DNA from: a virus
Direction: 5' to 3' (one strand)
Virus record (IMG/VR): IMGVR_UViG_3300028592_000014
Span: 1 to 54,406 of that record
DNA length: 54,406 nt
Notes under the pieces: model-generated
The model's input: only the letters and a program-made list of their open reading frames with translations
Told to the model about the DNA's origin: nothing
Database searches by the model: none
In this document: positions 1 to 54,406 of the stretch, piece after piece
Layout of the letters: the number at the start of each line of letters is the position of its first letter
How positions within the stretch are numbered: position 1 is the stretch's first letter
Position numbers and translations under genes: made by a program

Positions 1-231
1 CACTCCTTGGCTCTCACTTGTGCAGCCACGAAGGTTACGTGCCTCATGATCTAGGAGTAACCCCAGGTTCTCGACCAGATCGCCACGAGACCTATGCGGA
101 GCACTATCCAGACGGCTACGAAATGGAGTTTGTGCCAGCCGATGAAGTGGATTCGCACGACGGATTGAATCTTGCATTCCAGCGCAACAAAGCCGCCGCC
201 CCCTCCCAATCAGATAGCGGGAGCAATCATG
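1..231 (+). repeat. Copy A of a 230-bp near-identical duplication (copy B at 41189-41419)
   Basis: Aligned by eye, this stretch matches 41189-41419 with about seven substitutions and no gap. Identity stops abruptly at the ATG of the next gene, around 230. It covers the C-terminal coding part of an ead-type gene. Because the copies are not identical they are not terminal repeats of an assembly. They look like homologous accessory genes from related phages. Confidence 0.9.
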
Positions 232-239
232 AAACTTAA
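3..239 (+). CDS. Ead-type hypothetical protein, C-terminal part (5' end outside window)
   Basis: The reading frame is open to the window edge and ends at TAA 239. The visible 78 residues match the C-terminal part of the protein at 41110-41424 almost residue for residue (for example CSHEGYVPHDLGV and HYPDGYEMEFVPADEV), so the true start lies upstream. No enzymatic motif is visible. In the paralogue the gene sits in a run of overlapping small accessory genes, so this fragment is probably the last gene of a similar run at the left end of prophage 1. Function unknown. Confidence 0.75.
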   Translation, partial: LLGSHLCSHEGYVPHDLGVTPGSRPDRHETYAEHYPDGYEMEFVPADEVDSHDGLNLAFQRNKAAAPSQSDSGSNHET

Positions 240-319
240 AGCACTCCCCTCGATAAACCGGCCCTGCAAAGAGGCTGCGGTAACATTCGCGCTCGCATTA
301 ATGGATGATATTAAAAACC

Positions 320-1882
320 ATGACAATAACGCAGATAACCAGGGCGGCGCTCTACCTCCGGAGCAGCAAAGACCGAAGCGACGTATCAATCGACGCACAG
401 CGGAGGCAGTTGCAGCAACTAGCATCTGATCGCGGCTTTACCATCGTTGCCGAGTTCGCCGACGCGGTTGAATCCGGCAAAGACGAATTACGGGAAGGTT
501 TCCAAAAGTTACTTACTGCCATGCGCAACAAGCGGCGCGGGTGGGACACTCTCCTGATTCTCGACACATCGCGGCTTGCACGACGTCGGCATATCTCCCT
601 CGTCTTCGAAGAGGTCGAGGCTAAAAAGCATGGTGTACGGGTGGTGTACAAGTCCCTGCCTGACTCCGACCCGATTACCGAAATGCTTCTGAAATCCATT
701 CTTCAGGCAATGGACGAATGGCACAGTCTCACCAGCAAACAAAAGGGCTTGGCCGGAATGGCTGAGAACGTGCGGCAAGGCTGGCGTGCTGGCGGGCGGG
801 CGCCGATCGGCTACCAGCTCGAACACGTCGAGACAGGAGCAATGCGGGAAGGTGCGCCGGTACGCAAAAGCAAGCTGGTTCCGTCCGAAGACGCCGGCAT
901 GATGAAAACCTATCTGACGTTGCGAGCCAAGGGCGTGAACCGACCGAATGCGGCGGGTAAGGTAGGGCTGAAGGCATCGCCGAGCACCTTGGTCGGCATC
1001 GAGTGGAACGCCCTCACCTATGCCGGGCATACCGCTTGGAATGTCAGACATGAGCATGGACCGAGCGGGTATGCCGGAGGCGTCAAGCGGCGACCGCGCT
1101 CAGAATGGGTCATCCAGAAGAATACCCACGAGGCACTGATTACCGACGAGGAAGCCGAAATACTGCTGGTGCGGCTTGAATCGTTCGATCGTGGGCACCA
1201 CTCGCATGCCGACTACCTGCTGACCGGATTGCTGAAATGCCCCACAGGAAACAACTGGCGCGGCTCGGACGGTGGCGACGGCGGTTATTACCGGCTCGGG
1301 AAGGGGAAGCGGGTCAAAGCCAATACGGTGGAATCCGCGGTGCTCACCCAGGTTGTAGAGGACATGCGCACACCGGATTTCATCGAAGAACTGACGGCAG
1401 CGGCGCGCCAGCAGTTTGACGATCGACGCAAGGATGACGCCCTGCCAGCAATGAAAAGGGATGCCGCCGACCTGGAGCGCCGCATCAAACGGCTTACCGA
1501 AATGCTGTCAGACACCGCAAGGCCGGAACCGCTCCTGCGCCAGATCGAGGATTACGACGGGCAGCGCACGGCAATGCTGGTCGAGATCGAAAAGCGGGAA
1601 GAAGAAGCAAAGCAGGTTGCCAAAGTGAAAGCCTTAGCCGCGCCCCAAGTCGCGCGCATGCTAAACCTGATTGCTGAAGAATTCGATGAACTGGATAGGG
1701 AAAAACTTCGTGATCTTTTGAAAGGATTGGTTGAACAGGTCGTTTTAGACGACACTGCTCAAACTTTCCAGATCACTTACCGGTTAGCTGCTGCTACCGG
1801 TCTTAGAATGGCGTCCCCACGGAAAGACGAATCTATGACCGGGATTTTCACACATAAGCGGCGCATGCTGAAGCGAGCGTAG
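320..1882 (+). CDS. Large serine recombinase, zinc-ribbon cysteines mostly missing
   Basis: A 520-residue large serine recombinase. Catalytic Ser16 lies in YLRSS (residues 12-16), followed by the resolvase-type segment LDTSRLAR (81-88). A recombinase domain follows (about 155-260, with GRAPIGY), then the region where the zinc ribbon is expected (about 300-340), and a charged coiled-coil tail (about 370-460). The ribbon has only one cysteine (LKCPTG, Cys307) instead of the usual four, so the zinc fold is degenerate or replaced. ATG 320 is preferred over ATG 305 because the protein then begins just before the first beta strand; neither has a strong ribosome site. It could be an integrase, invertase or cargo-element recombinase. 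Prophage 1 also has a tyrosine integrase, so its role in integration is uncertain. Confidence 0.9.
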   Translation: MTITQITRAALYLRSSKDRSDVSIDAQRRQLQQLASDRGFTIVAEFADAVESGKDELREGFQKLLTAMRNKRRGWDTLLILDTSRLARRRHISLVFEEVEAKKHGVRVVYKSLPDSDPITEMLLKSILQAMDEWHSLTSKQKGLAGMAENVRQGWRAGGRAPIGYQLEHVETGAMREGAPVRKSKLVPSEDAGMMKTYLTLRAKGVNRPNAAGKVGLKASPSTLVGIEWNALTYAGHTAWNVRHEHGPSGYAGGVKRRPRSEWVIQKNTHEALITDEEAEILLVRLESFDRGHHSHADYLLTGLLKCPTGNNWRGSDGGDGGYYRLGKGKRVKANTVESAVLTQVVEDMRTPDFIEELTAAARQQFDDRRKDDALPAMKRDAADLERRIKRLTEMLSDTARPEPLLRQIEDYDGQRTAMLVEIEKREEEAKQVAKVKALAAPQVARMLNLIAEEFDELDREKLRDLLKGLVEQVVLDDTAQTFQITYRLAAATGLRMASPRKDESMTGIFTHKRRMLKRA

Positions 1883-1912
1883 AATTCTATCACTACCAAA
1901 ATGGAGCGAAAA

Positions 1913-2134
1913 ATGACCGAAGACCAAGCCAACCGAATAACCGCCCTCGCAATTGATGTCGAGAGAAAGCGGAATAGGTACGAATTGTTGGCGGGAAGAA
2001 ACGCCGCCAATATGAACAGGGAGGAGCGAGAAAGGGCGACGGCAGCCTACCATCTCACACATGCTGAATATATTGAGGCAGAAGCATTGCTGATGAGCGC
2101 AAAGCTATCGGTTATCGACGCCCCTGCCGTCTGA
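1913..2134 (+). CDS. Small charged hypothetical protein behind the recombinase
   Basis: A 73-residue, mostly helical, Glu/Arg/Ala-rich protein (MTEDQANRITALAID at the start). The start at 1913 is chosen because GGAG lies six bases upstream; the in-frame ATG at 1901 would overlap that site. It follows the recombinase by 30 bases in the same direction and converges with the nuclease gene, the stops overlapping by 23 bases. No family recognised. Its position allows a role as a small accessory or directionality partner of the recombinase, but nothing in the sequence shows this. Confidence 0.65.
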   Translation: MTEDQANRITALAIDVERKRNRYELLAGRNAANMNREERERATAAYHLTHAEYIEAEALLMSAKLSVIDAPAV

Positions 2135-2558
2135 ATTCCCAAGGCGGCACCGGCTCAGCATCAGCCCACAGACCGCGCCGCCCTTCCCTTGCTTGATCCT
2201 GCAGTGCTGACAACGCCCGGTCCTTATTGTATTTCTTGTACACCCAGGCAAAGCCGCGCTCGACCTGGGCGCGGTTCACGTCGACGCCGTTGCAGGTGAC
2301 AACCGCCACAGTTCGCCCGTATCGGTCGACATCCTGAACGCGGTAATCAGCATCCTTTTTCCAGCAGAGGTCAGACAGGGATTGCTTTGAGCGCTGGCCG
2401 AACGCCTGGGCTTTCTCCGGTGCATCAATGTTGGCAAGCCGGACCTTCAGCGGCTTTTGGTCGACCAGGAGAGTAAGGGTATCGCCGTCGGCAATCCCGA
2501 TGACTTGGTGAGCTTGAGCAGGGATTGCGATGGTTAGGGCGAGGAGGAAATATTTCAT
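2112..2558 (-). CDS. Secreted staphylococcal-nuclease-like (thermonuclease) protein
   Basis: A 148-residue SNase-fold nuclease with a Sec signal peptide (MKYFLLALTIAIPAQA, cleavage likely after residue 16). The catalytic signature is intact: DGDT (24-27), VRLANIDAPE with Arg40, Asp45 and Glu48, and DRYGR with Arg82. Members of the family cut DNA and RNA with calcium. It is the last gene of the late minus operon, just after Rz/Rz1, so it would be made at lysis and exported to the periplasm. It may degrade host or extracellular DNA during lysis, or be a cargo gene; that is inference. Two cysteine residues (Cys65 and Cys89) could form a disulphide. Confidence 0.88.
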   Translation of the reverse strand: MKYFLLALTIAIPAQAHQVIGIADGDTLTLLVDQKPLKVRLANIDAPEKAQAFGQRSKQSLSDLCWKKDADYRVQDVDRYGRTVAVVTCNGVDVNRAQVERGFAWVYKKYNKDRALSALQDQAREGRRGLWADAEPVPPWEFRRQGRR

Positions 2559-2567
2559 GCGGGGATT

Positions 2568-2819
2568 TTACTTCGGCCAAGCCTCCACAGTTCGCGCATG
2601 ACGGATTTTGCAATCAGCGTATGCTGGCAGAACCTCGTCAATGATCCAATCCAGCCAAGCGTCATAATCCGCCGTTTCAGGGTTTTCTAGCGTTCGACAC
2701 GGTGCCGACAGTCCCGAGTCCAGCGGCGGCTTTGTTGGTGGCGTCAACAGCGGCGGCGAGGCTGCGCACGCGGACAGTATCAGGGCGGCAATCAGGAGGG
2801 AGAGGCTTTGCGTTCGCAT
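2568..2819 (-). CDS. Rz1-like outer-membrane spanin lipoprotein
   Basis: An 83-residue lipoprotein with lipobox LSAC (residues 15-18) after a short hydrophobic stretch, then a proline-rich segment (PPLLTPPTKPP). Both features are typical of the o-spanin Rz1. It overlaps the end of the Rz gene by 143 bases in another frame, the usual Rz/Rz1 arrangement. It should pair with the inner-membrane spanin to fuse inner and outer membranes in the last step of lysis. It is longer than lambda Rz1, with an extra C-terminal part (DYDAWLDWIIDEVLPAYADC) resembling other phage lipoproteins. Confidence 0.8.
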   Translation of the reverse strand: MRTQSLSLLIAALILSACAASPPLLTPPTKPPLDSGLSAPCRTLENPETADYDAWLDWIIDEVLPAYADCKIRHARTVEAWPK

Positions 2820-3099
2820 TTTTCAGATCCTTTTTAATATCGGCGAGCTGAGTATTCACAGCGAAGAATTCAATCCCCGCGCCGTCGGCAGCATCCTTGA
2901 TCTTCTTCGCGGCTTCGGCCAGGTCGGTGAGCGCGGCTTGTGCCTGGTCTGCGCGATCGCTTGCCCGATCAGCCTTGATACTCGAAATCTCGGCATCGAG
3001 TCGCCAGCCGTTTGCAGTCCAACCACTACCGAAGCCGATAGCCACAGCGAGCGCGCCGCCGACGAGCAGCGCCAGCGGGTTGAGTGTCAGCGGACTCAT
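2677..3099 (-). CDS. Rz-like inner-membrane spanin
   Basis: A 140-residue protein with one N-terminal membrane segment (LALLVGGALAVAIGFGSGW, about residues 8-27). A helical, Asp/Ala/Lys-rich periplasmic part follows (about 30-100), probably a coiled coil. This is the layout of the i-spanin Rz. The start overlaps the endolysin stop by four bases (ATGA), and the 3' part overlaps Rz1. No sequence motif beyond topology and gene order supports the call. Confidence 0.75.
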   Translation of the reverse strand: MSPLTLNPLALLVGGALAVAIGFGSGWTANGWRLDAEISSIKADRASDRADQAQAALTDLAEAAKKIKDAADGAGIEFFAVNTQLADIKKDLKNANAKPLPPDCRPDTVRVRSLAAAVDATNKAAAGLGTVGTVSNARKP

Positions 3100-3593
3100 G
3101 ACTCACCCCGCGCCGCGCTATCGGCGGCAGTCCAGTTTGCCGCCCAAGTCTGGGGATGTGGCTTTCCCGGACGCCATGCGCTGATGTACTGCTGCCAGCC
3201 TTGATCGGCAGTAACCGGGAGCGATGACGGCAAGGTATAGATCAGCAGCCGCGCCGCTGTAGCCGCCACGATGTCTTGATAGCGCATCGCTTCCCACAAT
3301 CCGGCGTCGGTCGGCACCACGTTGTAGTCGGCGCATACCCGCTTCATGTGGTTTGTGGTGCTGCGATTGGTCAGCACCTCACGACAACCTCCAGCGCGCT
3401 CGAACTGCCAGAACGATGATGCAGGGCCGGATTCAGTCCCGCCGACAACCTGACGTCGATGCCGCAGTCCGGATTCCTGCAGCGCGATGGCCAGGAGAAA
3501 ACGCCGCGCCTCGAACGAATCCTTGATACCCGATCCGGCTAGATCAGCCAGCGCCGGCACAATCGCTGTCTTGAGTAAGCGTAGAGGCGTCAT
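3096..3593 (-). CDS. Putative endolysin, lytic-transglycosylase/muramidase type
   Basis: A 165-residue protein lying between the holin and the spanins. The segment FLLAIALQESGLRHR holds a glutamate (Glu40) in the place and context of the catalytic Glu of SLT/goose-type lysozymes, and GPASSFWQFE (56-65) fits the downstream GPxGxxQ-like strand. No signal peptide or anchor is visible, so release through the holin is expected. The gene overlaps the holin stop by ATGA and has GGAGGG upstream of the start. The family is not certain; it could be a phage-specific lysozyme. Confidence 0.65.
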   Translation of the reverse strand: MTPLRLLKTAIVPALADLAGSGIKDSFEARRFLLAIALQESGLRHRRQVVGGTESGPASSFWQFERAGGCREVLTNRSTTNHMKRVCADYNVVPTDAGLWEAMRYQDIVAATAARLLIYTLPSSLPVTADQGWQQYISAWRPGKPHPQTWAANWTAADSAARGES

Positions 3594-3940
3594 GACTTGC
3601 CCTCCTCGTCCGAGTTCTTACCGCTGTCCGAGCGCGGAAACTTCGTCTCAAAGAACCCTTCGAGCTGGAACAGTGCGCGGCTTCCCATATGACCGGCTAT
3701 GCCGACGAATGCAGCGGTAGCCAACGGCGCGAACCCCGACCACTCGCACAGGTAGAACGTCAGCACGCCGGCGAAAGCGGACGTGAATAGCTCTCCGAAC
3801 AATTCGGCTACGTTGAATGCCCGCGCATGCCCATCCTTGACCTTTCGGATAAACGACACGGCGCCGCCCAAGGCAGACAGGCCGAACACCCACAGGTAAG
3901 TCAGGACCGAGTAGGTTTCTGGTGATTTTTCTGGCGGCAT
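3590..3940 (-). CDS. Holin-like membrane protein
   Basis: A 116-residue protein with two or three hydrophobic segments (VLTYLWVFGLSALGGAVSFI; LFTSAFAGVLTFYLC; PLATAAFVGIAGHMG) and a charged C-terminus. The layout resembles LydA/phage holin family proteins. The start at 3940 is chosen because GGAG lies five bases upstream; the in-frame ATG at 3952 has no site. It opens the lysis cluster holin-endolysin-Rz-Rz1-nuclease, whose genes overlap by four bases each. A rho-independent terminator just upstream separates it from the virion genes. Confidence 0.75.
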   Translation of the reverse strand: MPPEKSPETYSVLTYLWVFGLSALGGAVSFIRKVKDGHARAFNVAELFGELFTSAFAGVLTFYLCEWSGFAPLATAAFVGIAGHMGSRALFQLEGFFETKFPRSDSGKNSDEEGKS

Positions 3941-3955
3941 CTTCACTCCCATAAA

Positions 3956-3977
3956 GAAAAACCCGCTCGCGGCGGGT
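3956..3977 (-). terminator. Rho-independent terminator between virion and lysis genes
   Basis: On the minus strand the stem ACCCGC/GCGGGT (pairing 3961-3966 with 3972-3977, loop of five) is followed by a run of T. It lies after the injection-protein gene and just before the holin, so lysis genes need read-through or their own start. Confidence 0.8.
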
Positions 3978-4008
3978 GTGTTGTTCTGACTTGTATAATG
4001 CGAAGACT

Positions 4009-4095
4009 ATGCGCGAATACGGAATCGATCCCATACAGCTCGGCGCGGTCATCGCTGGCATCGTGACCGCGTGGCTCAACTCACGGAAAAAGTAG
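4009..4095 (+). CDS. Possible 28-residue plus-strand membrane peptide
   Basis: A short frame MREYGIDPIQLGAVIAGI... with one hydrophobic stretch (LGAVIAGIVTAWL) and a basic end (NSRKK). A perfect TATAAT lies at 3994-3999, only ten bases before the ATG, without a convincing -35 box. It runs against the late operon and overlaps the end of the 4081-6264 gene by 15 bases. There is no ribosome site, so it would be leaderless. It may be chance. Confidence 0.25.
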   Translation: MREYGIDPIQLGAVIAGIVTAWLNSRKK

Positions 4096-6264
4096 CCCTC
4101 TTTGCTCCCGCTCGTCTGGCTGCATGAATGCTGCTGGCGACATCAACAGGCCAGCCGGCGGCCTTGGCCCAAGCGGGATTTGAGACAGAAGCCCGCGCGG
4201 GACATCCATTGCCCTGTTTGCCTGCATCCCCACCGATATGTTTTGCGCTGGTCCAGAGATGTAGTTCCCAAAGGGTATCTTGCTCAACAGGGGGCTATTT
4301 GCGATCCGATCAAGCACCCCGGTAAGCGCCGCCGTGGTGTTTGAGTTGTTCACCGCCGAGCCGCGCGGCTGGAACTGCTCATAGCTGGCAACACGTCCGA
4401 TTGCTTTCAATTGCTGAATTTCCTGCGGATCGAACAGCAGCTCCAATTTTTGGTCGCCGATGCGCCTCAGGGCCTTATTAAGCGCCGACTGGCTAATGTT
4501 GGCCGCTTCGTCGGCAGCCCCATTAACTGCCTCGGACTTCAGATAACCAAGTACTTCCGACCTAATGGAATTACGCACGCCCTGGTTGTTACCAACAACA
4601 TCAAGCGTCGCCCGCAAGTCGCGCACGTTGGCATTCAGCACATGCTTTTGAAAGAACGCATCCGGCGCAGCGTCATCGATCGCGGCAGCCAAAGAGGGGG
4701 TTCTCTCGACCTGCTGCATGAAGCTGCGATTCGCCCCGCGCGCGGCGTTGAATGCGTCGATTGCCTCTTGGCCGATGTTCGGCCGTAGCTCTGCGGAGAC
4801 GCCGCCGGCCGGCTTGAGTTGAAACCCACCGTTGACGGCCGCAGGCGGTACGGCCGTATCTGCAATCAGCGGAGCATTATCCAGCGCCTGACGAATGAAC
4901 CCGAGCGCAGCACGCGCATTGCCATCGGTAGCGCCGCGCTGCGCATTGCCGATGATGGTTTTGAACTGCTCTGCAGTGTGGACATTCAACGGCACCCTGC
5001 CCGAGGCGAAATCGTTCATCATCGTGCGAATATTGTCCGGCACAAACGCACCTTTCAGATTGAAGTCGAGCAGGTTATTCGCCGTCGTGGAGAAGGCTTG
5101 CGGATCGAGCCTTGCGGCCCTTCCCTGTGAATCCTTGGCCGCGTTATAGAGGTTCGTGATTTCGCCCTGCTGCCGGGTGGCGTAACCGCCAAGCGTGTCG
5201 CGCAGCGTCTGGCCGGTCGCATATTGCCCTTGTGCTTGACCCGCGCCCAAGTCATTCAACCCGGAAATCAGTTGCCGATTGTTGGCATTCTCAACCTGGG
5301 CCAACTGCTGCGCTGCCGCATCCTTGCTGTTGGCGCCGATCTTCGCCAGATTCTTTTCTTGGGTGAGAGTTACCGGGTCAAGCGTCAGCGTACCGACGCG
5401 CGGCGTTGCGCCGGTCAGACGGTAATCGGCAAGTCTGCGGATTGCATCAGGAGACAGAACGCCATCCGAGCGCATTGCTTGCTGCACGTCGGTACGGATG
5501 CTGTTGCGAACATTGGCCGGCAGATCGGCAAACGACACGCCGCTATCTCTCAGCGCGTTATTGATCGTGACATCGACCTGCACATTTTGCGGCGCGACAC
5601 GATTGCGGAAAGCGTTTGCTGCGCTGGTGCCGACCTGCTGCACCTTGCTCAATGCCATAGGCGCGGTAATGCCAGCGGCGAGGGATGCGGCGAGCTGAGA
5701 ACCGTCATTGCCGCCAGTTTCGCGGGTGTAACCGCCGGCACCACCGGCAGCGGCTGCAGATGTCAACTGCGAACCAGGATTGCTTGCCAGTCCCTGAAGC
5801 GTCGCCTTCGTGACTCCCTCCGCACCCTGCGCCAGTCTCCCGGCGCCAGCAACCGGGACCATCGATCCAGCCATCAATCGCGCAGCATCGCCGACGACGC
5901 GCTCCGTCGAGTTCTGTGGAGTCGGCAGCCCGATCTTGTCTGCGGCATATTTGCCGATACCCGGCTTGATAGCCATCGAGTCAGGCAAGACGGCATTCAG
6001 GCCGGCACGAATCGGACTTGAGACAAACTCAAGTGCATCGCCGACGCCCTCGACAGCATGCCGCGCAGTCAATCCGACCTGACGCGGAATGTCCGCAATC
6101 TCGCGGTTCACGCGCTGGCCGAATGGTTCCTCCGGCTTTGGCGCTGCCTGCTGGCTGCCGAGTTGCGATTGCAGCATCTGGAACGCCTGCTCTTTGGTTG
6201 AGCCGTCCGGTCCGGTAACGCTGTATGTCTTGCCTTCCGGCGAAGTGAATTCGAAAGTGGGCAT
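4081..6264 (-). CDS. Putative internal virion / DNA-injection protein (727 aa)
   Basis: A 727-residue protein starting with a small beta domain (FEFTSPEGKTYSVTGPDG) followed by KEQAFQMLQSQL. This N-terminus occurs on injection-type and internal virion proteins of podoviruses. The middle is Ala/Gly/Gln-rich with hydrophobic glycine-rich patches (about residues 120-190), and the rest is helical. It is the last of three consecutive large proteins of this kind (with 6264-7619 and 7623-9389), matching the three ejected proteins of P22-like phages. It starts on TAATG, sharing one base with the upstream stop. Assigned by size, order and composition, not by a catalytic motif. Confidence 0.6.
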   Translation of the reverse strand: MPTFEFTSPEGKTYSVTGPDGSTKEQAFQMLQSQLGSQQAAPKPEEPFGQRVNREIADIPRQVGLTARHAVEGVGDALEFVSSPIRAGLNAVLPDSMAIKPGIGKYAADKIGLPTPQNSTERVVGDAARLMAGSMVPVAGAGRLAQGAEGVTKATLQGLASNPGSQLTSAAAAGGAGGYTRETGGNDGSQLAASLAAGITAPMALSKVQQVGTSAANAFRNRVAPQNVQVDVTINNALRDSGVSFADLPANVRNSIRTDVQQAMRSDGVLSPDAIRRLADYRLTGATPRVGTLTLDPVTLTQEKNLAKIGANSKDAAAQQLAQVENANNRQLISGLNDLGAGQAQGQYATGQTLRDTLGGYATRQQGEITNLYNAAKDSQGRAARLDPQAFSTTANNLLDFNLKGAFVPDNIRTMMNDFASGRVPLNVHTAEQFKTIIGNAQRGATDGNARAALGFIRQALDNAPLIADTAVPPAAVNGGFQLKPAGGVSAELRPNIGQEAIDAFNAARGANRSFMQQVERTPSLAAAIDDAAPDAFFQKHVLNANVRDLRATLDVVGNNQGVRNSIRSEVLGYLKSEAVNGAADEAANISQSALNKALRRIGDQKLELLFDPQEIQQLKAIGRVASYEQFQPRGSAVNNSNTTAALTGVLDRIANSPLLSKIPFGNYISGPAQNISVGMQANRAMDVPRGLLSQIPLGPRPPAGLLMSPAAFMQPDEREQRGLLFP

Positions 6265-7619
6265 TAAGGCTTCTCCGTTACGGTCCAGCCATTGGGTAGA
6301 TTGTTAGCAGCCGGCGGCGGGGCGATGCGCGAGCCTCCAGGGACGCCAGCCAAGGTTCCGTGGATCGCAGTTTGGCGATTTCGGCGCTTCTGCTCGATGA
6401 CCGCATCCGAGTCGCCCGGTTGTGGGAAGTATTGCTTATCCCCGTTAGCAAATTCAGCCGGCGAAATGACAGCGCCTGATTCTTTACGCAAGGCGGCATT
6501 AAGAAAGTTGCGCTTTGCCTGCTCGACCTTTTGTTGATTCGCCGATTGCGTCCAGTTGGTGGCGGTTCCGAAAACATCGGATAGTGTCCCACCCAGGCTT
6601 TCCGTCCCGAGTCCAAGCACGCGCCCGGCTCCCTCCGCGAAAGATTTGATGTTCCCGGATCGAAGAACACCTTGATCTTCTAGTGTGCTCAAGGTTTTGT
6701 CAGCCTCCTGCATGCGCGTACCAAACAGATTGTCTTTCGACTGCGCCTCTGTCAGCGGCTTGTCCGTCCTTGGAAGTGGGGCGCCGCCGGGACCAACACC
6801 GGGCGCATATTGCCCTGTCCTTGGATTGAAGGTGAACGGCTGGCCGTCTACCGTGACATGCTGGACGCGATCAGCGTTTTGCTGCGCCCTTTCCGCGTTC
6901 TGCTTGGACAGGTTGTAATTTGCCCACCCCAAGCTGTTGGATGCAATCGAATCCGGGGATCGCGTGTGCTGAAGCGTTACGCCCGTTTGCCCTGTGTAGG
7001 GATTCACGCCGACCGTCTGGCCGTTCAGATTCTGGAAGTCCAGCTTGTCACGCGGCAGATTGTTATCAAGGCGCTTGATGGTGCCGTTCTTCCCCACAAG
7101 GTAGGTAAATGGCTGGCCGGTTGTCGGATCGACCCCAACCTGTGGACTTGTGCCGAATTCTTCCTGCTGCTTCGCTAAAGTCCGCTGCAGTTCCAGCCCC
7201 TTGAGCGGGTCAATCCCCATCAGGGAAGACACAAAGCCCTGCGTGTCAAAGCTGGGCTGCATGCCTGGAATCCTGTCTGCATTGGCCTGCGTTGGCCCCT
7301 GCCCGTTGCTCAATGCCATTTGTTCGGGTGTGCGCATCGCATCCCGCCCGGCCTGCCTGATTGCCTCTGTTTCGCCGATTTGCCGTTCCATTTCGCCCAA
7401 GCGCATGTTGTTCACTCTGCGCTGAAAGGCGCTGTCCTGCGCGTTCTGCATCCCCTGCACGCCAGCCAGCAGCCCGCCCCCAAGAATCTGCCCAAGCGAC
7501 GAGGGCCGCGTCGAGGGCCCCGAACGGTCGAGAATAGCCGCCGCTGCCGACAGCAAGCCCATGTTCTGCGGATCGGCAAAGCCACCGAGTAAGCCGCCTT
7601 GATAGTCGAGTTTTGCCAT
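6264..7619 (-). CDS. Putative DNA-injection / internal virion protein (451 aa)
   Basis: A 451-residue protein with glycine/alanine-rich ends. A central repeat-like section has the pattern G-x-P-x-T-G-Q-x-x-T/Y (VDPTTGQPFTYLVG; VNPYTGQTGVTL; FNPRTGQYAPG). A conserved-looking C-terminal helix-turn follows (ALRKESGAVISPAEFANGD). The last motif is common in ejected virion proteins of short-tailed phages. AGG lies about six bases before the ATG at 7619. It sits in the injection-protein block just before the lysis genes. No enzyme motif is seen. Confidence 0.6.
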   Translation of the reverse strand: MAKLDYQGGLLGGFADPQNMGLLSAAAAILDRSGPSTRPSSLGQILGGGLLAGVQGMQNAQDSAFQRRVNNMRLGEMERQIGETEAIRQAGRDAMRTPEQMALSNGQGPTQANADRIPGMQPSFDTQGFVSSLMGIDPLKGLELQRTLAKQQEEFGTSPQVGVDPTTGQPFTYLVGKNGTIKRLDNNLPRDKLDFQNLNGQTVGVNPYTGQTGVTLQHTRSPDSIASNSLGWANYNLSKQNAERAQQNADRVQHVTVDGQPFTFNPRTGQYAPGVGPGGAPLPRTDKPLTEAQSKDNLFGTRMQEADKTLSTLEDQGVLRSGNIKSFAEGAGRVLGLGTESLGGTLSDVFGTATNWTQSANQQKVEQAKRNFLNAALRKESGAVISPAEFANGDKQYFPQPGDSDAVIEQKRRNRQTAIHGTLAGVPGGSRIAPPPAANNLPNGWTVTEKP

Positions 7620-7622
7620 GTC

Positions 7623-9389
7623 TTACCTCGTCGGTTGGTTAAATGCATTCCACAGCCCGAGCCCTGCCATCGCCCCGCCGAGCACGTTGCCCGTCTGGTT
7701 CTGGTAAAGCGGCTGGCTCTGCGTATTCGAGTTGTTCAGCCCCGTGTATTGGGACAACAAACCGCTTACATCCTTCAGGTTCCCCATCGAATACTGATCC
7801 TGTTGTTGCCCGATTCCATACGCTTGCCCCAGCAGCCCATTGGACAGACCTATGCCGGCAATCTGGTTCTGACTGTTGAGCCGGTTCGTATCAGCCTGCA
7901 GTTGCGCGTTCGTGATCGCGGTTTGATACTGCTGCCCGCCGAGCCCTGTCATCGCGGACAGTGCGCGGTTGCGGTCGGCGTCGTACGCACCGGCCTGTGC
8001 TGATACGGCCGCATCGGTGTTGTTCTGGCCGAACTGTGTCGCCGCCCTGGTCAAGTTGCTGGACAGGTCAGACAGTGCCCGGCCTTCCGCGATGCCCTGC
8101 CGGTTGCCTCCGAGGGTGTTGTTCATCACCGCGCCACCACGGATGTTCCCGAGAAGGTCCGTGGTCGCCTTCGTCGCATCCGTCATGTAGTTGCCGAATG
8201 CGTTCGTGGACTGGTTAATGCCCTTCTGGATCGCGCCTGTCAGATAGGGGTTTGCGCCGGCCTGACCGTAAATCATGTCCTGATAGGCAGGCGAGAGATT
8301 GAGATTGTTCTGACTCGGTGCGTTGACCTGGGGCGCGCTGATGTTGCTGCCCTGCAGCCCCTGCGCGGCCTGCTGATTTTTGCGGAACGTGTCCGGTCCC
8401 CAATCGTTCAGGTAGTCATCGATATTGGCGCCGAAGTTCGCCATACCCGGCGCTTGCTGCTTTCCGGACTGTGCCATGATCTGATTCAGGATTCCACCCT
8501 GCCCATAAACGTATGGGTCCATGCGCGGGTCCATCTTATTCTGACTTGTGGACGTGAGATTGTCCGGACCGCTGCTGCTGCCGCCGAGCAGGCCGCCAAG
8601 TAGGGCGCTGCCGCCCTTGCTGGTTGCGAAGTCGAGCGCCTTGCCCCACATGTCGCCGCCAGAGCCAAATAAACTATCCAAACCAAACATAGAACCTCCT
8701 GTTGTTCCAAGTCCTGCAGTTGTTGCGCCTGCCAATCCAGTGCCAAGCGCACCACCGCCGCCAGCCGTTCCCATAAGGGAGCCGACACCCGCCGTTGTCG
8801 CGCCATAGGTGCCGCTGCCCAAAGTGCCAAGGCCGCCCGCTGACGTTGCCCATGGCGCTGCTGTACCTGTTGCGGTCATGCCGCCAGCAGGAAGCGCGGC
8901 GAACCCTCCGGCGCCCTCTGCCGCCCCTGCCGCTGCTCCTGCGCCTGCACTACCTGCGCCCATAGCCGCAGCACCGCCAAACATCGCCATCAGCGCCGGC
9001 ACAACGACCGGCAATTTCCCGCCGATCTTGTCCGTCAGCCCATTGTGAAAAATGGACTGCTTTTGTGTCGTGCCGTCTTTCGATATTTCGGTGTAGTTCT
9101 GGCCGCTGCTGCCGGGGTTGTACATCCCGGTACTGCCGTTTCGGTTTTCAAACTGGTTGAAGGTCTGCCGCGTGGGGTCGAACTGAAAGCGGCCAGCGCC
9201 CGGAATGTCGTAGGTGCGGTAGGTAGTTTGGTTACTGTTGAGAAGGCCGCTTAGAGGTCCGTACTCATTGGCGCCGTAACCATATACGCCGCCTTGCGAC
9301 GATAAGCCGCCCTCGTCCGTGTAGAACCGATCTTCAAGCGACTTGTTGGAGCCAATGTAGTTCAGCAGATCGTCGTAACTCAGTGCCAT
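7623..9389 (-). CDS. Putative injection / internal virion protein, Gly-Ala rich (588 aa)
   Basis: A 588-residue protein with a very Gly/Ala-rich hydrophobic stretch (about residues 130-260) between a compact N-terminal part (SYDDLLNYIGSNKSLEDRF) and a Gln/Asn-rich helical C-terminal half (DLSSNLTRAATQFGQNN). Such composition is typical of proteins ejected with DNA that form a channel across the envelope. AAGGAA lies six bases before the start. First of three such genes in order of transcription. Confidence 0.55.
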   Translation of the reverse strand: MALSYDDLLNYIGSNKSLEDRFYTDEGGLSSQGGVYGYGANEYGPLSGLLNSNQTTYRTYDIPGAGRFQFDPTRQTFNQFENRNGSTGMYNPGSSGQNYTEISKDGTTQKQSIFHNGLTDKIGGKLPVVVPALMAMFGGAAAMGAGSAGAGAAAGAAEGAGGFAALPAGGMTATGTAAPWATSAGGLGTLGSGTYGATTAGVGSLMGTAGGGGALGTGLAGATTAGLGTTGGSMFGLDSLFGSGGDMWGKALDFATSKGGSALLGGLLGGSSSGPDNLTSTSQNKMDPRMDPYVYGQGGILNQIMAQSGKQQAPGMANFGANIDDYLNDWGPDTFRKNQQAAQGLQGSNISAPQVNAPSQNNLNLSPAYQDMIYGQAGANPYLTGAIQKGINQSTNAFGNYMTDATKATTDLLGNIRGGAVMNNTLGGNRQGIAEGRALSDLSSNLTRAATQFGQNNTDAAVSAQAGAYDADRNRALSAMTGLGGQQYQTAITNAQLQADTNRLNSQNQIAGIGLSNGLLGQAYGIGQQQDQYSMGNLKDVSGLLSQYTGLNNSNTQSQPLYQNQTGNVLGGAMAGLGLWNAFNQPTR

Positions 9390-9398
9390 GTCGATTCC

Positions 9399-9647
9399 TT
9401 ATGCGATGAATACCCAGGCGTTATCCCTGCGGTGGTACAGGCCGCGCCCACTTCCCGGATTCCAATCTGTGCCGTCTGCATAGACAGCCATCCCGTTACG
9501 TGGCTTCTTCGGCTCTACGTGCAGCTCGCGCAGCCACATGAACGACTGCTGACCGCTCAACACCTCTTGCAGCCGCTGCAGTTCGGCCAATAAAAAAGCC
9601 GGCAAATTCGCCGGCTCCTGGGGAACAATCCCTGCTTGATAGTCCAT
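9399..9647 (-). CDS. Small hypothetical virion-associated protein
   Basis: An 82-residue protein (MDYQAGIVPQEPANLPAFLL; later AVYADGTDWNPGSGRGLY). Its start overlaps the stop of the gp10-like gene by ATGA, so translation is coupled; longer upstream frames lie inside that gene and are rejected. The C-terminal segment (Y-A-D-G-x-x-W-N-P-G-x-G-x-G-x-Y) resembles short beta-rich pieces found in phage tail proteins. Function unknown; position suggests a structural or chaperone role. Confidence 0.7.
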   Translation of the reverse strand: MDYQAGIVPQEPANLPAFLLAELQRLQEVLSGQQSFMWLRELHVEPKKPRNGMAVYADGTDWNPGSGRGLYHRRDNAWVFIA

Positions 9648-11197
9648 CACCACATCCCTGTTTTCTGATACTCCAATAGATAGCTTTTCAGCCGCCATGT
9701 GGCTTGCTGCACCGTCTCGAACTTGATAGCGATGTACCGCCACTCTTCCGTTACATCCACTTTCGTGTCGGTTCCGATTACGAAATTGCGCGGCGTGCTC
9801 CATGTCACCGGCTTGCCGATGTCGTTATAACCGCCCACATACACACGCACTACATTGCCCGCCGCTCCTTCGATGCGCGGATAGACTGCGGAAACCAATT
9901 TGAAGTATTGAGGGTCGCCCAGGTCGAGACCAGTCCGCGCAACATAGGATTGAAAGTTCGTCTCATCGAACAGGCGCGAAGCATCAGCCAAGTAGAGCTT
10001 TCTCGCTGCGCTGGCGATCACCATGCGCTGTGATGCCTGGGTGTACTCGTTGTAATCGAACGGGTCGGTGTAACTGTCGAAGGGGTCAAGGCGCGAATCG
10101 AAGGAGTTCGTCACGATTGTGTCGATCACGCCGGAAGCCGCGTAATGGGCGCGGGGGAGATCGCGAATCGTCCAAACGTTATCTTTGTAATTCCACACCA
10201 GGGCGACATTCGGAACGCTCGCACCAAGGCGCGGGATGCATACCCACACCTCGTTCCGTGTTGGGTTCGTCGCCAGAAAAGAGCGGTCGTAATTGCTCGC
10301 ATCCATCGACGTTTGCAGCCAGCGGCGCATTTTCTGGTTAAGGATGCTTTCGATCCTCGATCCAGTATTCAGGAAAACATCCCCTTGGCCGAGCACGGCA
10401 TGCCCGAGGTCGAAGCGCGCAATACAGTTCACCGCCAGCGCCCCGGCCTGCTCGGAAATCGGTTCTGAGAACGCCCATATATCATTCCCGCCGACGTAGC
10501 TCATGCGGTAGATGGACGATTCCTTGTATAGATAGAAATGGTCGCCGATGGAAGCGCCATCGACCAAGCGCCCCTCTGTTTTCGACAGGTCTTGCACGAC
10601 GACATCTTTTGTTGCGTCCGCCGTGTCCCACGATGCAGGCACGGTTCCAGGCTCAGCAGGATGAGAAACCAGCACTCGATGCGGCTTATCGACGCCGGAT
10701 TCGATCAGGTTCATCGCCACCAAACTGAACTTGTGCTTGCGCATTGCCTTGCATCGCAGGCCATTCGTCCAATCTGGAAGATTGACGGCCCGGCCAGTCC
10801 CTGCCCATACCTGCGGCACGTCGACGCCATTGTTCAGAACGGCGACGCCGCCGATGTCCGTTCCCGTCCAGACATTTCCCGGCGTGGCCGAGTAATCCAC
10901 ATCGACACCGCCAGTTTGCCGCGTGATATTGGAATGGGTGTCGACCGAAACCGCGTACATCTTTTGAGCGCCGGCATAAATCCAGTTGCGCGCACCGGCC
11001 ATGCTGTACGGCAGGAGGAAATAAGGCTCGATTGGCGGTGCACCATAGATGACCTGATGTCCCCGCATGCGCTCGACGTAGCCATCGGCAAAGCGTACGT
11101 TCTTGCCGTCGCTCCATGCATTGGGCGGCAACTCATGCGGGGCGGCGTCACGAATGATGCCGATCGTTCCCAAGCCATCGACGGGGTAGGTAGCCAT
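9647..11197 (-). CDS. Tail accessory / head-closure protein, P22 gp10-like
   Basis: A 516-residue all-beta protein that looks like a propeller, with repeated blade-like segments (VALVWNYKDNVWTIRDLP; SSIYRMSYVGGNDIWAFSE; FVARFDLG-type strands). The N-terminus (GTIGIIRDAAPHELPPNAWS) matches the style of podovirus tail/stabilisation proteins of the gp10 class. The start is ATG 11197, overlapping the fibre stop as TAATG; the open frame up to 11374 is only read-back into the fibre gene. It should help seal the head and form the tail hub. Family by style and position. Confidence 0.7.
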   Translation of the reverse strand: MATYPVDGLGTIGIIRDAAPHELPPNAWSDGKNVRFADGYVERMRGHQVIYGAPPIEPYFLLPYSMAGARNWIYAGAQKMYAVSVDTHSNITRQTGGVDVDYSATPGNVWTGTDIGGVAVLNNGVDVPQVWAGTGRAVNLPDWTNGLRCKAMRKHKFSLVAMNLIESGVDKPHRVLVSHPAEPGTVPASWDTADATKDVVVQDLSKTEGRLVDGASIGDHFYLYKESSIYRMSYVGGNDIWAFSEPISEQAGALAVNCIARFDLGHAVLGQGDVFLNTGSRIESILNQKMRRWLQTSMDASNYDRSFLATNPTRNEVWVCIPRLGASVPNVALVWNYKDNVWTIRDLPRAHYAASGVIDTIVTNSFDSRLDPFDSYTDPFDYNEYTQASQRMVIASAARKLYLADASRLFDETNFQSYVARTGLDLGDPQYFKLVSAVYPRIEGAAGNVVRVYVGGYNDIGKPVTWSTPRNFVIGTDTKVDVTEEWRYIAIKFETVQQATWRLKSYLLEYQKTGMW

Positions 11198-13560
11198 TAC
11201 TGCGCAATCTCCACGTTCACAACCCGTAACTGCGGGGTAGTGGGGCCAACTGTTGTGCCGTAGGTGCTGCCGAGTAGGATCACGCGATTTCCGACGATTG
11301 CAGGCGGAAAGCCTGCCGGCGTCATATTTGGAACAGGGATGGTTCCGCGCACGCTTGCCGCGTCGCCACTGCAACGGATCACCGGCAATCCATAGCCGCG
11401 AGTACCGGGGTTCACCACATAGTCACCGCCCGGCAAGCGCGCCGCCATCCCGGTGCCGCCGCTCGTGATGGATGTCGCCATCGATGTGCCAAGCAGACGC
11501 GGGGAAGACGATCCGTAAGTAACGGCCGTTCCGCTAATCTTGTGCGGGATTGCCTTTAGCGACAGCGAAGACGATGTGCCTTCCTGCTGCACCGCAAGGA
11601 ATTCGGTGGTGCCTTGCGCCGCCACCATGCCCAAGCCATCACCGGACGAGGCCGAAGAAAAACTGTTGAACAGGATGCCCCCCGGAGTCAACACACCGCT
11701 GCTTTCGCTCAGGACGACAGCGCGGGAAATGCCGTTCTCGCCCGCATACCAGAGCAGGGCGGTATTAGCCGACAGCGGGAACAGGTGCGGATTGTGGCGG
11801 GTGGCGAGCGAGTCCGAGTAATCGAGGATTGGTTCTGCCGTGGCTTCAAGTTGAATATTCGTCCCCCACGTCACCGTCGTGCTTGCAATCGTAATTGCCA
11901 CGGCATTGGGGCCGGATTCATTCTCTGGCATGCCAGCCACAAGCACCTTTGTCGCGGACAACCGGCACGATGATTTCGGGCCTGATGTTCCATAATCAGA
12001 TGACAATCCCGATGCGGCAGGCGTCCCGATAGTGCAAGTCGTTCCGGCCACACTTACAACGACAGCATTCACCTGGTACGGGCTTGATGCCCCACTGTTG
12101 TAGATCACCAGGGCCGTGGAAGCCGTCAGCGGGTAGGTGGCCGTGCTTCCGGCAACGCTGTTTGACGTGATGATGTTGGCGGCAGTGCCGATCGTAATCG
12201 TCGCCCCGCTCACCGATAGCGCGATTGCCTTGGTGTTCGTGGAATTGATATAGCTGGCAACGTACAGCGAGCCGGTCAGTTGCGCGATTTTGGGCGAACC
12301 CTTGAAGTCTTCCCCACCCCATGCGGCTGCGATGGTGTCAGTCGTGGCAACAGGCGTGCCCACCGCGAGCGAGAACGCCCCAGCAGAGCCGGAAAGCGTC
12401 AGGACAACAGCCTTGCTTGTCGCGGAATTCTGACCATAAAAACAGATCGCGTGCGTGGCATCGACCTTGAACGCCTGGACGGGAACATCTCCGCTGGTCG
12501 AACTGACCGTGACTGGCGTCGTTACCGCCTTCCCTGTGTTGTCCACGACGAATGCAGCAAACCCGCTCGAACGCTTTGCGAAGTGGATCGATGTGTTGTC
12601 ATCCAGCGCGACATAAGACGCCAAGGCATCGCCCGAATACGTGCTGCTCAGTGTGGTGTCGATCGTGGTCGAACCCGGCTGCAGGTTCGTTCCCTCGATG
12701 CGCCACTTGCCGGCAGCGGTCGAATTGTCCTGCAGGTAGACGTGGGCGATGCCACCAGGAGCAACGCAGTTCTTACCGACAAGTGCGCCGGTGGAGTCGC
12801 GCCAGCCGACCGCGTAACCTCCCTCTGTGTTGTCGATGATTGCGAGCAAGCCCAGTGCTGTGGACGTCGTGACAATCGGGGCGGTCAGGCATTTGCCCGC
12901 TGCAGTCGTGGCGCACGGCCAGATTTTTGGGACAAAATCCGTCAGCGTCAGGTTGTCGGTTACGGTCGCGCCGAGAACCGAGACGTTCGCATATTCCCAA
13001 CTTGGCTGATTGCCGTTTGTCTTGAGAAACTTCCCCGCTTGGCCGGTCTGATCCGCCTCCCATGACGCTACCGTGCCGTTCGTGACCAGGATTTTGCGCC
13101 CGGATTGCGCAGGCAGCGCCGAACTGAATGCCAGTTGATCGATATAGTTTTTCGTGGCGTAAACCAAGCGGTATTCGGTGCCGGTATCGACCATTAAGAC
13201 CGGACAGCCGGCGATGATGTCACCATAGGCCAGCGCAGCACCGGAAACACTCTTGACAGCACGCGCACCGAGATTGGAAATGTTCATCGTGCAAGCGCCG
13301 GTATTCGTGCTCGACGGCAACCATAAGACGCCTGTACTCGCGCCATAAGCTGGAAGCGGCTCAGACGGATTCAGCGCGTAGGCGTTTTCCGTTCCTTGAT
13401 CGATGCCGCCAACCAGGACAGAGCCAGTAAAGCCGGGAAACGCCTTTTTCTGGACATCCTTGAGCAGCCGGATAAAGTCATCCGCCTCATATGCCGGGTC
13501 GGATCCATCCGGCAAATTCTGGTCGAGTCCGCTGATATAGTAAGTTTGCTCAACTGGCAT
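11197..13560 (-). CDS. Tail fibre / tailspike with beta-propeller-like repeats (787 aa)
   Basis: A 787-residue protein. The N-terminus (EQTYYISGLDQNLPDGSDPA) resembles particle-binding ends of phage fibres. From about residue 260 to 740 it has roughly seven units of about 50-60 residues that alternate 'T-A-L-V/I-x-Y/F' and 'V-A-V/I-T-I-x-x-T-T-V-x-x-G' strands, suggesting a propeller receptor-binding head. No pectate-lyase or sialidase motif is evident. It is encoded directly upstream of the gp10-like gene. Likely the host-receptor protein. Confidence 0.7.
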   Translation of the reverse strand: MPVEQTYYISGLDQNLPDGSDPAYEADDFIRLLKDVQKKAFPGFTGSVLVGGIDQGTENAYALNPSEPLPAYGASTGVLWLPSSTNTGACTMNISNLGARAVKSVSGAALAYGDIIAGCPVLMVDTGTEYRLVYATKNYIDQLAFSSALPAQSGRKILVTNGTVASWEADQTGQAGKFLKTNGNQPSWEYANVSVLGATVTDNLTLTDFVPKIWPCATTAAGKCLTAPIVTTSTALGLLAIIDNTEGGYAVGWRDSTGALVGKNCVAPGGIAHVYLQDNSTAAGKWRIEGTNLQPGSTTIDTTLSSTYSGDALASYVALDDNTSIHFAKRSSGFAAFVVDNTGKAVTTPVTVSSTSGDVPVQAFKVDATHAICFYGQNSATSKAVVLTLSGSAGAFSLAVGTPVATTDTIAAAWGGEDFKGSPKIAQLTGSLYVASYINSTNTKAIALSVSGATITIGTAANIITSNSVAGSTATYPLTASTALVIYNSGASSPYQVNAVVVSVAGTTCTIGTPAASGLSSDYGTSGPKSSCRLSATKVLVAGMPENESGPNAVAITIASTTVTWGTNIQLEATAEPILDYSDSLATRHNPHLFPLSANTALLWYAGENGISRAVVLSESSGVLTPGGILFNSFSSASSGDGLGMVAAQGTTEFLAVQQEGTSSSLSLKAIPHKISGTAVTYGSSSPRLLGTSMATSITSGGTGMAARLPGGDYVVNPGTRGYGLPVIRCSGDAASVRGTIPVPNMTPAGFPPAIVGNRVILLGSTYGTTVGPTTPQLRVVNVEIAQ

Positions 13561-13562
13561 GT

Positions 13563-14174
13563 TTATCTCGCTGTCATTGAGAGTGGGGAGCCGCTGAACG
13601 CTTCCCTGTTGTCTTCAGACTGGACTTGATCTTTCACGGAACCATACTTTGCTTCCCAGAGCTGCACGCGGGCGTCGTTCTTCATGAACGGCTCTGTTTC
13701 GCACAGTGCGGCGAATAGCAACAGATCGGGGGCATTGGTCGTGAACCAGTTGAACGTGTTGTCATCCGATAGCGGATCAAGACGACGGTAATAGGTGCCT
13801 TTCACCGTATAGCCGCTATCCGGGTAGGGGCCAAAAATGAAGCTGTTCGTCTCGCGCGCGATGAACTTCGGAAATCCGTCGCCGGAGCGCATGGGATAGT
13901 TCGCATATATCCACTCAGCGTCCTTTCTGACCAATGTCCGAACCGGAGCGAGTTCGATGCGTGCGTTCTTCAGTTCGACATAGCCAGCCGGGACCGCAAT
14001 CACACCCCCGGAAATGGTCGCGTTCAGGGCTGTTTCCATCGCCCTGATGCGCAAATCACGATAGATGCGCGCCTCTCCCATAGCGATGAAATCAGGGATG
14101 AATTCGGCGAGGTCCGTTCGCTTCATCCAGCGCGCAACGGCGGCTTTCAGGTCTGAATAATTCGCAAGGCTCAT
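13563..14174 (-). CDS. Head-tail adaptor (connector) protein
   Basis: A 203-residue protein beginning ANYSDLKAAVARWMKRTDL and continuing with IPDFIAMGEARIYRDLRI, a pattern typical of podovirus adaptor proteins (P22 gp4 / tail-tubular-A position). The C-terminal half holds YYRRLDPLSDD and TFNWFTTNAPDLLLFAALCE, also characteristic. It should bind beneath the portal and carry the tail. It lies between a small structural gene and the fibre. Confidence 0.75.
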   Translation of the reverse strand: MSLANYSDLKAAVARWMKRTDLAEFIPDFIAMGEARIYRDLRIRAMETALNATISGGVIAVPAGYVELKNARIELAPVRTLVRKDAEWIYANYPMRSGDGFPKFIARETNSFIFGPYPDSGYTVKGTYYRRLDPLSDDNTFNWFTTNAPDLLLFAALCETEPFMKNDARVQLWEAKYGSVKDQVQSEDNREAFSGSPLSMTAR

Positions 14175-14175
14175 G

Positions 14176-14508
14176 TCATACCCATTTCGATCTGACTTTG
14201 GCGAACGGCTTGCCCGGCACCGTCAACAGATGCGGTTCGTTCGACTGGATATAGAGCAGCGCACGGCGCACCTCGTCAACGTCCGGGGACAAGAGGTTGT
14301 AGCCGAGATTTTTCAATCTCACGATGTCACCCTCGTGAACGCTGCCGACATGAATCAGGCGATCGCCCCCCATGTAACGCCCGATCGAAGGCGAATCGTT
14401 CTGCGCACGCTTGTTGTCCTCAATGACGTCGGTGTTGTCATAGCGGGTGCGGACAATCAGCTTGTCGCTCTGCTCGTCGTAATGCGACGTTTGAACGATG
14501 TCGCTCAT
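14176..14508 (-). CDS. Hypothetical structural protein (110 aa)
   Basis: A 110-residue protein (MSDIVQTSHYDEQSDKLIVR). The start overlaps the stop of the upstream gene as ATGA; the open frame running to 14922 is antisense noise through two genes. Composition is mixed alpha/beta with no known motif. It lies between the adaptor and a small capsid-side protein, so it may be a virion component. Similar small genes are found here in BPP-1-like phages, by general knowledge rather than a search. Confidence 0.7.
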   Translation of the reverse strand: MSDIVQTSHYDEQSDKLIVRTRYDNTDVIEDNKRAQNDSPSIGRYMGGDRLIHVGSVHEGDIVRLKNLGYNLLSPDVDEVRRALLYIQSNEPHLLTVPGKPFAKVRSKWV

Positions 14509-14792
14509 TGCGTCAGTTCCGTGACGTGGAGGCTTCCACCGGCTGATGCTTGAACTGCCGACACCTTCTCGCCGGCGCCGATGCGGAACACCTCGGGAAT
14601 CCCTGCCGGAACATACACATCGCTGGTTGTGGCGGTTGGATTCTTGCCGATCTTGATATACGCGGCGCTGGTACAGATGACGCGCACGGTCTTGGTTTCC
14701 GCGCCCACGGCATTGGTAATCGTGCCGGCTGTTCCGGTATAGGCAACACTCTGATGCGTGCTTAGCCGGAAACTGGTTTCTTGACCTCGCAT
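14505..14792 (-). CDS. Small beta-rich virion protein
   Basis: A 95-residue protein rich in beta-forming residues (TKTVRVICTSAAYIKIG; TTSDVYVPAGIPEVFRIG). AGGAG lies seven bases before the ATG. The pattern resembles small decoration or head-associated proteins that follow the major capsid gene. It lies just after a strong terminator hairpin on the late transcript, so its level may be lower than that of the capsid genes. Confidence 0.65.
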   Translation of the reverse strand: MRGQETSFRLSTHQSVAYTGTAGTITNAVGAETKTVRVICTSAAYIKIGKNPTATTSDVYVPAGIPEVFRIGAGEKVSAVQASAGGSLHVTELTQ

Positions 14793-14812
14793 ATTCTTCT
14801 CCTGATGTGAGA

Positions 14813-14830
14813 AAGGGGCCGAAGCCCCTT
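14813..14830 (-). terminator. Rho-independent terminator after the 14834-15421 gene
   Basis: Perfect stem AAGGGGC/GCCCCTT with a CGAA loop (TTCG on the minus strand). The minus strand continues with TTTCTC; the plus side is also T-rich (TTCTTTT), so it may work both ways. Confidence 0.8.
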
Positions 14831-14833
14831 CTT

Positions 14834-15421
14834 TTAGTAATCGCCCAGATTGATCCAGGTGATCGTGATGGTTCCGGAAATGGTCTGAGTGGCGTTTGCG
14901 TCCACATCCGTGGTTGTTGCATACGCCGTATTCAGGAACACATCTTTCGCCGTGCCGGTGCCGTCGAACTGCGCCGATGCCGCCAGTGCCGCAGTAACCG
15001 CCGCACCTGGAACATTGATCGTTGCTGACGATGTGAAGGCGGTAGACGGCAACAGGTCCACCATCGTGCTGCTCAGCGTGGTTGACGATGCTGCCGCCGT
15101 ACCGAGCGAGATAGCGCCGGTAACGCTGGCATTCAACGTGCTGGCAAGCGCGCTGGTCGTTTTCTGCTGCAGTCTTCCGATTGCCCCGAGAACGAGAATT
15201 CGCCCCTCTGGAAAGTCATAAATCTGGGTGCTCTGATACTCGGTGCCGTTGACGACGGTTTGACCAACGTTATCGAGCGTCAGAGTGGTTTTACAGATCG
15301 GGCCGAACTGTTCATGCTTGGCAGTCACCGAGCCGCTTGCCGGCTGTTTCGGTGCGCCGACGCTGGACTTGTTGTCCGTGAACTGAATCGACCCGTTGTT
15401 CTGATGGATTTGATGAGACAT
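14834..15421 (-). CDS. Virion protein next to the major capsid gene (195 aa)
   Basis: A 195-residue Ala/Thr/Ser-rich protein (MSHQIHQNNGSIQFTDNKSS). The start at 15421 is favoured by GGAG about seven bases upstream; the longer frame from 15448 begins within a terminator stem. Long alternating small-residue strands suggest a beta structure. Flanked by two hairpins, it forms its own segment behind the capsid gene. This position is common for decoration or head-stabilising proteins. Confidence 0.7.
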   Translation of the reverse strand: MSHQIHQNNGSIQFTDNKSSVGAPKQPASGSVTAKHEQFGPICKTTLTLDNVGQTVVNGTEYQSTQIYDFPEGRILVLGAIGRLQQKTTSALASTLNASVTGAISLGTAAASSTTLSSTMVDLLPSTAFTSSATINVPGAAVTAALAASAQFDGTGTAKDVFLNTAYATTTDVDANATQTISGTITITWINLGDY

Positions 15422-15429
15422 TTGATTCT

Positions 15430-15458
15430 CCAAAAGAAAGGGCCGCACGCGGCGGCCC
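15430..15458 (-). terminator. Hairpin terminator/attenuator after the capsid gene
   Basis: Minus-strand stem GGGCCGC/GCGGCCC (15452-15458 with 15440-15446, loop five) followed by TTTCTTTT. It lies 20 bases after the capsid stop, and the next ribosome site follows at once, so it is likely a partial terminator that lowers downstream expression. Confidence 0.75.
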
Positions 15459-15478
15459 CTGGTGGTGGGTTAGGTCGA

Positions 15479-16426
15479 TCAGCTTGTGGTCAGGTCGTAG
15501 ATACCAGCATGCGCGGCTTCGTTGCACATCTCAAGCGTGTATTCCACGAGGATTTGCTTGCGGATCGAGTCGCCGGTTTTCGCCAGATCGGAAGTGCTGA
15601 AGTCTCGCAGGGTGGAGAACTTCACATACTCCGGATCGAAGAAGTAGCACACATCGGTCGGCGCTTGACGGCACGGAACGAGACGGACCTCGTTGCCCAG
15701 CGGGTCGATATAGATGTCCACGCTGTTCACGACCTTCTTTTTGTCGCCGTCCGATGTCTTGGTAGACGAGCCGGAGAAGGTGGCGAACTTGCGCTTTTGG
15801 AACGCGTTCAGGATGCCCAGGGTTGGCGATCCACCGTTTGCCCAAGCCGAAGCAAGAACGGCCTCCACAAACGATTCCTGGAACACGCGTGCCGTGCCGT
15901 CGGTGTGGGCATCGCTGCCGTTACCAGCCGAAGCAGTCGCATCACCTGCAATGCTGGTATTGGTCTTGATCCACGCCTGTGCGCCTGCCACTTCGCGCGC
16001 CGTGCTGTCATTGCCGGCCACAAACGCATTGTTTTCAAGCAGGGCCGCCTCAACGTCCCGCTTGAGTTCCTTCATGCGCTTTTCCATCTGGTAGGCCATT
16101 TCAGAACGGCGTCCAGCCTTCGATACGCCCTCTTGCGTACCAGTCACACGCGCAACCTTGTCAGAAATCGCGGTGTAGTTGTAGATGCGGGCGGTAGGCG
16201 AGCTAGCATCGGTGGTCGCGTCGTCACCTTCGATCACGAAGTTCGCGCTATTCGGCGCGGCCAGCGAGTCCTTCTGCCATTCGTGCTTGGTGCCGGTGGA
16301 CTTGGTGCGGCCAATAGCCGTTAGAAACGGTGTTTCGGTCGGTGAGATGTCATAGATGATGTCGGACAAGTCCTCGCGGTTGCCAACGGCGTCATATGAG
16401 GAAAAGGTATCTGCGGGCTGACCCAT
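15479..16426 (-). CDS. Major capsid protein, SU10/DUF5309 type
   Basis: A 315-residue protein. The N-terminal segment NREDLSDIIYDISPTETPFL is the hallmark of the SU10-type major capsid family (DUF5309), which adopts the HK97 fold. The middle has the long helix region KRMKELKRDVEAALL, and the C-terminus has GNEVRLVPCRQ and FDPEYVKFS typical of the P-domain. AGGAG lies eight bases before the ATG. It follows the scaffold gene and precedes a strong hairpin. Length is normal for the family. Confidence 0.88.
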   Translation of the reverse strand: MGQPADTFSSYDAVGNREDLSDIIYDISPTETPFLTAIGRTKSTGTKHEWQKDSLAAPNSANFVIEGDDATTDASSPTARIYNYTAISDKVARVTGTQEGVSKAGRRSEMAYQMEKRMKELKRDVEAALLENNAFVAGNDSTAREVAGAQAWIKTNTSIAGDATASAGNGSDAHTDGTARVFQESFVEAVLASAWANGGSPTLGILNAFQKRKFATFSGSSTKTSDGDKKKVVNSVDIYIDPLGNEVRLVPCRQAPTDVCYFFDPEYVKFSTLRDFSTSDLAKTGDSIRKQILVEYTLEMCNEAAHAGIYDLTTS

Positions 16427-16450
16427 GATAAAACTCCTATTAGTTAAGAT

Positions 16451-17509
16451 TTAAACTTTGTTGGTAGCGAGCAGGTAATCTCTAATGCCCTGTTTGCCAC
16501 CTGATTTGACGATCTTGGTTTTGAGGTTGCGGACGGTCTGCTGCTCGCGGTTCGACTCTGGGGCCTGTCCGGGTTTAACCAGCTTTGGCGCAGTGCGAAC
16601 CTTGTTTTCAACGACCTTTTTCGACTCCTGCAGTCGGTCGTACAGCATGGCTTTGCGCAATGCAGCAACGTGAGCACTGCGAGCGATGGAATCCAGTTCA
16701 TGCGGCTCAAAACCTGCCTTGAGACCCCACTCTTTGATTTCCTTGCGCTCCTTCTCCGCAGCTTCTGCGCTCTTCCACTCGGGAATGACTTGCACGAGCT
16801 TTTCGCGCTCTGCCGCTAGAAACTCCTGCAATTGCGCTTGTCGCTGCTGCTGTTGCTGCTCGCGCTCGGCTTGAACGGTCTGCGCGGCCTGTTGAAGGCT
16901 GGCCTTGCGTGCATTCAGGTCGGTCAGCCGCGCCGAGTATTCGCCAGGGTTTTCAGCCCGCAGACGTTGCCAGTCGATCGATTGAAACTCGCGGGTAAGC
17001 TCCTGGTCAGCCATACCAATCAGCCTATCCAGATGCTCGACGCGAGCCGTAGCAGCCTGATCGACCTCAGCCATGCGCTGCTGTAGCGCCCGCTTTTGCT
17101 CTGCAACACTTCGTGATTCGTTATCGACATGCCCCCGGAGCTGGTAGGACTTGATGAGGTCATCGAACTTGGCAGTGCCGTCCTTGCCGTCGATCTTCGT
17201 TTTGATGACTGCATTGCCGTCGTCGTCAACGTCAAAAGCGGACTCATCAACACCGAAGAGCTTTGCAAGCTCGTTGGTTGTCATCTGCGGTTCGTCGACC
17301 TCACCCGGTGCATCAACTTGCGGGTCGTCGTCGTCTTGCTCTGCAGGTTCCGCAGGGTTGGGCGACTCTTGCGGCGTATCGTCATTGCCGCTTTCATCTG
17401 CCCTTGCTTGCGGTTGTGGTTGTGCTGGGGCTTCCTCTGCAGCTAGGAAATTCTCCAGCCGCTCGGAGATACTTGCGCCGGCATCGCCGGTAGGGTTCTC
17501 AACGGGCAT
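16451..17509 (-). CDS. Capsid scaffolding protein
   Basis: A 352-residue protein with an acidic, proline-containing N-terminal third (EDDDPQVDAPGEVDEPQM) and a long Gln/Glu/Arg-rich coiled coil (about residues 125-230, including EREQQQQQRQAQLQEF). The C-terminus is basic. This is the usual make-up of phage scaffolds, and the gene lies directly upstream of the capsid gene. GGAG precedes the ATG. It should guide procapsid assembly and leave before packaging. Confidence 0.85.
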   Translation of the reverse strand: MPVENPTGDAGASISERLENFLAAEEAPAQPQPQARADESGNDDTPQESPNPAEPAEQDDDDPQVDAPGEVDEPQMTTNELAKLFGVDESAFDVDDDGNAVIKTKIDGKDGTAKFDDLIKSYQLRGHVDNESRSVAEQKRALQQRMAEVDQAATARVEHLDRLIGMADQELTREFQSIDWQRLRAENPGEYSARLTDLNARKASLQQAAQTVQAEREQQQQQRQAQLQEFLAAEREKLVQVIPEWKSAEAAEKERKEIKEWGLKAGFEPHELDSIARSAHVAALRKAMLYDRLQESKKVVENKVRTAPKLVKPGQAPESNREQQTVRNLKTKIVKSGGKQGIRDYLLATNKV

Positions 17510-17520
17510 CTCACTACTCC

Positions 17521-17548
17521 AAAAAATGAAGCCCGCTCAATGGCGGGC
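17521..17548 (-). terminator. Rho-independent terminator before the scaffold gene
   Basis: Minus-strand stem GCCCGC/GCGGGC (17543-17548 with 17531-17536) followed by TTCATTTTTT. It separates the portal-side genes from the scaffold/capsid genes. Confidence 0.75.
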
Positions 17549-17574
17549 CTCGGGTTGAAAATCGGTGTGGTTTT

Positions 17575-17862
17575 CTATCGGATAAAGCGGCGCAATCCGC
17601 GCGCCTTTTCCAACTCTTTGATCTGGATATCTGCAACCTCTCCGTCCTCTACCTTGCGCGTGACTTCACGCTTAACGGCCTGAAGCAGCTGCTTGGAAAT
17701 GATGATGCGCTGCGCCTTCACCGGATCGTCAGGACTGCAGGAAAGCGTGGCTTGATTCAGGTATTCATCCACCGCATCGAATGCTTCCTTAAACAAGGGA
17801 TTCTCAAGCAGTGCCCGCGCATCCTGTCCGCGCAACTTTCTATGTTCTGGTGTCTGTGTCAT
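17575..17862 (-). CDS. Small helical hypothetical virion-module protein
   Basis: A 95-residue helical protein (RKLRGQDARALLENPLFKEAF; VKAQRIIISKQLLQAVKREV) ending in a basic tail GLRRFIR. Its length and its place between portal-side genes and scaffold match small conserved proteins of podovirus head modules. The start overlaps the upstream stop by ATGA. No function can be named. Confidence 0.7.
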   Translation of the reverse strand: MTQTPEHRKLRGQDARALLENPLFKEAFDAVDEYLNQATLSCSPDDPVKAQRIIISKQLLQAVKREVTRKVEDGEVADIQIKELEKARGLRRFIR

Positions 17863-18620
17863 AGGGCCATCAATAACAGTTCGATATCATCATCTTCCGG
17901 CGCGGCCTGCTGTTCCAACCACTTGATCAGCGGGCCAATCCGGTCCTCTTTAATCATCGTGCGTGCGCGCTTCTGTGCTTCCTTGTTGTCAGGGACTTGC
18001 TTCATCAATGCGCTGACGGAGTAAGTTGCTACGGGCTCCGGCTTGATCAACGCCCACTTGCGCGGCTTCGTGCTCTTCTTCGGCTCTGGCCCCTCTTCCT
18101 CGCGGATAGCCTCAAGAAAGTCTTGCGCCTCGCTCAGTGTGTCGAAGAAATGCAGCAGATCACCGCGACGGACATGGAAGCGCCGGCGACGGTGCGGGCG
18201 GCCAACGGCAGTGCCTTTTATCTGCCCTGCGATGCTGATCGTTTCTGCTGCCTCAGTCCATGACGCCACGCCGGTTACAGGAGGCGCGCCTTCTCCTACC
18301 GTAATGTCTGAGGTCGTGGAGCCGCGCAGGACCGCATTAACGAGCAGCCGATAATCGAACTCGTAATAACCATCCGGCGCATCGGTGAACGACAGAGCGC
18401 CGGTTTCGTATGGTTTAAAGTTGCCGGCGCTCGGCTTCCTGGTGACCTGCCACAGCAGTTCCTTGTCTTCATCACCGGGCAGCAGGTCATTCAGCAGAGG
18501 GCTATCTTCTTCGCCGGTCAGCGCCAGAATTTCTGATCCGAGCACGCCACGGCCACCGCGCCCCCAATGGAATCGGTTCTCGCGGTTCGGGAGCTTCCCA
18601 CCGTATGCGAACGTTTTCAT
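17859..18620 (-). CDS. Hypothetical head-module protein with a WTEAAxT repeat unit
   Basis: A 253-residue protein. The first half is beta-rich and glycine-rich (FAYGGKLPNRENRFHWGRGG). One unit GVASWTEAAETISIAG (about residues 116-131) closely matches two units in the next protein. After a very basic stretch (RPHRRRRFHVRRGD) come helices (TLSEAQDFLEAIREEEG) and an acidic C-terminus. It is coupled by ATGA overlaps on both sides. It may assemble with its neighbour through the shared unit. Family unknown. Confidence 0.65.
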   Translation of the reverse strand: MKTFAYGGKLPNRENRFHWGRGGRGVLGSEILALTGEEDSPLLNDLLPGDEDKELLWQVTRKPSAGNFKPYETGALSFTDAPDGYYEFDYRLLVNAVLRGSTTSDITVGEGAPPVTGVASWTEAAETISIAGQIKGTAVGRPHRRRRFHVRRGDLLHFFDTLSEAQDFLEAIREEEGPEPKKSTKPRKWALIKPEPVATYSVSALMKQVPDNKEAQKRARTMIKEDRIGPLIKWLEQQAAPEDDDIELLLMAL

Positions 18621-19693
18621 TGCGCTTGGTACCTATCGATGCCGCGAATGGTGCCGTCTTCGTTGAAGCAGGCCACTATGTACCATTCGCCGAATTCAAG
18701 CGCCGCGTCACTGATGGCGAGCCGCCCGGTGCTCGCATCCGTCACTTGATCGGCCAGACTCAGAACCACCGTCCGATCGAGCGCAACAACCATCACGTTA
18801 GGAATCGTCTCGCTGGTAATCGCAGCCTCATCCACCCAATTTGCAAACGGATCGGTCGTGATCGTCGCCACGTCGCTGGCAACGTTGCCCGTCACAGAAA
18901 CCGTATCTGCCGCCTCGGTCCAGGCGATCGTTCCAATCACGCCGCTGATTTCAACCTCACCGGTTGCCGCAACGGTGTCGGCAGCTTCTGTCCAGGAGAT
19001 TGTGCCGGTTACGGCAGCAGGGGCATCAAGCAAACCGCGCAGATTATCGGCACCGGGCGCACATTCGGAATTTGGCTTCTGATCACTCCATATAACGATG
19101 TCCTCGATGTCTTGCACGAGACTGTTTTGACCACCGACCAGCAGCCTATCAAGCGTAGTGTTTAGCGTTGCGTTATTTGCCGTCCAGTCTGGATCAGTGT
19201 TAAGCCGACCGACTTTTTCCTTCCAAACGTCGAGAACTTCGTTGCCAGAGCCGTTCGTACTGATCCGCAGAATGTACGTTGTCATGGCAGTGCCAAACGC
19301 ACCTATCGGTATATTTGCAATCCCCGAGGATGCATATCGAGCGCGAATATTGCCCGTGCCGCTTTGGGTCAATCCGAAGTTGGTATTCGCGTCCCCGTTT
19401 TTGTACATCTGGACAAAAGGAACGAAACCGGTACCACCAGACGGCGCGGTTACAATCTTGAGCCGGATTGCAATCGTGAAGCCGCCGCTGGCATTTGCCA
19501 CGGTGATGGCCTTCGATATGCCTGTTGCAATCGAATCCGCGCCGGAGTTTCGCCAATTCGCAAGGCCGCTATCGCCGGTCACGATGCTCAGCGTGCCACC
19601 GGTCAGGATGTCGCTGTTGTTCAGCTCATTGTGCGCAGTGGTATCGCCGAAATTTGGCTTCAAACGATAGATAATGTTGTCGGAGAACGCCAT
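18617..19693 (-). CDS. Concanavalin/LamG-like putative adhesin with tandem repeats
   Basis: A 358-residue beta-rich protein. Residues about 1-220 have the look of a lectin/glucanase jelly roll (FTIAIRLKIVTAPSGGTGFV; TYILRISTNGSGNEVLDVW; IEDIVIWSDQK). Two repeats follow, GTISWTEAADTVAATG and GTIAWTEAADTVSVTG (about 235-270), like small Ig/beta units. A C-terminal domain ends GTIRGIDRYQ. It sits between portal and scaffold, unusual for a fibre, and may decorate the capsid and bind sugar. Fold is by pattern only. Confidence 0.6.
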   Translation of the reverse strand: MAFSDNIIYRLKPNFGDTTAHNELNNSDILTGGTLSIVTGDSGLANWRNSGADSIATGISKAITVANASGGFTIAIRLKIVTAPSGGTGFVPFVQMYKNGDANTNFGLTQSGTGNIRARYASSGIANIPIGAFGTAMTTYILRISTNGSGNEVLDVWKEKVGRLNTDPDWTANNATLNTTLDRLLVGGQNSLVQDIEDIVIWSDQKPNSECAPGADNLRGLLDAPAAVTGTISWTEAADTVAATGEVEISGVIGTIAWTEAADTVSVTGNVASDVATITTDPFANWVDEAAITSETIPNVMVVALDRTVVLSLADQVTDASTGRLAISDAALEFGEWYIVACFNEDGTIRGIDRYQAQ

Positions 19694-20836
19694 TTATGCA
19701 CACCTCAAGGCTTGCAAAGCACTTGTCCAATTTGCCAACGAAACAACAACATCCAAGGCGGGAATATATTGAACCCGGCCCCACCAGTTATTTGTAGGCG
19801 TATGCAGGGAATCGCCAGTCGGCGTGACTTGAGTAACGGAGAAATCCGATAGATCAACGCGGAAAATCGTGGAGGCGTTCGTGTATAGGTACACGACATT
19901 TCTTGTCGTATCGTGAGCGCGGCCCCAACCTGGTTGCGTGCCGCTCATTGCGCTGGTGAGCGCAGATGCTCCCGATCCCGAAAGTGTGGCCGTGGTTTTG
20001 CTGCCACCACCAAGCGGGTAATACACGACGCCGCCAGATGCTCTACCAGCAAACCGAACCAATCGATTGTTGACCGCATCAACCACAAGCGCGGCGCCTT
20101 GACCTTCCGTGCCGGACAGATCAACTACATCGCTTGCCGTCTTGGTCGTGACATTGAAAATGCTTATTCGATTGTCCGTGTCCCAGACGTAGATATTCCC
20201 CGTTTCAGGATGCTGAGCAGAGGCGGTTTCCGATCCGGTTATTCTCGGCATCGGCCCATATTCCTCAGGCTCCCATTCGCGGCCTTCCATGGTGAAAGCA
20301 TCAATTGCCGTTGTCCGGACATCAGCAGAACCACCAAACGGAGCGCCGTTATATGCGAACCCCATGTTTCCATTCAGCCGGAGAAACTTGTCCTGTCCGT
20401 CTATGTTTGCGACGAACATGGCGTAGTAGGTGTGACGGCTGGTAGGCATGCCATCGGCGTAGTAGTTAGAGCCACCCAATACGTTTGCTGCCAAAGTGCG
20501 TTCTATCAGCAAATCCCAAGATGGTGAGTCGGCGGCTAGATCGGTATCGCCAATTTCATTCCCGCCATAGCCATCATGCCCGCCGCCGTGGATGCCAAAC
20601 CTCGTTCTATATCGAAAACCGCCACACCACGCATTTACCATATCCCGTTGGTTTCCCATCGATCCAGAAACAGCCGGAACAAGACCGGCTGCGGAACTTG
20701 GAGCAGTTCCCGAAATGGTGATGAGCTGGTGAGGCGCAGCGCCAGCAAGCCACGCTGGTGGTGGCGGCGAAGGCGGCAACATCCCCGCGGACAGCGCCCC
20801 GCCGCTCGGAATAACGTAGTGATCAGCTACCGGCAT
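19694..20836 (-). CDS. Kelch/galactose-oxidase-like beta-propeller protein
   Basis: A 380-residue protein with repeats typical of kelch propellers: FGIHGGGHDGYGGNEI, GSETASAQHPETGNIYVWD, and strands ending in x-x-N-R-L-V-R-F-A. The N-terminus is proline-rich (LPPSPPPPAWLAG). No catalytic copper site can be identified by eye. It begins directly after another beta protein in the head module and is followed by the lectin-like gene. Likely a capsid- or tail-bound receptor or decoration protein. Confidence 0.65.
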   Translation of the reverse strand: MPVADHYVIPSGGALSAGMLPPSPPPPAWLAGAAPHQLITISGTAPSSAAGLVPAVSGSMGNQRDMVNAWCGGFRYRTRFGIHGGGHDGYGGNEIGDTDLAADSPSWDLLIERTLAANVLGGSNYYADGMPTSRHTYYAMFVANIDGQDKFLRLNGNMGFAYNGAPFGGSADVRTTAIDAFTMEGREWEPEEYGPMPRITGSETASAQHPETGNIYVWDTDNRISIFNVTTKTASDVVDLSGTEGQGAALVVDAVNNRLVRFAGRASGGVVYYPLGGGSKTTATLSGSGASALTSAMSGTQPGWGRAHDTTRNVVYLYTNASTIFRVDLSDFSVTQVTPTGDSLHTPTNNWWGRVQYIPALDVVVSLANWTSALQALRCA

Positions 20837-20840
20837 GTCG

Positions 20841-21236
20841 TTACGTGTTGCCGTCCGTGATCGTGAAATCGGTGATGCTTACGTCACCGCCCGATGTGAT
20901 CGAGGTCGTGTTGAGGATGACATTGGCGGCAGATGTCCCGACTGTCACATCGATGCAGGCCGTCGTTCCGTCTGCTTTGAGGATGCGGCCCCAGGTTGCC
21001 GTGCCACTAGCAAGGCCGGTTACATCGGCGGGAAGTGTCACGTCCTGCACCCCATTGTCTGCAGCAGGCGCAAACGGGCTTCCAAGGGTGAATTCCGCGA
21101 GCTTGGTTTGCGTCGAGATTGCACCGCCGCCCGAAGGCTTTGTGCCGTTATAGATGCGCAGTAGCCCCGCGTTGCCAATAATCGTCGCGTTCGCGTCCAA
21201 CTTCGCATTGCGCATTTCTTCTGAGTACCAAGGCAT
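20841..21236 (-). CDS. Small beta-rich virion protein (131 aa)
   Basis: A 131-residue protein, MPWYSEEMRNAKLDANATII, then strands such as GLLRIYNGTKPSG and TWGRILKADGTTACIDVTVG. GGGAG lies six bases before the start. The pattern (a short helix then a beta sandwich) occurs in small head proteins near portal genes of this phage type. It follows a terminator after the portal gene and starts the adhesin group. Function not known. Confidence 0.7.
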   Translation of the reverse strand: MPWYSEEMRNAKLDANATIIGNAGLLRIYNGTKPSGGGAISTQTKLAEFTLGSPFAPAADNGVQDVTLPADVTGLASGTATWGRILKADGTTACIDVTVGTSAANVILNTTSITSGGDVSITDFTITDGNT

Positions 21237-21250
21237 GTTTGCTCCCTACA

Positions 21251-21276
21251 AATGAAAACGGCACCCGAAGGTGCCG
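21251..21276 (-). terminator. Rho-independent terminator after the portal gene
   Basis: Perfect seven-base stem CGGCACC/GGTGCCG with loop CGAA (TTCG on the minus strand), followed by TTTTCATTTG. It separates packaging genes from the structural block. Confidence 0.85.
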
Positions 21277-21295
21277 ACTGTGGTGTGTTTAAGGT

Positions 21296-23599
21296 TTATC
21301 CGAGTCCGGTTGCCCTGCCGCTCTGATCGCGGACCACAGGACGCCCATTGACGTGCGTAACGCGCCCGTCTGGACCGCGCTGCAACTGGATTTGTCGCGG
21401 GCCGGCCATCATCTGCTTGATTTCGTCGTGACGTTGGCTCAATACCTGCTGCTGCTCGAACATCTGCTGCAGGCCGGTGTTGACCTCGGCCATCAGGTCG
21501 GCAAGGGTCTGCCTCGGGCGGAGGTTGCCATCGTCGCCGTACTCTGTCGGGCTGTCCGGGCTGATGTTTTGGTTGAGCGTGAGCGAGGTTTGCTTGAGCG
21601 ATGTCTTTGCCTGCATTTCGGCCTCGGCCAGCTTCGTCCGCTGCTCCATTTCGGTTTGCCAGCGGTCGAACTCCAACTGCTTTTCTTGCTTCTGCATCTC
21701 GACGTTTGCATCGAGTTGCGCCTTTTGCAGCGTGACTTGCCCCTTTGCCTGCTCGACCTCGACCATAGGATTCGGCGGCGGCTTGCGGTTCGCCATCATC
21801 TGCTGGAACTCTGGGCTGTCGGGCGACATGGCATACTTCTCTGGCATATCGAAACCGAGCGTGTTGCAGATGTCTTCGAACATCTCGAACGCCTGTTTCG
21901 GGCCGACCAAGTTCATCGCGGCAAGTTTGTCTTGCAGTCCGGACAGCAGTAGCAGCTTCTGGCGCTTCTCTTCCTCGTTGCCGGTGCCAAGGCCGACACG
22001 CGCCGTCAAATCGGTACGCTCGCGCCATTCCTGCGGATTCACCGGCACCCAATTGCCCCGCATCTTGACGACGCGCGCCTTGTCCTGGTGCTGGATCAGC
22101 AGCGCATGTACTTGGAGCATGAGTTCCTTGATGCCTGTTTCCGCGATCAACCGAACGATCATTTCGATTTTCTGTGTAGCGCGGTTCAGGTTTTCAAGGA
22201 AAGCGCCCTTCGTGCTCTGCTTCAGAATGTCAGGATCAAGTCCGGTCGAGGCGCGGGAAATACCTGTGCGGCTTTCCTTCACGCCGTTGAAGAAGTCCAC
22301 CACCGGCAGGATTTGGTCAACGATCGGCGTCGTAATCAGCGGCATAACGGCGTCACCAACCGGCCCCTCACCCTTGATGCGCTTGATCCCACCCGGCAGG
22401 GACTGCATGAAGTCCACCAGATTGGCGCGCTCGTTGACCATGATCTGCTGATTGTTGGTCAGATAGATGTTGTCGAGCAGTTGCCGCAGCAGGACGGTCT
22501 TGATTTCCTGCAGGTCGGCCAGCTCATCATCGAGCGATTCACCAACGTGTCGATGCGGCATGCGTTTCGCCACAAATCCGGTCATCGGCATTGCCGTCAA
22601 TGTTTCGTTCCACTCTTCACCGGGCGGCAACTTGTCCGCGACGGTCACCACCTTGCGCAGCTCTGCAATGCCGTCACCATCCCAATCGACGCGCAAATAA
22701 GCCTCGCAATACTCGATTTCATCCATGGAGCGATCGACAATCGCGGCGCCCGATACATCGCGCTCATCAGATACAGAATCCCGCGCTATCGTCTCTTGTG
22801 TATTGTCCGCCTCGTTGTATGCCGGCAAGCTATAGGCGAAATCGGCGTCCATGCCCATCTCGATAAGCTCGGAACGGGTCTTGCGGGTCACATGCTCGTT
22901 GAATGGTGAGCCTTGGAGCGATCCTCGGCATTTCTTGGATATCCGCACCTCTTCCGCTGGAACCGCCTCGATGCACACCTTGCCCGTTTTGCGCTTGATC
23001 TGCAGTTTGATGTCGAAGACTTCCAGCGGGACTTCTCCCATCGGCCCGGCCACCATCGCCATGCTTGGCGTAGCTGCTTTTACATCAACTTCCGCGCCAT
23101 CGGCCTGCAGCTCCGTCATGAGTCGCGTGATGTCATCCATCGTCAGGCCGGAATACTCCTCGTCGCTGATCTTTGTTGACTCATCCCAATAGTGCTTCAC
23201 GTAGCCATTGCGCAGCAGCAGCGTGTCCTTGATAGCGTCGTGCAGGATCATGAAGCCCGGATTGTCTTTCATGATCACTTGGTTGGTGTAATCCGACTCC
23301 TGCTGTGCAAGCTCCTCATCCTCGGGACCAACAGGATCAAACTCGCCCAGGCTTCCGGACTGCACAAACACGCGCATGATCGCCGGCATAGCCCAATCCA
23401 CGGCCTCGGCAAGATCGCGGCTCACAACCTGCGAGCGGCCTTCCTGCTCGTTGCCGTAGGGCCGGCCATGGTAGTGATCCATGGCGCGAGCACGATCGTT
23501 CGACAGGTCGCCATCCTCGGCGCCCAGCGAATCACGCCTGTGCGATCGGATGATCGACAGCAGATCGTTGCTTGTGAGCTTTTGAACGGTCTTTTTCAC
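21296..23599 (-). CDS. Portal protein, P22/BPP-1 type
   Basis: A 767-residue portal. The N-terminal part (SNDRARAMDHYHGRPYGNE; SQVVSRDLAEAVDWAMPAIM) is the conserved opening of podovirus portals. The middle has TGISRASTGLDPDIL, another family hallmark. The C-terminal third is a Gln/Lys-rich helix (QKQEKQLEFDRWQTEMEQ) that probably forms a barrel. It is coupled to the upstream gene by ATGA. It forms the dodecameric channel for DNA entry and docks the terminase. Length is typical. Confidence 0.9.
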   Translation of the reverse strand: MKKTVQKLTSNDLLSIIRSHRRDSLGAEDGDLSNDRARAMDHYHGRPYGNEQEGRSQVVSRDLAEAVDWAMPAIMRVFVQSGSLGEFDPVGPEDEELAQQESDYTNQVIMKDNPGFMILHDAIKDTLLLRNGYVKHYWDESTKISDEEYSGLTMDDITRLMTELQADGAEVDVKAATPSMAMVAGPMGEVPLEVFDIKLQIKRKTGKVCIEAVPAEEVRISKKCRGSLQGSPFNEHVTRKTRSELIEMGMDADFAYSLPAYNEADNTQETIARDSVSDERDVSGAAIVDRSMDEIEYCEAYLRVDWDGDGIAELRKVVTVADKLPPGEEWNETLTAMPMTGFVAKRMPHRHVGESLDDELADLQEIKTVLLRQLLDNIYLTNNQQIMVNERANLVDFMQSLPGGIKRIKGEGPVGDAVMPLITTPIVDQILPVVDFFNGVKESRTGISRASTGLDPDILKQSTKGAFLENLNRATQKIEMIVRLIAETGIKELMLQVHALLIQHQDKARVVKMRGNWVPVNPQEWRERTDLTARVGLGTGNEEEKRQKLLLLSGLQDKLAAMNLVGPKQAFEMFEDICNTLGFDMPEKYAMSPDSPEFQQMMANRKPPPNPMVEVEQAKGQVTLQKAQLDANVEMQKQEKQLEFDRWQTEMEQRTKLAEAEMQAKTSLKQTSLTLNQNISPDSPTEYGDDGNLRPRQTLADLMAEVNTGLQQMFEQQQVLSQRHDEIKQMMAGPRQIQLQRGPDGRVTHVNGRPVVRDQSGRATGLG

Positions 23600-23958
23600 A
23601 GGTATTTCTCGAAGCCGTCAGCAGGGAGCGAGAGGGAACCGAGATAGTCTTGATAGCCGTGATGAATCAGCGCGGCCTTGATGCGTGTGACGCGATCGAC
23701 TAGCGGCAAGCTGATGGACTGGCCGTCCCAAATGCGCAGCGCGAGTGCGTTCATCGTTGCGGCGGCTGATTCTTCGGCCTCGCGGCGAGCGGCTTCCTTG
23801 GCCTTTGCTTCGGCCTCGGCCTGCTCCTGCGCTGCGCGTTCCTCTTCGGCCTTTTTCGCTGCCTCGGCTTGCGCAGCAACTACGGCCGCATCAGCTTCCG
23901 GTTGCGCAACCACCTCTTGCGCCGGCTGCTCTTCGACCTTCTTTTTGCCCTTGGTCAT
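23596..23958 (-). CDS. Small Ala/Glu-rich coiled-coil protein between terminase and portal
   Basis: A 120-residue protein. The first 75 residues are Ala/Glu/Lys-rich coiled coil (EEERAAQEQAEAEAKAKEAA), and the rest is a compact segment (RIKAALIHHGYQDYLG). Overlaps of four bases on both sides show tight coupling with terminase and portal. Such small proteins occur at this place in several podoviruses, but the role is unknown. Confidence 0.7.
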   Translation of the reverse strand: MTKGKKKVEEQPAQEVVAQPEADAAVVAAQAEAAKKAEEERAAQEQAEAEAKAKEAARREAEESAAATMNALALRIWDGQSISLPLVDRVTRIKAALIHHGYQDYLGSLSLPADGFEKYL

Positions 23959-25367
23959 ACGATTCCTCTGTTGTTGATTGGAACTGGTTTATCCCATCCA
24001 GCCGGCTTGTTTGTTCCGGCTCTGTCACTTGCAAATGTCAGCAACCACGCATCGGCCAGATTGGGACTCTTCACGCCGCGCGCTTTCATCTCATCCTTGC
24101 CTTCGACCTTGATCAGCCCGTTCGACATCACCTTGTAGGTTGGCGTTGTTAGCTCGCCTATCAACTCGTCGTCGTCACACAGATGACAGTCCATCGATTC
24201 AAGCCACTCGCGGCCCTTCCACCACAGTTCATCGCGCAATCGGGAGAACTGTCGTTCGCCAGCATTCACCGCTGCAGCCTCGGCAACGTTGACGCCATAA
24301 ACCGGCAGGTTGAGTTCCGTCAGGCGGTCCACCACGCCAGCGCCAATGCCGATCACATCGATGTTGATCGAGGCGGGCCGCTTCTTCTCTGGCGTTGCAT
24401 CCCACTCAGCCTTAATCAATCCGGCTGTCTGCATCGTGTCCTTGCCGTACCATTCGCGGGCTTTTTCAATCTGGTGATTACCCTGACGCTTCGCCAGCGC
24501 GGTAGAGTCATCGCCGAAGCGCGCCACATCCAGCCCCCAGATGATCGGAGCCTTGGCATTCAATGCCACCTCGCGAATCTTCGCGGCCTCGCACAATTCG
24601 AGCGAAATAACGCCGTCAACAGCGGCTGCAAAATCGCCTCTCACACGGACCTTGTAGATGGATGATTCGACGCCATACTTTTTCCTCATGCTTGCAACGT
24701 AGGCTTTCGACACGCGCTTGCATGTCTCGCCGTTTACATGGAGCGCCCCCCATTCAGCACGCATCTTGTGATGACTGTCGAAGAAGTAGCCGCTTTGCCG
24801 CGTGGGGTTTGCAGCCATGACCACAAAAGCGCCGTCCGTCGATAAGGCGCCCTCGGCAACCTCGAACACGTTGTCTGAGACGCCCGATGCTTCATCAATC
24901 AGGAACAGGATGTTTTCAGAGTGGAAGCCTTGCAGCGCTTCCGGCTTTTCCGGCCTGGATGTTCGAGCAACCGCGAATGATTCACTTGGGTTCGACTTCA
25001 ACTTGAATGAACCCGCCGACCATTCAAATTCACTACCAAGCGCCGGCAAGTTATCCGACAGAATGCGATGCCACTTCGCTAGCTCTGCCCACAGCACGTC
25101 TTCCAACTGGTGGCCCGTCGGCGCAGTCGCAGGCACCTTGCACGGGAAATAGCAGATGCAGAACCACAGAATGCACCACGCCATGAACGTGGACTTGCCA
25201 ACGCCGTGGCCGGATCGGATGGACAGCTTGCGGCGCTCGACAAGTATCTTGCTCGCCGTCCATTGCCATTCATCTGGCTCAGCCCTCAGCGCTTCCTTTG
25301 CAAACTGTGCCGGTCCACCTTCACGCCAGCGTTTAATGGCCTTTTGCGTCGGCGTCAGCGGCTTCAT
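23955..25367 (-). CDS. Terminase large subunit
   Basis: A 470-residue packaging motor. Walker A is SGHGVGKST (52-60), Walker B is ILFLIDEA (153-160), and the coupling motif region is VMAANPTR (183-190). The nuclease domain has the first metal aspartate in WGLDVARFGDDST (Asp280), a second in NIDVIGIGAG (Asp337) and a late NLADAW motif. It pumps DNA into the procapsid and cuts the concatemer. It overlaps the small terminase gene by 35 bases. Length and motif order are normal. Confidence 0.92.
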   Translation of the reverse strand: MKPLTPTQKAIKRWREGGPAQFAKEALRAEPDEWQWTASKILVERRKLSIRSGHGVGKSTFMAWCILWFCICYFPCKVPATAPTGHQLEDVLWAELAKWHRILSDNLPALGSEFEWSAGSFKLKSNPSESFAVARTSRPEKPEALQGFHSENILFLIDEASGVSDNVFEVAEGALSTDGAFVVMAANPTRQSGYFFDSHHKMRAEWGALHVNGETCKRVSKAYVASMRKKYGVESSIYKVRVRGDFAAAVDGVISLELCEAAKIREVALNAKAPIIWGLDVARFGDDSTALAKRQGNHQIEKAREWYGKDTMQTAGLIKAEWDATPEKKRPASINIDVIGIGAGVVDRLTELNLPVYGVNVAEAAAVNAGERQFSRLRDELWWKGREWLESMDCHLCDDDELIGELTTPTYKVMSNGLIKVEGKDEMKARGVKSPNLADAWLLTFASDRAGTNKPAGWDKPVPINNRGIV

Positions 25368-25668
25368 TCAGCTCGTTCAACTCTTCAGCCAACGTTCGCG
25401 TGGTGACGTTTGCATTCATCTCCACCGCCGACAGCTTCGGATGCACATACGGCGCCGCAGCCTTTGCCGCCTCGAATCTCATCGCATGGAATGCAATCTT
25501 CTGCGCCGGATCGGCACCATCCGGGCATGCTTCATCCCGCATGATTTGCAACATGAATTCGAGCGGCGTCAGACCTTCACTGGCAGCCCTGTCCGCGATC
25601 TCTCGCGTTCTCGTATTGGCGCTGCCTGCCCTGCGGCCTGCGCCATCGCGCTTTCCACCACGAGGCAT
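25333..25668 (-). CDS. Terminase small subunit (putative)
   Basis: A 111-residue protein beginning MPRGGKRDGAGRRAGS, a basic glycine-rich start seen in many small terminases, followed by a helical part (EGLTPLEFMLQIMRDEA; KIAFHAMRFEAAKAAAPYVH). The ATG at 25668 is chosen because AAGGAAA lies upstream; the longer frame to 25809 passes through a terminator. It should recognise the packaging site and load the large subunit. Confidence 0.8.
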   Translation of the reverse strand: MPRGGKRDGAGRRAGSANTRTREIADRAASEGLTPLEFMLQIMRDEACPDGADPAQKIAFHAMRFEAAKAAAPYVHPKLSAVEMNANVTTRTLAEELNELNEAADADAKGH

Positions 25669-25704
25669 TTTTGATTTCCTTTGATTTTCTTTGATTCTTT
25701 TCAA

Positions 25705-25737
25705 TAAAAAAGCCCGAACACCTTTCGATGTCCGGGC
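25705..25737 (-). terminator. Rho-independent terminator upstream of the terminase genes
   Basis: Minus-strand nine-base stem with one G-T pair (25729-25737 with 25712-25720), loop of eight, then TTTTTTATTG. It ends transcripts from the small genes before the terminase unless antitermination occurs. Confidence 0.85.
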
Positions 25738-25771
25738 GAGGTCCACGCTGGTGGCGTGAAGGAGACTCTGT

Positions 25772-25939
25772 TCAGTAAAACCCAATCTTGCGCGGTGCCG
25801 GCTGCTCAACCGGCTTGCCTGTCACTTCCTCGATAACCTTGTGCAGCTGGTCGATCACGCTTTCTTCCGGCGTGCGGTCGCTGATCGCATGCGCCGAACC
25901 TGTTGCCCACGGCGTCCAGAACTCGCCCCAGTCATCCAT
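25772..25939 (-). CDS. Small acidic hypothetical protein
   Basis: A 55-residue protein, MDDWGEFWTPWATGSAHAI, then a helix (ESVIDQLHKVIEEVTG) and a basic end. ATG 25939 lies two bases after the stop of a 22-codon frame, which suggests coupled translation; a GTG at 25969 could extend it by ten residues. It lies between the Q-like gene and terminase. No family known. Confidence 0.55.
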   Translation of the reverse strand: MDDWGEFWTPWATGSAHAISDRTPEESVIDQLHKVIEEVTGKPVEQPAPRKIGFY

Positions 25940-25941
25940 CG

Positions 25942-26010
25942 TTACCGGCCTCGTGGAATGAGATTCCACCCAAGGCGTTCACGCACCCGCTGATTCTCTT
26001 CGTGGCTCAT
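25942..26010 (-). CDS. Possible 22-residue leader/coupled peptide
   Basis: A short frame (MSHEENQRVRERLGWNLIPR...) with GGAG six bases before its ATG. It ends two bases before the next start. It is the first frame after the terminator that follows the Q-like gene. It may be a genuine small gene or a leader. Confidence 0.4.
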   Translation of the reverse strand: MSHEENQRVRERLGWNLIPRGR

Positions 26011-26028
26011 GTTCGGCTCCAGAATGCA

Positions 26029-26062
26029 AAAGCCCCTCGCCAATCACTCAGCAAGGGGCTTT
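26029..26062 (-). terminator. Strong terminator at the end of the Q-like gene
   Basis: Nine-base stem AAAGCCCCT/AGGGGCTTT with T on both sides, so it can act in both directions. Lying directly behind the Q-like regulator and before the late genes, it is where a late antitermination point would be expected. Confidence 0.8.
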
Positions 26063-26590
26063 CTCGCTCCCTCCGGAGACAGCGACGCCCTCCCTCTGGG
26101 CATCGCTCGTCGTACCGGACGGAATCAAGTTGTTGAACGGAATTGTAGTGCTACGGGAAACAGTGTCAAGAAGTTTCTCAATCGCACTCTCAGCCGCGAA
26201 CAGCTCAGCCTTGAAATGCGACGCCGGCCACTGCCTGATGCCCATCTTCCGGCAGATGACAGCGGGTTGAGCGTTCATGACGTAGCACCACCGCAGGATT
26301 GATTGCTGGCGCGCTGGCAGGCGAATGAATGCAGATGTGACGGCCTTGGCGTCCTCGATTTCGCTGCTCGTCATTGAGCGCATGCCGCCGCTTGTCTCAC
26401 GCCAACCGGCAGGCCCGGTTGCCGACGTAGCCAGCACGTTGCAGATCACGCCAGTCATGCACTTGTAGCCTTGGCCGCCATACGGCGATGCCGATCGCGT
26501 TTCCTTCGCGCGCATGCCTCCACCGCCAGGACGATTGCCGCCGCGCTGGTAGCGCCCCCAGTTTTCCAGGCGGTCGCGGATGTTCGTCAA
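26048..26590 (-). CDS. Putative Q-like late regulator / antiterminator
   Basis: A 180-residue protein. The N-terminus (NIRDRLENWGRYQRGG) and the C-terminal helix-turn-helix-like section (ARQQSILRWCYVMNAQPAVICRKMGIRQW split over about 95-125) resemble phage Q-type/DUF late regulators. The start is taken as TTG 26590: GAGGAG lies eight bases upstream and the TTG overlaps the preceding stop as TTGA. A GTG nine bases earlier would sit on the ribosome site. It is the last early gene, followed by a terminator and then late genes. Confidence 0.65.
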   Translation of the reverse strand: MTNIRDRLENWGRYQRGGNRPGGGGMRAKETRSASPYGGQGYKCMTGVICNVLATSATGPAGWRETSGGMRSMTSSEIEDAKAVTSAFIRLPARQQSILRWCYVMNAQPAVICRKMGIRQWPASHFKAELFAAESAIEKLLDTVSRSTTIPFNNLIPSGTTSDAQREGVAVSGGSEKAPC

Positions 26591-27066
26591 AACGCGCACT
26601 CCTCAAGCGGCTGCTCCTGCTCCCGCGCATAGCTCAGCAGCGCCAGCGCGTCGGCGTGGTTGTCATCGATCGGGTGGAATCCCTTTGCCTTCGCCACTTC
26701 GATCATGTCTGCCTTTTTCGCATTGCCCTTGCCGGTCCAATGCTTCTTGATCGTCGCCGGCTGTATGCCCACCATCCGCACGCGGTTGACCTCGCACCAG
26801 ACCTGCAGCATTGCCAGAAAGCCGCCGAACACTAATGCGGCCTGATGCTGCCCCGGCCCTTGTGTTGCGTGCTCGTAGTAGACGACGTGAATGCCGCCGT
26901 GCTGCTCTCGCGTGTCGCTCAGAAACTGCCGAAACTTGAGCCAGCGCTGTGCATATGCCTCGCCGCGCTTCGGGGCAAACGATTCGCTGCCACCGGTTAT
27001 GCGTCCACCTCGTTGCAGGACGGTCCAGCCGGTTTGCGTGGCGATGTCGAGTGCAAGGATGTTCAA
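26587..27066 (-). CDS. RuvC-like Holliday-junction nuclease
   Basis: A 159-residue RNase H-fold protein: ILALDIATQTGWTVL gives the first acidic residue (LALDIA), VVYYEHATQGP the second (Glu), and IDDNHADALALL the last acidic pair. It matches phage RuvC/RusA-position resolvases in size. TTG 27066 is chosen as start since GGGAG lies six bases before it and it opens right at the first strand; GTG 27150 would add 28 residues without a ribosome site. It likely resolves branched DNA before packaging. Confidence 0.8.
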   Translation of the reverse strand: MNILALDIATQTGWTVLQRGGRITGGSESFAPKRGEAYAQRWLKFRQFLSDTREQHGGIHVVYYEHATQGPGQHQAALVFGGFLAMLQVWCEVNRVRMVGIQPATIKKHWTGKGNAKKADMIEVAKAKGFHPIDDNHADALALLSYAREQEQPLEECAF

Positions 27067-27155
27067 TGTCTTCTCCCTCGTTGTTGTTGGAAACAGCGGC
27101 CTATCCTCTCGGAAGCGAAGCGCTCGCTTATCGGCCCCTGGCACGGTCACGCAGG

Positions 27156-27218
27156 TTAAGGTTGTCCCGCGCTCGTGCTGCCGGAGTTTTTGCCCACACC
27201 CGGCTCGGACTCTGACAT
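27156..27218 (-). CDS. Possible 20-residue coupled peptide
   Basis: A short frame (MSESEPGVGKNSGSTSAGQP) whose ATG overlaps the preceding stop as TGATG. Composition is Ser/Gly-rich and disordered. Its place in a chain of coupled genes is the only support. Confidence 0.3.
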   Translation of the reverse strand: MSESEPGVGKNSGSTSAGQP

Positions 27219-27487
27219 CAATACCGTAGGAGATTCGCGATCTCGTCAGCCTTCATGTCCAGCATGTTTGCCTTGTCGAACTTCGCGCGCGTCGCTTCCA
27301 GGCGCGCAATCTCCTTCTGCGCGCTCGCAATCTCTTCCCGGCAGTGCTGCAAGCGCCTTTCGATGTTCTCGCCAAGTGTGGGCACTGTCCTTGTGGCGTT
27401 TTGCAAACCGATGGCTTGATTCGATGCGTAAGCCGCGTCGCTGTTGTTCCAGCCCATCCCAGCAATTCCACCAATGCGACCTTCCAT
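27218..27487 (-). CDS. Small coiled-coil protein in the replication operon
   Basis: An 89-residue protein: a glycine-rich start (MEGRIGGIAGMGWNNSD) and a long heptad-patterned helix (ENIERRLQHCREEIASAQKE and onward to KADEIANLL). A full-strength AAGGAGG site precedes the ATG, the best in the operon. It may be an adaptor or helicase loader, but no family match is apparent. Located between helicase and RuvC-like genes. Confidence 0.75.
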   Translation of the reverse strand: MEGRIGGIAGMGWNNSDAAYASNQAIGLQNATRTVPTLGENIERRLQHCREEIASAQKEIARLEATRAKFDKANMLDMKADEIANLLRY

Positions 27488-27527
27488 TTCCTCCTCCTTT
27501 CGTTGGTTGTCACTACGTCAAAAAACC

Positions 27528-27593
27528 CTAAACCGGCATCTCAAGCCTTACCCTCTGCGGTCCAGCTTCGGGCAGCTCTTTGCTGAACTTCAT
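27528..27593 (-). CDS. Possible 21-residue peptide coupled to the helicase gene
   Basis: A short frame (MKFSKELPEAGPQRVRLEMP) whose ATG overlaps the helicase stop as ATGA. The four-base overlap is the style of real gene pairs here. No function known. Confidence 0.4.
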   Translation of the reverse strand: MKFSKELPEAGPQRVRLEMPV

Positions 27594-28507
27594 AGGCCCC
27601 TTGCAATGCCCCTGCGGGCGTTCTTGTTGAAGTCCGAGAACTTGAGTGCAGCGCGGTCGTACCAGAGCTTTACGCGGCCTTCCCAATCGCCATTACGGTT
27701 CTTGTCGCAAATCAGCAAAGCGTCTGCCGTGTTCTCGTCCACCTCTTTCCCGGCATCCCGGTCACGCTCTTTGCGTTTGTTTCTCCAAACCAACAGAACG
27801 TTGTCCACCAGATCGGAAATTGCTGCGGTGCCAGAAATGTCCATCCTGGTTGGCATGCGCTCGTCGCCCTCGCCCTTCTTGAGGTGAACGACCAGGTGAA
27901 TGTGGATGTTGTAGTCGCGTGCACAGGAGGTCAGCATGTCCACGAAATCCTTTTGGCTGTTGTAGTCGTCGGTGCCGCGTACGCATTTCATGAGGCTGTC
28001 GATGGCGATGTGCTTCACCTTCAGCTTTTCCGCGCAGTGCTTGATGACCGCGATCATGCGTTCCGATTTGATGGTGCCCTGCTGGTCGTAGAGCCAGATT
28101 TTCCCGTCCGTCTGCTTCATGAACGACGAAACCTGATCCTTTGTCGGTGTCGCATATCCGAATTCCTGCCGCATGATTCGGGCGAGCGTCTTGGCTGGCG
28201 TCATCTCGAAACTGGCGATGCAAACCGTCTGGCCTGCTTTGGCGATGCCGGTCATCACCTGCCCTTGCAGTGCGGATTTACCGGAACCATTGAACCCACC
28301 CCATACCGTCACTTCTCCCGGAGCGAATTCAAGCCATGCATCTGCAAACGGCAGCTTTGGATTTTTCGATTTCTCAGGAGCGTCAGCAGGCGCCAGGATG
28401 TGCATCACCTCGTTCAGGTAGGCGCTGGCTGGCCGAACCTTTTCCGCCGGCTCTGTCTCGGCCATGTACTTTTCAAAATCGATATCGTCTGGTGTCAGGA
28501 CTTCCAT
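27590..28507 (-). CDS. DnaB/RecA-fold replicative helicase
   Basis: A 305-residue helicase core. Walker A GFNGSGKS (71-78), catalytic glutamate in ASFEM (about 101), Walker B HIAIDSL (166-172), a strand ending IHLVVHLKK (about 202-210) as in DnaB motif H3, and an arginine cluster WRNKRK near 241. It lacks the DnaB N-terminal domain, as in phage helicases of the Twinkle/gp4-helicase type. ATG 28507 is used because GAGGAG lies about ten bases upstream; GTG 28516 is too close to it. It should unwind the fork after loading by the DUF1376 initiator. Confidence 0.88.
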   Translation of the reverse strand: MEVLTPDDIDFEKYMAETEPAEKVRPASAYLNEVMHILAPADAPEKSKNPKLPFADAWLEFAPGEVTVWGGFNGSGKSALQGQVMTGIAKAGQTVCIASFEMTPAKTLARIMRQEFGYATPTKDQVSSFMKQTDGKIWLYDQQGTIKSERMIAVIKHCAEKLKVKHIAIDSLMKCVRGTDDYNSQKDFVDMLTSCARDYNIHIHLVVHLKKGEGDERMPTRMDISGTAAISDLVDNVLLVWRNKRKERDRDAGKEVDENTADALLICDKNRNGDWEGRVKLWYDRAALKFSDFNKNARRGIARGL

Positions 28508-28857
28508 GCTTTCCACTCTCCTCTTTCGTATTCGATGACTTCCCCGTTGTTCAACGCCATGGCAATGACGTGTGTCGCTCCTGCATTTGCCGCTGTTTCT
28601 GCCAGCGTTATCGCTTCGTCCGTCAGCTCTTGGGCTTGCAGATGAACCCGAATTCCTGCCAGGAATCGCAGGTCAAGATGCCCTCCGAGTTCTTCCGGAA
28701 GCACGTACACGCTCGGCAAAATCTTGTGATCCAAGGCTCGTTCCGGGTCTTCAAAAACGAACCTGTGTGGTGTCGGACTCATGCCAGCAAGCAGGAAAAC
28801 CGCTGTCGGTTTCCACCCGTTCTTCCGTGCTTCGATGATTTGCATGTGTCCGATCAT
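28495..28857 (-). CDS. Hypothetical protein between initiator and helicase
   Basis: A 120-residue mixed alpha/beta protein (MIGHMQIIEARKNGWKPTAV; RVHLQAQELTDEAITLAETA). It begins just after the initiator stop and overlaps the helicase start by 13 bases. Position fits a helicase loader or regulator; nothing in the sequence proves it. Confidence 0.7.
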   Translation of the reverse strand: MIGHMQIIEARKNGWKPTAVFLLAGMSPTPHRFVFEDPERALDHKILPSVYVLPEELGGHLDLRFLAGIRVHLQAQELTDEAITLAETAANAGATHVIAMALNNGEVIEYERGEWKAWKS

Positions 28858-28861
28858 GTCG

Positions 28862-29755
28862 CTACCCGAAAGGATTCAGATCGCTGCCTGGACGTCCTTC
28901 AGGATCGCCATCAAGCCACCGCTGTTGGTTGATGTACGTGATCGGTGCAGGCTCGAAGCCTTCAGCCCAGGACTTCGTTTGCTTCATCTTTTCGACGTGT
29001 TCAACGATGCGAGTAGCGATGTTCTCCAAGCCCTTGCCTTTCCACTTTTTCAAGCAATCGGCTTTCGCAACCTTCCGATCGCTTTTCGGCCAGACCTCCC
29101 AGAACTCGGCGAAGCCGGGGGGGATGTCGTGCGACTTGTCGCACATATGTTTTTCTTTATATCCCTGTCCCTTCCCTTTACTGTCCCTTGTACCCTTTGT
29201 CCCTGGGGACATTTCGGGGGACAATTCCGAGACAACTCCGGGACTAACTTCATTTGTCCCCGGGGACAAACCGCGTTCGTCCCCTTTGGTCGGATCGACA
29301 TAATTAGGGGACATGAACTCATCGAACGTGGGATATGGGATGCTGGTGTTGTGGCGCTGGTTGTGTTTTTTGATGCGGCCGCACTCTGATCGCCAACGCT
29401 GTTCGTGCTTTGCCTGCCAGGCGTCGCGGGCCTTCTCAGCAACGACCGGATGATAGAGCCTGCCGTCGGCGCACTTGATCCAACCATAGAGCGCGCCGTC
29501 CTTGACCTTCTTCCACTCCTTCACGACGAAGCCAAAGCCGGCAAGGCGCGCAAGCTCGATATCATCGTCAGGTAAAGAAGCAGCGGGGACTTGGTGCCAC
29601 GAAGCGCACCACAAGATCACGGCGAAGAAACATTGCGCCGGGGGCACATGCGAAACCAGCTTGCTATCGCGCAGGCGACCAACATCCAGCGGCATGAACT
29701 GGAAATCGCGCAGATCGCAATCCGCCGGCGTCAGGGGCGATGGCAATTCATTCAC
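28862..29755 (-). CDS. Replication initiator with DUF1376 domain
   Basis: A 297-residue protein. The N-terminal DUF1376 domain (about 15-115) shows FQFMPLDVGRLRDSKLV, CFFAVILWCASWHQVPAASL and YGWIKCADGRLYHPVVAEKA. A low-complexity linker rich in SPG/SPE (about 160-195) follows, then a C-terminal domain (FAEFWEVWPKSDRKVAKADC; APITYINQQRW) as in phage O-like initiators. The linker is encoded by an array of TGTCCC/GGGACA repeats that may be the origin, as in lambda O. It is coupled to the upstream small gene by ATGA. Confidence 0.8.
   Translation of the reverse strand: MNELPSPLTPADCDLRDFQFMPLDVGRLRDSKLVSHVPPAQCFFAVILWCASWHQVPAASLPDDDIELARLAGFGFVVKEWKKVKDGALYGWIKCADGRLYHPVVAEKARDAWQAKHEQRWRSECGRIKKHNQRHNTSIPYPTFDEFMSPNYVDPTKGDERGLSPGTNEVSPGVVSELSPEMSPGTKGTRDSKGKGQGYKEKHMCDKSHDIPPGFAEFWEVWPKSDRKVAKADCLKKWKGKGLENIATRIVEHVEKMKQTKSWAEGFEPAPITYINQQRWLDGDPEGRPGSDLNPFG
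29166..29313. repeat. Iteron-like array in the initiator gene, candidate replication origin
   Basis: TGTCCCT occurs at 29166, 29182 and 29198, exactly 16 bases apart. TGTCCCTGGGGACA (29198-29211) and the perfect palindrome TGTCCCCGGGGACA (29255-29268) are full dyads, and half sites GGGGACA lie at 29217 and 29307, with CGTCCCC at 29278. The repeats are inside the coding region for the linker of the initiator, the position of the lambda origin within gene O. Confidence 0.6.
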
Positions 29756-29925
29756 ACCGCCCCCACCGTCATCAACTGCGACACCCGGATATAGAAAGCG
29801 TCTTTCCAGGTCCGCTCAGCATCGGTCCCCGGCAAATACGGACACTCACCCGGCCCAAACCCACGCTCAGCCGCGGCAATCGCCTCGTTCTTGATCTTGT
29901 CGATCGGAATGATTTGGTCTGTCAT
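29752..29925 (-). CDS. Small early protein upstream of the initiator
   Basis: A 57-residue protein, MTDQIIPIDKIKNEAIAAAE then RGFGPGECPYLPGTDAERTW. The start at 29925 is preferred to 29994 because GGA lies about six bases upstream. It overlaps the initiator start. Such GFG..CPY..GT proteins occur early in phages, with unknown role; possibly a CII/host-takeover factor. Confidence 0.65.
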   Translation of the reverse strand: MTDQIIPIDKIKNEAIAAAERGFGPGECPYLPGTDAERTWKDAFYIRVSQLMTVGAV

Positions 29926-29950
29926 GTCTTCCTCAAAATCTCTCAACTTC

Positions 29951-30079
29951 TCATCGTTTCTCAACAGCCGAACCGCTCTGCTTTTCTGCGCCACTCATCA
30001 AATTCCACGCCGCAAGTCCCTTGATATTTCTCAAACTTTGAAATTTGGGCGCACGAATGCGCCGGGGTTGACCGGTCAT
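29951..30079 (-). CDS. Possible small basic protein after cro
   Basis: A 42-residue frame (MTGQPRRIRAPKFQSLRNIK) starting seven bases after the cro stop. Basic and helical; there is no clear ribosome site, and the only support is that it fills the gap. It might be a second DNA-binding early protein. Confidence 0.35.
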   Translation of the reverse strand: MTGQPRRIRAPKFQSLRNIKGLAAWNLMSGAEKQSGSAVEKR

Positions 30080-30086
30080 GGTTTTG

Positions 30087-30326
30087 TCAGTGGGTGGCGT
30101 CGGGTTTGGGGTCGGGGTCGATGCCCTCGAATACATCGGGGCGAGTCAGCCGGAGGATTTTCAACTTGTCCTTGGGGATGCCGGAATGCCGCCAATCGGA
30201 AACGGAGGGCGGCTTTACCTCGCAGAGGCGTGCAGTGGCGGACGTACCGCCAAGCCGGTCAATAACGATGTTTGCGATCTTCGCCGCATCGGGTAGATCG
30301 GCGTATTGGGGTGTTTGAGTGTCCAT
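30087..30326 (-). CDS. cro: Cro-like repressor
   Basis: A 79-residue protein with a helix-turn-helix (GGTSATARLCEVKPPSVSDW; then HSGIPKDKLKIL), of the Cro/YdaS kind. It is the first gene leftwards from the immunity region and is divergent from cI. Its promoter carries the same palindrome in its spacer as the other repressed promoter. It should repress cI and early transcription during lytic growth. The C-terminal tail is short and acidic. Confidence 0.8.
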   Translation of the reverse strand: MDTQTPQYADLPDAAKIANIVIDRLGGTSATARLCEVKPPSVSDWRHSGIPKDKLKILRLTRPDVFEGIDPDPKPDATH

Positions 30327-30332
30327 TCCCCA

Positions 30333-30361
30333 ATTTTAGGCATGCCTAAAACGAATTGCAA
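30333..30361 (-). promoter_or_regulatory. PR-like promoter for the cro/replication operon
   Basis: Minus strand -35 TTGCAA (30356-30361), 17-base spacer, -10 TAAAAT (30333-30338). The spacer holds a perfect 18-base palindrome, so repressor binding would block RNA polymerase. Confidence 0.75.
30334..30351. promoter_or_regulatory. Operator 1, TTTTAGGCATGCCTAAAA
   Basis: A perfect 18-base palindrome lying between the -35 and -10 of the cro promoter. The same core TTAGGCATGCCTAA recurs at 32547-32560 and, with one change, at 32511-32528, so it is the likely CI/Cro site. Confidence 0.85.
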
Positions 30362-30383
30362 GACATAAATTTAGGCTTATCTA
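30356..30383 (+). promoter_or_regulatory. PRM-like promoter for cI
   Basis: Plus strand TTGCAA (30356-30361), 16-base spacer, TATCTA (30378-30383). The -35 box is the same palindromic hexamer used by PR on the other strand. The -10 box lies within the degenerate operator 2. Transcription would start near 30390, favouring the cI start at 30409. Confidence 0.5.
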
Positions 30384-30385
30384 AA
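30370..30385. promoter_or_regulatory. Operator 2 (degenerate)
   Basis: TTTAGGCTTATCTAAA keeps one good half site of the palindrome. It overlaps the proposed cI promoter -10, which suits negative autoregulation. Confidence 0.6.
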
Positions 30386-30408
30386 TGCAAACCGAATACG
30401 ATTTGCGC

Positions 30409-30792
30409 ATGAAATGGAACGATCGATTAAAGCAGGCCTTTGAGGCCGCAGCCGCAGCCAAGGGGATCACTCAGACTGATCTTGCCGCCGCATGCAGCGT
30501 TAAACCTGCGTCGGTAACGGATTGGCTCAACGGGGAAACCAAGAGCATCGAGGCAAAAAATCTCCTGCCTGCCTGCAAGTTGCTGGGCGTGTCGCCGTTT
30601 TGGGTGATGTTTGGTGATGGCAATCAGTACGAGTTTGCCAAGATGTCGGAGGCAGAGCCGATTGAGCCAAGCGACGCTATAAGCCTGCTTGCGTCGCTTG
30701 CTCAATCTAGCGATGAGGGGCGGAAATTGATAGTTGAATCCGCCGAGAAAACAATGCGCTCATTCCCTCGTGGCGGGCCGGCTAAGGATTAG
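30409..30792 (+). CDS. cI: CI-like repressor without peptidase domain
   Basis: A 127-residue protein: helix-turn-helix at about residues 17-42 (GITQTDLAAACSVKPASVTD), then GVSPFWVMFGDGNQY and a short helical tail (SLLASLAQSSDEGRKL). It lacks the S24/LexA-type self-cleavage domain, so RecA-driven cleavage is not expected and induction must differ from lambda. ATG 30409 is chosen because the promoter -10 ends at 30383, too near ATG 30385 for that codon to be in the transcript. It should bind the TTTAGGCATGCCTAAA sites. Confidence 0.8.
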   Translation: MKWNDRLKQAFEAAAAAKGITQTDLAAACSVKPASVTDWLNGETKSIEAKNLLPACKLLGVSPFWVMFGDGNQYEFAKMSEAEPIEPSDAISLLASLAQSSDEGRKLIVESAEKTMRSFPRGGPAKD

Positions 30793-30924
30793 GACGGTTG
30801 CGATCTTTTCGTCCTCATCCTTGCCAGCGGCAAGATCGGACATGTCCACCAGCCATTGCTTTTTCTTGTCAGTCATCGACTGAAAATTATCAAGCAAGTG
30901 TTTCTCCATATCTTGCTGCTGCAT
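30760..30924 (-). CDS. Small protein convergent with cI
   Basis: A 54-residue charged helical protein (MQQQDMEKHLLDNFQSMTDK). GGGAGG lies four bases before ATG 30924, a strong site, and a sigma70-like promoter lies upstream. The gene runs into the end of cI and overlaps its coding region by 33 bases. It could modulate repressor expression through antisense transcription, or be a lysogenic cargo protein; both are guesses. Confidence 0.6.
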   Translation of the reverse strand: MQQQDMEKHLLDNFQSMTDKKKQWLVDMSDLAAGKDEDEKIATVLILSRPATRE

Positions 30925-30982
30925 GTCTCCTCCCGGTCGCCATTTCAACGCTACATGTTACGAGTTCGTTACAGGAAAACTT

Positions 30983-31010
30983 AGTATAGCTACCGAATTT
31001 AGAAAAACAA
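30983..31010 (-). promoter_or_regulatory. Promoter for the gene convergent with cI
   Basis: Minus strand TTGTTT (31005-31010), 16-base spacer, TATACT (30983-30988). No repressor palindrome overlaps it, so it may be active in the lysogen. Confidence 0.6.
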
Positions 31011-31064
31011 TTACGCACGAAAAATAACCGAGCACATCGGACTATTGATTTTCAGGGAGAAGTG

Positions 31065-31565
31065 ATGAAAACAATTCTTGCTGCCATGCTTATAGCCGCT
31101 GCATTGCCAGCGGCAGCTCAAAAGGAAAAGAAATTCGGGGACTGGATAACTGATTACTCCCTCAAAGGATTCCAAATCGCAAGCACTTCCAATCCGTCCG
31201 GCTCAACCACTGGAATAATTTGCAACCTCGAAAAAGAGGGGTGCGATGCATTTATTGTGATGGGGTTGGACTGCGATAACGGAGAGGCATATCCGATGAT
31301 GCTCAGCACCGCTGTCGGGGCAGCCTCCCTTTCCAGCAAATGCCTACATATCGGGAAGATGCAAATCCTTGTTATTGACGAATTCAGCGCAATGGTTGGC
31401 GCATTTGAGAGCGGTAGCGAAATAGGGTTCGCCCTCCCAATGAAAGGCGGTCAATTTCGTGTAAGCCGGTTCAGCACTGCCGGCGCCGTCCCTGCCCTCA
31501 AAGAGGCAAGAACGCCGCCGCCCAGCAAAAACAAAAAATCCAAACTCGGTGACCAAACTCTATAG
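31065..31565 (+). CDS. Exported hypothetical protein in the rex-position cassette
   Basis: A 166-residue protein with a clear Sec signal peptide (MKTILAAMLIAAALPAAA, cleavage about residue 18) and the mature start QKEKKFGDWITDYS. The F-G-D-W opening and four cysteines (53, 60, 70, 93) recall the IalB-type fold, but the match is only by eye. Start at 31065 because GGGAG lies five bases upstream. It is located behind cI where phages often keep superinfection-exclusion genes. It may act in the periplasm on incoming phage DNA or receptors; inference. Confidence 0.75.
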   Translation: MKTILAAMLIAAALPAAAQKEKKFGDWITDYSLKGFQIASTSNPSGSTTGIICNLEKEGCDAFIVMGLDCDNGEAYPMMLSTAVGAASLSSKCLHIGKMQILVIDEFSAMVGAFESGSEIGFALPMKGGQFRVSRFSTAGAVPALKEARTPPPSKNKKSKLGDQTL

Positions 31566-31586
31566 TTTTTCCAGCAAGGAGTACGT

Positions 31587-31766
31587 ATGCGTAGCGCTTT
31601 TCGCTTTTGCATAGGATTTGGATTTGTTCTGTTGGCCGCTTATGTTTCTACCAGGCCGTATCTCGATTGCGTGCTGGAACCGAGTGTCGCGCGAGCCTTC
31701 GGAAGCATTGGAACGACATTTCTCATCTGGTACTGGATTGATCGTAGCTTGAGAAATCAGAAGTAA
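31587..31766 (+). CDS. Small membrane protein (59 aa)
   Basis: MRSAFRFCIGFGFVLLAAYV opens a 59-residue protein with one clear membrane segment (GFGFVLLAAYV) and a second moderately hydrophobic one (GSIGTTFLIWYWI). AAGGAG lies before the ATG. It follows the exported protein by 21 bases in the same direction. Together they could form a membrane-periplasm pair. No family known. Confidence 0.75.
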   Translation: MRSAFRFCIGFGFVLLAAYVSTRPYLDCVLEPSVARAFGSIGTTFLIWYWIDRSLRNQK

Positions 31767-31811
31767 CACCCTCGGCCCGCCTCTGGCCGGTTTTCAAAGG
31801 ACGTTCATTCC

Positions 31812-32054
31812 ATGCTTTCCTCTTTAGAAAAAATAACAGTCCCCGAGTTGACCGAATTTCTCGATGCAATTGGGGCAAAACCGATCTGTCCGTTTTGCAA
31901 CTGCGACACATGGCATGTTCTAACGGACATGTCGGAAAGCGGCTTCGTTCTTATAACCAATAAAAAGTGGTCCGCCGCTTGTGGGCGCTGCGGCTTTATT
32001 CGCAACCACCACGTTGAGCTCTTCAGGCAATGGAGGGCGCAAAAAAATGGCTGA
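31812..32054 (+). CDS. Small zinc-ribbon protein
   Basis: An 80-residue protein with two CxxC-type pairs: CPFCNCD (about residues 26-32) and CGRCGF (about 57-62), typical of a zinc ribbon, separated by a beta segment (GFVLITNKKWSAA). The start (MLSSLEKITVPELTEFLDAI) is helical. It overlaps the next gene by eight bases. It might bind nucleic acid or a protein partner. Confidence 0.75.
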   Translation: MLSSLEKITVPELTEFLDAIGAKPICPFCNCDTWHVLTDMSESGFVLITNKKWSAACGRCGFIRNHHVELFRQWRAQKNG

Positions 32055-32445
32055 CAAGACCAAGCTGATTCCCTTCCCCAACGGTGGAGGCGCCGCAGCA
32101 AGAGGCGGCGGCGTTGACAACGGTGGCGGCCCGCCCCATGATAAGGACATGGAACCCCGAATCGCCAAGCTGGAAGAGTTTGCCACCGATGCGCGCGAGC
32201 GTTTGGTGAGGATAGAAACTCGTCTTGACCAGACCGCAACTAAGGCCGATCTTCAGGAGGGCTTGCTTAGCGTGATCAAGTGGATCGTCGGCACCGCCGC
32301 CGTTCTGGTTGCCATGGCAATCACGGTAATGACCTTCGTTCTAAACAACGCGGTCCCGAAGGCACCAGCCGCCCAGCCCGCCCCAATCATCATCCAGGTT
32401 CCAGCCGCACCAGCGGCCACTGTAGCGCCACCGCCGCAGAAATAG
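32047..32445 (+). CDS. Coiled-coil membrane protein, XhlA-like
   Basis: A 132-residue protein: a glycine-rich disordered start, a coiled coil (MEPRIAKLEEFATDARERLV; RIETRLDQTATKADL), one transmembrane segment (about 78-99, IVGTAAVLVAMAITVMTFV) and a proline/alanine-rich end. The design is that of XhlA/DUF1640-like phage membrane proteins. It closes the cassette and is followed by a terminator. It could be a membrane sensor or effector in superinfection exclusion. ATG 32047 is used; the longer frame from 31981 runs through the zinc-ribbon gene. Confidence 0.75.
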   Translation: MADKTKLIPFPNGGGAAARGGGVDNGGGPPHDKDMEPRIAKLEEFATDARERLVRIETRLDQTATKADLQEGLLSVIKWIVGTAAVLVAMAITVMTFVLNNAVPKAPAAQPAPIIIQVPAAPAATVAPPPQK

Positions 32446-32464
32446 CCTAAGCCCTTCCACACCA

Positions 32465-32490
32465 AACCCGCCCGCCCCGGCGGGTTTTTT
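32465..32490 (+). terminator. Rho-independent terminator ending the rex-position cassette
   Basis: Eight-base stem AACCCGCC/GGCGGGTT (32465-32472 with 32479-32486) followed by TTTTTTG. It isolates the cassette from the repressed promoter downstream. Confidence 0.85.
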
Positions 32491-32510
32491 GTTGCCCTCA
32501 TTTTGGCATG

Positions 32511-32528
32511 TTTTAGGCATGGCTAAAA
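32511..32528. promoter_or_regulatory. Operator 3, upstream of the PL-like promoter
   Basis: TTTTAGGCATGGCTAAAA, one base off the perfect palindrome. It lies just upstream of the -35 box, 35 bases from operator 4, about three helical turns apart, so cooperative binding is possible. Confidence 0.75.
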
Positions 32529-32534
32529 TAATTC

Positions 32535-32563
32535 TTGACTTCATCTTTAGGCATGCCTAATAT
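32535..32563 (+). promoter_or_regulatory. PL-like promoter with operator 4 in its spacer
   Basis: TTGACT (32535-32540), exactly 17 bases, TAATAT (32558-32563). The spacer carries TTTAGGCATGCCTAA (32546-32560). It faces the recombination operon and should be off in the lysogen. Confidence 0.85.
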
Positions 32564-32604
32564 ATCCATCAAGACGCACCCAACACCAACCAGGAGGGCG
32601 ACAG

Positions 32605-32730
32605 ATGGAAACGAAGCCGACAGCGAAGCAAATAGACCTCATCGACTACGCCATTTTCGGCGGCTTCTGCTGGCTGGTCTATCAGGCATACAGCGTCTAT
32701 CTGCCCTTCCTCTGGAATCTCTTGCCGTGA
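32605..32730 (+). CDS. Small membrane protein, first gene of the recombination operon
   Basis: A 41-residue protein with one membrane segment (AIFGGFCWLVYQAYSVYLPF). AGGAGG lies just upstream. As the first gene after the repressed promoter, it holds the place of early host-takeover or kil-type genes; that role is inference. Confidence 0.7.
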   Translation: METKPTAKQIDLIDYAIFGGFCWLVYQAYSVYLPFLWNLLP

Positions 32731-32918
32731 TCAAGATTCCCGCCCCGATTTTCTCGCGTGTTGAGCGTGAGTCCGGTAGCCAGTTTGGCCGCGAGGAACG
32801 CGAGAGCCGGAAGCCGGAGGAGCCGCCCGAAGGGGCGCATGTGATTCGCAGTACGAAGTTTGTCACCTTACCGACGCCGAAACATCCCGCTGATGGCGAT
32901 CAAAAGACCAGCGGCTGA
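32727..32918 (+). CDS. Small basic hypothetical protein with GTG start
   Basis: A 63-residue protein (MIKIPAPIFSRVERESGSQF) starting at GTG 32727, which overlaps the preceding stop as GTGA. Charged and probably disordered. The longer open frame from 32535 is rejected since it begins inside the promoter and passes through another gene. Confidence 0.6.
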   Translation: MIKIPAPIFSRVERESGSQFGREERESRKPEEPPEGAHVIRSTKFVTLPTPKHPADGDQKTSG

Positions 32919-32970
32919 ATAGACGGTAGCCGGCACGGAAAACCGGCAATTTCTAACAAGGGAGAACGCA

Positions 32971-33387
32971 ATGCAGCACAACCTAAACCAAGTCATAGAA
33001 ATTCTGCTGATAGCAAAGAAGCATGGCGTCAACCTTGCCGAAGCATTTGGACCACGGTACGCGCTTAGGTTGCATGACCACGATACAGGCACACACGTGA
33101 AAATTACCGCGCTTCTTGGCGACGAGGAATTGTGCGTTTATGAACACCATCGTTGGAAGTCCTCGCAATACGACTTCAACAACCGGGACAAGATTCTTGG
33201 CCTTCAGATCGCGGGGCCGTGGTCGGATGAAATCGACAGCATTCTTGACGACATTCGCATGGACACGCACAACAAGATTGTCGAAGAGAGGCAAGCGGAA
33301 CTTGCAAAGGAACGGGCCGCCCAGCGTACCTACGATGAGAAAGTAGCCCGGTTCCGTGCTGCGTTTGCGAAGGCAGAAGCAGCATGA
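32971..33387 (+). CDS. Hypothetical early protein (138 aa)
   Basis: A 138-residue protein, MQHNLNQVIEILLIAKKHGV, with a central beta part (HVKITALLGDEELCVYEHHR) and a charged helical end (KERAAQRTYDEKVARFRAAF). AGGGAGA precedes the ATG. It is second-wave in the recombination operon; no family recognised. Confidence 0.75.
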   Translation: MQHNLNQVIEILLIAKKHGVNLAEAFGPRYALRLHDHDTGTHVKITALLGDEELCVYEHHRWKSSQYDFNNRDKILGLQIAGPWSDEIDSILDDIRMDTHNKIVEERQAELAKERAAQRTYDEKVARFRAAFAKAEAA

Positions 33388-33632
33388 TCGCCCGCATCCG
33401 CCTATTCCTAATCGCGCGCAACAACGAAGCACGCATCCGCAGAGAGTGCCGCCCGCACGTCCCGAGCGTCCACATGACCAGCTACCCGACGCAGCCGGAA
33501 GAAATGCGCCTTGGCCCGTTCTATGTCGCCGTCCTTCTGTCGATTATCGGCGTTGTCGCAGCGGTCAACTATTACACCGAGTCCGAGCCGCAGACGCGGG
33601 CTTGTACGCCGGTTTTGAGGAAGATGACATGA
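33384..33632 (+). CDS. Small membrane protein before recT
   Basis: An 82-residue protein with a basic N-terminus (MIARIRLFLIARNNEARIRR) and one membrane segment (GPFYVAVLLSIIGVVAAVNY). Four-base overlaps on both sides. Function unknown. Confidence 0.7.
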   Translation: MIARIRLFLIARNNEARIRRECRPHVPSVHMTSYPTQPEEMRLGPFYVAVLLSIIGVVAAVNYYTESEPQTRACTPVLRKMT

Positions 33633-34675
33633 GCAACGCATTAGCAATCGTAACCGGCGCTATTCAGGAAGCGCGTGATGACTTTTCCCGGGTGCTGGTT
33701 GATCGGTCACTCAATTTTGAGCGTGAATCTGGATTCGCGATTCAGCAGCTACAGAAAAATGAATTCACGATGAAGGTGGCGACGCAGAATCGCCAGTCTG
33801 TAATCAATGCAGTGACCAACGTCGCGGCGATCGGCGTCAGCCTGAATCCAGCCCGAAAGCAAGCGTATCTTGTTCCACGCAAGGTGAGCGGGCAAATGGA
33901 AATCTGCCTTGACCTGAGCTATATCGGCTTGCTTGATTTGGCCGTTGCCTCTGGCTCGATCCTGTGGGGCCAAGCTGAATTGGTGCGCGAGAACGATGCA
34001 TTCCGTCGCAACGGCATGGACAAGTTGCCGACGCATGATTTCGAGCCGTTCGGTAAAAATCGCGGCGACATCGTGGGCGTGTACGTTGTTGTCAAGCTGC
34101 ACAACGGCGATTACCTGACCACCACGATGGACATAGACGAGGTGCATGGAATCCGGGATCGCTCGGAGGCGTGGAAGTCATATGTCGCCAAGAAAATCAG
34201 CACATGCCCATGGCTGACGGACGAAGGTGAAATGGTCAAAAAGACCGTCATCAAGCGTGCGTACAAGACTTGGCCTAAGACTGAGAGGATGGATGAAGCC
34301 ATGCGCCGGCTGAATGAAGACAATGGCGAAGGTCTCGCGGTAGAAGTCCCCGATGGCTGGATCGACGTCGCACCCATGATCGCCGAAGCGCTGCGCACCA
34401 CGACCGACGCCGAAGCCCTCGCCTACTGGAAGGCGAATAACGGCAAGTTGGCAAAGCAGCGGCAAGATCATCAACGCCTGAAAGAGGCGATCAGCACGCA
34501 CCGGGCGAAGCTGCGCGAGCAAGCGAAACAGGCAGATGAAGCGCGCACGGTTGAGATGCCAACGCCCGAGGCAGCAGGAAAGACTGCTGACAAAATCGAA
34601 AAAATCCTCGATGAAGGCGTTGATGATTTCGTGCGGAGGCTGGATGCCGCGCAAGATACTTACACGCCGGAGTAG
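33629..34675 (+). CDS. recT: RecT-family single-strand annealing protein
   Basis: A 348-residue RecT/Redbeta-family protein. Conserved parts: INAVTNVAAIGVSLNPARKQ, AYLVPR, GQMEICLDLSYIGLLDLA, DIVGVYVVVKLHNGD and KKTVIKRAYKTWPK. The C-terminal tail is charged. It anneals complementary single strands made by the neighbouring exonuclease. ATG 33629 overlaps the upstream stop as ATGA; the open frame from 33356 runs through two other genes and is rejected. Confidence 0.92.
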   Translation: MSNALAIVTGAIQEARDDFSRVLVDRSLNFERESGFAIQQLQKNEFTMKVATQNRQSVINAVTNVAAIGVSLNPARKQAYLVPRKVSGQMEICLDLSYIGLLDLAVASGSILWGQAELVRENDAFRRNGMDKLPTHDFEPFGKNRGDIVGVYVVVKLHNGDYLTTTMDIDEVHGIRDRSEAWKSYVAKKISTCPWLTDEGEMVKKTVIKRAYKTWPKTERMDEAMRRLNEDNGEGLAVEVPDGWIDVAPMIAEALRTTTDAEALAYWKANNGKLAKQRQDHQRLKEAISTHRAKLREQAKQADEARTVEMPTPEAAGKTADKIEKILDEGVDDFVRRLDAAQDTYTPE

Positions 34676-34678
34676 ATC

Positions 34679-35332
34679 ATGATCTTGATCGAGTGCAGGC
34701 AAGGCACCCCCGAATGGTTGCAGGCACGATCCGGCGCTTGCACCGCCTCTCGCTTCGCTGATGCCGTTTCGAAACTCACGCGCGCGTCTGGCGATAAGAA
34801 GGCCGGAGACCGCAGCGGCGTATCGGATCGGTATGCCGCAGACATCGCAATAGAACGCATCAGCGGCATTCCCTACGGCGAGCCGCCGAAGACATGGCTG
34901 CTTGATCGGGGTCACGAACTGGAAGACCTTGCGCGCATCGCCTACGAGGCCCGTGCCGGCTTCCTGGTCGAAGAAACCGGCGTTGTCCTCACTGACGATA
35001 GAAAGTTTGGCTACTCGACAGATGGCATGCCGGAAGACGGCCTTATCGAAATCAAGTGCCCGATCGACAGCATCAAGATTGCCACCATGTGGCGCACCGG
35101 AGATGTGTCCGAGTACATGCACCAGATGCAGGGCGGCATGTGGATCACTGGCCGCAAGTGGTGCGATTTCATCATGTTCGTTCCTGATCTGGCGAGCGTG
35201 GGCAAAGACCTGTATGTGAAGCGCATCCATCGAGACGATGCGTTTATCGATGCGATGGTAGAGGAGCTACTCGCCTTTGATCATCGTGTGCAGGATTTCG
35301 AGGCGATTTTTCGCATGAGGGAGGCCGCGTAA
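34679..35332 (+). CDS. YqaJ-type (lambda Exo-like) recombination exonuclease
   Basis: A 217-residue exonuclease. Catalytic residues fit the YqaJ/PD-(D/E)XK pattern: Glu80 in GHELED, Asp115 in STDGM, Glu124 and Lys126 in IEIKCP; HQMQGGMWITGRKW is the conserved helix with the last glutamines. It degrades 5' strands to give tails for RecT. It starts three bases after recT. Confidence 0.92.
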   Translation: MILIECRQGTPEWLQARSGACTASRFADAVSKLTRASGDKKAGDRSGVSDRYAADIAIERISGIPYGEPPKTWLLDRGHELEDLARIAYEARAGFLVEETGVVLTDDRKFGYSTDGMPEDGLIEIKCPIDSIKIATMWRTGDVSEYMHQMQGGMWITGRKWCDFIMFVPDLASVGKDLYVKRIHRDDAFIDAMVEELLAFDHRVQDFEAIFRMREAA

Positions 35333-35553
35333 TGGGCGCCCAACGCTTATCTACCTGGGTAGCCCTGCGCTGCCGCGAACCAGAGTTTCAGCGCTTCCTG
35401 TGCGTTCCCGATGCCGACACAGCAGCCCACTCAGTGCGCGCGATCTGCGAAGTCAAAAGCCGCGCAGAGATCGACACGAATCCAGAAGCAGAGAAGCGGT
35501 TTCATCAGTATGTCCGTCTTCCCTATTCGCAGTACCTGAAAGACCATCAATAA
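35332..35553 (+). CDS. Small hypothetical protein behind the exonuclease
   Basis: A 73-residue protein (MGAQRLSTWVALRCREPEFQ; then DTAAHSVRAICEVKSRAEI). It starts on TAATG at the exonuclease stop. It may be a recombination accessory protein; no motif. Confidence 0.7.
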   Translation: MGAQRLSTWVALRCREPEFQRFLCVPDADTAAHSVRAICEVKSRAEIDTNPEAEKRFHQYVRLPYSQYLKDHQ

Positions 35554-35565
35554 CCTGGAGAACTC

Positions 35566-36087
35566 ATGCTTGATTTACAAAACTGCATCCTCAAAATGTC
35601 CTCTGTGAACTTCCGCCAGGAGCTGCACGGCGAAGATCATGTGCGCGCCTGCGACCTCAAGTTCGAGGGTGTCGTGGGCAACGATGTGCTGATCGCCTTT
35701 CATCCTGAATTACGTTCGATGCTGTTCAAGAAGAACGATCAACCTGATCTAGTTGACCAAGCCGATCCAGAAGCATTAAGCGCCCTCCGCTTCCCGCGTC
35801 TCGGTACGCTGAAATATGACTGGGAAGGTACCGGCTACACGCTGACGATTGACCACGGCTTAGGCGACAAGAGCAACATCGTCTTAGGCGACTGCAAGCT
35901 GGACGGCATCCGCATCGACCCAATGCAAGGCGGCTCTGTGCGTCTCGCATTCCGCGTGATCTGTCACCCGGACGGCAAGCACGTTGATCCGCTGACCGAG
36001 AAACTTCAGAGCGATGTGGAAATTAGCGTCACGCCACCGGCACCCACCACCGTGCAAGAACTCTTCAACGAATCCAGCGCGGCATAA
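35566..36087 (+). CDS. Hypothetical protein of the recombination operon (173 aa)
   Basis: A 173-residue beta-rich protein (KMSSVNFRQELHGEDHVRAC; GDCKLDGIRIDPMQGGSVRL). Proteins of this type often accompany RecT/YqaJ pairs, where an SSB-like role has been considered, but no OB-fold motif can be shown. The gene is followed by a weak terminator, so it ends the recombination unit. Confidence 0.7.
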   Translation: MLDLQNCILKMSSVNFRQELHGEDHVRACDLKFEGVVGNDVLIAFHPELRSMLFKKNDQPDLVDQADPEALSALRFPRLGTLKYDWEGTGYTLTIDHGLGDKSNIVLGDCKLDGIRIDPMQGGSVRLAFRVICHPDGKHVDPLTEKLQSDVEISVTPPAPTTVQELFNESSAA

Positions 36088-36093
36088 AGGCTT

Positions 36094-36114
36094 CCCTACC
36101 GGTCGGGGTTTTTT
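36094..36114 (+). terminator. Weak terminator after the recombination unit
   Basis: Short GC stem (CCC paired with GGG, loop about eight) followed by TTTTTT. Weak by stem length. Confidence 0.4.
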
Positions 36115-36164
36115 CATGTCGGCGGCCGCAACGTGACTGGGGCGGCAAGAATTCAGGAGACGTC

Positions 36165-36572
36165 ATGCCTACAGCAGAAAAAATAACAAGCGCAATTGAG
36201 AGAGAAGAATTCTCGCAGCGCCTGAAGCAAGCACTTCGGAACGCTGAATTCGATGAGGACAGCCCGACGCAGTTGCAGCGTCAATTCAACGCTCAATGGA
36301 ACGGGGACCGGATAACAGTTCATGCAGTCCGAAAATGGCTCGTGGGTGAAGCGATTCCTACACAGGAAAAATTGCGCGCACTGGCAAAGATGCTGGGCGT
36401 CTCTGCCGAATGGCTCCGATTCGGCGACACCGAAATGGCAGCAACAAAGCCCAATGGTGCGCTTCCCTCTGCAGATGTGCTGCTGTTCGACGCGTTTCGA
36501 CGGCTCGACGCAAAAACACAGCAGGCCGTCAGAGATTTTATCCGCACGATGGCTGTGGCGAGCAGGAGCTAA
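36165..36572 (+). CDS. Second helix-turn-helix regulator
   Basis: A 135-residue protein: SQRLKQALRNAEFDEDSPTQ, then a recognition region VHAVRKWLVGEAIPTQEKLR and MLGVSAEWLRFGD, typical of Cro/C1-type regulators, and a C-terminal helix (AKTQQAVRDFIRTMAV). AGGAG lies seven bases before the ATG. It is not part of the main switch and could control the accessory genes downstream. Confidence 0.75.
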   Translation: MPTAEKITSAIEREEFSQRLKQALRNAEFDEDSPTQLQRQFNAQWNGDRITVHAVRKWLVGEAIPTQEKLRALAKMLGVSAEWLRFGDTEMAATKPNGALPSADVLLFDAFRRLDAKTQQAVRDFIRTMAVASRS

Positions 36573-36574
36573 AA

Positions 36575-37009
36575 GTGACCGACATCATCAAACCAAAGCG
36601 TCCAACTGGCCCAGGCTGGTGTCAAGTTCCAATGCCTCCGCAGTTCAACAACATGGGCTTTCCAGCGGCGTTCTGGTTCCATGCCGCGAATCTGCTTTCC
36701 GTCATCAGCGCGGTCGAAGTGGCGAATGATGGCGACGGCATCGACAAAGGCCCTGAATACCACATCAGCATCAGTAAGTCAGGCGCAAATGGCACCGAGC
36801 GCTGCACAAGCGCAGACGTGCTTTGGGTGCTTGCCCAATTCGAACTCGACGGTGCCGAAGAAGATAACCACGTTCCGAACGGGAAGGTACGCAATTTCTG
36901 GCGTCCGGTAGCGGATCGCCTCGTCGGTCTGGAGTGCGCTTGCAAGGATCAAGAGCCTGTCATGCGTGAAGAAAAGGGCGATTTCGTATGGCGCGGCATT
37001 TCAAAGTGA
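36575..37009 (+). CDS. Hypothetical protein with GTG start (144 aa)
   Basis: A 144-residue protein (MTDIIKPKRPTGPGWCQVPM; GPEYHISISKSGANGTERCT). GTG 36575 follows the regulator stop by two bases and has AGGAG six bases upstream; the frame from 36410 lies inside the regulator gene and is rejected. The central part DVLWVLAQFELDGAEEDNH is a common phage accessory motif. Function unknown. Confidence 0.7.
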   Translation: MTDIIKPKRPTGPGWCQVPMPPQFNNMGFPAAFWFHAANLLSVISAVEVANDGDGIDKGPEYHISISKSGANGTERCTSADVLWVLAQFELDGAEEDNHVPNGKVRNFWRPVADRLVGLECACKDQEPVMREEKGDFVWRGISK

Positions 37010-37021
37010 ACAGGGCAAACA

Positions 37022-38290
37022 ATGACTGACAAACTCAACCGCGAAGAACTGATTGAACTGGCGAAGAATTTCAAATTGCCATACCCCGGCGCTATCAACT
37101 CAAACCTAGATACCGGCAATGTCGAGTTGTCGCCAGCGCATTTCAGAAATTATCTTGAATCTTATGCTCGCAATGCGCTTGTGGTGTTCTGCAAGTCCCT
37201 CTCCGCCCGTCAAGAGCAGGCAGAGCCGGGATGGAATGAGGCGATTGAGACTATCGCAACTTCGTTCGTACATTCGTTCCGAGAAGATGACCGGCTAGAC
37301 CCTGCTTATATCGCTGAATGCATTCTTTCGCACAAGCGTCCATCACAACCTCAAGAGCCTATTAAAGCATCTGCGAATGATCTCCAGCGCATTGAAGCAG
37401 AGCTACGCGAACAAGCGCACGAATATCGGCAAGCCGATGCATCGGTAGGAATGTTTGCTGATCCAGAGACGGCAGACATGTTTGATGAGTTCGCGGATCG
37501 CATTAAAGCCCTCTTCATCGCACAGCCAGCGGCACTCAATAATCCGGTGGAAGTTGAGTTCGCGAAGAAGGAAGCTATTGCGAACATCATCAAACAGATT
37601 TCCGAACTTCCAGAAAAGACGGGGCCACTTGGCTGTCCTGGTGCAATGCTCGTCACCGCCAATGAGTTACGCGACATTCTTGAAGATGTTCTTGTGCCAG
37701 TTGCGCAGCCAGCGGCACCTGAAGAACAATCGCGCATTGTGGCGTACCTGGAAAGAACTATGCGTTGCGGCGTTCCGGCAGTTGAGGCGGCGGCACGTAT
37801 CTGCTATGCCTTCTATGAAGGCGCAGAGATTTCCGAGCCAGCGGCACAGACGGTAGTGCCGGAAGGGTTAATTCAGGTTTCTGTAGAACGCATACAAAAT
37901 GCTGCCGCACATGCAAAACTTGCAGCCGACTGCATCGTTGGCATGGCAAAAGCAAAGCCGGGGAATATGTGCGGTTGGCTGGACGATGCCTGTACAAGTG
38001 CAGATATAGCGCATGACGTTTTGCGCAAGCTACTCGCTGACGCCGCTCCACAGCCAGTAGCGACACAGGCTGGCGAATTACTAGGGTGGGCGATTGGCCG
38101 GTGGACGGACGAAGTGGCAAACAGGCCGCTTATCAACGTGCACCGGCGTACATTGGACAGCACATGGCGACAAGTCATCAAGTACGCAGGCGGCGATGAC
38201 GTCTTGCTTATAGGGCCTCGGCACGATGATCTAGTGGCATCTGCCGCCGATCCCCAAGCCGCGCAAGCCAACAAGGACCAAAGCAAATGA
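37022..38290 (+). CDS. Large modular ead-type accessory protein (422 aa)
   Basis: A 422-residue protein built of short helical modules joined by Pro/Ala linkers (AQPAAPEE, EPAAQTVVPE, DAAPQPVATQ), the layout of Ea22/ead-type phage proteins that recombine freely. Modules include EVEFAKKEAIANIIKQISE and DNA-encoded copies of the linker around 37530, 37700 and 37840. No catalytic motif. Non-essential early proteins of this sort vary between phages. Confidence 0.75.
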   Translation: MTDKLNREELIELAKNFKLPYPGAINSNLDTGNVELSPAHFRNYLESYARNALVVFCKSLSARQEQAEPGWNEAIETIATSFVHSFREDDRLDPAYIAECILSHKRPSQPQEPIKASANDLQRIEAELREQAHEYRQADASVGMFADPETADMFDEFADRIKALFIAQPAALNNPVEVEFAKKEAIANIIKQISELPEKTGPLGCPGAMLVTANELRDILEDVLVPVAQPAAPEEQSRIVAYLERTMRCGVPAVEAAARICYAFYEGAEISEPAAQTVVPEGLIQVSVERIQNAAAHAKLAADCIVGMAKAKPGNMCGWLDDACTSADIAHDVLRKLLADAAPQPVATQAGELLGWAIGRWTDEVANRPLINVHRRTLDSTWRQVIKYAGGDDVLLIGPRHDDLVASAADPQAAQANKDQSK

Positions 38291-38733
38291 GCCAAGACAC
38301 AAAATGCGCAACATGTCAGCACATAGGTGCCATGTACCACACGGACGGGCTCTATTTCAATCATCTCTGTCGCAAATCGAGGGAGCGCCGCGAGGAATCC
38401 ATGCCAAGGAACGCCGATTTCTTTGACCATTTTCGCGCATTCTTCGACGCAAGAGCAGATCAGCGTGCATGCAAGCATTACATTGAGCGGCCAATTGCCG
38501 ATGATAAGACGATTGCACTTCTGCAAGGCATGGCCGCAAAGAACGGGCACGGTGAGTTTGGATTCTTCAGTGACGAAAACAGGCTCGCCGAAAAGCTCGA
38601 CGACAAGTTTATTCGCTGCGATATGCATGCGATAAGAGCGGCCCCCGGTAATCGCGTTTTCTATTTGCTGCCACTGGGCGAAGCAGAGGTAAAGCGAGTT
38701 GATACTGCCGCGCAAGCCAAGGGAGGCGAGTAA
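38287..38733 (+). CDS. Cys-rich accessory protein (148 aa)
   Basis: A 148-residue protein whose N-terminus has CATCQHIGAMYHTDGLYFNH followed by a third cysteine, a possible metal site. The rest (SMPRNADFFDHFRAFFDARA) is helical. It overlaps the preceding stop by ATGA. Unknown function. Confidence 0.7.
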   Translation: MSQDTKCATCQHIGAMYHTDGLYFNHLCRKSRERREESMPRNADFFDHFRAFFDARADQRACKHYIERPIADDKTIALLQGMAAKNGHGEFGFFSDENRLAEKLDDKFIRCDMHAIRAAPGNRVFYLLPLGEAEVKRVDTAAQAKGGE

Positions 38734-39035
38734 TGGGCAAATTACTAGCAAGCTTCTTGCGGCTACCCATCGATGCGCAAGAACGGATGTTCGATCGCCT
38801 GATTGCAGCGCAAGATCGAGTGAGTGAACTCGAACGCCAGCTAGCCGCAGCTCAGACAACAGCACAGCAGGTAGATGAATGTGGTTTCGTCGCTGTTCGC
38901 CGCGATGCCATCGAGTGGCTGAAAATGCACTATCCGGCCTTGTGTGAAAAATCTGGATTGTGCGAGCGAATCGGAGGGAGGCTTTACACAATAACTCGTC
39001 TCTCCGCCCTGCAAGCTGGGAAGGAGCGGAGATGA
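38733..39035 (+). CDS. Hypothetical accessory protein (100 aa)
   Basis: A 100-residue helical protein with a coiled-coil part (AAQDRVSELERQLAAAQTTA). It starts on TAATG. No known family. Confidence 0.7.
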   Translation: MGKLLASFLRLPIDAQERMFDRLIAAQDRVSELERQLAAAQTTAQQVDECGFVAVRRDAIEWLKMHYPALCEKSGLCERIGGRLYTITRLSALQAGKERR

Positions 39036-39280
39036 TTCCGACAGCCGAACAAGCGACGGTCTATCGCGGTGGCGGGCGGCGCTGGCTTACGAAGCGCGCA
39101 GCCTGTCGAGCCGAAGCAAGGGCCAAATTACGAAAACGGTGCGAGTGTGAACGCGGCGATCACATAACGCCACCCGTCACATGCTGGCACCACGACGAGC
39201 GCAATTACCAGCGGCTAGTGCGAAGACTCACAAGAATATACGAGAAAGCAATGCAATCCGCAAAGGAAGGTAAGTCATGA
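39032..39280 (+). CDS. Small basic protein, Cys/His-containing
   Basis: An 82-residue very basic protein (WLTKRAACRAEARAKLRKRC; CERGDHITPPVTCWHHD). The cysteines and histidines could bind zinc and the charge suggests nucleic-acid binding. ATG 39032 overlaps the upstream stop. Confidence 0.7.
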   Translation: MIPTAEQATVYRGGGRRWLTKRAACRAEARAKLRKRCECERGDHITPPVTCWHHDERNYQRLVRRLTRIYEKAMQSAKEGKS

Positions 39281-40050
39281 CCAGCCACACCGATAACGCA
39301 GCGCTCGACGCATACGACGCGGGGCATCTCAACGACTTCGGGGGCGGAAACGTCGAATGGTGGCAGGACTATATCCGCGCAGAACTCGGACGTGCTCATG
39401 AGTTCTATCAATCGCAGGTAGATTCCATGATCGTCTCTCCCGCACCAGCGGAAGCGCCAGAGCTGACGGATGAGCAGATCATCGACAAGATGGAACGGGC
39501 CGGATTCATTCATGTACATGTGCTTGATGCAGTGAATAAGCACTTTGTTGGAACTGTGACTGATGTCCGCGCCCTGCTTCGCCGTCAGCCATCCAAAGAG
39601 CAGCCGAAGCTAACACACGACGAAGCATTACAGGAGCTTGTCGATATAGCCCAAGAAAACGATATGGGTTATGGGACGCAGCCGGTAGCCGGACAACCTG
39701 CGCCGGTAGCAGCGGTATCGGCAGATGTGCTGAAAGATAAAGATCGGTTGGACTGGCTCATTGAGGCTGGATTCCAGGTGTGGGAAACCAGAGACCAATA
39801 TTTTATCCACAGAGCATTCGACCATTATCCAATTTCCGATGGATATATGACTGCTCGTGAAGCCATAGATGCTTTCATGTTAAAGATGCCGATGTCGCCG
39901 CCAACATCAAACCCAAGCGGCTGCCGCTCCCCTATCGTGGATGACTGGTGGAACTTCTGTGGCGAAACGGACATGGGGCAGACAGCGCCTGTTCTATGCA
40001 CTGCATGCGGCGGTACGTTCGCTCGGAAGCCTACCGAGAACAAGCCATGA
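39277..40050 (+). CDS. Modular ead-type accessory protein (257 aa)
   Basis: A 257-residue protein of joined modules: a helical start (NVEWWQDYIRAELGRAHEFY), linkers (SPAPAEAPELTDEQIIDKME; GQPAPVAAVS), a module DRLDWLIEAGFQVWETRDQY, and a C-terminal zinc-like CTACGGTF. Coupled at both ends. Function unknown. Confidence 0.75.
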   Translation: MTSHTDNAALDAYDAGHLNDFGGGNVEWWQDYIRAELGRAHEFYQSQVDSMIVSPAPAEAPELTDEQIIDKMERAGFIHVHVLDAVNKHFVGTVTDVRALLRRQPSKEQPKLTHDEALQELVDIAQENDMGYGTQPVAGQPAPVAAVSADVLKDKDRLDWLIEAGFQVWETRDQYFIHRAFDHYPISDGYMTAREAIDAFMLKMPMSPPTSNPSGCRSPIVDDWWNFCGETDMGQTAPVLCTACGGTFARKPTENKP

Positions 40051-40157
40051 CCAAGATACTCACATTTCTGATCGGCGGCACATGGGTGTTCCTGCAAGTG
40101 ATTCGCGAGCGATCTATTCAGTTGTGGAAGTGGGTTAAGCGGAGGGTGAAGGGATGA
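40047..40157 (+). CDS. Small membrane peptide (36 aa)
   Basis: MTKILTFLIGGTWVFLQVIR has one hydrophobic segment, followed by a basic tail. Its ATG overlaps the preceding stop and its own stop overlaps the next start, so coupling supports it. Confidence 0.6.
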   Translation: MTKILTFLIGGTWVFLQVIRERSIQLWKWVKRRVKG

Positions 40158-40345
40158 GAAATGATGAAAGATTCGCTCTCACCATTGGAATTTTGTTCGG
40201 CGCGGTTTTGATGGTCTTGTTTTTCCACATAACGACACACAACGTCTCGAAAGTTAATTGGTCTTGCACGAAGGTTAGCCAGCCACAGAAATTAGGTGAA
40301 GCGGTTGACTGTTTGCAATATACGAAGGATTACGGCCATGAATGA
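40154..40345 (+). CDS. Small single-pass membrane protein
   Basis: A 63-residue protein with one membrane segment (ALTIGILFGAVLMVLFFHIT) and a short outer part with two cysteines. Coupled by ATGA. Confidence 0.65.
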   Translation: MRNDERFALTIGILFGAVLMVLFFHITTHNVSKVNWSCTKVSQPQKLGEAVDCLQYTKDYGHE

Positions 40346-40535
40346 CACCCCAAAAGACAAAGCAAAGCGTCACGGCGTTCCGGTTATTCCGCGTAGAGCG
40401 GAGTCAACGAAGCAAGCGCCACGAGACCCAAACCCCGTTGTTGCTGTTTGCGGTGAATGCGGTTTGGAAATCCGGCAAACGATGGGCTATTACTGCCCAA
40501 AAGCCAACTGTCCGACCGGTTTGGGAGGTCAATGA
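40338..40535 (+). CDS. Small zinc-finger protein (65 aa)
   Basis: A 65-residue protein with a basic first half and CGECGLEIR plus YYCPKANC, a four-cysteine zinc site. Overlaps both neighbours. Confidence 0.7.
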   Translation: MNDTPKDKAKRHGVPVIPRRAESTKQAPRDPNPVVAVCGECGLEIRQTMGYYCPKANCPTGLGGQ

Positions 40536-41113
40536 CCATGACTGACACATCAATAGAGGCGCTGCGAGAAGCGGCGATAGCACTGTACAAGCCGCCGTTC
40601 AGATTCGATAGCGGTTATATCTTCGACGCTGAAAATCAGATGGTGGCCGACCAACACGAAACCAGCATTTGCCGGGTGCGCGGGTGGGGCCGCATCGGTT
40701 ACATGGGAAACGCTGAGGCGCTACAGAACAAGGTAGGCGAGCTAATCGCGGAGGCATTGACGAATCTTTGGAATGCCGCCCCTGCTGTCAGTCAGCAAGA
40801 GCCAATCGGGTACATCACTGAGGACGATCTTGCAGACCTGAAGAAAAGCGGCGTTTCGACCATATACGAAAAAAAGCAGAAAAGAACGTTCGGATGCCAA
40901 TGGACGCATTACGGGCTTTATCTCGCCCCACTACAGGCAGCACAGCCGGGATATGTGATGGTGCCGGTTGAGCTAACTGACGAAATGATTGAGGCCGGCA
41001 TGGAGGCGGACTGCGCCGGTCGCCCCAGCGTGGACGATGACCGTCACGTGCGGTCGATCTGGACCGCCATGATCAAAGCCGCTCCCGGGCAAGTCGATGG
41101 GGGCAAGGGATGA
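40532..41113 (+). CDS. Ead-type accessory protein (193 aa)
   Basis: A 193-residue modular protein: SIEALREAAIALYKPPFRFD; linker PAVSQQEP; IGYITEDDLADLKKSGVSTI; and VPVELTDEMIEAGMEADCAG, modules commonly reshuffled in ead genes. ATG 40532 overlaps the upstream stop (ATGA). Unknown function. Confidence 0.7.
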   Translation: MTMTDTSIEALREAAIALYKPPFRFDSGYIFDAENQMVADQHETSICRVRGWGRIGYMGNAEALQNKVGELIAEALTNLWNAAPAVSQQEPIGYITEDDLADLKKSGVSTIYEKKQKRTFGCQWTHYGLYLAPLQAAQPGYVMVPVELTDEMIEAGMEADCAGRPSVDDDRHVRSIWTAMIKAAPGQVDGGKG

Positions 41114-41424
41114 AGCCGAAAATCTACTGCTTTTCAGATACGCCAGACGGCGGCGACGGGATTGCCATTGCAATGGCTGAGGATGGAACAATCCTTGGCT
41201 CTCACTTGTGCAGCCACGAAGGTTACGTGCCTCATGATCTAGGAGTAACCCCGGGCTCTCGACCAGATCGCCACGAGACCTATGCGGAGCACTATCCAGA
41301 CGGCTACGAAATGGAGTTTGTGCCAGCCGATGAAGTGGATTCGCACGACGGATTGAAGCTTGCATTCGAGCGCAACAAAGCCGCCGCACCCTCCCAATCA
41401 GATAGCGGGGGCAATCATGGATGA
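41110..41424 (+). CDS. Ead-type protein, full-length paralogue of the gene at 3-239
   Basis: A 104-residue protein (MKPKIYCFSDTPDGGDGIAI) followed by the region shared almost exactly with the window's first gene. The sequence has the form of phage proteins that start with a two-strand beta unit. Coupled by ATGA. Role unknown. Confidence 0.75.
   Translation: MKPKIYCFSDTPDGGDGIAIAMAEDGTILGSHLCSHEGYVPHDLGVTPGSRPDRHETYAEHYPDGYEMEFVPADEVDSHDGLKLAFERNKAAAPSQSDSGGNHG
41189..41419 (+). repeat. Copy B of the 230-bp duplication (copy A at 1-231)
   Basis: About 97 percent identical to the window start, counted by eye. Identity ends at the ATG of the next gene in both copies, after which the two loci carry unrelated sequence. 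Confidence 0.9.
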
Positions 41425-41761
41425 TCATGAAATGCTGATGTGGGCGGCAAAGGCAGTGGGATACGACACTTCACACCATTGGAATGTGTCGCGCATGGAC
41501 CTCGATCCGCCCATTATTGATCTTTGCATTCCCGGCGTATCGACTGCCTGGAATCCACTCATACACGAAGGTGAACGCTACCGTTTAGCGCGGGACTTGC
41601 GCATGAGTATCGATTTCGATGATTGCTACGTGTGTAAGAGGTTTCCTGACCATACCCTGATTCAAGAGTTCTGGGGCGGTGAATGCGGCGATGAGGCGCA
41701 TGCTGTTCTTCGCGTCGCCGCTGAAATCGGTCGCAGGATGGATAGCGGGAGCAAGGGATGA
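41417..41761 (+). CDS. Hypothetical accessory protein (114 aa)
   Basis: A 114-residue protein (MDDHEMLMWAAKAVGYDTSH; later CVCKRFP-like and HAVLRVAAEIGRRMDSG). It starts at the end of duplication copy B. Resembles small phage proteins of the DUF2591 type in pattern (AAKAxGY...WNPL.....A..L) but this is not certain. Confidence 0.65.
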   Translation: MDDHEMLMWAAKAVGYDTSHHWNVSRMDLDPPIIDLCIPGVSTAWNPLIHEGERYRLARDLRMSIDFDDCYVCKRFPDHTLIQEFWGGECGDEAHAVLRVAAEIGRRMDSGSKG

Positions 41762-41772
41762 CCAATAAGCCC

Positions 41773-41985
41773 CTATCTGGCCTTAGCCATATGATCCTCA
41801 TCGATTCGGCGAAGATCGGCCCTCGCCTCCTCTTCCGACGGGAATGCCTGATCGCTTGTCACAGGAATGGAAAAGAAGCCGTTGGTGTCTATCCACTTCA
41901 ATATCCAGCGCCAGCCATCCTTGCATTTGATGTAATCCTCAGTGTGCTTGAGGACCAAGGGAGCGCGAAAATTTTCAACAATCAT
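41773..41985 (-). CDS. Isolated minus-strand small protein
   Basis: A 70-residue protein (MIVENFRAPLVLKHTEDYIK; DGWRWILKWIDTNGFFSIPV). GGAG lies seven bases before the ATG. It is the only minus-strand gene in the accessory run and is divergent from the membrane HTH gene at 42040, with a 54-base gap that could hold opposed promoters. Unknown function; possibly a regulator of the integration genes. Confidence 0.65.
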   Translation of the reverse strand: MIVENFRAPLVLKHTEDYIKCKDGWRWILKWIDTNGFFSIPVTSDQAFPSEEEARADLRRIDEDHMAKAR

Positions 41986-42039
41986 TGTTTTTCTCCAAAA
42001 AGCAAAAATCATCGTAACACGACCGCAAGGGACAAATAA

Positions 42040-42390
42040 ATGAGCGCAGACACTTCGAAGATGGACGTCGGCATGCAGTGGATTCAGGCCAGACGGGCAG
42101 AAGGCTGGACCATGAGCCAAATTGCCGAAGAACTTGGTGTGCCATTGGGAGTGCTTAACCGATGCCGAATGCACGGCGAGACCCCCGACAGAATTCAAAA
42201 CATTGTGTACAAGATGAGAGAACGGCAAGCACAAGTTCCGCCAAAGACCAAGCAACGACATATCACGCTGGGCTGGATAAAGAGCAAAGCGGTTCGCACG
42301 GTCTCTGCCTTAGCAATTAAAGCTGCCATCGGCACCGTGATTACTTTTCTGATGGCCCATGTTTGGCAAAGGCTTGTCGGCGGAAAATAA
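42040..42390 (+). CDS. Helix-turn-helix protein with C-terminal membrane segment
   Basis: A 116-residue protein. Residues 20-45 (EGWTMSQIAEELGVPLGVLN) form a helix-turn-helix, and residues about 87-110 (TVSALAIKAAIGTVITFLMA) form a membrane segment, joined by a basic linker. AAGGGA lies upstream. Membrane-tethered DNA-binding proteins are rare in phages. It is directly upstream of the excisionase. Confidence 0.7.
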   Translation: MSADTSKMDVGMQWIQARRAEGWTMSQIAEELGVPLGVLNRCRMHGETPDRIQNIVYKMRERQAQVPPKTKQRHITLGWIKSKAVRTVSALAIKAAIGTVITFLMAHVWQRLVGGK

Positions 42391-42435
42391 TGAACAATGC
42401 TAACGACTCGAAGTAATGGAAGAGTAGGAGTGATG

Positions 42436-42780
42436 ATGCTAACCGCCGAACAAGCAGCGAAGGAACTGGGAATCAGCAAACGCATGATGTACGGACTCGC
42501 AGCGCCGCATGGCCCGGTTCCATGTGTTCGGTACGGTCCAAAGTGTGTTCGTTTCAGAGAGGAAGACGTCGAGGCATATAAAGAATCATGTCAACATACT
42601 ACGATAAGGATAGAAAGCGTTGGATCTTCGACTTTGACAAGGTCATTAAAGGACACCGGGTCAGAGCTACGAAGACTCTTCCAGAAGGCTGGAATCGAGC
42701 CAAAGCAGAAGCCTACGCAAAAGCCGAAACAGACCGCCTCTACGCCATTGCCACCGGCGCGGCTGAAGAACGTGTCCTGA
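42436..42780 (+). CDS. xis: Excisionase / AlpA-type directionality factor
   Basis: A 114-residue protein. The N-terminal part MLTAEQAAKELGISKRMMYG with VRYGPKCVRFREEDVEAYK is a winged helix-turn-helix of the excisionase/MerR kind. Start ATG 42436 has AGGAG five bases upstream. The frame continues 193 bases into the integrase gene, giving a basic proline-rich tail, so the functional part may be only the first 50 residues. Expected to steer the integrase towards excision. Confidence 0.75.
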   Translation: MLTAEQAAKELGISKRMMYGLAAPHGPVPCVRYGPKCVRFREEDVEAYKESCQHTTIRIESVGSSTLTRSLKDTGSELRRLFQKAGIEPKQKPTQKPKQTASTPLPPARLKNVS

Positions 42781-43637
42781 TCAGCACCGCTGTGGCGCTA
42801 TACATCAAGGAAGTTTGTCCGCGCCTAAAGAACGGGGACGGGGTTATTGCTGAATTGGCCCGCATCCATTGGGCATATGACGGCAGGTTCATGGATGAAC
42901 TGGCGGAAGTTGCGAAGGAGTACAAGGATGGTGCTGTGCGCGAATTGAAAGACGAAAATGGCAACATGAAGGCTGTCCCGCTTTCCCCGGCCAGCATCAG
43001 GAACAAGCTGTCTTACCTACGCGCCGCCTGCCGGTACGCCCAGAAGGAACACCGGCTCGCAAAAACTGCGGACCTAAATGTTTCCATGCCAATTGTCAAA
43101 AATGAGCGTCATCATTACGCCAGTCGGAAGGAAATGCTTCAGATTGCCCGGGCGATGACGAATCGCCGCGCACGCGCCGCACTTCGAGTCGCTTTCTACT
43201 CCGGGATGAGGCTGGGCGAGATTGTTGCAGTCAAGGTTGTTGACGATGCGTTTCTACTGGAAGACACGAAGAATGGGGAGCGACGGATGGTTCCGATCCA
43301 TCCTCGCATAAGGGTTTGCCTGCGATATTTCCCACTTGCAATTCCTAAGATCACCGTACAGCGCCAGTTCAGCAATAAATCGCGGGCGCTTGGGCTGGGG
43401 CATTATCATTTCCATGACATGCGCCATAGCGCGGCCAGTCACATGATTAATGGTGGCGTTGACCTGTACACTGTGGGGGGCGTTTTGGGGCATAAGGATT
43501 CGCGCAGTACAGCGCGTTACAGCCACCTTGCTATTGAATCGCTGGCGGCAGCCGTGGCAAAAATCGGAACGGCTGGCAAAAAATCCCCAGCACCAAAAGA
43601 AAAGGCCGCAGAAGAGCGGCCTTTGAAAGACATCTAA
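42588..43637 (+). CDS. int: Tyrosine-family integrase
   Basis: A 349-residue integrase. Arm-binding N-terminus (MSTYYDKDRKRWIFDFDKVI), core-binding region about 60-170, catalytic residues Arg208 (GMRLGE), Lys228 (DTKNGE), His276 and Arg279 (HDMRH), His302 (LGHKD) and Tyr311 (ARYSHL). The full set is intact. It ends 13 bases before a tRNA-Ser 3' fragment, its presumed attachment core. It overlaps the excisionase by 193 bases. Confidence 0.93.
   Translation: MSTYYDKDRKRWIFDFDKVIKGHRVRATKTLPEGWNRAKAEAYAKAETDRLYAIATGAAEERVLISTAVALYIKEVCPRLKNGDGVIAELARIHWAYDGRFMDELAEVAKEYKDGAVRELKDENGNMKAVPLSPASIRNKLSYLRAACRYAQKEHRLAKTADLNVSMPIVKNERHHYASRKEMLQIARAMTNRRARAALRVAFYSGMRLGEIVAVKVVDDAFLLEDTKNGERRMVPIHPRIRVCLRYFPLAIPKITVQRQFSNKSRALGLGHYHFHDMRHSAASHMINGGVDLYTVGGVLGHKDSRSTARYSHLAIESLAAAVAKIGTAGKKSPAPKEKAAEERPLKDI
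43574..43595 (+). repeat. 22-bp direct repeat, left copy (inside the integrase 3' end)
   Basis: An exact 22-base match to 43806-43827, starting TGGCAAAAAATCC and ending CAGCACCA. The two copies flank the tRNA fragment and are candidate integrase arm sites, or marks of recombination between two integrase ends. Confidence 0.85.
43591..43624 (-). terminator. Terminator facing the tRNA fragment
   Basis: Perfect nine-base stem AAAGGCCGC/GCGGCCTTT at 43601-43624 with a six-base loop. On the minus strand it is followed by TTTTCTTTT. It lies 27 bases beyond the tRNA 3' end, so the phage appears to bring a terminator for the tRNA gene it rebuilds on integration. It lies within the end of the integrase coding region. 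Confidence 0.65.
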
Positions 43638-43650
43638 GTGCTTGTATACT

Positions 43651-43711
43651 TGGCGGAAAGGGAGGGATTCGAACCCTCGATACGCATAAACGTATACTGG
43701 ATTTCGAGTCC
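43651..43711 (-). other. Attachment core: 3' part of a tRNA-Ser(CGA) gene
   Basis: On the minus strand the sequence gives the anticodon loop with CGA (43704-43706), the 3' anticodon strand, a long variable arm (GTATACGTTTATGCGTAT), the T arm with GGTTCGAATCC, and the acceptor end finishing CCGCCA at 43651. The D arm and the 5' acceptor strand are absent, so this is not a working tRNA. It is what a phage attP or a junction between two prophages carries. Confidence 0.85.
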
Positions 43712-43942
43712 GATTCGCTCCCGACGCATAGCCCGCAAACCCGCATGGATAAAGGACTACTGGTTGCGCATACAGTGCATGCAATTACCCAAAAAACGTA
43801 TCGCGTGGCAAAAAATCCCCAGCACCATATCGAGCAATTTTATAGATAAGAGTAATGATATAAAACATGCAAAACAAATCGCCACGCCCTTCTGCGCGGG
43901 TGGCAATCACTTAGCTGTTTTGATCCATGAAAAGGGAGTGTT
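43712..43942. other. Gene-free attachment arm between the prophages
   Basis: About 230 AT-rich bases without a supported gene, holding the second 22-bp repeat and an inverted repeat around 43882-43904 (GCCA..CCC paired with GGGTGGC). Together with the 3' end of int it makes a plus-strand gene-free gap of just over 300 bases. It looks like the P' arm of an integrase site. Confidence 0.5.
43806..43827 (+). repeat. 22-bp direct repeat, right copy
   Basis: Exact copy of 43574-43595, on the other side of the tRNA core, 232 bases away. Candidate arm site. Confidence 0.85.
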
Positions 43943-44251
43943 ATGGAAACTGAAAACAACGCACCGCTTCCAGCATACGAAGCCAAGTTCCAGCGCGAAA
44001 TCACAGAACTTGTCATGCGCCACATTGACCGCATGGAGGACGTGTGCGAACAGGATACAGCTGATCGAATCATCGAAAGCTTCACGCGTCAATTCCACCC
44101 AATCTTCCAGGCTTACTTGGATGAGAAATTTCCCGAACGCCAGCAAGTCAGCCACACGCAAAGCCCAGAAAGACCATTCGAGCCACGGAGGATAAGATCA
44201 CGCAGACGAAGCAACCCAATTCCGCCTAACGGCGCTATCGGTATGGATTGA
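43943..44251 (+). CDS. Hypothetical first gene of prophage 2 (102 aa)
   Basis: A 102-residue helical protein (KFQREITELVMRHIDRMEDV) with a basic proline-rich tail (RRIRSRRRSNPIPPNG). AAGGGAG precedes the ATG. It lies next to the attachment site. Function unknown. Confidence 0.7.
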   Translation: METENNAPLPAYEAKFQREITELVMRHIDRMEDVCEQDTADRIIESFTRQFHPIFQAYLDEKFPERQQVSHTQSPERPFEPRRIRSRRRSNPIPPNGAIGMD

Positions 44252-44263
44252 AGAAAGAATTGT

Positions 44264-44476
44264 ATGAACACACAAGACGAAATCAATGCTCATTGCATCA
44301 GGACCGAACCATACAAAGGCTACAAATCGACATGGTGCGGCGATGGGGCGATTATTTTCCGCGGGCCAAACGGAGACGAAATATCCGGTCATTCTGGCCT
44401 TCGAACCGGCTGGCTTGAGCCCGCGTGGCTTTCAGCCAAAGCGAAAATTGATGCCGCCCAATCCGCCAATACCTGA
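44264..44476 (+). CDS. Small accessory protein (70 aa)
   Basis: A 70-residue protein (MNTQDEINAHCIRTEPYKGY; GWLEPAWLSAKAKIDAA). Mixed beta/alpha; no known motif. Same direction and tight spacing as its neighbours. Confidence 0.65.
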   Translation: MNTQDEINAHCIRTEPYKGYKSTWCGDGAIIFRGPNGDEISGHSGLRTGWLEPAWLSAKAKIDAAQSANT

Positions 44477-44485
44477 AAGGAAGAG

Positions 44486-44743
44486 ATGAACAAGCCTATC
44501 CCAATAAAGGAAGCCATGGAACAGTATCCAGAGGTACGCGAAATGATGGATAAGCTGGATCGCGGGGAAATCAACCTGTGCGCCTGCATGGGGCCGATGT
44601 ACGGTGAGCCGCATTGTTATTGCTCGATGGTCCGGCTTGGCTTGCCACTGTCGCCGGAAAGGGAAAAGGCCAATGCTGAGGCAAACGAGCGCCTGAAGGC
44701 ACTGTTCGAGCCGGGCGGCCCGTTCTGGAAAGAGTCGGGATGA
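44486..44743 (+). CDS. Small Cys-rich accessory protein (85 aa)
   Basis: An 85-residue protein with a cysteine cluster (INLCACMGPMYGEPHCYCSM) that could bind metal, between helical ends (PIKEAMEQYPEVREMMDKLD; EREKANAEANERLKALF). Coupled to the next gene by ATGA. Confidence 0.7.
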   Translation: MNKPIPIKEAMEQYPEVREMMDKLDRGEINLCACMGPMYGEPHCYCSMVRLGLPLSPEREKANAEANERLKALFEPGGPFWKESG

Positions 44744-44964
44744 ACACCGCCGACGTATCCACCTACCTATCGTCCCTATCGGATGACGATCTGATAGATG
44801 CGGTACATGTGGCTGAAATCGATCTTGTCCGCGCCGGAGTCGATGAGCCGAATTCGGAATGGCATGGGGCTTGTTTCACTGGCTATCTACTATATAGCAT
44901 GGAGCTTCAAAGACGCGGAATACACACTGTTTGCATGAGGGATGGGCATGGACAAGTGCATTGA
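44740..44964 (+). CDS. Small accessory protein (74 aa)
   Basis: A 74-residue protein, MNTADVSTYLSSLSDDDLID then a helical middle with HGACFTGYLLYSMELQRRG. Overlaps the next gene by about 17 bases. No family recognised. Confidence 0.65.
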   Translation: MNTADVSTYLSSLSDDDLIDAVHVAEIDLVRAGVDEPNSEWHGACFTGYLLYSMELQRRGIHTVCMRDGHGQVH

Positions 44965-45187
44965 AACTAGCAGGCTAGACCAGCCACCACCCGCTCCAAA
45001 CGATAAGCCTGCCGTATGGGACTTGGTAATGGAAGACATGCGAGAGCGCGATCAAGTTGGGCGGGCTAGATATGGAACGCCGCTTCAACCGCATAACGGG
45101 CGCGATGCTCTGGTTGATGCATACCAAGAGGTGCTTGATACGGCGGTATATCTGCGACAAGCTATTTTTGAACGGGATGGGAGGTAG
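44948..45187 (+). CDS. Small MazG-like or DUF-type phage protein (79 aa)
   Basis: A 79-residue protein with VWDLVMEDMRERDQVGRARY and GRDALVDAYQEVLDTAVYLR, a pattern widespread in phages and recalling the helical core of NTP pyrophosphohydrolases, although the full metal motif is not seen. ATG 44948 has GAGGG about six bases upstream. Confidence 0.65.
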   Translation: MDKCIETSRLDQPPPAPNDKPAVWDLVMEDMRERDQVGRARYGTPLQPHNGRDALVDAYQEVLDTAVYLRQAIFERDGR

Positions 45188-45189
45188 TT

Positions 45190-45510
45190 ATGGATAAGTG
45201 CATGGAAGCGTTCGAGGTGTGGGTGCAAAACACCATTCATCCAGAGGGTGGATATAGGCTGGACAAGATAGCATCTGGCACATACATCGATCCCGAAACA
45301 AGATGCGCCTATCGAGGCTTTCGGGCAGGACGTGCCGCAGCACTGGAAGAGGCGGCAAAGGCGTGCGATGAAATGCAGGAGCACTATTCTGCATATAGGG
45401 ACACGGCGCTTTTAAATGGCGATATTGCTCTGAGCAACGCGGCATCCGGCGAACCTCGCGCAGCCGAGTTCATCGCCACCACCCTCCGCCAACTAAAGGA
45501 CCAGCAATGA
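45190..45510 (+). CDS. Ead-type accessory protein (106 aa)
   Basis: A 106-residue protein: FEVWVQNTIHPEGGYRLDKI, then CAYRGFRAGRAAALEEAAKA, a module frequent in ead genes (x-Y-x-G-F-x-A-G-x-A-A-A). GGGAGG lies upstream. Unknown function. Confidence 0.7.
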   Translation: MDKCMEAFEVWVQNTIHPEGGYRLDKIASGTYIDPETRCAYRGFRAGRAAALEEAAKACDEMQEHYSAYRDTALLNGDIALSNAASGEPRAAEFIATTLRQLKDQQ

Positions 45511-45935
45511 ATCAGATGCAGCAGGCCTTCAGGAAAGTGAACGTGAAGCAGCGCCTTGAATGCCCATATTGCCGACGCAATGCCGCTCAAGTGACAGGCA
45601 AGGAAATTTATCCGCATCGGCCTGATCTGTATGCAAAAACGTTTTACCAGTGCAAACCATGCGACGCATATGTTGGATGCCATCCGAACACGACAAATCC
45701 TCTAGGAAGGCTGGCAAATGCCGAACTACGCACAGCGAAAAAACTAGCACACGCTGTCTTCGATCCGATCTGGAGGGGCGGTCACAAGAAGCGCGGATCG
45801 GCATACGCATGGCTGAGTGATCAACTTGGCATCGACAAGAAAGACTGCCATATCGGAATGTTCGATGTTGATATGTGTAAAAGAGTTGTTGGAGTGTGTT
45901 TGCAGTTTTCCCCGATGCTTAAAGATAGGGAATGA
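45507..45935 (+). CDS. DUF3268-type zinc-finger protein
   Basis: A 142-residue protein. CPYC (about residues 19-22) and the pair CKPCDAYVGCHPNTTNPLG form the zinc part, followed by RLANAELRTAKKLAHAVFDP and SAYAWLSDQLGI, all matching the DUF3268 family. It is common in phage accessory regions. Coupled by ATGA. Confidence 0.8.
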   Translation: MNQMQQAFRKVNVKQRLECPYCRRNAAQVTGKEIYPHRPDLYAKTFYQCKPCDAYVGCHPNTTNPLGRLANAELRTAKKLAHAVFDPIWRGGHKKRGSAYAWLSDQLGIDKKDCHIGMFDVDMCKRVVGVCLQFSPMLKDRE

Positions 45936-45940
45936 TATTT

Positions 45941-46195
45941 ATGAGTGCAACGATAACACCATGCCCATTCTGCGGCGGAAGTGAGCTTGTTTCCGGCGTC
46001 ACGCTAACTTACTGCGGAGATGGGGAAGGCGGCGGCAAACGATATTCACAGCCATCATGCAAATCGTGCGGCGCTGTTGGCCCCCATGCCTATTTTGACG
46101 GGGATGAAATTGATGAAGATGATGCCGAGCGAATTGCTATCGATGCTTGGAACAATCGCTCCGCAGCCGCTATTGGAAGGAGCAAGGAAGAATGA
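45941..46195 (+). CDS. Lar-like restriction alleviation protein (putative)
   Basis: An 84-residue protein: CPFCGGSEL near the start, CKSCGAVGPHAYF in the middle and ERIAIDAWNNRSA at the end. This is the pattern of Lar-type proteins (CPFCG ... C..CG ... A..AWN.R). Lar proteins modify type I restriction in favour of unmodified DNA; many relatives are untested. ATG 45941 is taken over 45932 by spacing to GGGA. Confidence 0.75.
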   Translation: MSATITPCPFCGGSELVSGVTLTYCGDGEGGGKRYSQPSCKSCGAVGPHAYFDGDEIDEDDAERIAIDAWNNRSAAAIGRSKEE

Positions 46196-46512
46196 TTGAT
46201 TGCAAACTTACAGACGCCGAGATAAACCACCTTCGCAGGCTCCTTGCTTATGTGCGTTGCGACATAGGGCAAAGTCCAGAGGAAATGAAAGAAACCATCC
46301 GATCCATTGCGCCAGCCGTAGAGAACGCCTCAGATGAAGGTAAGGAGCGTCTCGTGGCTGCGTACAAGAAGGCGGAATCGGTTCCCAAGTACGTCCGCGC
46401 TGCGGTCAAGGCGCTGGAGAAAACCATCGTTCGCCACCATGGGGAAATTGTCGATGCCGATGCAAACCGCGTTGTACAAGAGATTCCTTACCAAGCCACG
46501 GAGAAACCATGA
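46192..46512 (+). CDS. Hypothetical accessory protein (106 aa)
   Basis: A 106-residue helical protein (LTDAEINHLRRLLAYVRCDI; YVRAAVKALEKTIVRHHGEI). ATGA overlap upstream and downstream. No family recognised. Confidence 0.7.
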   Translation: MIDCKLTDAEINHLRRLLAYVRCDIGQSPEEMKETIRSIAPAVENASDEGKERLVAAYKKAESVPKYVRAAVKALEKTIVRHHGEIVDADANRVVQEIPYQATEKP

Positions 46513-46850
46513 ACCTCGACCTTGAAGATCTGAAGAGGAAGGCGGAAGCGGCAACGCCGGGCGAGCGGGAATACGGCGTCCGCAATGATGGATCGATATG
46601 GCTTTCCATCGGCTCCCCGCTGAAAGGGCCGCACTATCAGGGTGACATTGTAGCGACCGCTGCTGACGCTGACTTGATATGCGCCGCCTCCCCCTCCGTC
46701 GTCCTCGAACTGATCGCCAAAATCGAACGACTGCAAGTCCGCGTTGAAGAAAGCTATCAGGCAAAGAAAGAATGGCAATCCCGCGCCAATGACATGTTCG
46801 GAGAAATTAAGCAGTTACACGCCCGTATTGCTGAATTGGAGAAGGAATGA
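46509..46850 (+). CDS. Ead/Ea22-type protein (113 aa)
   Basis: A 113-residue protein beginning LEDLKRKAEAATPGEREYGV and then ADADLICAASPSVVLELIAK, the classic Ea22/ead module (xxKAATPGxW...A.A.P..VL.LI). A coiled-coil tail follows (QLHARIAELEKE). Coupled to both neighbours. Confidence 0.75.
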   Translation: MNLDLEDLKRKAEAATPGEREYGVRNDGSIWLSIGSPLKGPHYQGDIVATAADADLICAASPSVVLELIAKIERLQVRVEESYQAKKEWQSRANDMFGEIKQLHARIAELEKE

Positions 46851-47017
46851 GCAAAGACCTTATTGAGCGCCTGAGTGCTGCAGCCATCCATTCTGAAATG
46901 GGACGCAAGCCCGATCCAACATCAATCTTCCGTATGGCAGTCGCCCGCATATCCGAGTTGGAGCAGGAGAATGCGGAGTTGAAAGCGAATTCCACCCGCC
47001 CTGATTCCAATACGTAG
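46847..47017 (+). CDS. Small coiled-coil accessory protein (56 aa)
   Basis: A 56-residue protein (MSKDLIERLSAAAIHSEMGR; RISELEQENAELKANS). ATGA overlap with the previous stop. It ends the accessory run of prophage 2. Confidence 0.65.
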   Translation: MSKDLIERLSAAAIHSEMGRKPDPTSIFRMAVARISELEQENAELKANSTRPDSNT

Positions 47018-47070
47018 CAGCAGATATTTTGATGGAAATTGCGTGTACACTTGGCAAGTTAACAATTACG

Positions 47071-47109
47071 TACTATTACTTACCAACAATTTCCTACTAT
47101 CACTTACCA
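47071..47109 (+). repeat. Tandem 15-bp repeat before the ATP-grasp gene
   Basis: TACTATTACTTACCA (47071-47085) and TACTATCACTTACCA (47095-47109) lie 24 bases apart in an AT-rich leader. The second copy touches the ATG. They may be regulatory sites. No clear sigma70 promoter was found here. Confidence 0.6.
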
Positions 47110-48197
47110 TGCAATCCAAAATATCCAAGCTCGCAACATTGATGAAATACGCCTCACTCGCTAAGGCGAAAACGGGCAAGTCTCACGTCGCCCAATTTAT
47201 GGAGCTGCGGCGTTTCTTTGCTGGCGAGCACAAGCTGGGCATGGAGGAGTATTACGAGCTTGAAATGTTCGATGACCGAGCGTATCAGGGGCTTTCGACT
47301 GCGGATTGCATTGGATGGCGGACGAGTGCCGCTTTGGACAAGAAACTGAATCAAGCTTATTGGCGAGCGATTGCGAACGACAAGCTGCTTAACTACGCCC
47401 TTCTTCAGCACTACGGTTTCAATATCCCCGAGACGGTCGCTATCTTCTCACCTGATGGACGGCGCATTGGCAGCGAAACATGTTTACGAACCGAGGATGA
47501 GCTAAGGGAATTTGTCGCTACCTCACTTCGATATCCGATCTTTGCAAAGCCGGTGAGCGCGGCATTCGGTCGCGGCACTTACCTGTTGACAGGTTTTGAT
47601 TCGGCATCCTCAAGATTCACCGACGTGCATGGGAATCGTGTGCCGTTCGCTGAATTCTTGAAAGACTGCACCAACCGCTTTCATAACGGGATGTTATTCC
47701 AGAAGTGCCTGCAGCCGCACCCCGACGTTCGAGCAATGACCGGGCCGATGACTAGCTGCGTGCGCGTCATTCTGCTGGTGCACAACAATCGACCACAAGT
47801 GCATATGGCATTTTGGAAGATCGCCCGCGCCCACAACATCACCGACAACTTTTGCATGGGTGAAACGGGCAACCTGTTGGCCTGGGTGGATAAAGACAGT
47901 GGCAGAATTGACCGCGTGATTACAGGACTTTGGCCGGATGGCGTAGAGGTGGCAACGCATCCAGACACGCGCCAGACATTGAAGGGGAAGGTGCTGCCGG
48001 ATTGGGGAAAGGCAGTGGAGATGTGCTGCGCTGCAGCCATCAATTTCCCAGGCTTGCGGCTGCAAAACTGGGATGTGGCATTCTGCGAACAGGGGCCAGT
48101 GTTGATGGAGTTGAATACCGAATCCGATCTTGCCATTCCTCAATATCTTGGGCGAACACCGTTTATCAATGACTCGATCCGGGCGGCACTGGCGTGA
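47109..48197 (+). CDS. Sugar-transfer-associated ATP-grasp protein (phage cargo)
   Basis: A 362-residue protein of the ATPgrasp_ST type. Landmarks: NDKLLNYALLQHYGFNIPET (about 90-109), the lysine and loop IFAKPVSAAFGRGT (144-157), TSCVRVILLVHNN (about 215-227), WDVAFCEQGPVLMELN (321-336) with the metal-binding Asp322/Glu334/Asn336, and a C-terminal helix. This family occurs in surface polysaccharide and capsule loci and probably ligates a carboxylate to an amine. ATG 47109 is chosen; the frame from GTG 47043 adds an unlikely AT-rich start. It is the only gene of its kind here and is convergent with Rz, so likely a lysogenic conversion gene. Confidence 0.8.
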   Translation: MQSKISKLATLMKYASLAKAKTGKSHVAQFMELRRFFAGEHKLGMEEYYELEMFDDRAYQGLSTADCIGWRTSAALDKKLNQAYWRAIANDKLLNYALLQHYGFNIPETVAIFSPDGRRIGSETCLRTEDELREFVATSLRYPIFAKPVSAAFGRGTYLLTGFDSASSRFTDVHGNRVPFAEFLKDCTNRFHNGMLFQKCLQPHPDVRAMTGPMTSCVRVILLVHNNRPQVHMAFWKIARAHNITDNFCMGETGNLLAWVDKDSGRIDRVITGLWPDGVEVATHPDTRQTLKGKVLPDWGKAVEMCCAAAINFPGLRLQNWDVAFCEQGPVLMELNTESDLAIPQYLGRTPFINDSIRAALA

Positions 48198-48198
48198 G

Positions 48199-48729
48199 TT
48201 ACTTGGCGTCGTGCTCTGAGCTATTCGTCACCGCCTGAAGCTGCTTGTAGAAGTCTCGGAGCCCAAGGGCTTGTTCTCTCCATGCGAGGCAGGCGGTTGC
48301 ATTGAAGGCATTGGCTTCTGCGACTTCAGCAAGCGGAATGCCGGAGGGTTGGCGGTCAGGCTCGGCGGGAGGTCCGGGAGGCTCACTTGACCAGGCGGCA
48401 TCGTGGACGCGCACGAAGCCAGCATTGACAGTGCAGTTAGCGTTATCAGCTTGGGTAACATAGACAGGGACTTCTTTTTCAATTGTTTCACCTTTGATGT
48501 AGATTTTCTGGATGCGGTCGCGGTATTCGACCTCCTTCTGAATGACTACTTTAGTCTGGGCCTGCGCGATCTTCACGGTCTGCGCAGCCTGCTTGGCCAC
48601 ATACTCAAGGTGCTTTTCTCCCGCAATGCGTTCGCCCCGAATTTGCCCAAGCAGGAAAATGGATGCAGCGGCCAAGGCCAGCGCAAGCCACTTCGACCAC
48701 GACGGCAGGGCGACAGATAGCAGGCTCAT
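48199..48729 (-). CDS. Rz-like inner-membrane spanin of prophage 2
   Basis: A 176-residue protein with one N-terminal membrane segment (WLALALAAASIFLLGQI, about 14-30), a coiled periplasmic part (AAQTVKIAQAQTKVVIQKEV) and a proline-rich hinge before the end. Typical i-spanin. It contains Rz1 entirely in another frame. It overlaps the holin stop by ATGA. Confidence 0.8.
   Translation of the reverse strand: MSLLSVALPSWSKWLALALAAASIFLLGQIRGERIAGEKHLEYVAKQAAQTVKIAQAQTKVVIQKEVEYRDRIQKIYIKGETIEKEVPVYVTQADNANCTVNAGFVRVHDAAWSSEPPGPPAEPDRQPSGIPLAEVAEANAFNATACLAWREQALGLRDFYKQLQAVTNSSEHDAK
48228..48461 (-). CDS. Rz1-like lipoprotein nested in Rz
   Basis: From ATG 48461 a 77-residue lipoprotein: signal MLPKLITLTALSMLASC with lipobox LASC, then a proline-rich part (MPPGQVSLPDLPPSLTANPP). 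It lies wholly inside the Rz gene in another frame, as in lambda. GTG 48491 would add ten basic residues (KQLKKKSLS) and cannot be excluded. Confidence 0.75.
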   Translation of the reverse strand: MLPKLITLTALSMLASCASTMPPGQVSLPDLPPSLTANPPAFRLLKSQKPMPSMQPPASHGENKPLGSETSTSSFRR

Positions 48730-48905
48730 GATTCAGCCTTCGCCGTCGCCTTCTGCGCGACATTACCGACGATATAAGCGCCCACGGTTGCGATCACCAC
48801 GGCGGAATACACACCATCAGCAATATGCCCCGCATAGACAAGCCATGTCGCCGAAGCGAGCGTTGCCAGCGCCAGAAGGAACTTCCTGCTTGCGTACCGT
48901 TTCAT
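48726..48905 (-). CDS. Pinholin-like protein
   Basis: A 59-residue protein with two membrane segments (KFLLALATLASATWLVYAG; VYSAVVIATVGAYIVGNVA), the size and form of S21-type pinholins. The start ATG 48905 has GGAGG five bases upstream and overlaps the lysozyme stop. A pinholin fits with the SAR endolysin next to it. Confidence 0.65.
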   Translation of the reverse strand: MKRYASRKFLLALATLASATWLVYAGHIADGVYSAVVIATVGAYIVGNVAQKATAKAES

Positions 48906-49408
48906 TGCGCCTCCATGCATTTCTTGTGCCGCTCTTGTGCTCGCAACCAAACGCCGCGACAGTTGTTTTCACGGATAGAGCAATCTCTTCCGGCTGCTCT
49001 ACGAGAATCAAGATTCAAATATGCTTCACACGCTGCAACATAGTTCCCGGCGTTGATGTTCTTTACCACCTCAGATCGACAGGTGCCGCCAGATCCGCGC
49101 CAATAACCAAAATCCACCAGAATGTCCCACTCCTCTTGGTGCAAATCGCCAGTCACGCACCGCTTGAGCTGAAGTTCATCCTTGCCAATGTGGGCGATAC
49201 TCTTACGCATCGCCTTAACGGGCGTAGTCTTATCGCCCATCTTTACTGGTGAACCATCCTCATGAAATGTGCTTCCGAATCCAACCGTTGGCCGGTCACC
49301 TTTGATCGGAATGATGGACGTATCTGTGTAGCCTTCATTCGTCACGATTCCAATAAACCCTGCCGCCGAAAGAGTCAGCGCCGTGACAGCGATCCGCACC
49401 TTGCTCAT
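48902..49408 (-). CDS. SAR-type phage lysozyme (GH24-like)
   Basis: A 168-residue lysozyme. An N-terminal weakly hydrophobic segment rich in Ala/Ser/Thr (IAVTALTLSAAGFIGIV) looks like a signal-anchor-release helix. The catalytic section is TNEGYTDTSIIPIKGDRPTV with Glu25, Asp38 and Thr41, then GFGSTF. WDILVDFGYWRGSG is the second conserved part. Several cysteines may form disulphides. Start ATG 49408 overlaps the holin stop; the frame from 49528 is rejected as antisense to it. Confidence 0.85.
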   Translation of the reverse strand: MSKVRIAVTALTLSAAGFIGIVTNEGYTDTSIIPIKGDRPTVGFGSTFHEDGSPVKMGDKTTPVKAMRKSIAHIGKDELQLKRCVTGDLHQEEWDILVDFGYWRGSGGTCRSEVVKNINAGNYVAACEAYLNLDSRRAAGRDCSIRENNCRGVWLRAQERHKKCMEAQ

Positions 49409-49593
49409 GTTCTGCCACCCTTCCCTCGCCCTCTTCGCTTTCCAAGAAAACTTTGCACTGTCTTTGTCTCGTATATCCGTATCGCCCCCCAAATAATCGA
49501 TACCAGAGCGGCAATTGATGGCAGCCATCCGGCCAAAGTGGTAAAAACAACGCTAAGAGATAGCGTGTCGCCGAGTGACTTGAGATTGTCCAT
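49405..49593 (-). CDS. Class-II holin-like protein
   Basis: A 62-residue protein: LSVVFTTLAGWLPSIAALVS and IIWGAIRIYETKTVQ give one or two membrane segments, followed by a basic tail (KRRGRGKGGR). It resembles T7-family holins in pattern. AAGGATT lies upstream. It may be the main holin, with the pinholin-like gene as partner or antiholin. Confidence 0.7.
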   Translation of the reverse strand: MDNLKSLGDTLSLSVVFTTLAGWLPSIAALVSIIWGAIRIYETKTVQSFLGKRRGRGKGGRT

Positions 49594-49625
49594 GCGAATC
49601 CTTGTTTTTCGTTTATTGAGGGTGG

Positions 49626-49778
49626 TTAGTGAGGAAAACCGAAATACCGCAGTGCCGCTCTGTAACCGGCCTGTAGGTGTTCGGGGGAATAGGGGTAATC
49701 CGGGAATGGAAGCAGGTAGAACAGAAGCCAGATCGCCAGCATTGCAATGGCGACCCCGACGATAAAGATGCGGTCCAT
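49626..49778 (-). CDS. Small membrane protein at the start of the lysis cluster
   Basis: A 50-residue protein with one strong membrane segment (IFIVGVAIAMLAIWLLFYLL) followed by a tyrosine-rich end (PFPDYPYSPEHLQAGYRAAL). It lies just after a terminator and before the holin gene. A ribosome site is weak (AAAACATG context). Possibly an antiholin or cargo. Confidence 0.6.
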   Translation of the reverse strand: MDRIFIVGVAIAMLAIWLLFYLLPFPDYPYSPEHLQAGYRAALRYFGFPH

Positions 49779-49788
49779 GTTTTGCCCA

Positions 49789-49813
49789 TAAAAAAACCCG
49801 CTCAAGGCGGGTT
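49789..49813 (-). terminator. Rho-independent terminator between the TPR-SGNH gene and the lysis cluster
   Basis: Stem AACCCGC/GCGGGTT (49795-49801 with 49807-49813, loop five) with a T run on the minus strand. It closely resembles the terminator before the holin in prophage 1 (3956-3977). Confidence 0.85.
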
Positions 49814-49838
49814 GTGTTGATTCGGATTGCTTGCGCTG

Positions 49839-51176
49839 CTAACTGGCGCGTATGTAATGATTTTTGAATGCTTCTGCGATAGCGCCTGGCCGCAAATGTG
49901 TTTCTTCCAGATGCCAGAGCTTGTTTGATATTCCATCGCCGCGATCCGTCATCCGGTACACGTCGAGGAAGTCTAGGCCAGCGGCGAGCGCATGAGCTTT
50001 CAGGCGTTCATTGAACTGCCTGATGACAGAAACAAGCTGCGCCGCTTTATCTGCTTCCAGTGACGACAAATCCCAATTCGTTGCCGGAACGCCGCAGATG
50101 ATCACTTTGAAGTCGCGTTCTGTCGTCTGGCTCGCAACGTAATCTATATAGCCGGAAACAGTCCGTTCAATGATGCCCTCTACCGTGCCGCCCTTGGTGT
50201 GCAATACCTTGATGACCCCCTCATCTGGACGACAATCGATTTCGCCAACGGTCAGCAGGATCGATGACCCATTCGGCAAGGAACGGAGAATTGATTCGAA
50301 CTGCGGTTTGAAGCGATTCCTATCCTCCGATCGCAAATGCCATTGCTTACAACCAAGTATCCAACTGCTGCGGCAACGCATCGCCTTCCCATCAATGGTA
50401 ATAAGGGTGTTATGTGGCGAAAGGGAATGGCTCTCGCCAATAACATGCAGCGCTTCGCTTTGCTCATTCGTAGACGCCGGGGAAAAAGCGATAAGGGATG
50501 CCAAATAGCGAAAATAATTATGTAGCTTGGTGGAGCCTATCACCTGCGAGTTTTGATATACGTCGATGATGGCTTGAGTCTCTCGAATATCGCCGCGCAA
50601 AAAGCGCAATACTGCAAGAAATGCGGCTGAATCAGCAACCCAAGCGTCAAGCGGATTACCCAAAATTCTGGTGAAGCAGTCTATCGCGCCGCTCATGTCG
50701 CCGGACGAATACAGTGCGCTACCGAGATTATGGGCAACGCCGCTGTCGTTCGTCCGTATCTCTAGCGTTTTCTTGTAATACACAATGGCCTGATCTATTT
50801 CTCCGACTGTGTACGAGATAGTGGCCAAATTGTTATACGGCGCATAATAGGCTGGATCGCAGGCAATGGCCTGCTGATAACACTTGATGGCTTGGTCATG
50901 CATCTTTTGGCTGAGGAAGACATTCCCAAGATTTTTATGCGCCTCTGCAAAATCTGGCTTTGCCGATATCGCCCTGTTTAGATACATAGACGCCATCTCA
51001 CGCTGGTCTTCACGGAGGGATATCATCCCCAGCAAATTCAATGCGCCCGGCTGTTCTGATCTGACCCCAATGATCTGCAAACAAAATGACTTCGACGCCG
51101 CCAATCTTCCGGCCTGGTAGTGCTCTTTGGCTATATCAATTGCTTGGTCAATCGTAAGCGTTACGTCCTGCCCCAT
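49839..51176 (-). CDS. TPR-SGNH-like putative esterase (phage cargo or tail-linked)
   Basis: A 445-residue protein in two halves. Residues about 10-170 contain five TPR-type repeats (AHKNLGNVFLSQKMHDQAIK; YNNLATISYTVGEIDQAIVY; AHNLGSALYSSGDMSGAIDC). Residues about 240-440 look like an SGNH/GDSL hydrolase: GESHS (247-251, Ser249), GEIDCR (311-316) and EETHLRP (424-430, His427). Asn of the usual third block is Asp314, and block one has GES for GDS. No signal peptide. ATG 51176 has GGGAG seven bases upstream. It might add or remove acyl groups on surface polysaccharide, or on the phage fibre target. Confidence 0.7.
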   Translation of the reverse strand: MGQDVTLTIDQAIDIAKEHYQAGRLAASKSFCLQIIGVRSEQPGALNLLGMISLREDQREMASMYLNRAISAKPDFAEAHKNLGNVFLSQKMHDQAIKCYQQAIACDPAYYAPYNNLATISYTVGEIDQAIVYYKKTLEIRTNDSGVAHNLGSALYSSGDMSGAIDCFTRILGNPLDAWVADSAAFLAVLRFLRGDIRETQAIIDVYQNSQVIGSTKLHNYFRYLASLIAFSPASTNEQSEALHVIGESHSLSPHNTLITIDGKAMRCRSSWILGCKQWHLRSEDRNRFKPQFESILRSLPNGSSILLTVGEIDCRPDEGVIKVLHTKGGTVEGIIERTVSGYIDYVASQTTERDFKVIICGVPATNWDLSSLEADKAAQLVSVIRQFNERLKAHALAAGLDFLDVYRMTDRGDGISNKLWHLEETHLRPGAIAEAFKNHYIRAS

Positions 51177-51225
51177 CCCAACTCTCCCGCGCATTGTTTT
51201 GCGGGATTATATGCCGGAAATTGAC

Positions 51226-51789
51226 CTATTCCGGCCAACCTGATGTCGGATCAATCGCGCTCAGCTCTTCGAGAGTTTCCGTGCCGTCCAATTGGTCCTC
51301 TAAGCGCTGGCGGTAACCAATCATCCTGCCGCAATACACCTCAAATGGCTCAACCTTTGCCATGATGCGGGCAGCCATTTCTGCCTTACTCAACCCGCGC
51401 TCCGTTGCCAGCATATCAAGCAGCGGCGTCACCGCCACAGAATTGGCTAAATATGCTCGCGCTTGCTCCTCCTGCTTGGTGAAAGTTTGCTGCTCCCGCT
51501 CTGGATAGCTCGCCACAAACAACGACATGCGACGATCACATTCTGCATTTGCAGTTTTCAGCTTACTTTCTTTTGCTAGGCTCAACGCCAACGAATTTGC
51601 AGCAGACAAAAGATCCTCATCAACCACTAAAGAACTTCCTTCGCGTCGCATCGCCCCGAGGATAACTGAAGGCAACGGGCCATCGACGCGCTCATCCCAA
51701 AGCACCCTACTCGGCTCAAAATACTGGCCGCCCGGTCCAACTGCGATGATTTCTTGTGTACCCACTGGGGTGTTTACCAAAAGCTTCAT
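51226..51789 (-). CDS. Putative tail fibre assembly / fibre-associated protein
   Basis: A 187-residue protein: a beta start (TPVGTQEIIAVGPGGQYFEP) then helices (EREQQTFTKQEEQARAYLAN; TPLLDMLATERGLSKAEMAA). The helical block with TFxxQExEARAY is typical of proteins after phage fibre genes (DUF4376 type). Overlaps the fibre gene by four bases. Confidence 0.7.
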   Translation of the reverse strand: MKLLVNTPVGTQEIIAVGPGGQYFEPSRVLWDERVDGPLPSVILGAMRREGSSLVVDEDLLSAANSLALSLAKESKLKTANAECDRRMSLFVASYPEREQQTFTKQEEQARAYLANSVAVTPLLDMLATERGLSKAEMAARIMAKVEPFEVYCGRMIGYRQRLEDQLDGTETLEELSAIDPTSGWPE

Positions 51790-52766
51790 ACAAATCCAAC
51801 CTTTCTGATGGCGAAGATGTTCCGATTGGTTGTGCCAGTGGTGCCGCCACTGCCACTCGTATGCGCCCGAATAACATCGCCCGCGCTGAGCATTACCGTT
51901 CGACTAACAACGGCTCGGCCTGTTGATCCAGCATTCCCTACTTGCGTCGAAAGCATAAGCCTGTTTGCCACAGTGATATTAGCGACAGCCGTTGTCAGTT
52001 CTGAGCTATTTACAGAAACACCAATGATGTTATCGACCGGCCCCTCATCAGAGTAATGAATTGCATACAAGCCAGTATCATTGATCGTAAAACTCGCGCC
52101 GTTCGCCGCACTATCCGCATAGGTAATCGCAGTGCCGACATTAACCATTGCAGTTGTAAATCTTCGAATCACCGTATTGGTTGACCCATAGCCGTTTCCT
52201 GTATGGACAACAACCTCATGATTTCCGACTGCCGCCACTGGGCCGGTGTCACCCTTATCACCATTTCGCGTGAACAACAGAAGAATCGAATCCCCATTCA
52301 CAAATGGACTTGTATCGCTTGAGCCCACATTCGTGACCGCCAAATTCCGGTACCCGGAAGGCACTGACAGGGCGGCTGCATTGAACGCAAGCCACTTCGT
52401 TCCATCACTCACTTTGACGAGCCGAACTTGTCCTTTCACATCGCTTGTCGAGTCGTCGAAGGTATCGAGAACATTGGTCCAGGTCTTGCCATCAGCGCCG
52501 GTTAGATCAAAGCGCATGGTTGTAGCCGCGTTCTGCGTGGCGTTATTCAAGCGCAGCATACCCGCGCCAGGATCGGAATCTGTCGTAGTGGTCGAGAACG
52601 TGTACGGGATCGCAAACGCAGTACCGGCAGCAATGGCAGTCATCGCAGCGGCTAGTTCATTCGCCTCTACGCCAAATTGAGGAATGAGACTTCCGAAGTA
52701 CGTATCAACATCAGTTTTAAACGAGCCGGACGTTCTGTCCAGCGGGGGTAATGGTGTAATTGACAT
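51786..52766 (-). CDS. Tail fibre with C1q/TNF-like C-terminus
   Basis: A 326-residue fibre. The N-terminal part (PLDRTSGSFKTDVDTYFGSL) and VKVSDGTKWLAFNAAALSVP are standard fibre segments. A short collagen-like GDKGDTGP (about 171-178) precedes a C-terminal jelly roll (SFTINDTGLYAIHYSDEG; MLSAGDVIRAHTSGSGGTTG), like trimeric C1q/TNF heads. It should bind the host surface. Confidence 0.75.
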   Translation of the reverse strand: MSITPLPPLDRTSGSFKTDVDTYFGSLIPQFGVEANELAAAMTAIAAGTAFAIPYTFSTTTTDSDPGAGMLRLNNATQNAATTMRFDLTGADGKTWTNVLDTFDDSTSDVKGQVRLVKVSDGTKWLAFNAAALSVPSGYRNLAVTNVGSSDTSPFVNGDSILLLFTRNGDKGDTGPVAAVGNHEVVVHTGNGYGSTNTVIRRFTTAMVNVGTAITYADSAANGASFTINDTGLYAIHYSDEGPVDNIIGVSVNSSELTTAVANITVANRLMLSTQVGNAGSTGRAVVSRTVMLSAGDVIRAHTSGSGGTTGTTNRNIFAIRKVGFV

Positions 52767-53665
52767 TAGATGAGGCCCTCAACTTCCAGTGAGCAAAGAT
52801 GATGCGCAGGGTATGCAACATCGATTGAAAAATCCTTGAAGAATCCGTAGACGATCAAGGGCTCATAGCCTTGATACTCGGTTCCGATATAAACAGCAGG
52901 CGTGGCACGAAGCGCAACCAAGGTTCGATAGATTTTGTTGAACCGATATTTTTCGGTAATGACCTCGAACGTTCCCTTCTTGCTGTAGGCCCGCTGGACA
53001 ATGATCGTATTGCCCCACTGGTCTCGGTCCTTTTTGCTGTAATCGACGATACCGACACGCGCCCCGTATTGAGTTCCGCCGATGTCGATTACCATCCCCG
53101 GCTTGCATACGCCACAGGCCGCATCGCCACTTGTGGCAGTAATCGTGATCGTCAATTCGCAGCCTGTGAACTGCCCTGGCAGGTCCGTCAATACGGCATC
53201 GGTGCGCTGTTCGAATTCGCTGAAAAACCAGTCGTAGATGCTTTCAATGATCGTGCCGTCGAGGTCGATAGTCCGGTCATACACCACCGTCCCGCCGGGT
53301 CCGTCTTTCATCGTCGCCTGCACCTGCCTTCCCATCAGTTCAAGCAGAGCAAGGCCGGTAACGCTTCCCGGCTCCAGAACCACAGTAAGCGGAGAATCGT
53401 GGGTGGTGACGGTTCCAACTACATCATCAAACATCGCCCAACGGTTTGTCGGGCCGATGTCGAGCCAGTTTGTCGAATCGCTTTCCGGTGGCGTTGTGCC
53501 TGCCCCAGCAGTGAGGCGTTCATAGATGCGATGCGTTTCGACCCTGATTCTCTTATCTCCGATTACATACGTAGTGCCGGATACCCACACTGCATGGTCA
53601 TCCTCTGCAACCGTGCTTGAAACCAGCATTGCATCAGTGATGACTGTCGGCTTAATTACCTTCAT
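52766..53665 (-). CDS. Tail tip / distal tail protein (putative)
   Basis: A 299-residue protein. The first part VIGDKRIRVETHRIYERLTA with TPPESDSTNWLDIGPTNRWA looks like a small carbohydrate-binding module found on tail tip proteins. The rest is beta-rich (AVYIGTEYQGYEPLIVYGFF). It lies between the tape measure and the fibre. Function by position. Confidence 0.6.
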   Translation of the reverse strand: MKVIKPTVITDAMLVSSTVAEDDHAVWVSGTTYVIGDKRIRVETHRIYERLTAGAGTTPPESDSTNWLDIGPTNRWAMFDDVVGTVTTHDSPLTVVLEPGSVTGLALLELMGRQVQATMKDGPGGTVVYDRTIDLDGTIIESIYDWFFSEFEQRTDAVLTDLPGQFTGCELTITITATSGDAACGVCKPGMVIDIGGTQYGARVGIVDYSKKDRDQWGNTIIVQRAYSKKGTFEVITEKYRFNKIYRTLVALRATPAVYIGTEYQGYEPLIVYGFFKDFSIDVAYPAHHLCSLEVEGLI

Positions 53666-54406
53666 GCTGTCACCTCCCGAGTAGCAAACGCGTCACCTTC
53701 AGGCATTGCGCGCTCAATCAGCCTTGCGGTCTTGTTGCCGGATTGCGCAGAGGATTTCGTCTCGGCGCTGATGTTCTCCAATAGCGCTTCGACGCGCAGC
53801 AGAACACGCTCAACGCTGGCGCTATTCCCGCCACCCTGTAGGGCGTTGATGATTGCCCGGTTATCTGCCGCTGGAATGATCCGCTCACCTTCGTGCGCCA
53901 TGATCGGCATGTCTTTGGGAAGGTAATTTGTGCCAACAGCAAAACCCGGCAGGTTCTGCAATCCGTATTTGTCTTGGATTTGCTGGAATGCGTCCTGCGT
54001 CATCCCGAACAGCATCTGGAATGTCTCGTCAATCGTATAAACCGCACCGAGAGCAGCAGATTGGGCTTGAGATACCGTAGCAGCAGCGAGCTTTGCGGCG
54101 TAGTCGTTGACGCCCTCGATAAGGTAGTAGGCATCCGGCCCCTTCTCCGCCCCATACGCGGCGATGTCGGAGAATTGGCGATCCACGATACCGCCTGTGG
54201 TTGCGCCTTCTGGCATGCCTGTGTTCGTCTGATCTTTCGTGCCGCCAGCGCCGAAATACTGGTCGAGAGCTTCCCGAACTGAAATCACGGACTTGTTCAC
54301 GTCGAGAATGCCGGTCACTGAGAGGGTAAGCATGTCGAGCTGCTGCTGCGCGACGCTGACTTGTTTATCTGCGGTGTTGGCCGCATCGTCCAGCCCGGCG
54401 CGGACC
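53662..54406 (-). CDS. Tape-measure protein, C-terminal part (5' end outside window)
   Basis: The frame is open to the window edge; the 247 visible residues are the C-terminal part. AVGTNYLPKDMPIMAHEGER is a motif seen at the end of many siphovirus tape-measure proteins, and a helical tail follows (VERVLLRVEALLENISAETK). The internal ATG 54333 is not the start. A tape measure shows prophage 2 has a long tail. Confidence 0.8.
   Translation of the reverse strand, partial: VRAGLDDAANTADKQVSVAQQQLDMLTLSVTGILDVNKSVISVREALDQYFGAGGTKDQTNTGMPEGATTGGIVDRQFSDIAAYGAEKGPDAYYLIEGVNDYAAKLAAATVSQAQSAALGAVYTIDETFQMLFGMTQDAFQQIQDKYGLQNLPGFAVGTNYLPKDMPIMAHEGERIIPAADNRAIINALQGGGNSASVERVLLRVEALLENISAETKSSAQSGNKTARLIERAMPEGDAFATREVTA

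Follow-up and report, generated by a model that had tools for sequence, protein, structure and literature searches.

Does the ATP-grasp gene on the plus strand of virus record IMGVR_UViG_3300028592_000014 belong to a phage, and what could its product do there? The window analysed here is the whole stretch of 54,406 nucleotides. The original prediction had taken 47043-48197 for an ATP-grasp ligase gene carried as phage cargo, whose product would change host surface sugar by forming an amide or an ester. We found that the enzyme family is a known one whose setting here is unusual, and the phage-borne and intact status of the ligase is well supported.

The composite record and the phage around the ligase gene

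We found that window positions 100-41165 are 100% identical, over the full length, to a separate virus record of 41,066 bp (G404). In addition, window 1-231 recurs at 41189-41419, and both copies are the end of one small gene. The identical record and the 97% repeat at the join rule out the whole window as one phage; two different temperate phages are joined in it. The recurrence of window 1-231 agrees with a left part that is a podovirus-type phage, circular and about 41,188 bp long; its genes include a portal gene (phrog_1216), a head gene (phrog_1328) and a serine recombinase. The second phage, which is temperate and tailed, starts at about 41.4 kb (~41.42), runs to 54.4 kb and holds the ligase gene. 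The join at 41.2-41.4 kb may be an assembly error or the border of two neighbouring elements. We identified the following features at the join and in the second phage.

41189-41419, plus strand: place where the two phages join; repeats window 1-231 at 97%, with 7 mismatches
42588-43637, plus strand: tyrosine integrase of the ligase-bearing phage (phrog_1), with a 48% match in Bordetella avium phage IFTN8
43660-43730, minus strand: 3' half of a tRNA-Ser, an attP-like site beside the integrase; the ligase is 3.4 kb away (from sequence)
46509-46850, plus strand: small early phage gene, weak Ead/Ea22-like match, phrog_368 (Pfam, PHROG)
47043-47108, plus strand: in-frame 5' extension or leader, with no counterpart at homologue starts
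47061-47108, plus strand: tandem repeat of 2 x 24 bp (AACAATTWCSTACTATYACTTACC) with 3 mismatches, abutting the ATG
47109-48197, plus strand: ATPgrasp_ST (PF14397) ligase gene, 362 aa (Pfam, alignments, model)
48199-48729, minus strand: Rz-like spanin or signal-peptide protein (phrog_4952), convergent, its stop 1 bp from the ligase stop
48902-49528, minus strand: endolysin, Phage_lysozyme PF00959, phrog_7 (Pfam, PHROG)
49839-51194, minus strand: TPR protein with an SGNH-hydrolase-like C-terminus, 1.6 kb from the ligase; Pfam match only at E 0.057
52766-53665, minus strand: tail-region gene (phrog_6278), 98% amino acid identity to tailed-phage record G405

Two side observations concern the phage pair. 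Each phage has its own site-specific enzyme, the serine recombinase at 305-1882 in one and the tyrosine integrase at 42588-43637 in the other. A 380-aa gene without a PHROG match in the left phage (19694-20836, minus strand) has 86% DNA identity to G405 (L185:1-1044 and L039:1-305). Common to a podovirus-type phage and the siphovirus-like G405, this gene is apparently a recent exchange between phage types.

The second phage runs from the integrase and the attP-like site through early genes to the ligase, followed on the other strand by convergent lysis and then tail genes. The ligase therefore lies, as a moron gene does, between phage genes of a temperate phage (integrase, attP-like site, lysis, tail). 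The original prediction placed the gene alone in a phage; phage genes do flank the ligase, but the window is composite and only its right-hand phage carries it. The tRNA-Ser site matches Burkholderiales tRNA loci best (93% over 58 bp), which only suggests a host among the Burkholderiales. G405, the nearest relative, has terminase, portal, Clp-type protease and capsid-like genes (named by eye, the terminase also through homology to that of another phage contig, L206), and it ends before the ligase region. More distant phage relatives, whose tail gene matches at no more than 58%, are without the ligase. No relatives of the integrase or of the TPR-SGNH gene were found in IMG/VR, and a single contig, which is composite, is all that represents the ligase-bearing lineage.

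The TPR protein is encoded in the tail-to-lysis operon, and its GESHS, GEIDCR and EETH motifs resemble those of SGNH hydrolases. It is a possible, weak candidate for a second surface-acting gene. Given this protein, the earlier claim that the ligase has no neighbours of related function is correct only in part.

The ligase gene, its family and its predicted fold

The region 47043-48197 is one uninterrupted open reading frame. Because six homologues begin at that point in the alignment, the protein most likely starts at ATG 47109, giving 362 aa, and 47043-47108 is probably leader rather than coding. A start at GTG 47043 would add 22 hydrophobic residues. Shine-Dalgarno pairing is absent at ATG 47109 (+2.9 kcal) and weak at GTG 47043 (-3.3), so the 22-residue extension is possible, although the homologues are without it. 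A sigma-70 promoter scan revealed no site close to the ligase gene on its strand.

The AT-rich leader noted at the outset is real: the 91 bases upstream of the ATG have 35% GC against 53.5% in the gene. The 15-bp tandem repeat described with it is absent. Instead, the repeat at 47061-47108 has a 24-bp unit, with copies AACAATTACGTACTATTACTTACC and AACAATTTCCTACTATCACTTACC. None of 100 shuffles reproduced this pair, and it is the sole 24-bp tandem of its kind in the window. The repeats are open and in frame within 47043-47108 and would encode the hydrophobic stretch NNYVLLLT-NNFLLSLT.

The profile search bore out the ATP-grasp landmarks of the original prediction. The protein matches PF14397 (ATPgrasp_ST) with 117 bits (E 1.2e-33), far above the curated cut-off of 31.4, across residues 73-346 and profile positions 3-263 of 278. 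K92, K147, R219, D246, G254, D322, E334 and N336 do not vary among the aligned members (30-32 sequences). We take the Lys/Lys and Asp/Glu/Asn sets to be the ATP and magnesium ligands, as in ATP-grasp enzymes such as DdlB. By NCBIfam the protein belongs neither to the RimK-like nor to the TIGR02291-like ligases: the rimK_rel_E_lig match is weak (25.9 bits, cut-off 314.2) and the other stays at 15.3 against 143.4 bits. There was no PHROG match, and a PDB sequence search gave nothing meaningful. A literature search found no paper naming PF14397 or tying ATP-grasp proteins to exosortase clusters, and no described reaction for PF14397; the sugar-transfer label rests on genome context.

The gene is under purifying selection relative to its relatives (pN 0.24-0.38; pS 0.73-0.80, with synonymous sites near saturation). 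Compared with the Noviherbaspirillum gene, differences at codon positions 1, 2 and 3 number 94, 77 and 208, mostly at the third. The frame is intact in the homologue alignment, and this together with the codon-level constraint rules out a relic gene; the frame break named earlier as a sign of decay was not seen.

Furthermore, we examined an AlphaFold (AF2) model of the ligase (pLDDT 93.9, pTM 0.92). Among solved structures, those closest in fold are ArgX at Z 16.6, RimK at 16.2, LysX at 15.5 and D-Ala-D-Ala ligases at 15.4 or less, and the whole RimK/LysX/ArgX/Ddl comparison falls at Z 13-17 with 14-19% identity, indicating an ATP-grasp fold. The phage ligase has the fold and catalytic layout of these enzymes (Z 15-17), but their substrates are other ones and no PDB relative appears by sequence. 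All four of these enzyme types form amide or peptide bonds. Since the nearest folds do so, the model favours an amide over an ester as the product, though a common fold is no proof of a common reaction. Of the two bonds first proposed, the amide (carboxylate-amine) would thus fit the fold, and nothing favours the ester.

ATP-grasp proteins of other families are already known from phages. Proteins of Cellulophaga phage phi14:2, Pseudomonas phage Bjorn and Pectobacterium phage CBB have the fold too (Foldseek E 1e-6 to 1e-4), but at about 13-14% identity, and a sequence search with the phage ligase misses them. In Pseudomonas aeruginosa, RloC/RloB includes a cytoplasmic ATP-grasp protein with a role in biofilm and stress traits (PMC12239564); it differs from the phage ligase in ATP-grasp subfamily and operon, and is without a phage link.

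Chromosomal relatives and other phage copies

The closest relatives of the ligase are at six genomic loci (50-61% identity, the nearest 61%), five of them betaproteobacterial. The phage ligase groups with the protein of Noviherbaspirillum denitrificans (bootstrap 97 and SH-aLRT 77 in a careful tree; 96 in a quick tree), and the two are nested in a clade of chromosomal proteins (99/97). This clade is sparse, being present at E 1e-80 in 1/150, 3/401 and 5/250 genomes of three families; the wider family at E 1e-20 is present in 13/399 genomes of the order. DNA similarity to the chromosomal loci is confined to the coding region. These comparisons of sequence place the origin of the phage ligase inside a clade of betaproteobacterial chromosomal proteins of exopolysaccharide clusters, and the gene is probably host-derived.

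The Noviherbaspirillum gene adjoins PEP_O_lig_1 (TIGR03097, 532.6 bits, cut-off 188); a polysaccharide deacetylase and a Polysacc_synt_3 Wzx-type flippase are also beside it. In Dechloromonas, genes nearby include those for a bacterial sugar transferase and PrsK (TIGR02916, 895 bits), and at one Rhodoferax locus they include GNAT and MurF-like ligase genes. Sugar-transfer neighbours were typed for Noviherbaspirillum (L003) and Dechloromonas (L006). The relatives with typed neighbourhoods sit in betaproteobacterial exopolysaccharide clusters, XrtA/PEP-CTERM ones among them, which upholds the predicted link to surface-polysaccharide genes.

A second PF14397-type gene is adjacent at L002-L006 and L013. 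The chromosomal pairs of Noviherbaspirillum (L003), Gallionella (L002), Rhodoferax (L004/L005) and Dechloromonas (L006) agree with the phage ligase in PF14397 clade, residues and length, at 50-61% identity. In contrast, only one of the two genes is present in the phage, where it has attP on one side, lysis genes on the other and no polysaccharide neighbours. Searches of the window, Pfam and PHROG among them, found neither a second ATP-grasp gene nor sugar-transfer neighbours. With one gene and no such neighbours, the phage locus is not of the XrtA/PEP-CTERM exopolysaccharide type with an ATP-grasp pair.

Several other arrangements were observed at these and further loci. An exopolysaccharide cluster encodes a fusion of a MurF-like ligase with a peptidyl-tRNA hydrolase domain (L005:12252-14192, minus strand), and similar MurF-like ligases occur in three or four tandem copies at L004 and L196. 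On a Lichenicola plasmid, a PF14397 gene (L008:6548-9089) stands beside a damage-inducible mutagenesis / Y-family polymerase cassette, not sugar genes.

An IMG/VR scan with a broad family profile identified two further PF14397 genes in undoubted phage contexts, so that the idea of phage cargo gains from recurrence as well as from the flanking phage genes. L206 encodes a 349-aa protein (PF14397 E 1.2e-29), preceded by anti-repressor (Rha/KilAC) and O-like replication genes and followed by a terminase that is 53% identical to that of G405, the relative of the ligase phage. The L206 ligase shares 67% identity with a protein from Noviherbaspirillum's order (pS 0.80, pN 0.21). L207 encodes a 337-aa protein (E 6.9e-52) in an AT-rich siphovirus prophage, between Dit-like and endopeptidase tail genes and upstream of an amidase. 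Both proteins retain all invariant catalytic residues, and neither has a PHROG match. Members of PF14397 have entered at least two other phage lineages separately. IMG/VR searches with the single ligase protein, its close family and the partner family returned no relative, and five PF14397 queries against 50,697 deposited phage records gave 0 matches.

A single origin of the three phage ligases was also considered, and the tree uniting them was rejected (AU p 6e-57, with long branches). Near the L206 ATP-grasp gene lies a gene for a trypsin-like peptidase (PF13365; L206:6170-7165), possibly part of a cargo island.

A predicted role in the lysogen

On balance, we lean slightly towards a host-derived ATP-grasp carboxylate-amine ligase that is conversion (moron) cargo of a temperate tailed phage and modifies a surface polymer of the lysogen. 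The gene is read as phage-borne conversion cargo because phage genes flank it on both sides and it stands between integrase/attP and lysis genes. The presumed acceptor is a surface polymer because the neighbours of the chromosomal relatives are polysaccharide genes. In the lysogen, the enzyme would activate a carboxylate with ATP to an acyl phosphate, which an amine would attack to form an amide bond. The acceptor would be a sugar or lipid-linked precursor of the host surface polymer, the probable task of the chromosomal relatives. Since the phage is without the second ATP-grasp gene usual beside these relatives, the ligase product may need host partners. The altered surface would be expected to change the lysogen's exposure to other phages or its aggregation.

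RimK-like modification, in which the amino acids would go onto a protein of the phage or the host (a virion, ribosomal or regulatory one) and not onto a surface polymer, seems to us unlikely. RimK and LysX/ArgX, the nearest folds, act on protein carboxyl groups, and the weak rimK_rel_E_lig match points the same way; but likeness of fold does not fix the acceptor of an ATP-grasp enzyme, no acceptor gene was recognised beside the ligase, and the close relatives are in polysaccharide clusters. We give rather little credence to a passenger gene, captured recently by chance and of no gain to phage or lysogen. The single contig, the odd leader without a Shine-Dalgarno sequence and the missing partner gene are what such a capture might leave, but the frame is open at 61% identity from the nearest relative, with codon-level constraint, and two other phages took up the family separately. 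The least likely rival, which we consider very improbable, is that the gene is host DNA fused to a phage by assembly error. The join at 41.2-41.4 kb already makes the contig composite, and narrow IMG/VR queries found no second contig with the gene; however, the phage flanks are tight, with the early gene upstream and the spanin stop codon 1 bp downstream, and the DNA likeness to chromosomal loci does not extend beyond the coding region.

The preferred reading, conversion cargo acting on a surface polymer, resembles known serotype conversion in its layout. The converting genes of Shigella phages and the YA3 O-acetyltransferase adjoin int-attP (PMC7326022). In Shigella SfI/SfII/SfV/SfX/Sf6, Pseudomonas D3 and YA3, the cargo is a single surface-modifying enzyme gene near int-attP (PMC7326022), and the phage ligase is 3.4 kb from its attP-like site. 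The known cargo enzymes of the Shigella phages, D3 and YA3 are glucosyl- or acetyltransferases, whereas the phage ligase is a predicted ATP-grasp ligase. A wider proposal, possible but more doubtful than the reading of this one gene, is that ATPgrasp_ST ligases are recruited again and again by temperate phages whose hosts are unrelated, for amide (amino-acid or other) decoration of the lysogen's surface polymer; this chemistry would differ from the glucosylation and acetylation known in phages.

Floc formation in Aquincola requires exopolysaccharide genes that come with PrsK and PEP-CTERM genes (PMC9850573). The chromosomal relatives of the ligase belong to exopolysaccharide systems of this kind, which betaproteobacteria need to form flocs. 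Because floc formation depends on such clusters, a surface change could matter for aggregation or adsorption. If the proposed role is true, the ligase would add a third surface-converting phage chemistry beside glycosylation and acylation, and the trait could influence how cells aggregate and how phages compete in water and sludge. The three separate phage copies make this a testable idea and offer a route to the PF14397 reaction.

Follow-up and report, generated by a model that had tools for sequence, protein, structure and literature searches.

The window analysed here is a whole stretch of 54,406 nucleotides of an IMG/VR virus record, in which an open reading frame of 451 aa on the minus strand (49839-51194) encodes a protein that joins an array of TPRs to a domain of predicted SGNH fold, referred to below as TPR-SGNH. 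A Shine-Dalgarno-like stretch (GGGAGA) is found by eye 6 nt 5' of the ATG at 51176, and none is seen before the ATG at 51194, so the former is the better start and the gene is likely translated from it into a product of 445 aa, which backs the end points given in a preliminary description of this DNA. The residue numbers used here are those of the 451-aa frame, and exceed those of that description by six.

On the minus strand, the gene order runs from a putative tail fibre (51786-52766), through a gene of the tail-fibre-associated family phrog_2618 (51226-51789; PHROG E 9.4e-22), which adjoins TPR-SGNH upstream, to the TPR-SGNH gene itself, followed immediately 3' by a terminator-like (intrinsic) hairpin and T run (49795-49813, minus strand), and then by the lysis genes, the first of which encodes a phage lysozyme (48902-49528, minus strand; Pfam Phage_lysozyme E 2.1e-12). 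The putative tail fibre has an N-terminus in common with the gene found in the same place in related phages, is free of cysteine, and contains 22% Ser+Thr. An ATP-grasp gene (PF14397, Pfam E 1.4e-33) is found on the plus strand, at 47043-48197. A promoter scan recovered no standalone promoter at the TPR-SGNH gene, and a TATAAT at 51211-51206, upstream of the gene, is without a -35 box. In a composition check for recent capture, the GC content of the gene is 50.4% vs. 53-54% in its neighbours, with a similar GC3.

In related phages, the slot that separates the fibre genes from the lysis genes is taken up by unrelated cargo, including an NlpC/YiiX-like gene, recognized by eye, in the contig L004, and a FliA/WhiG-like sigma factor (10485-11255; E 5e-54, 183 bits against a curated cut-off of 189.6) in L028, which was found in none of the other related phage loci. 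The TPR-SGNH gene is absent from 80 related phage loci, some of whose contigs stop before the site, and is best read as cargo (a moron), missing from relatives at the same position. As the related phages hold other cargo here, the slot looks like a cargo site, and proximity to the fibre gene says little about the target of the enzyme. The gene at 52766-53665 is 98% identical in a contig from another metagenome (L003), which ends before the fibre gene. At the other end of the window, the first prophage has a serine recombinase gene at 305-1882, and most of this prophage is flanked by a 231-bp direct repeat (1-231 and 41189-41419, 97% identity), which may be an assembly effect, or may mean that one of the two prophages has integrated within an early gene belonging to the other.

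Architecture and predicted active site

The N-terminal half of the protein (50667-51155, minus strand) is a TPR superhelix of five to six repeats (Pfam TPR_1 E 9.8e-24), which forms paired helices in the AlphaFold2 model and is the only part of the protein matched in the PHROGs. This half matches the TPR arms of the OGT and SPINDLY structures, and is predicted to be a substrate-binding arm. The full-length model, based on an alignment of 14 sequences, has a mean pLDDT of 90.5 and a pTM of 0.87, and a helical linker (50484-50645, minus strand; model helices 183-236) connects the arm to the C-terminal domain.

The C-terminal domain (approximately residues 245-451; 49842-50462, minus strand) has no above-threshold match by sequence in Pfam, PHROG, or the PDB, and the family Lipase_GDSL_2 remains below threshold, with an E-value of 0.016 for the domain alone (16.1 vs. 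32.9 bits) and 0.057 for the whole protein. The AlphaFold2 model of the domain by itself reaches a pLDDT of 94.7 and a pTM of 0.91 (17 sequences), and its best Foldseek matches in the PDB are SGNH/GDSL esterases, which dominate the best 50. These matches include the sialate O-acetylesterase 7pzh (E 2.1e-7), 7ddy (VIA Z 14.5 over 169 residues, 3.5 A), and PatB 8tlb (Z 13.3), and sialate, xylan, and other carbohydrate esterases are found among the fold neighbours. An SGNH/GDSL esterase fold is thus confidently predicted for this domain. The fusion of a TPR array to an SGNH-fold domain, proposed originally from the sequence, is borne out by the Pfam TPRs and by the model, and the structure prediction suggested at that time has returned the fold anticipated.

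In canonical SGNH hydrolases, block III reads GxND and block V reads DxxH. Eleven residues are invariant in all 36 sequences (Ser255, His256, Gly281, Gly317, Glu318, Ile319, Asp320, Arg322, Gly326, Asn395, and His433). Block I is represented by GESHS, with Ser255 (50430-50432), conserved in 36/36 sequences, as the expected nucleophile, and His433 (49896-49898), also conserved in 36/36, is the expected base. The position of the acid in block V, which has the form E430-x-x-H433 in the phage copy, is occupied by Asp in 34 of the 36 sequences and by Glu in the other two, and Glu430 (49905-49907) is probably the acid of the triad. A profile alignment places the D..HL of the family against the D..HL of the sialate O-acetylesterase 6njc, at a weak E of 0.11. 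Block II, placed by motif order only, corresponds to G281 in a GxKxxHL motif (36/36). Block III reads GEIDCR, with an Ile (36/36), again by motif order, at the position of the oxyanion-hole Asn of GxND, so a canonical catalysis is less certain, and membership of the SGNH superfamily rests on the structure. Catalysis is likely, although not of the canonical kind. The GESH, GEID, and HL blocks noted in the preliminary description are therefore real, with residues that are invariant in the family, and two members of the triad proposed there (Ser249 and His427, now Ser255 and His433) fall in the expected SGNH blocks, whereas the third, Asp314 (now Asp320, 50235-50237), belongs to block III, where it follows the strand, is conserved in 36/36 sequences, and is not the expected acid; this role would fall to residue 424 of the earlier numbering, that is, Glu430.

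The closest structural counterparts, the sialate O-acetylesterases (7pzh and 6njc) and the PatB O-acetyltransferases (8tlb and 7tjb), share with this domain the fold, the Ser of block I, and the acid-x-x-His order of block V, but have only about 10-17% identity with it, and TPR-SGNH differs in its GEID in place of GxND, its TPR fusion, and the absence of a visible signal peptide. The SGNH fold is also found in phage proteins, such as the BFVD matches from Pseudomonas phage KPP21 and Pectobacterium phage PP99, and in tailspikes, although several of these are parts of virion proteins, whereas TPR-SGNH has a TPR arm and belongs to a bacterial family by sequence. Inspection by eye reveals no signal peptide in the protein, and a SEC-C motif, which was not seen in the phage copy, precedes the TPRs in four close betaproteobacterial relatives; these features would fit a cytoplasmic enzyme that works before the export of its substrate.

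Distribution of the family and the neighbours of its bacterial members

All of the 36 relatives found are proteobacterial, and the TPRs are recognized by Pfam in 35 of the 37 family copies. A scan of a collection covering 84,980 species of bacteria and archaea yielded 16 loci, also exclusively proteobacterial, of which the closest are from Gallionellaceae (49%) and Rhodoferax (48%). The distribution of the family is sporadic, and searches by group recovered it in 1 of the 300 genomes of the order of the Rhodoferax genome, 4/117 genomes of the genus of Shewanella frigidimarina, 5/158 of the family of the Gallionellaceae genome, and 19/136 of the order to which the SAR116 genome belongs. In a tree of 36 rows, the phage copy is nested among the betaproteobacterial members (support 93/93); this tree does not include the locus L090, displaced during the ORF calling by a longer antisense ORF.

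No convincing relative was recovered from 50,697 phage records or 72,556 plasmids, and four peptide-pattern scans of IMG/VR returned a single match, L146 (2526-5452). As the scans of IMG/VR and of the bacterial and archaeal collection were based on exact peptide patterns, diverged relatives may have been missed. The L146 copy, which is split by an insertion element, has a giant Ser/Thr-rich protein on one side and a methyltransferase-like gene on the other, next to prophage-like genes. It is located in what appears to be the bacterial flank of a prophage, and was rejected as a phage-borne relative. The matches to the "tail tube" of Brevundimonas phages run on the strand opposite to the gene annotated there, and were judged to be due to chance. 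Those on Azospirillum and other plasmids mainly involve the TPRs; the C-terminal domain alone finds none. The initial impression that this is an unusual protein for a phage is upheld by these searches.

The neighbours of the relatives were called by custom ORF picking, with the flagellins being labelled by phmmer and Pfam, and the other genes by Pfam or by eye. A flagellin gene is found no more than one ORF away in 10 of the 36 loci, and directly adjoins TPR-SGNH in eight of these, while a gene with a flagellin domain lies within 6 kb in 11/36 loci, against 0.6 expected from the per-genome flagellin counts (Poisson p about 5e-11, treating the loci as independent). SAR116 contributes nine of the 11 flagellin-adjacent loci, and when this group is set aside, two remain, against 0.19 expected (p = 0.017). 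Flagellin is encoded in 32 of the 35 carrier genomes (raw count). The flagellin/FliD-adjacent label undergoes seven changes on the tree, at least five of which are forced by well-supported branches, so the link to the filament was formed or lost repeatedly, a pattern that speaks against a single inherited accident. The label is no more clustered on the tree than shuffled labels.

Other neighbours point in the same direction, including the FliD-like genes that adjoin two of the loci, and five further loci situated in or near flagellar clusters, as recognized partly by eye. Giant surface proteins are found beside another four relatives, being homologous Ser/Thr-rich proteins in two cases (34% identity, E 1e-37), a DUF4214 protein in the third, and an autotransporter in the fourth. 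In the clade of the phage copy itself, the loci adjoin FliD, giant surface proteins, or neither. In three SAR116 loci, a TPR-methyltransferase, TPR-2OG-Fe(II) oxygenase, or TPR-glycosyltransferase 41 is encoded beside TPR-SGNH, and these TPR-tethered modifying enzymes may form a toolkit.

Candidate function and alternative explanations

The TPR part of FlmG, in Caulobacter crescentus, is both required and sufficient for the binding of flagellin, while the C-terminal domain glycosylates the flagellins (eLife 2020, PMC7591256), and this protein is the best-described example of such a layout found here. The TPR-SGNH protein has a comparable layout, with an N-terminal TPR arm and a C-terminal enzyme domain, and the gene linkage suggests that it may also meet flagellin in the cytoplasm, although it is not an FlmG, given that the catalytic domain of the latter is a GT-B glycosyltransferase, rather than an SGNH fold. 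A TPR superhelix also precedes the catalytic domain in the O-GlcNAc transferase/SPINDLY (GT41) enzymes, whose genes, in TPR form, adjoin some of the relatives, but their catalytic domain is unrelated to the SGNH domain. By analogy, the family seems to belong to the same kind of toolkit as FlmG, with the removal or transfer of an acyl group in place of the transfer of a sugar. No paper linking TPR, SGNH, and flagellin was found in the literature searched. While FlmG is a known case of the delivery of a glycosyltransferase by TPRs, the linkage described here suggests that acyl editing may also be directed by such an arm.

The fact that the bacterial relatives adjoin genes of filament and surface-layer proteins indicates that the enzyme most likely edits the decorations of these proteins. 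The reading tentatively preferred here, at somewhat less than an even chance, is that of a cytoplasmic enzyme captured by a phage, which edits acyl groups on the flagellin or S-layer glycoprotein of the host. A temperate phage would have acquired the gene as cargo from a betaproteobacterial host, in which the bacterial members would serve flagellins and S-layer-like proteins. In the cytoplasm, the TPR arm would grip a filament or surface protein that is still unfolded or has yet to be secreted, and the SGNH domain, by means of Ser255, His433, and probably Glu430, would remove or transfer an O-acyl group carried by a glycan or side chain of this protein. The most likely target of the phage copy in the lysogen would be the flagellin or S-layer glycoprotein of the host, and the altered surface may benefit the lysogen, for example, against rival phages.

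This preferred reading draws on the repeated linkage to filament genes, the invariant Ser and His, the precedent of FlmG, the well-supported nesting of the phage copy, and the FliA/WhiG-like gene found in the same slot in L028. The points against it are the Glu of block V, the GEID of block III, the bias toward SAR116, the mixed neighbours in the clade of the phage copy, the lack of a standalone promoter, and the presence of the neighbouring tail fibre as an equally available substrate.

The main rival is that the same enzyme, when carried by the phage, modifies the fibre of the phage itself late in infection, in keeping with the habit of the family of adjoining its presumed substrate. TPR-SGNH is the second gene after that of the fibre, on the late strand, with the terminator next, and the fibre, being Ser/Thr-rich and free of Cys, resembles the flagellins and surface proteins found beside the relatives. 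The decoration of virions has a possible precedent in the mycobacteriophages, for which phage-encoded glycosyltransferases thought to play this role are reported (PMC11256854). However, no phage glycosyltransferase was seen near TPR-SGNH, and the position beside the fibre may simply mark an insertion site, as the L004 and L028 slots hold unrelated cargo. Host flagellin or S-layer protein is rated the more likely target, with the fibre next. In either case, a phage-borne copy would, if confirmed, give a prophage a new means of changing the flagellum or surface of its host, or its own fibre. A bolder scenario, and a rather improbable one, is that TPR-SGNH constitutes a dedicated class of cytoplasmic acyl editors of flagellins and S-layer proteins, forming a toolkit with the TPR-GT41, TPR-oxygenase, and TPR-methyltransferase proteins, and that this phage has redirected a TPR-SGNH enzyme to the editing of its own fibre.

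The protein may instead be a general GDSL esterase that acts on polysaccharide or small esters and uses its TPR arm for scaffolding, as might be suggested by the carbohydrate esterases among its fold neighbours and by the glycosyltransferase or polysaccharide deacetylase genes found near some relatives. This explanation is improbable, and leaves unexplained why the relatives are so often linked to flagellin, FliD, and giant surface proteins. It is more doubtful still that the SGNH domain is a degenerate, non-catalytic module for binding or decoy, as the Glu in place of Asp in block V and the non-canonical block III might imply. Against this, none of the 36 members varies in the Ser, the His, or block III, and there are other Ser hydrolases in which the acid is a Glu.

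The least probable alternative, by a reading of the locus as a pair of opposing activities, is that the product of the ATP-grasp gene adds a group to a surface polymer and TPR-SGNH removes one from it. The two genes are no more than 3 kb apart in the same prophage, and PF14397 is a sugar-transfer associated ATP-grasp family. However, they are on opposite strands, with lysis genes between them, no PF14397 match was seen at any TPR-SGNH locus, and no relative of the prophage ATP-grasp was found in the viral contigs searched. PF14397 is above the cut-off in 5 of 16 TPR-SGNH genomes, in comparison with 14/100 controls of the Rhodoferax order (Fisher p = 0.14). At E < 1e-20, the counts are 5/16 vs. 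7/100 (p = 0.012), with three of the five being gammaproteobacteria, and 2/9 (p = 0.16) in the betaproteobacteria only. The joint action of the two genes on the same surface polymer, as originally envisaged, is thus not supported, and what survives of that proposal is the link to the cell surface, recast here in terms of a surface filament protein by the flagellin, FliD, and giant surface-protein neighbours. An ATP-grasp-like reading of the middle region (8465-9937) of the Simplicispira relative (L092) was also set aside, as this region has no Pfam match and no ATP-grasp match by sequence in the PDB; in this protein, about 490 aa of ATP-grasp-like appearance, as judged by eye, separate the TPR and SGNH parts.
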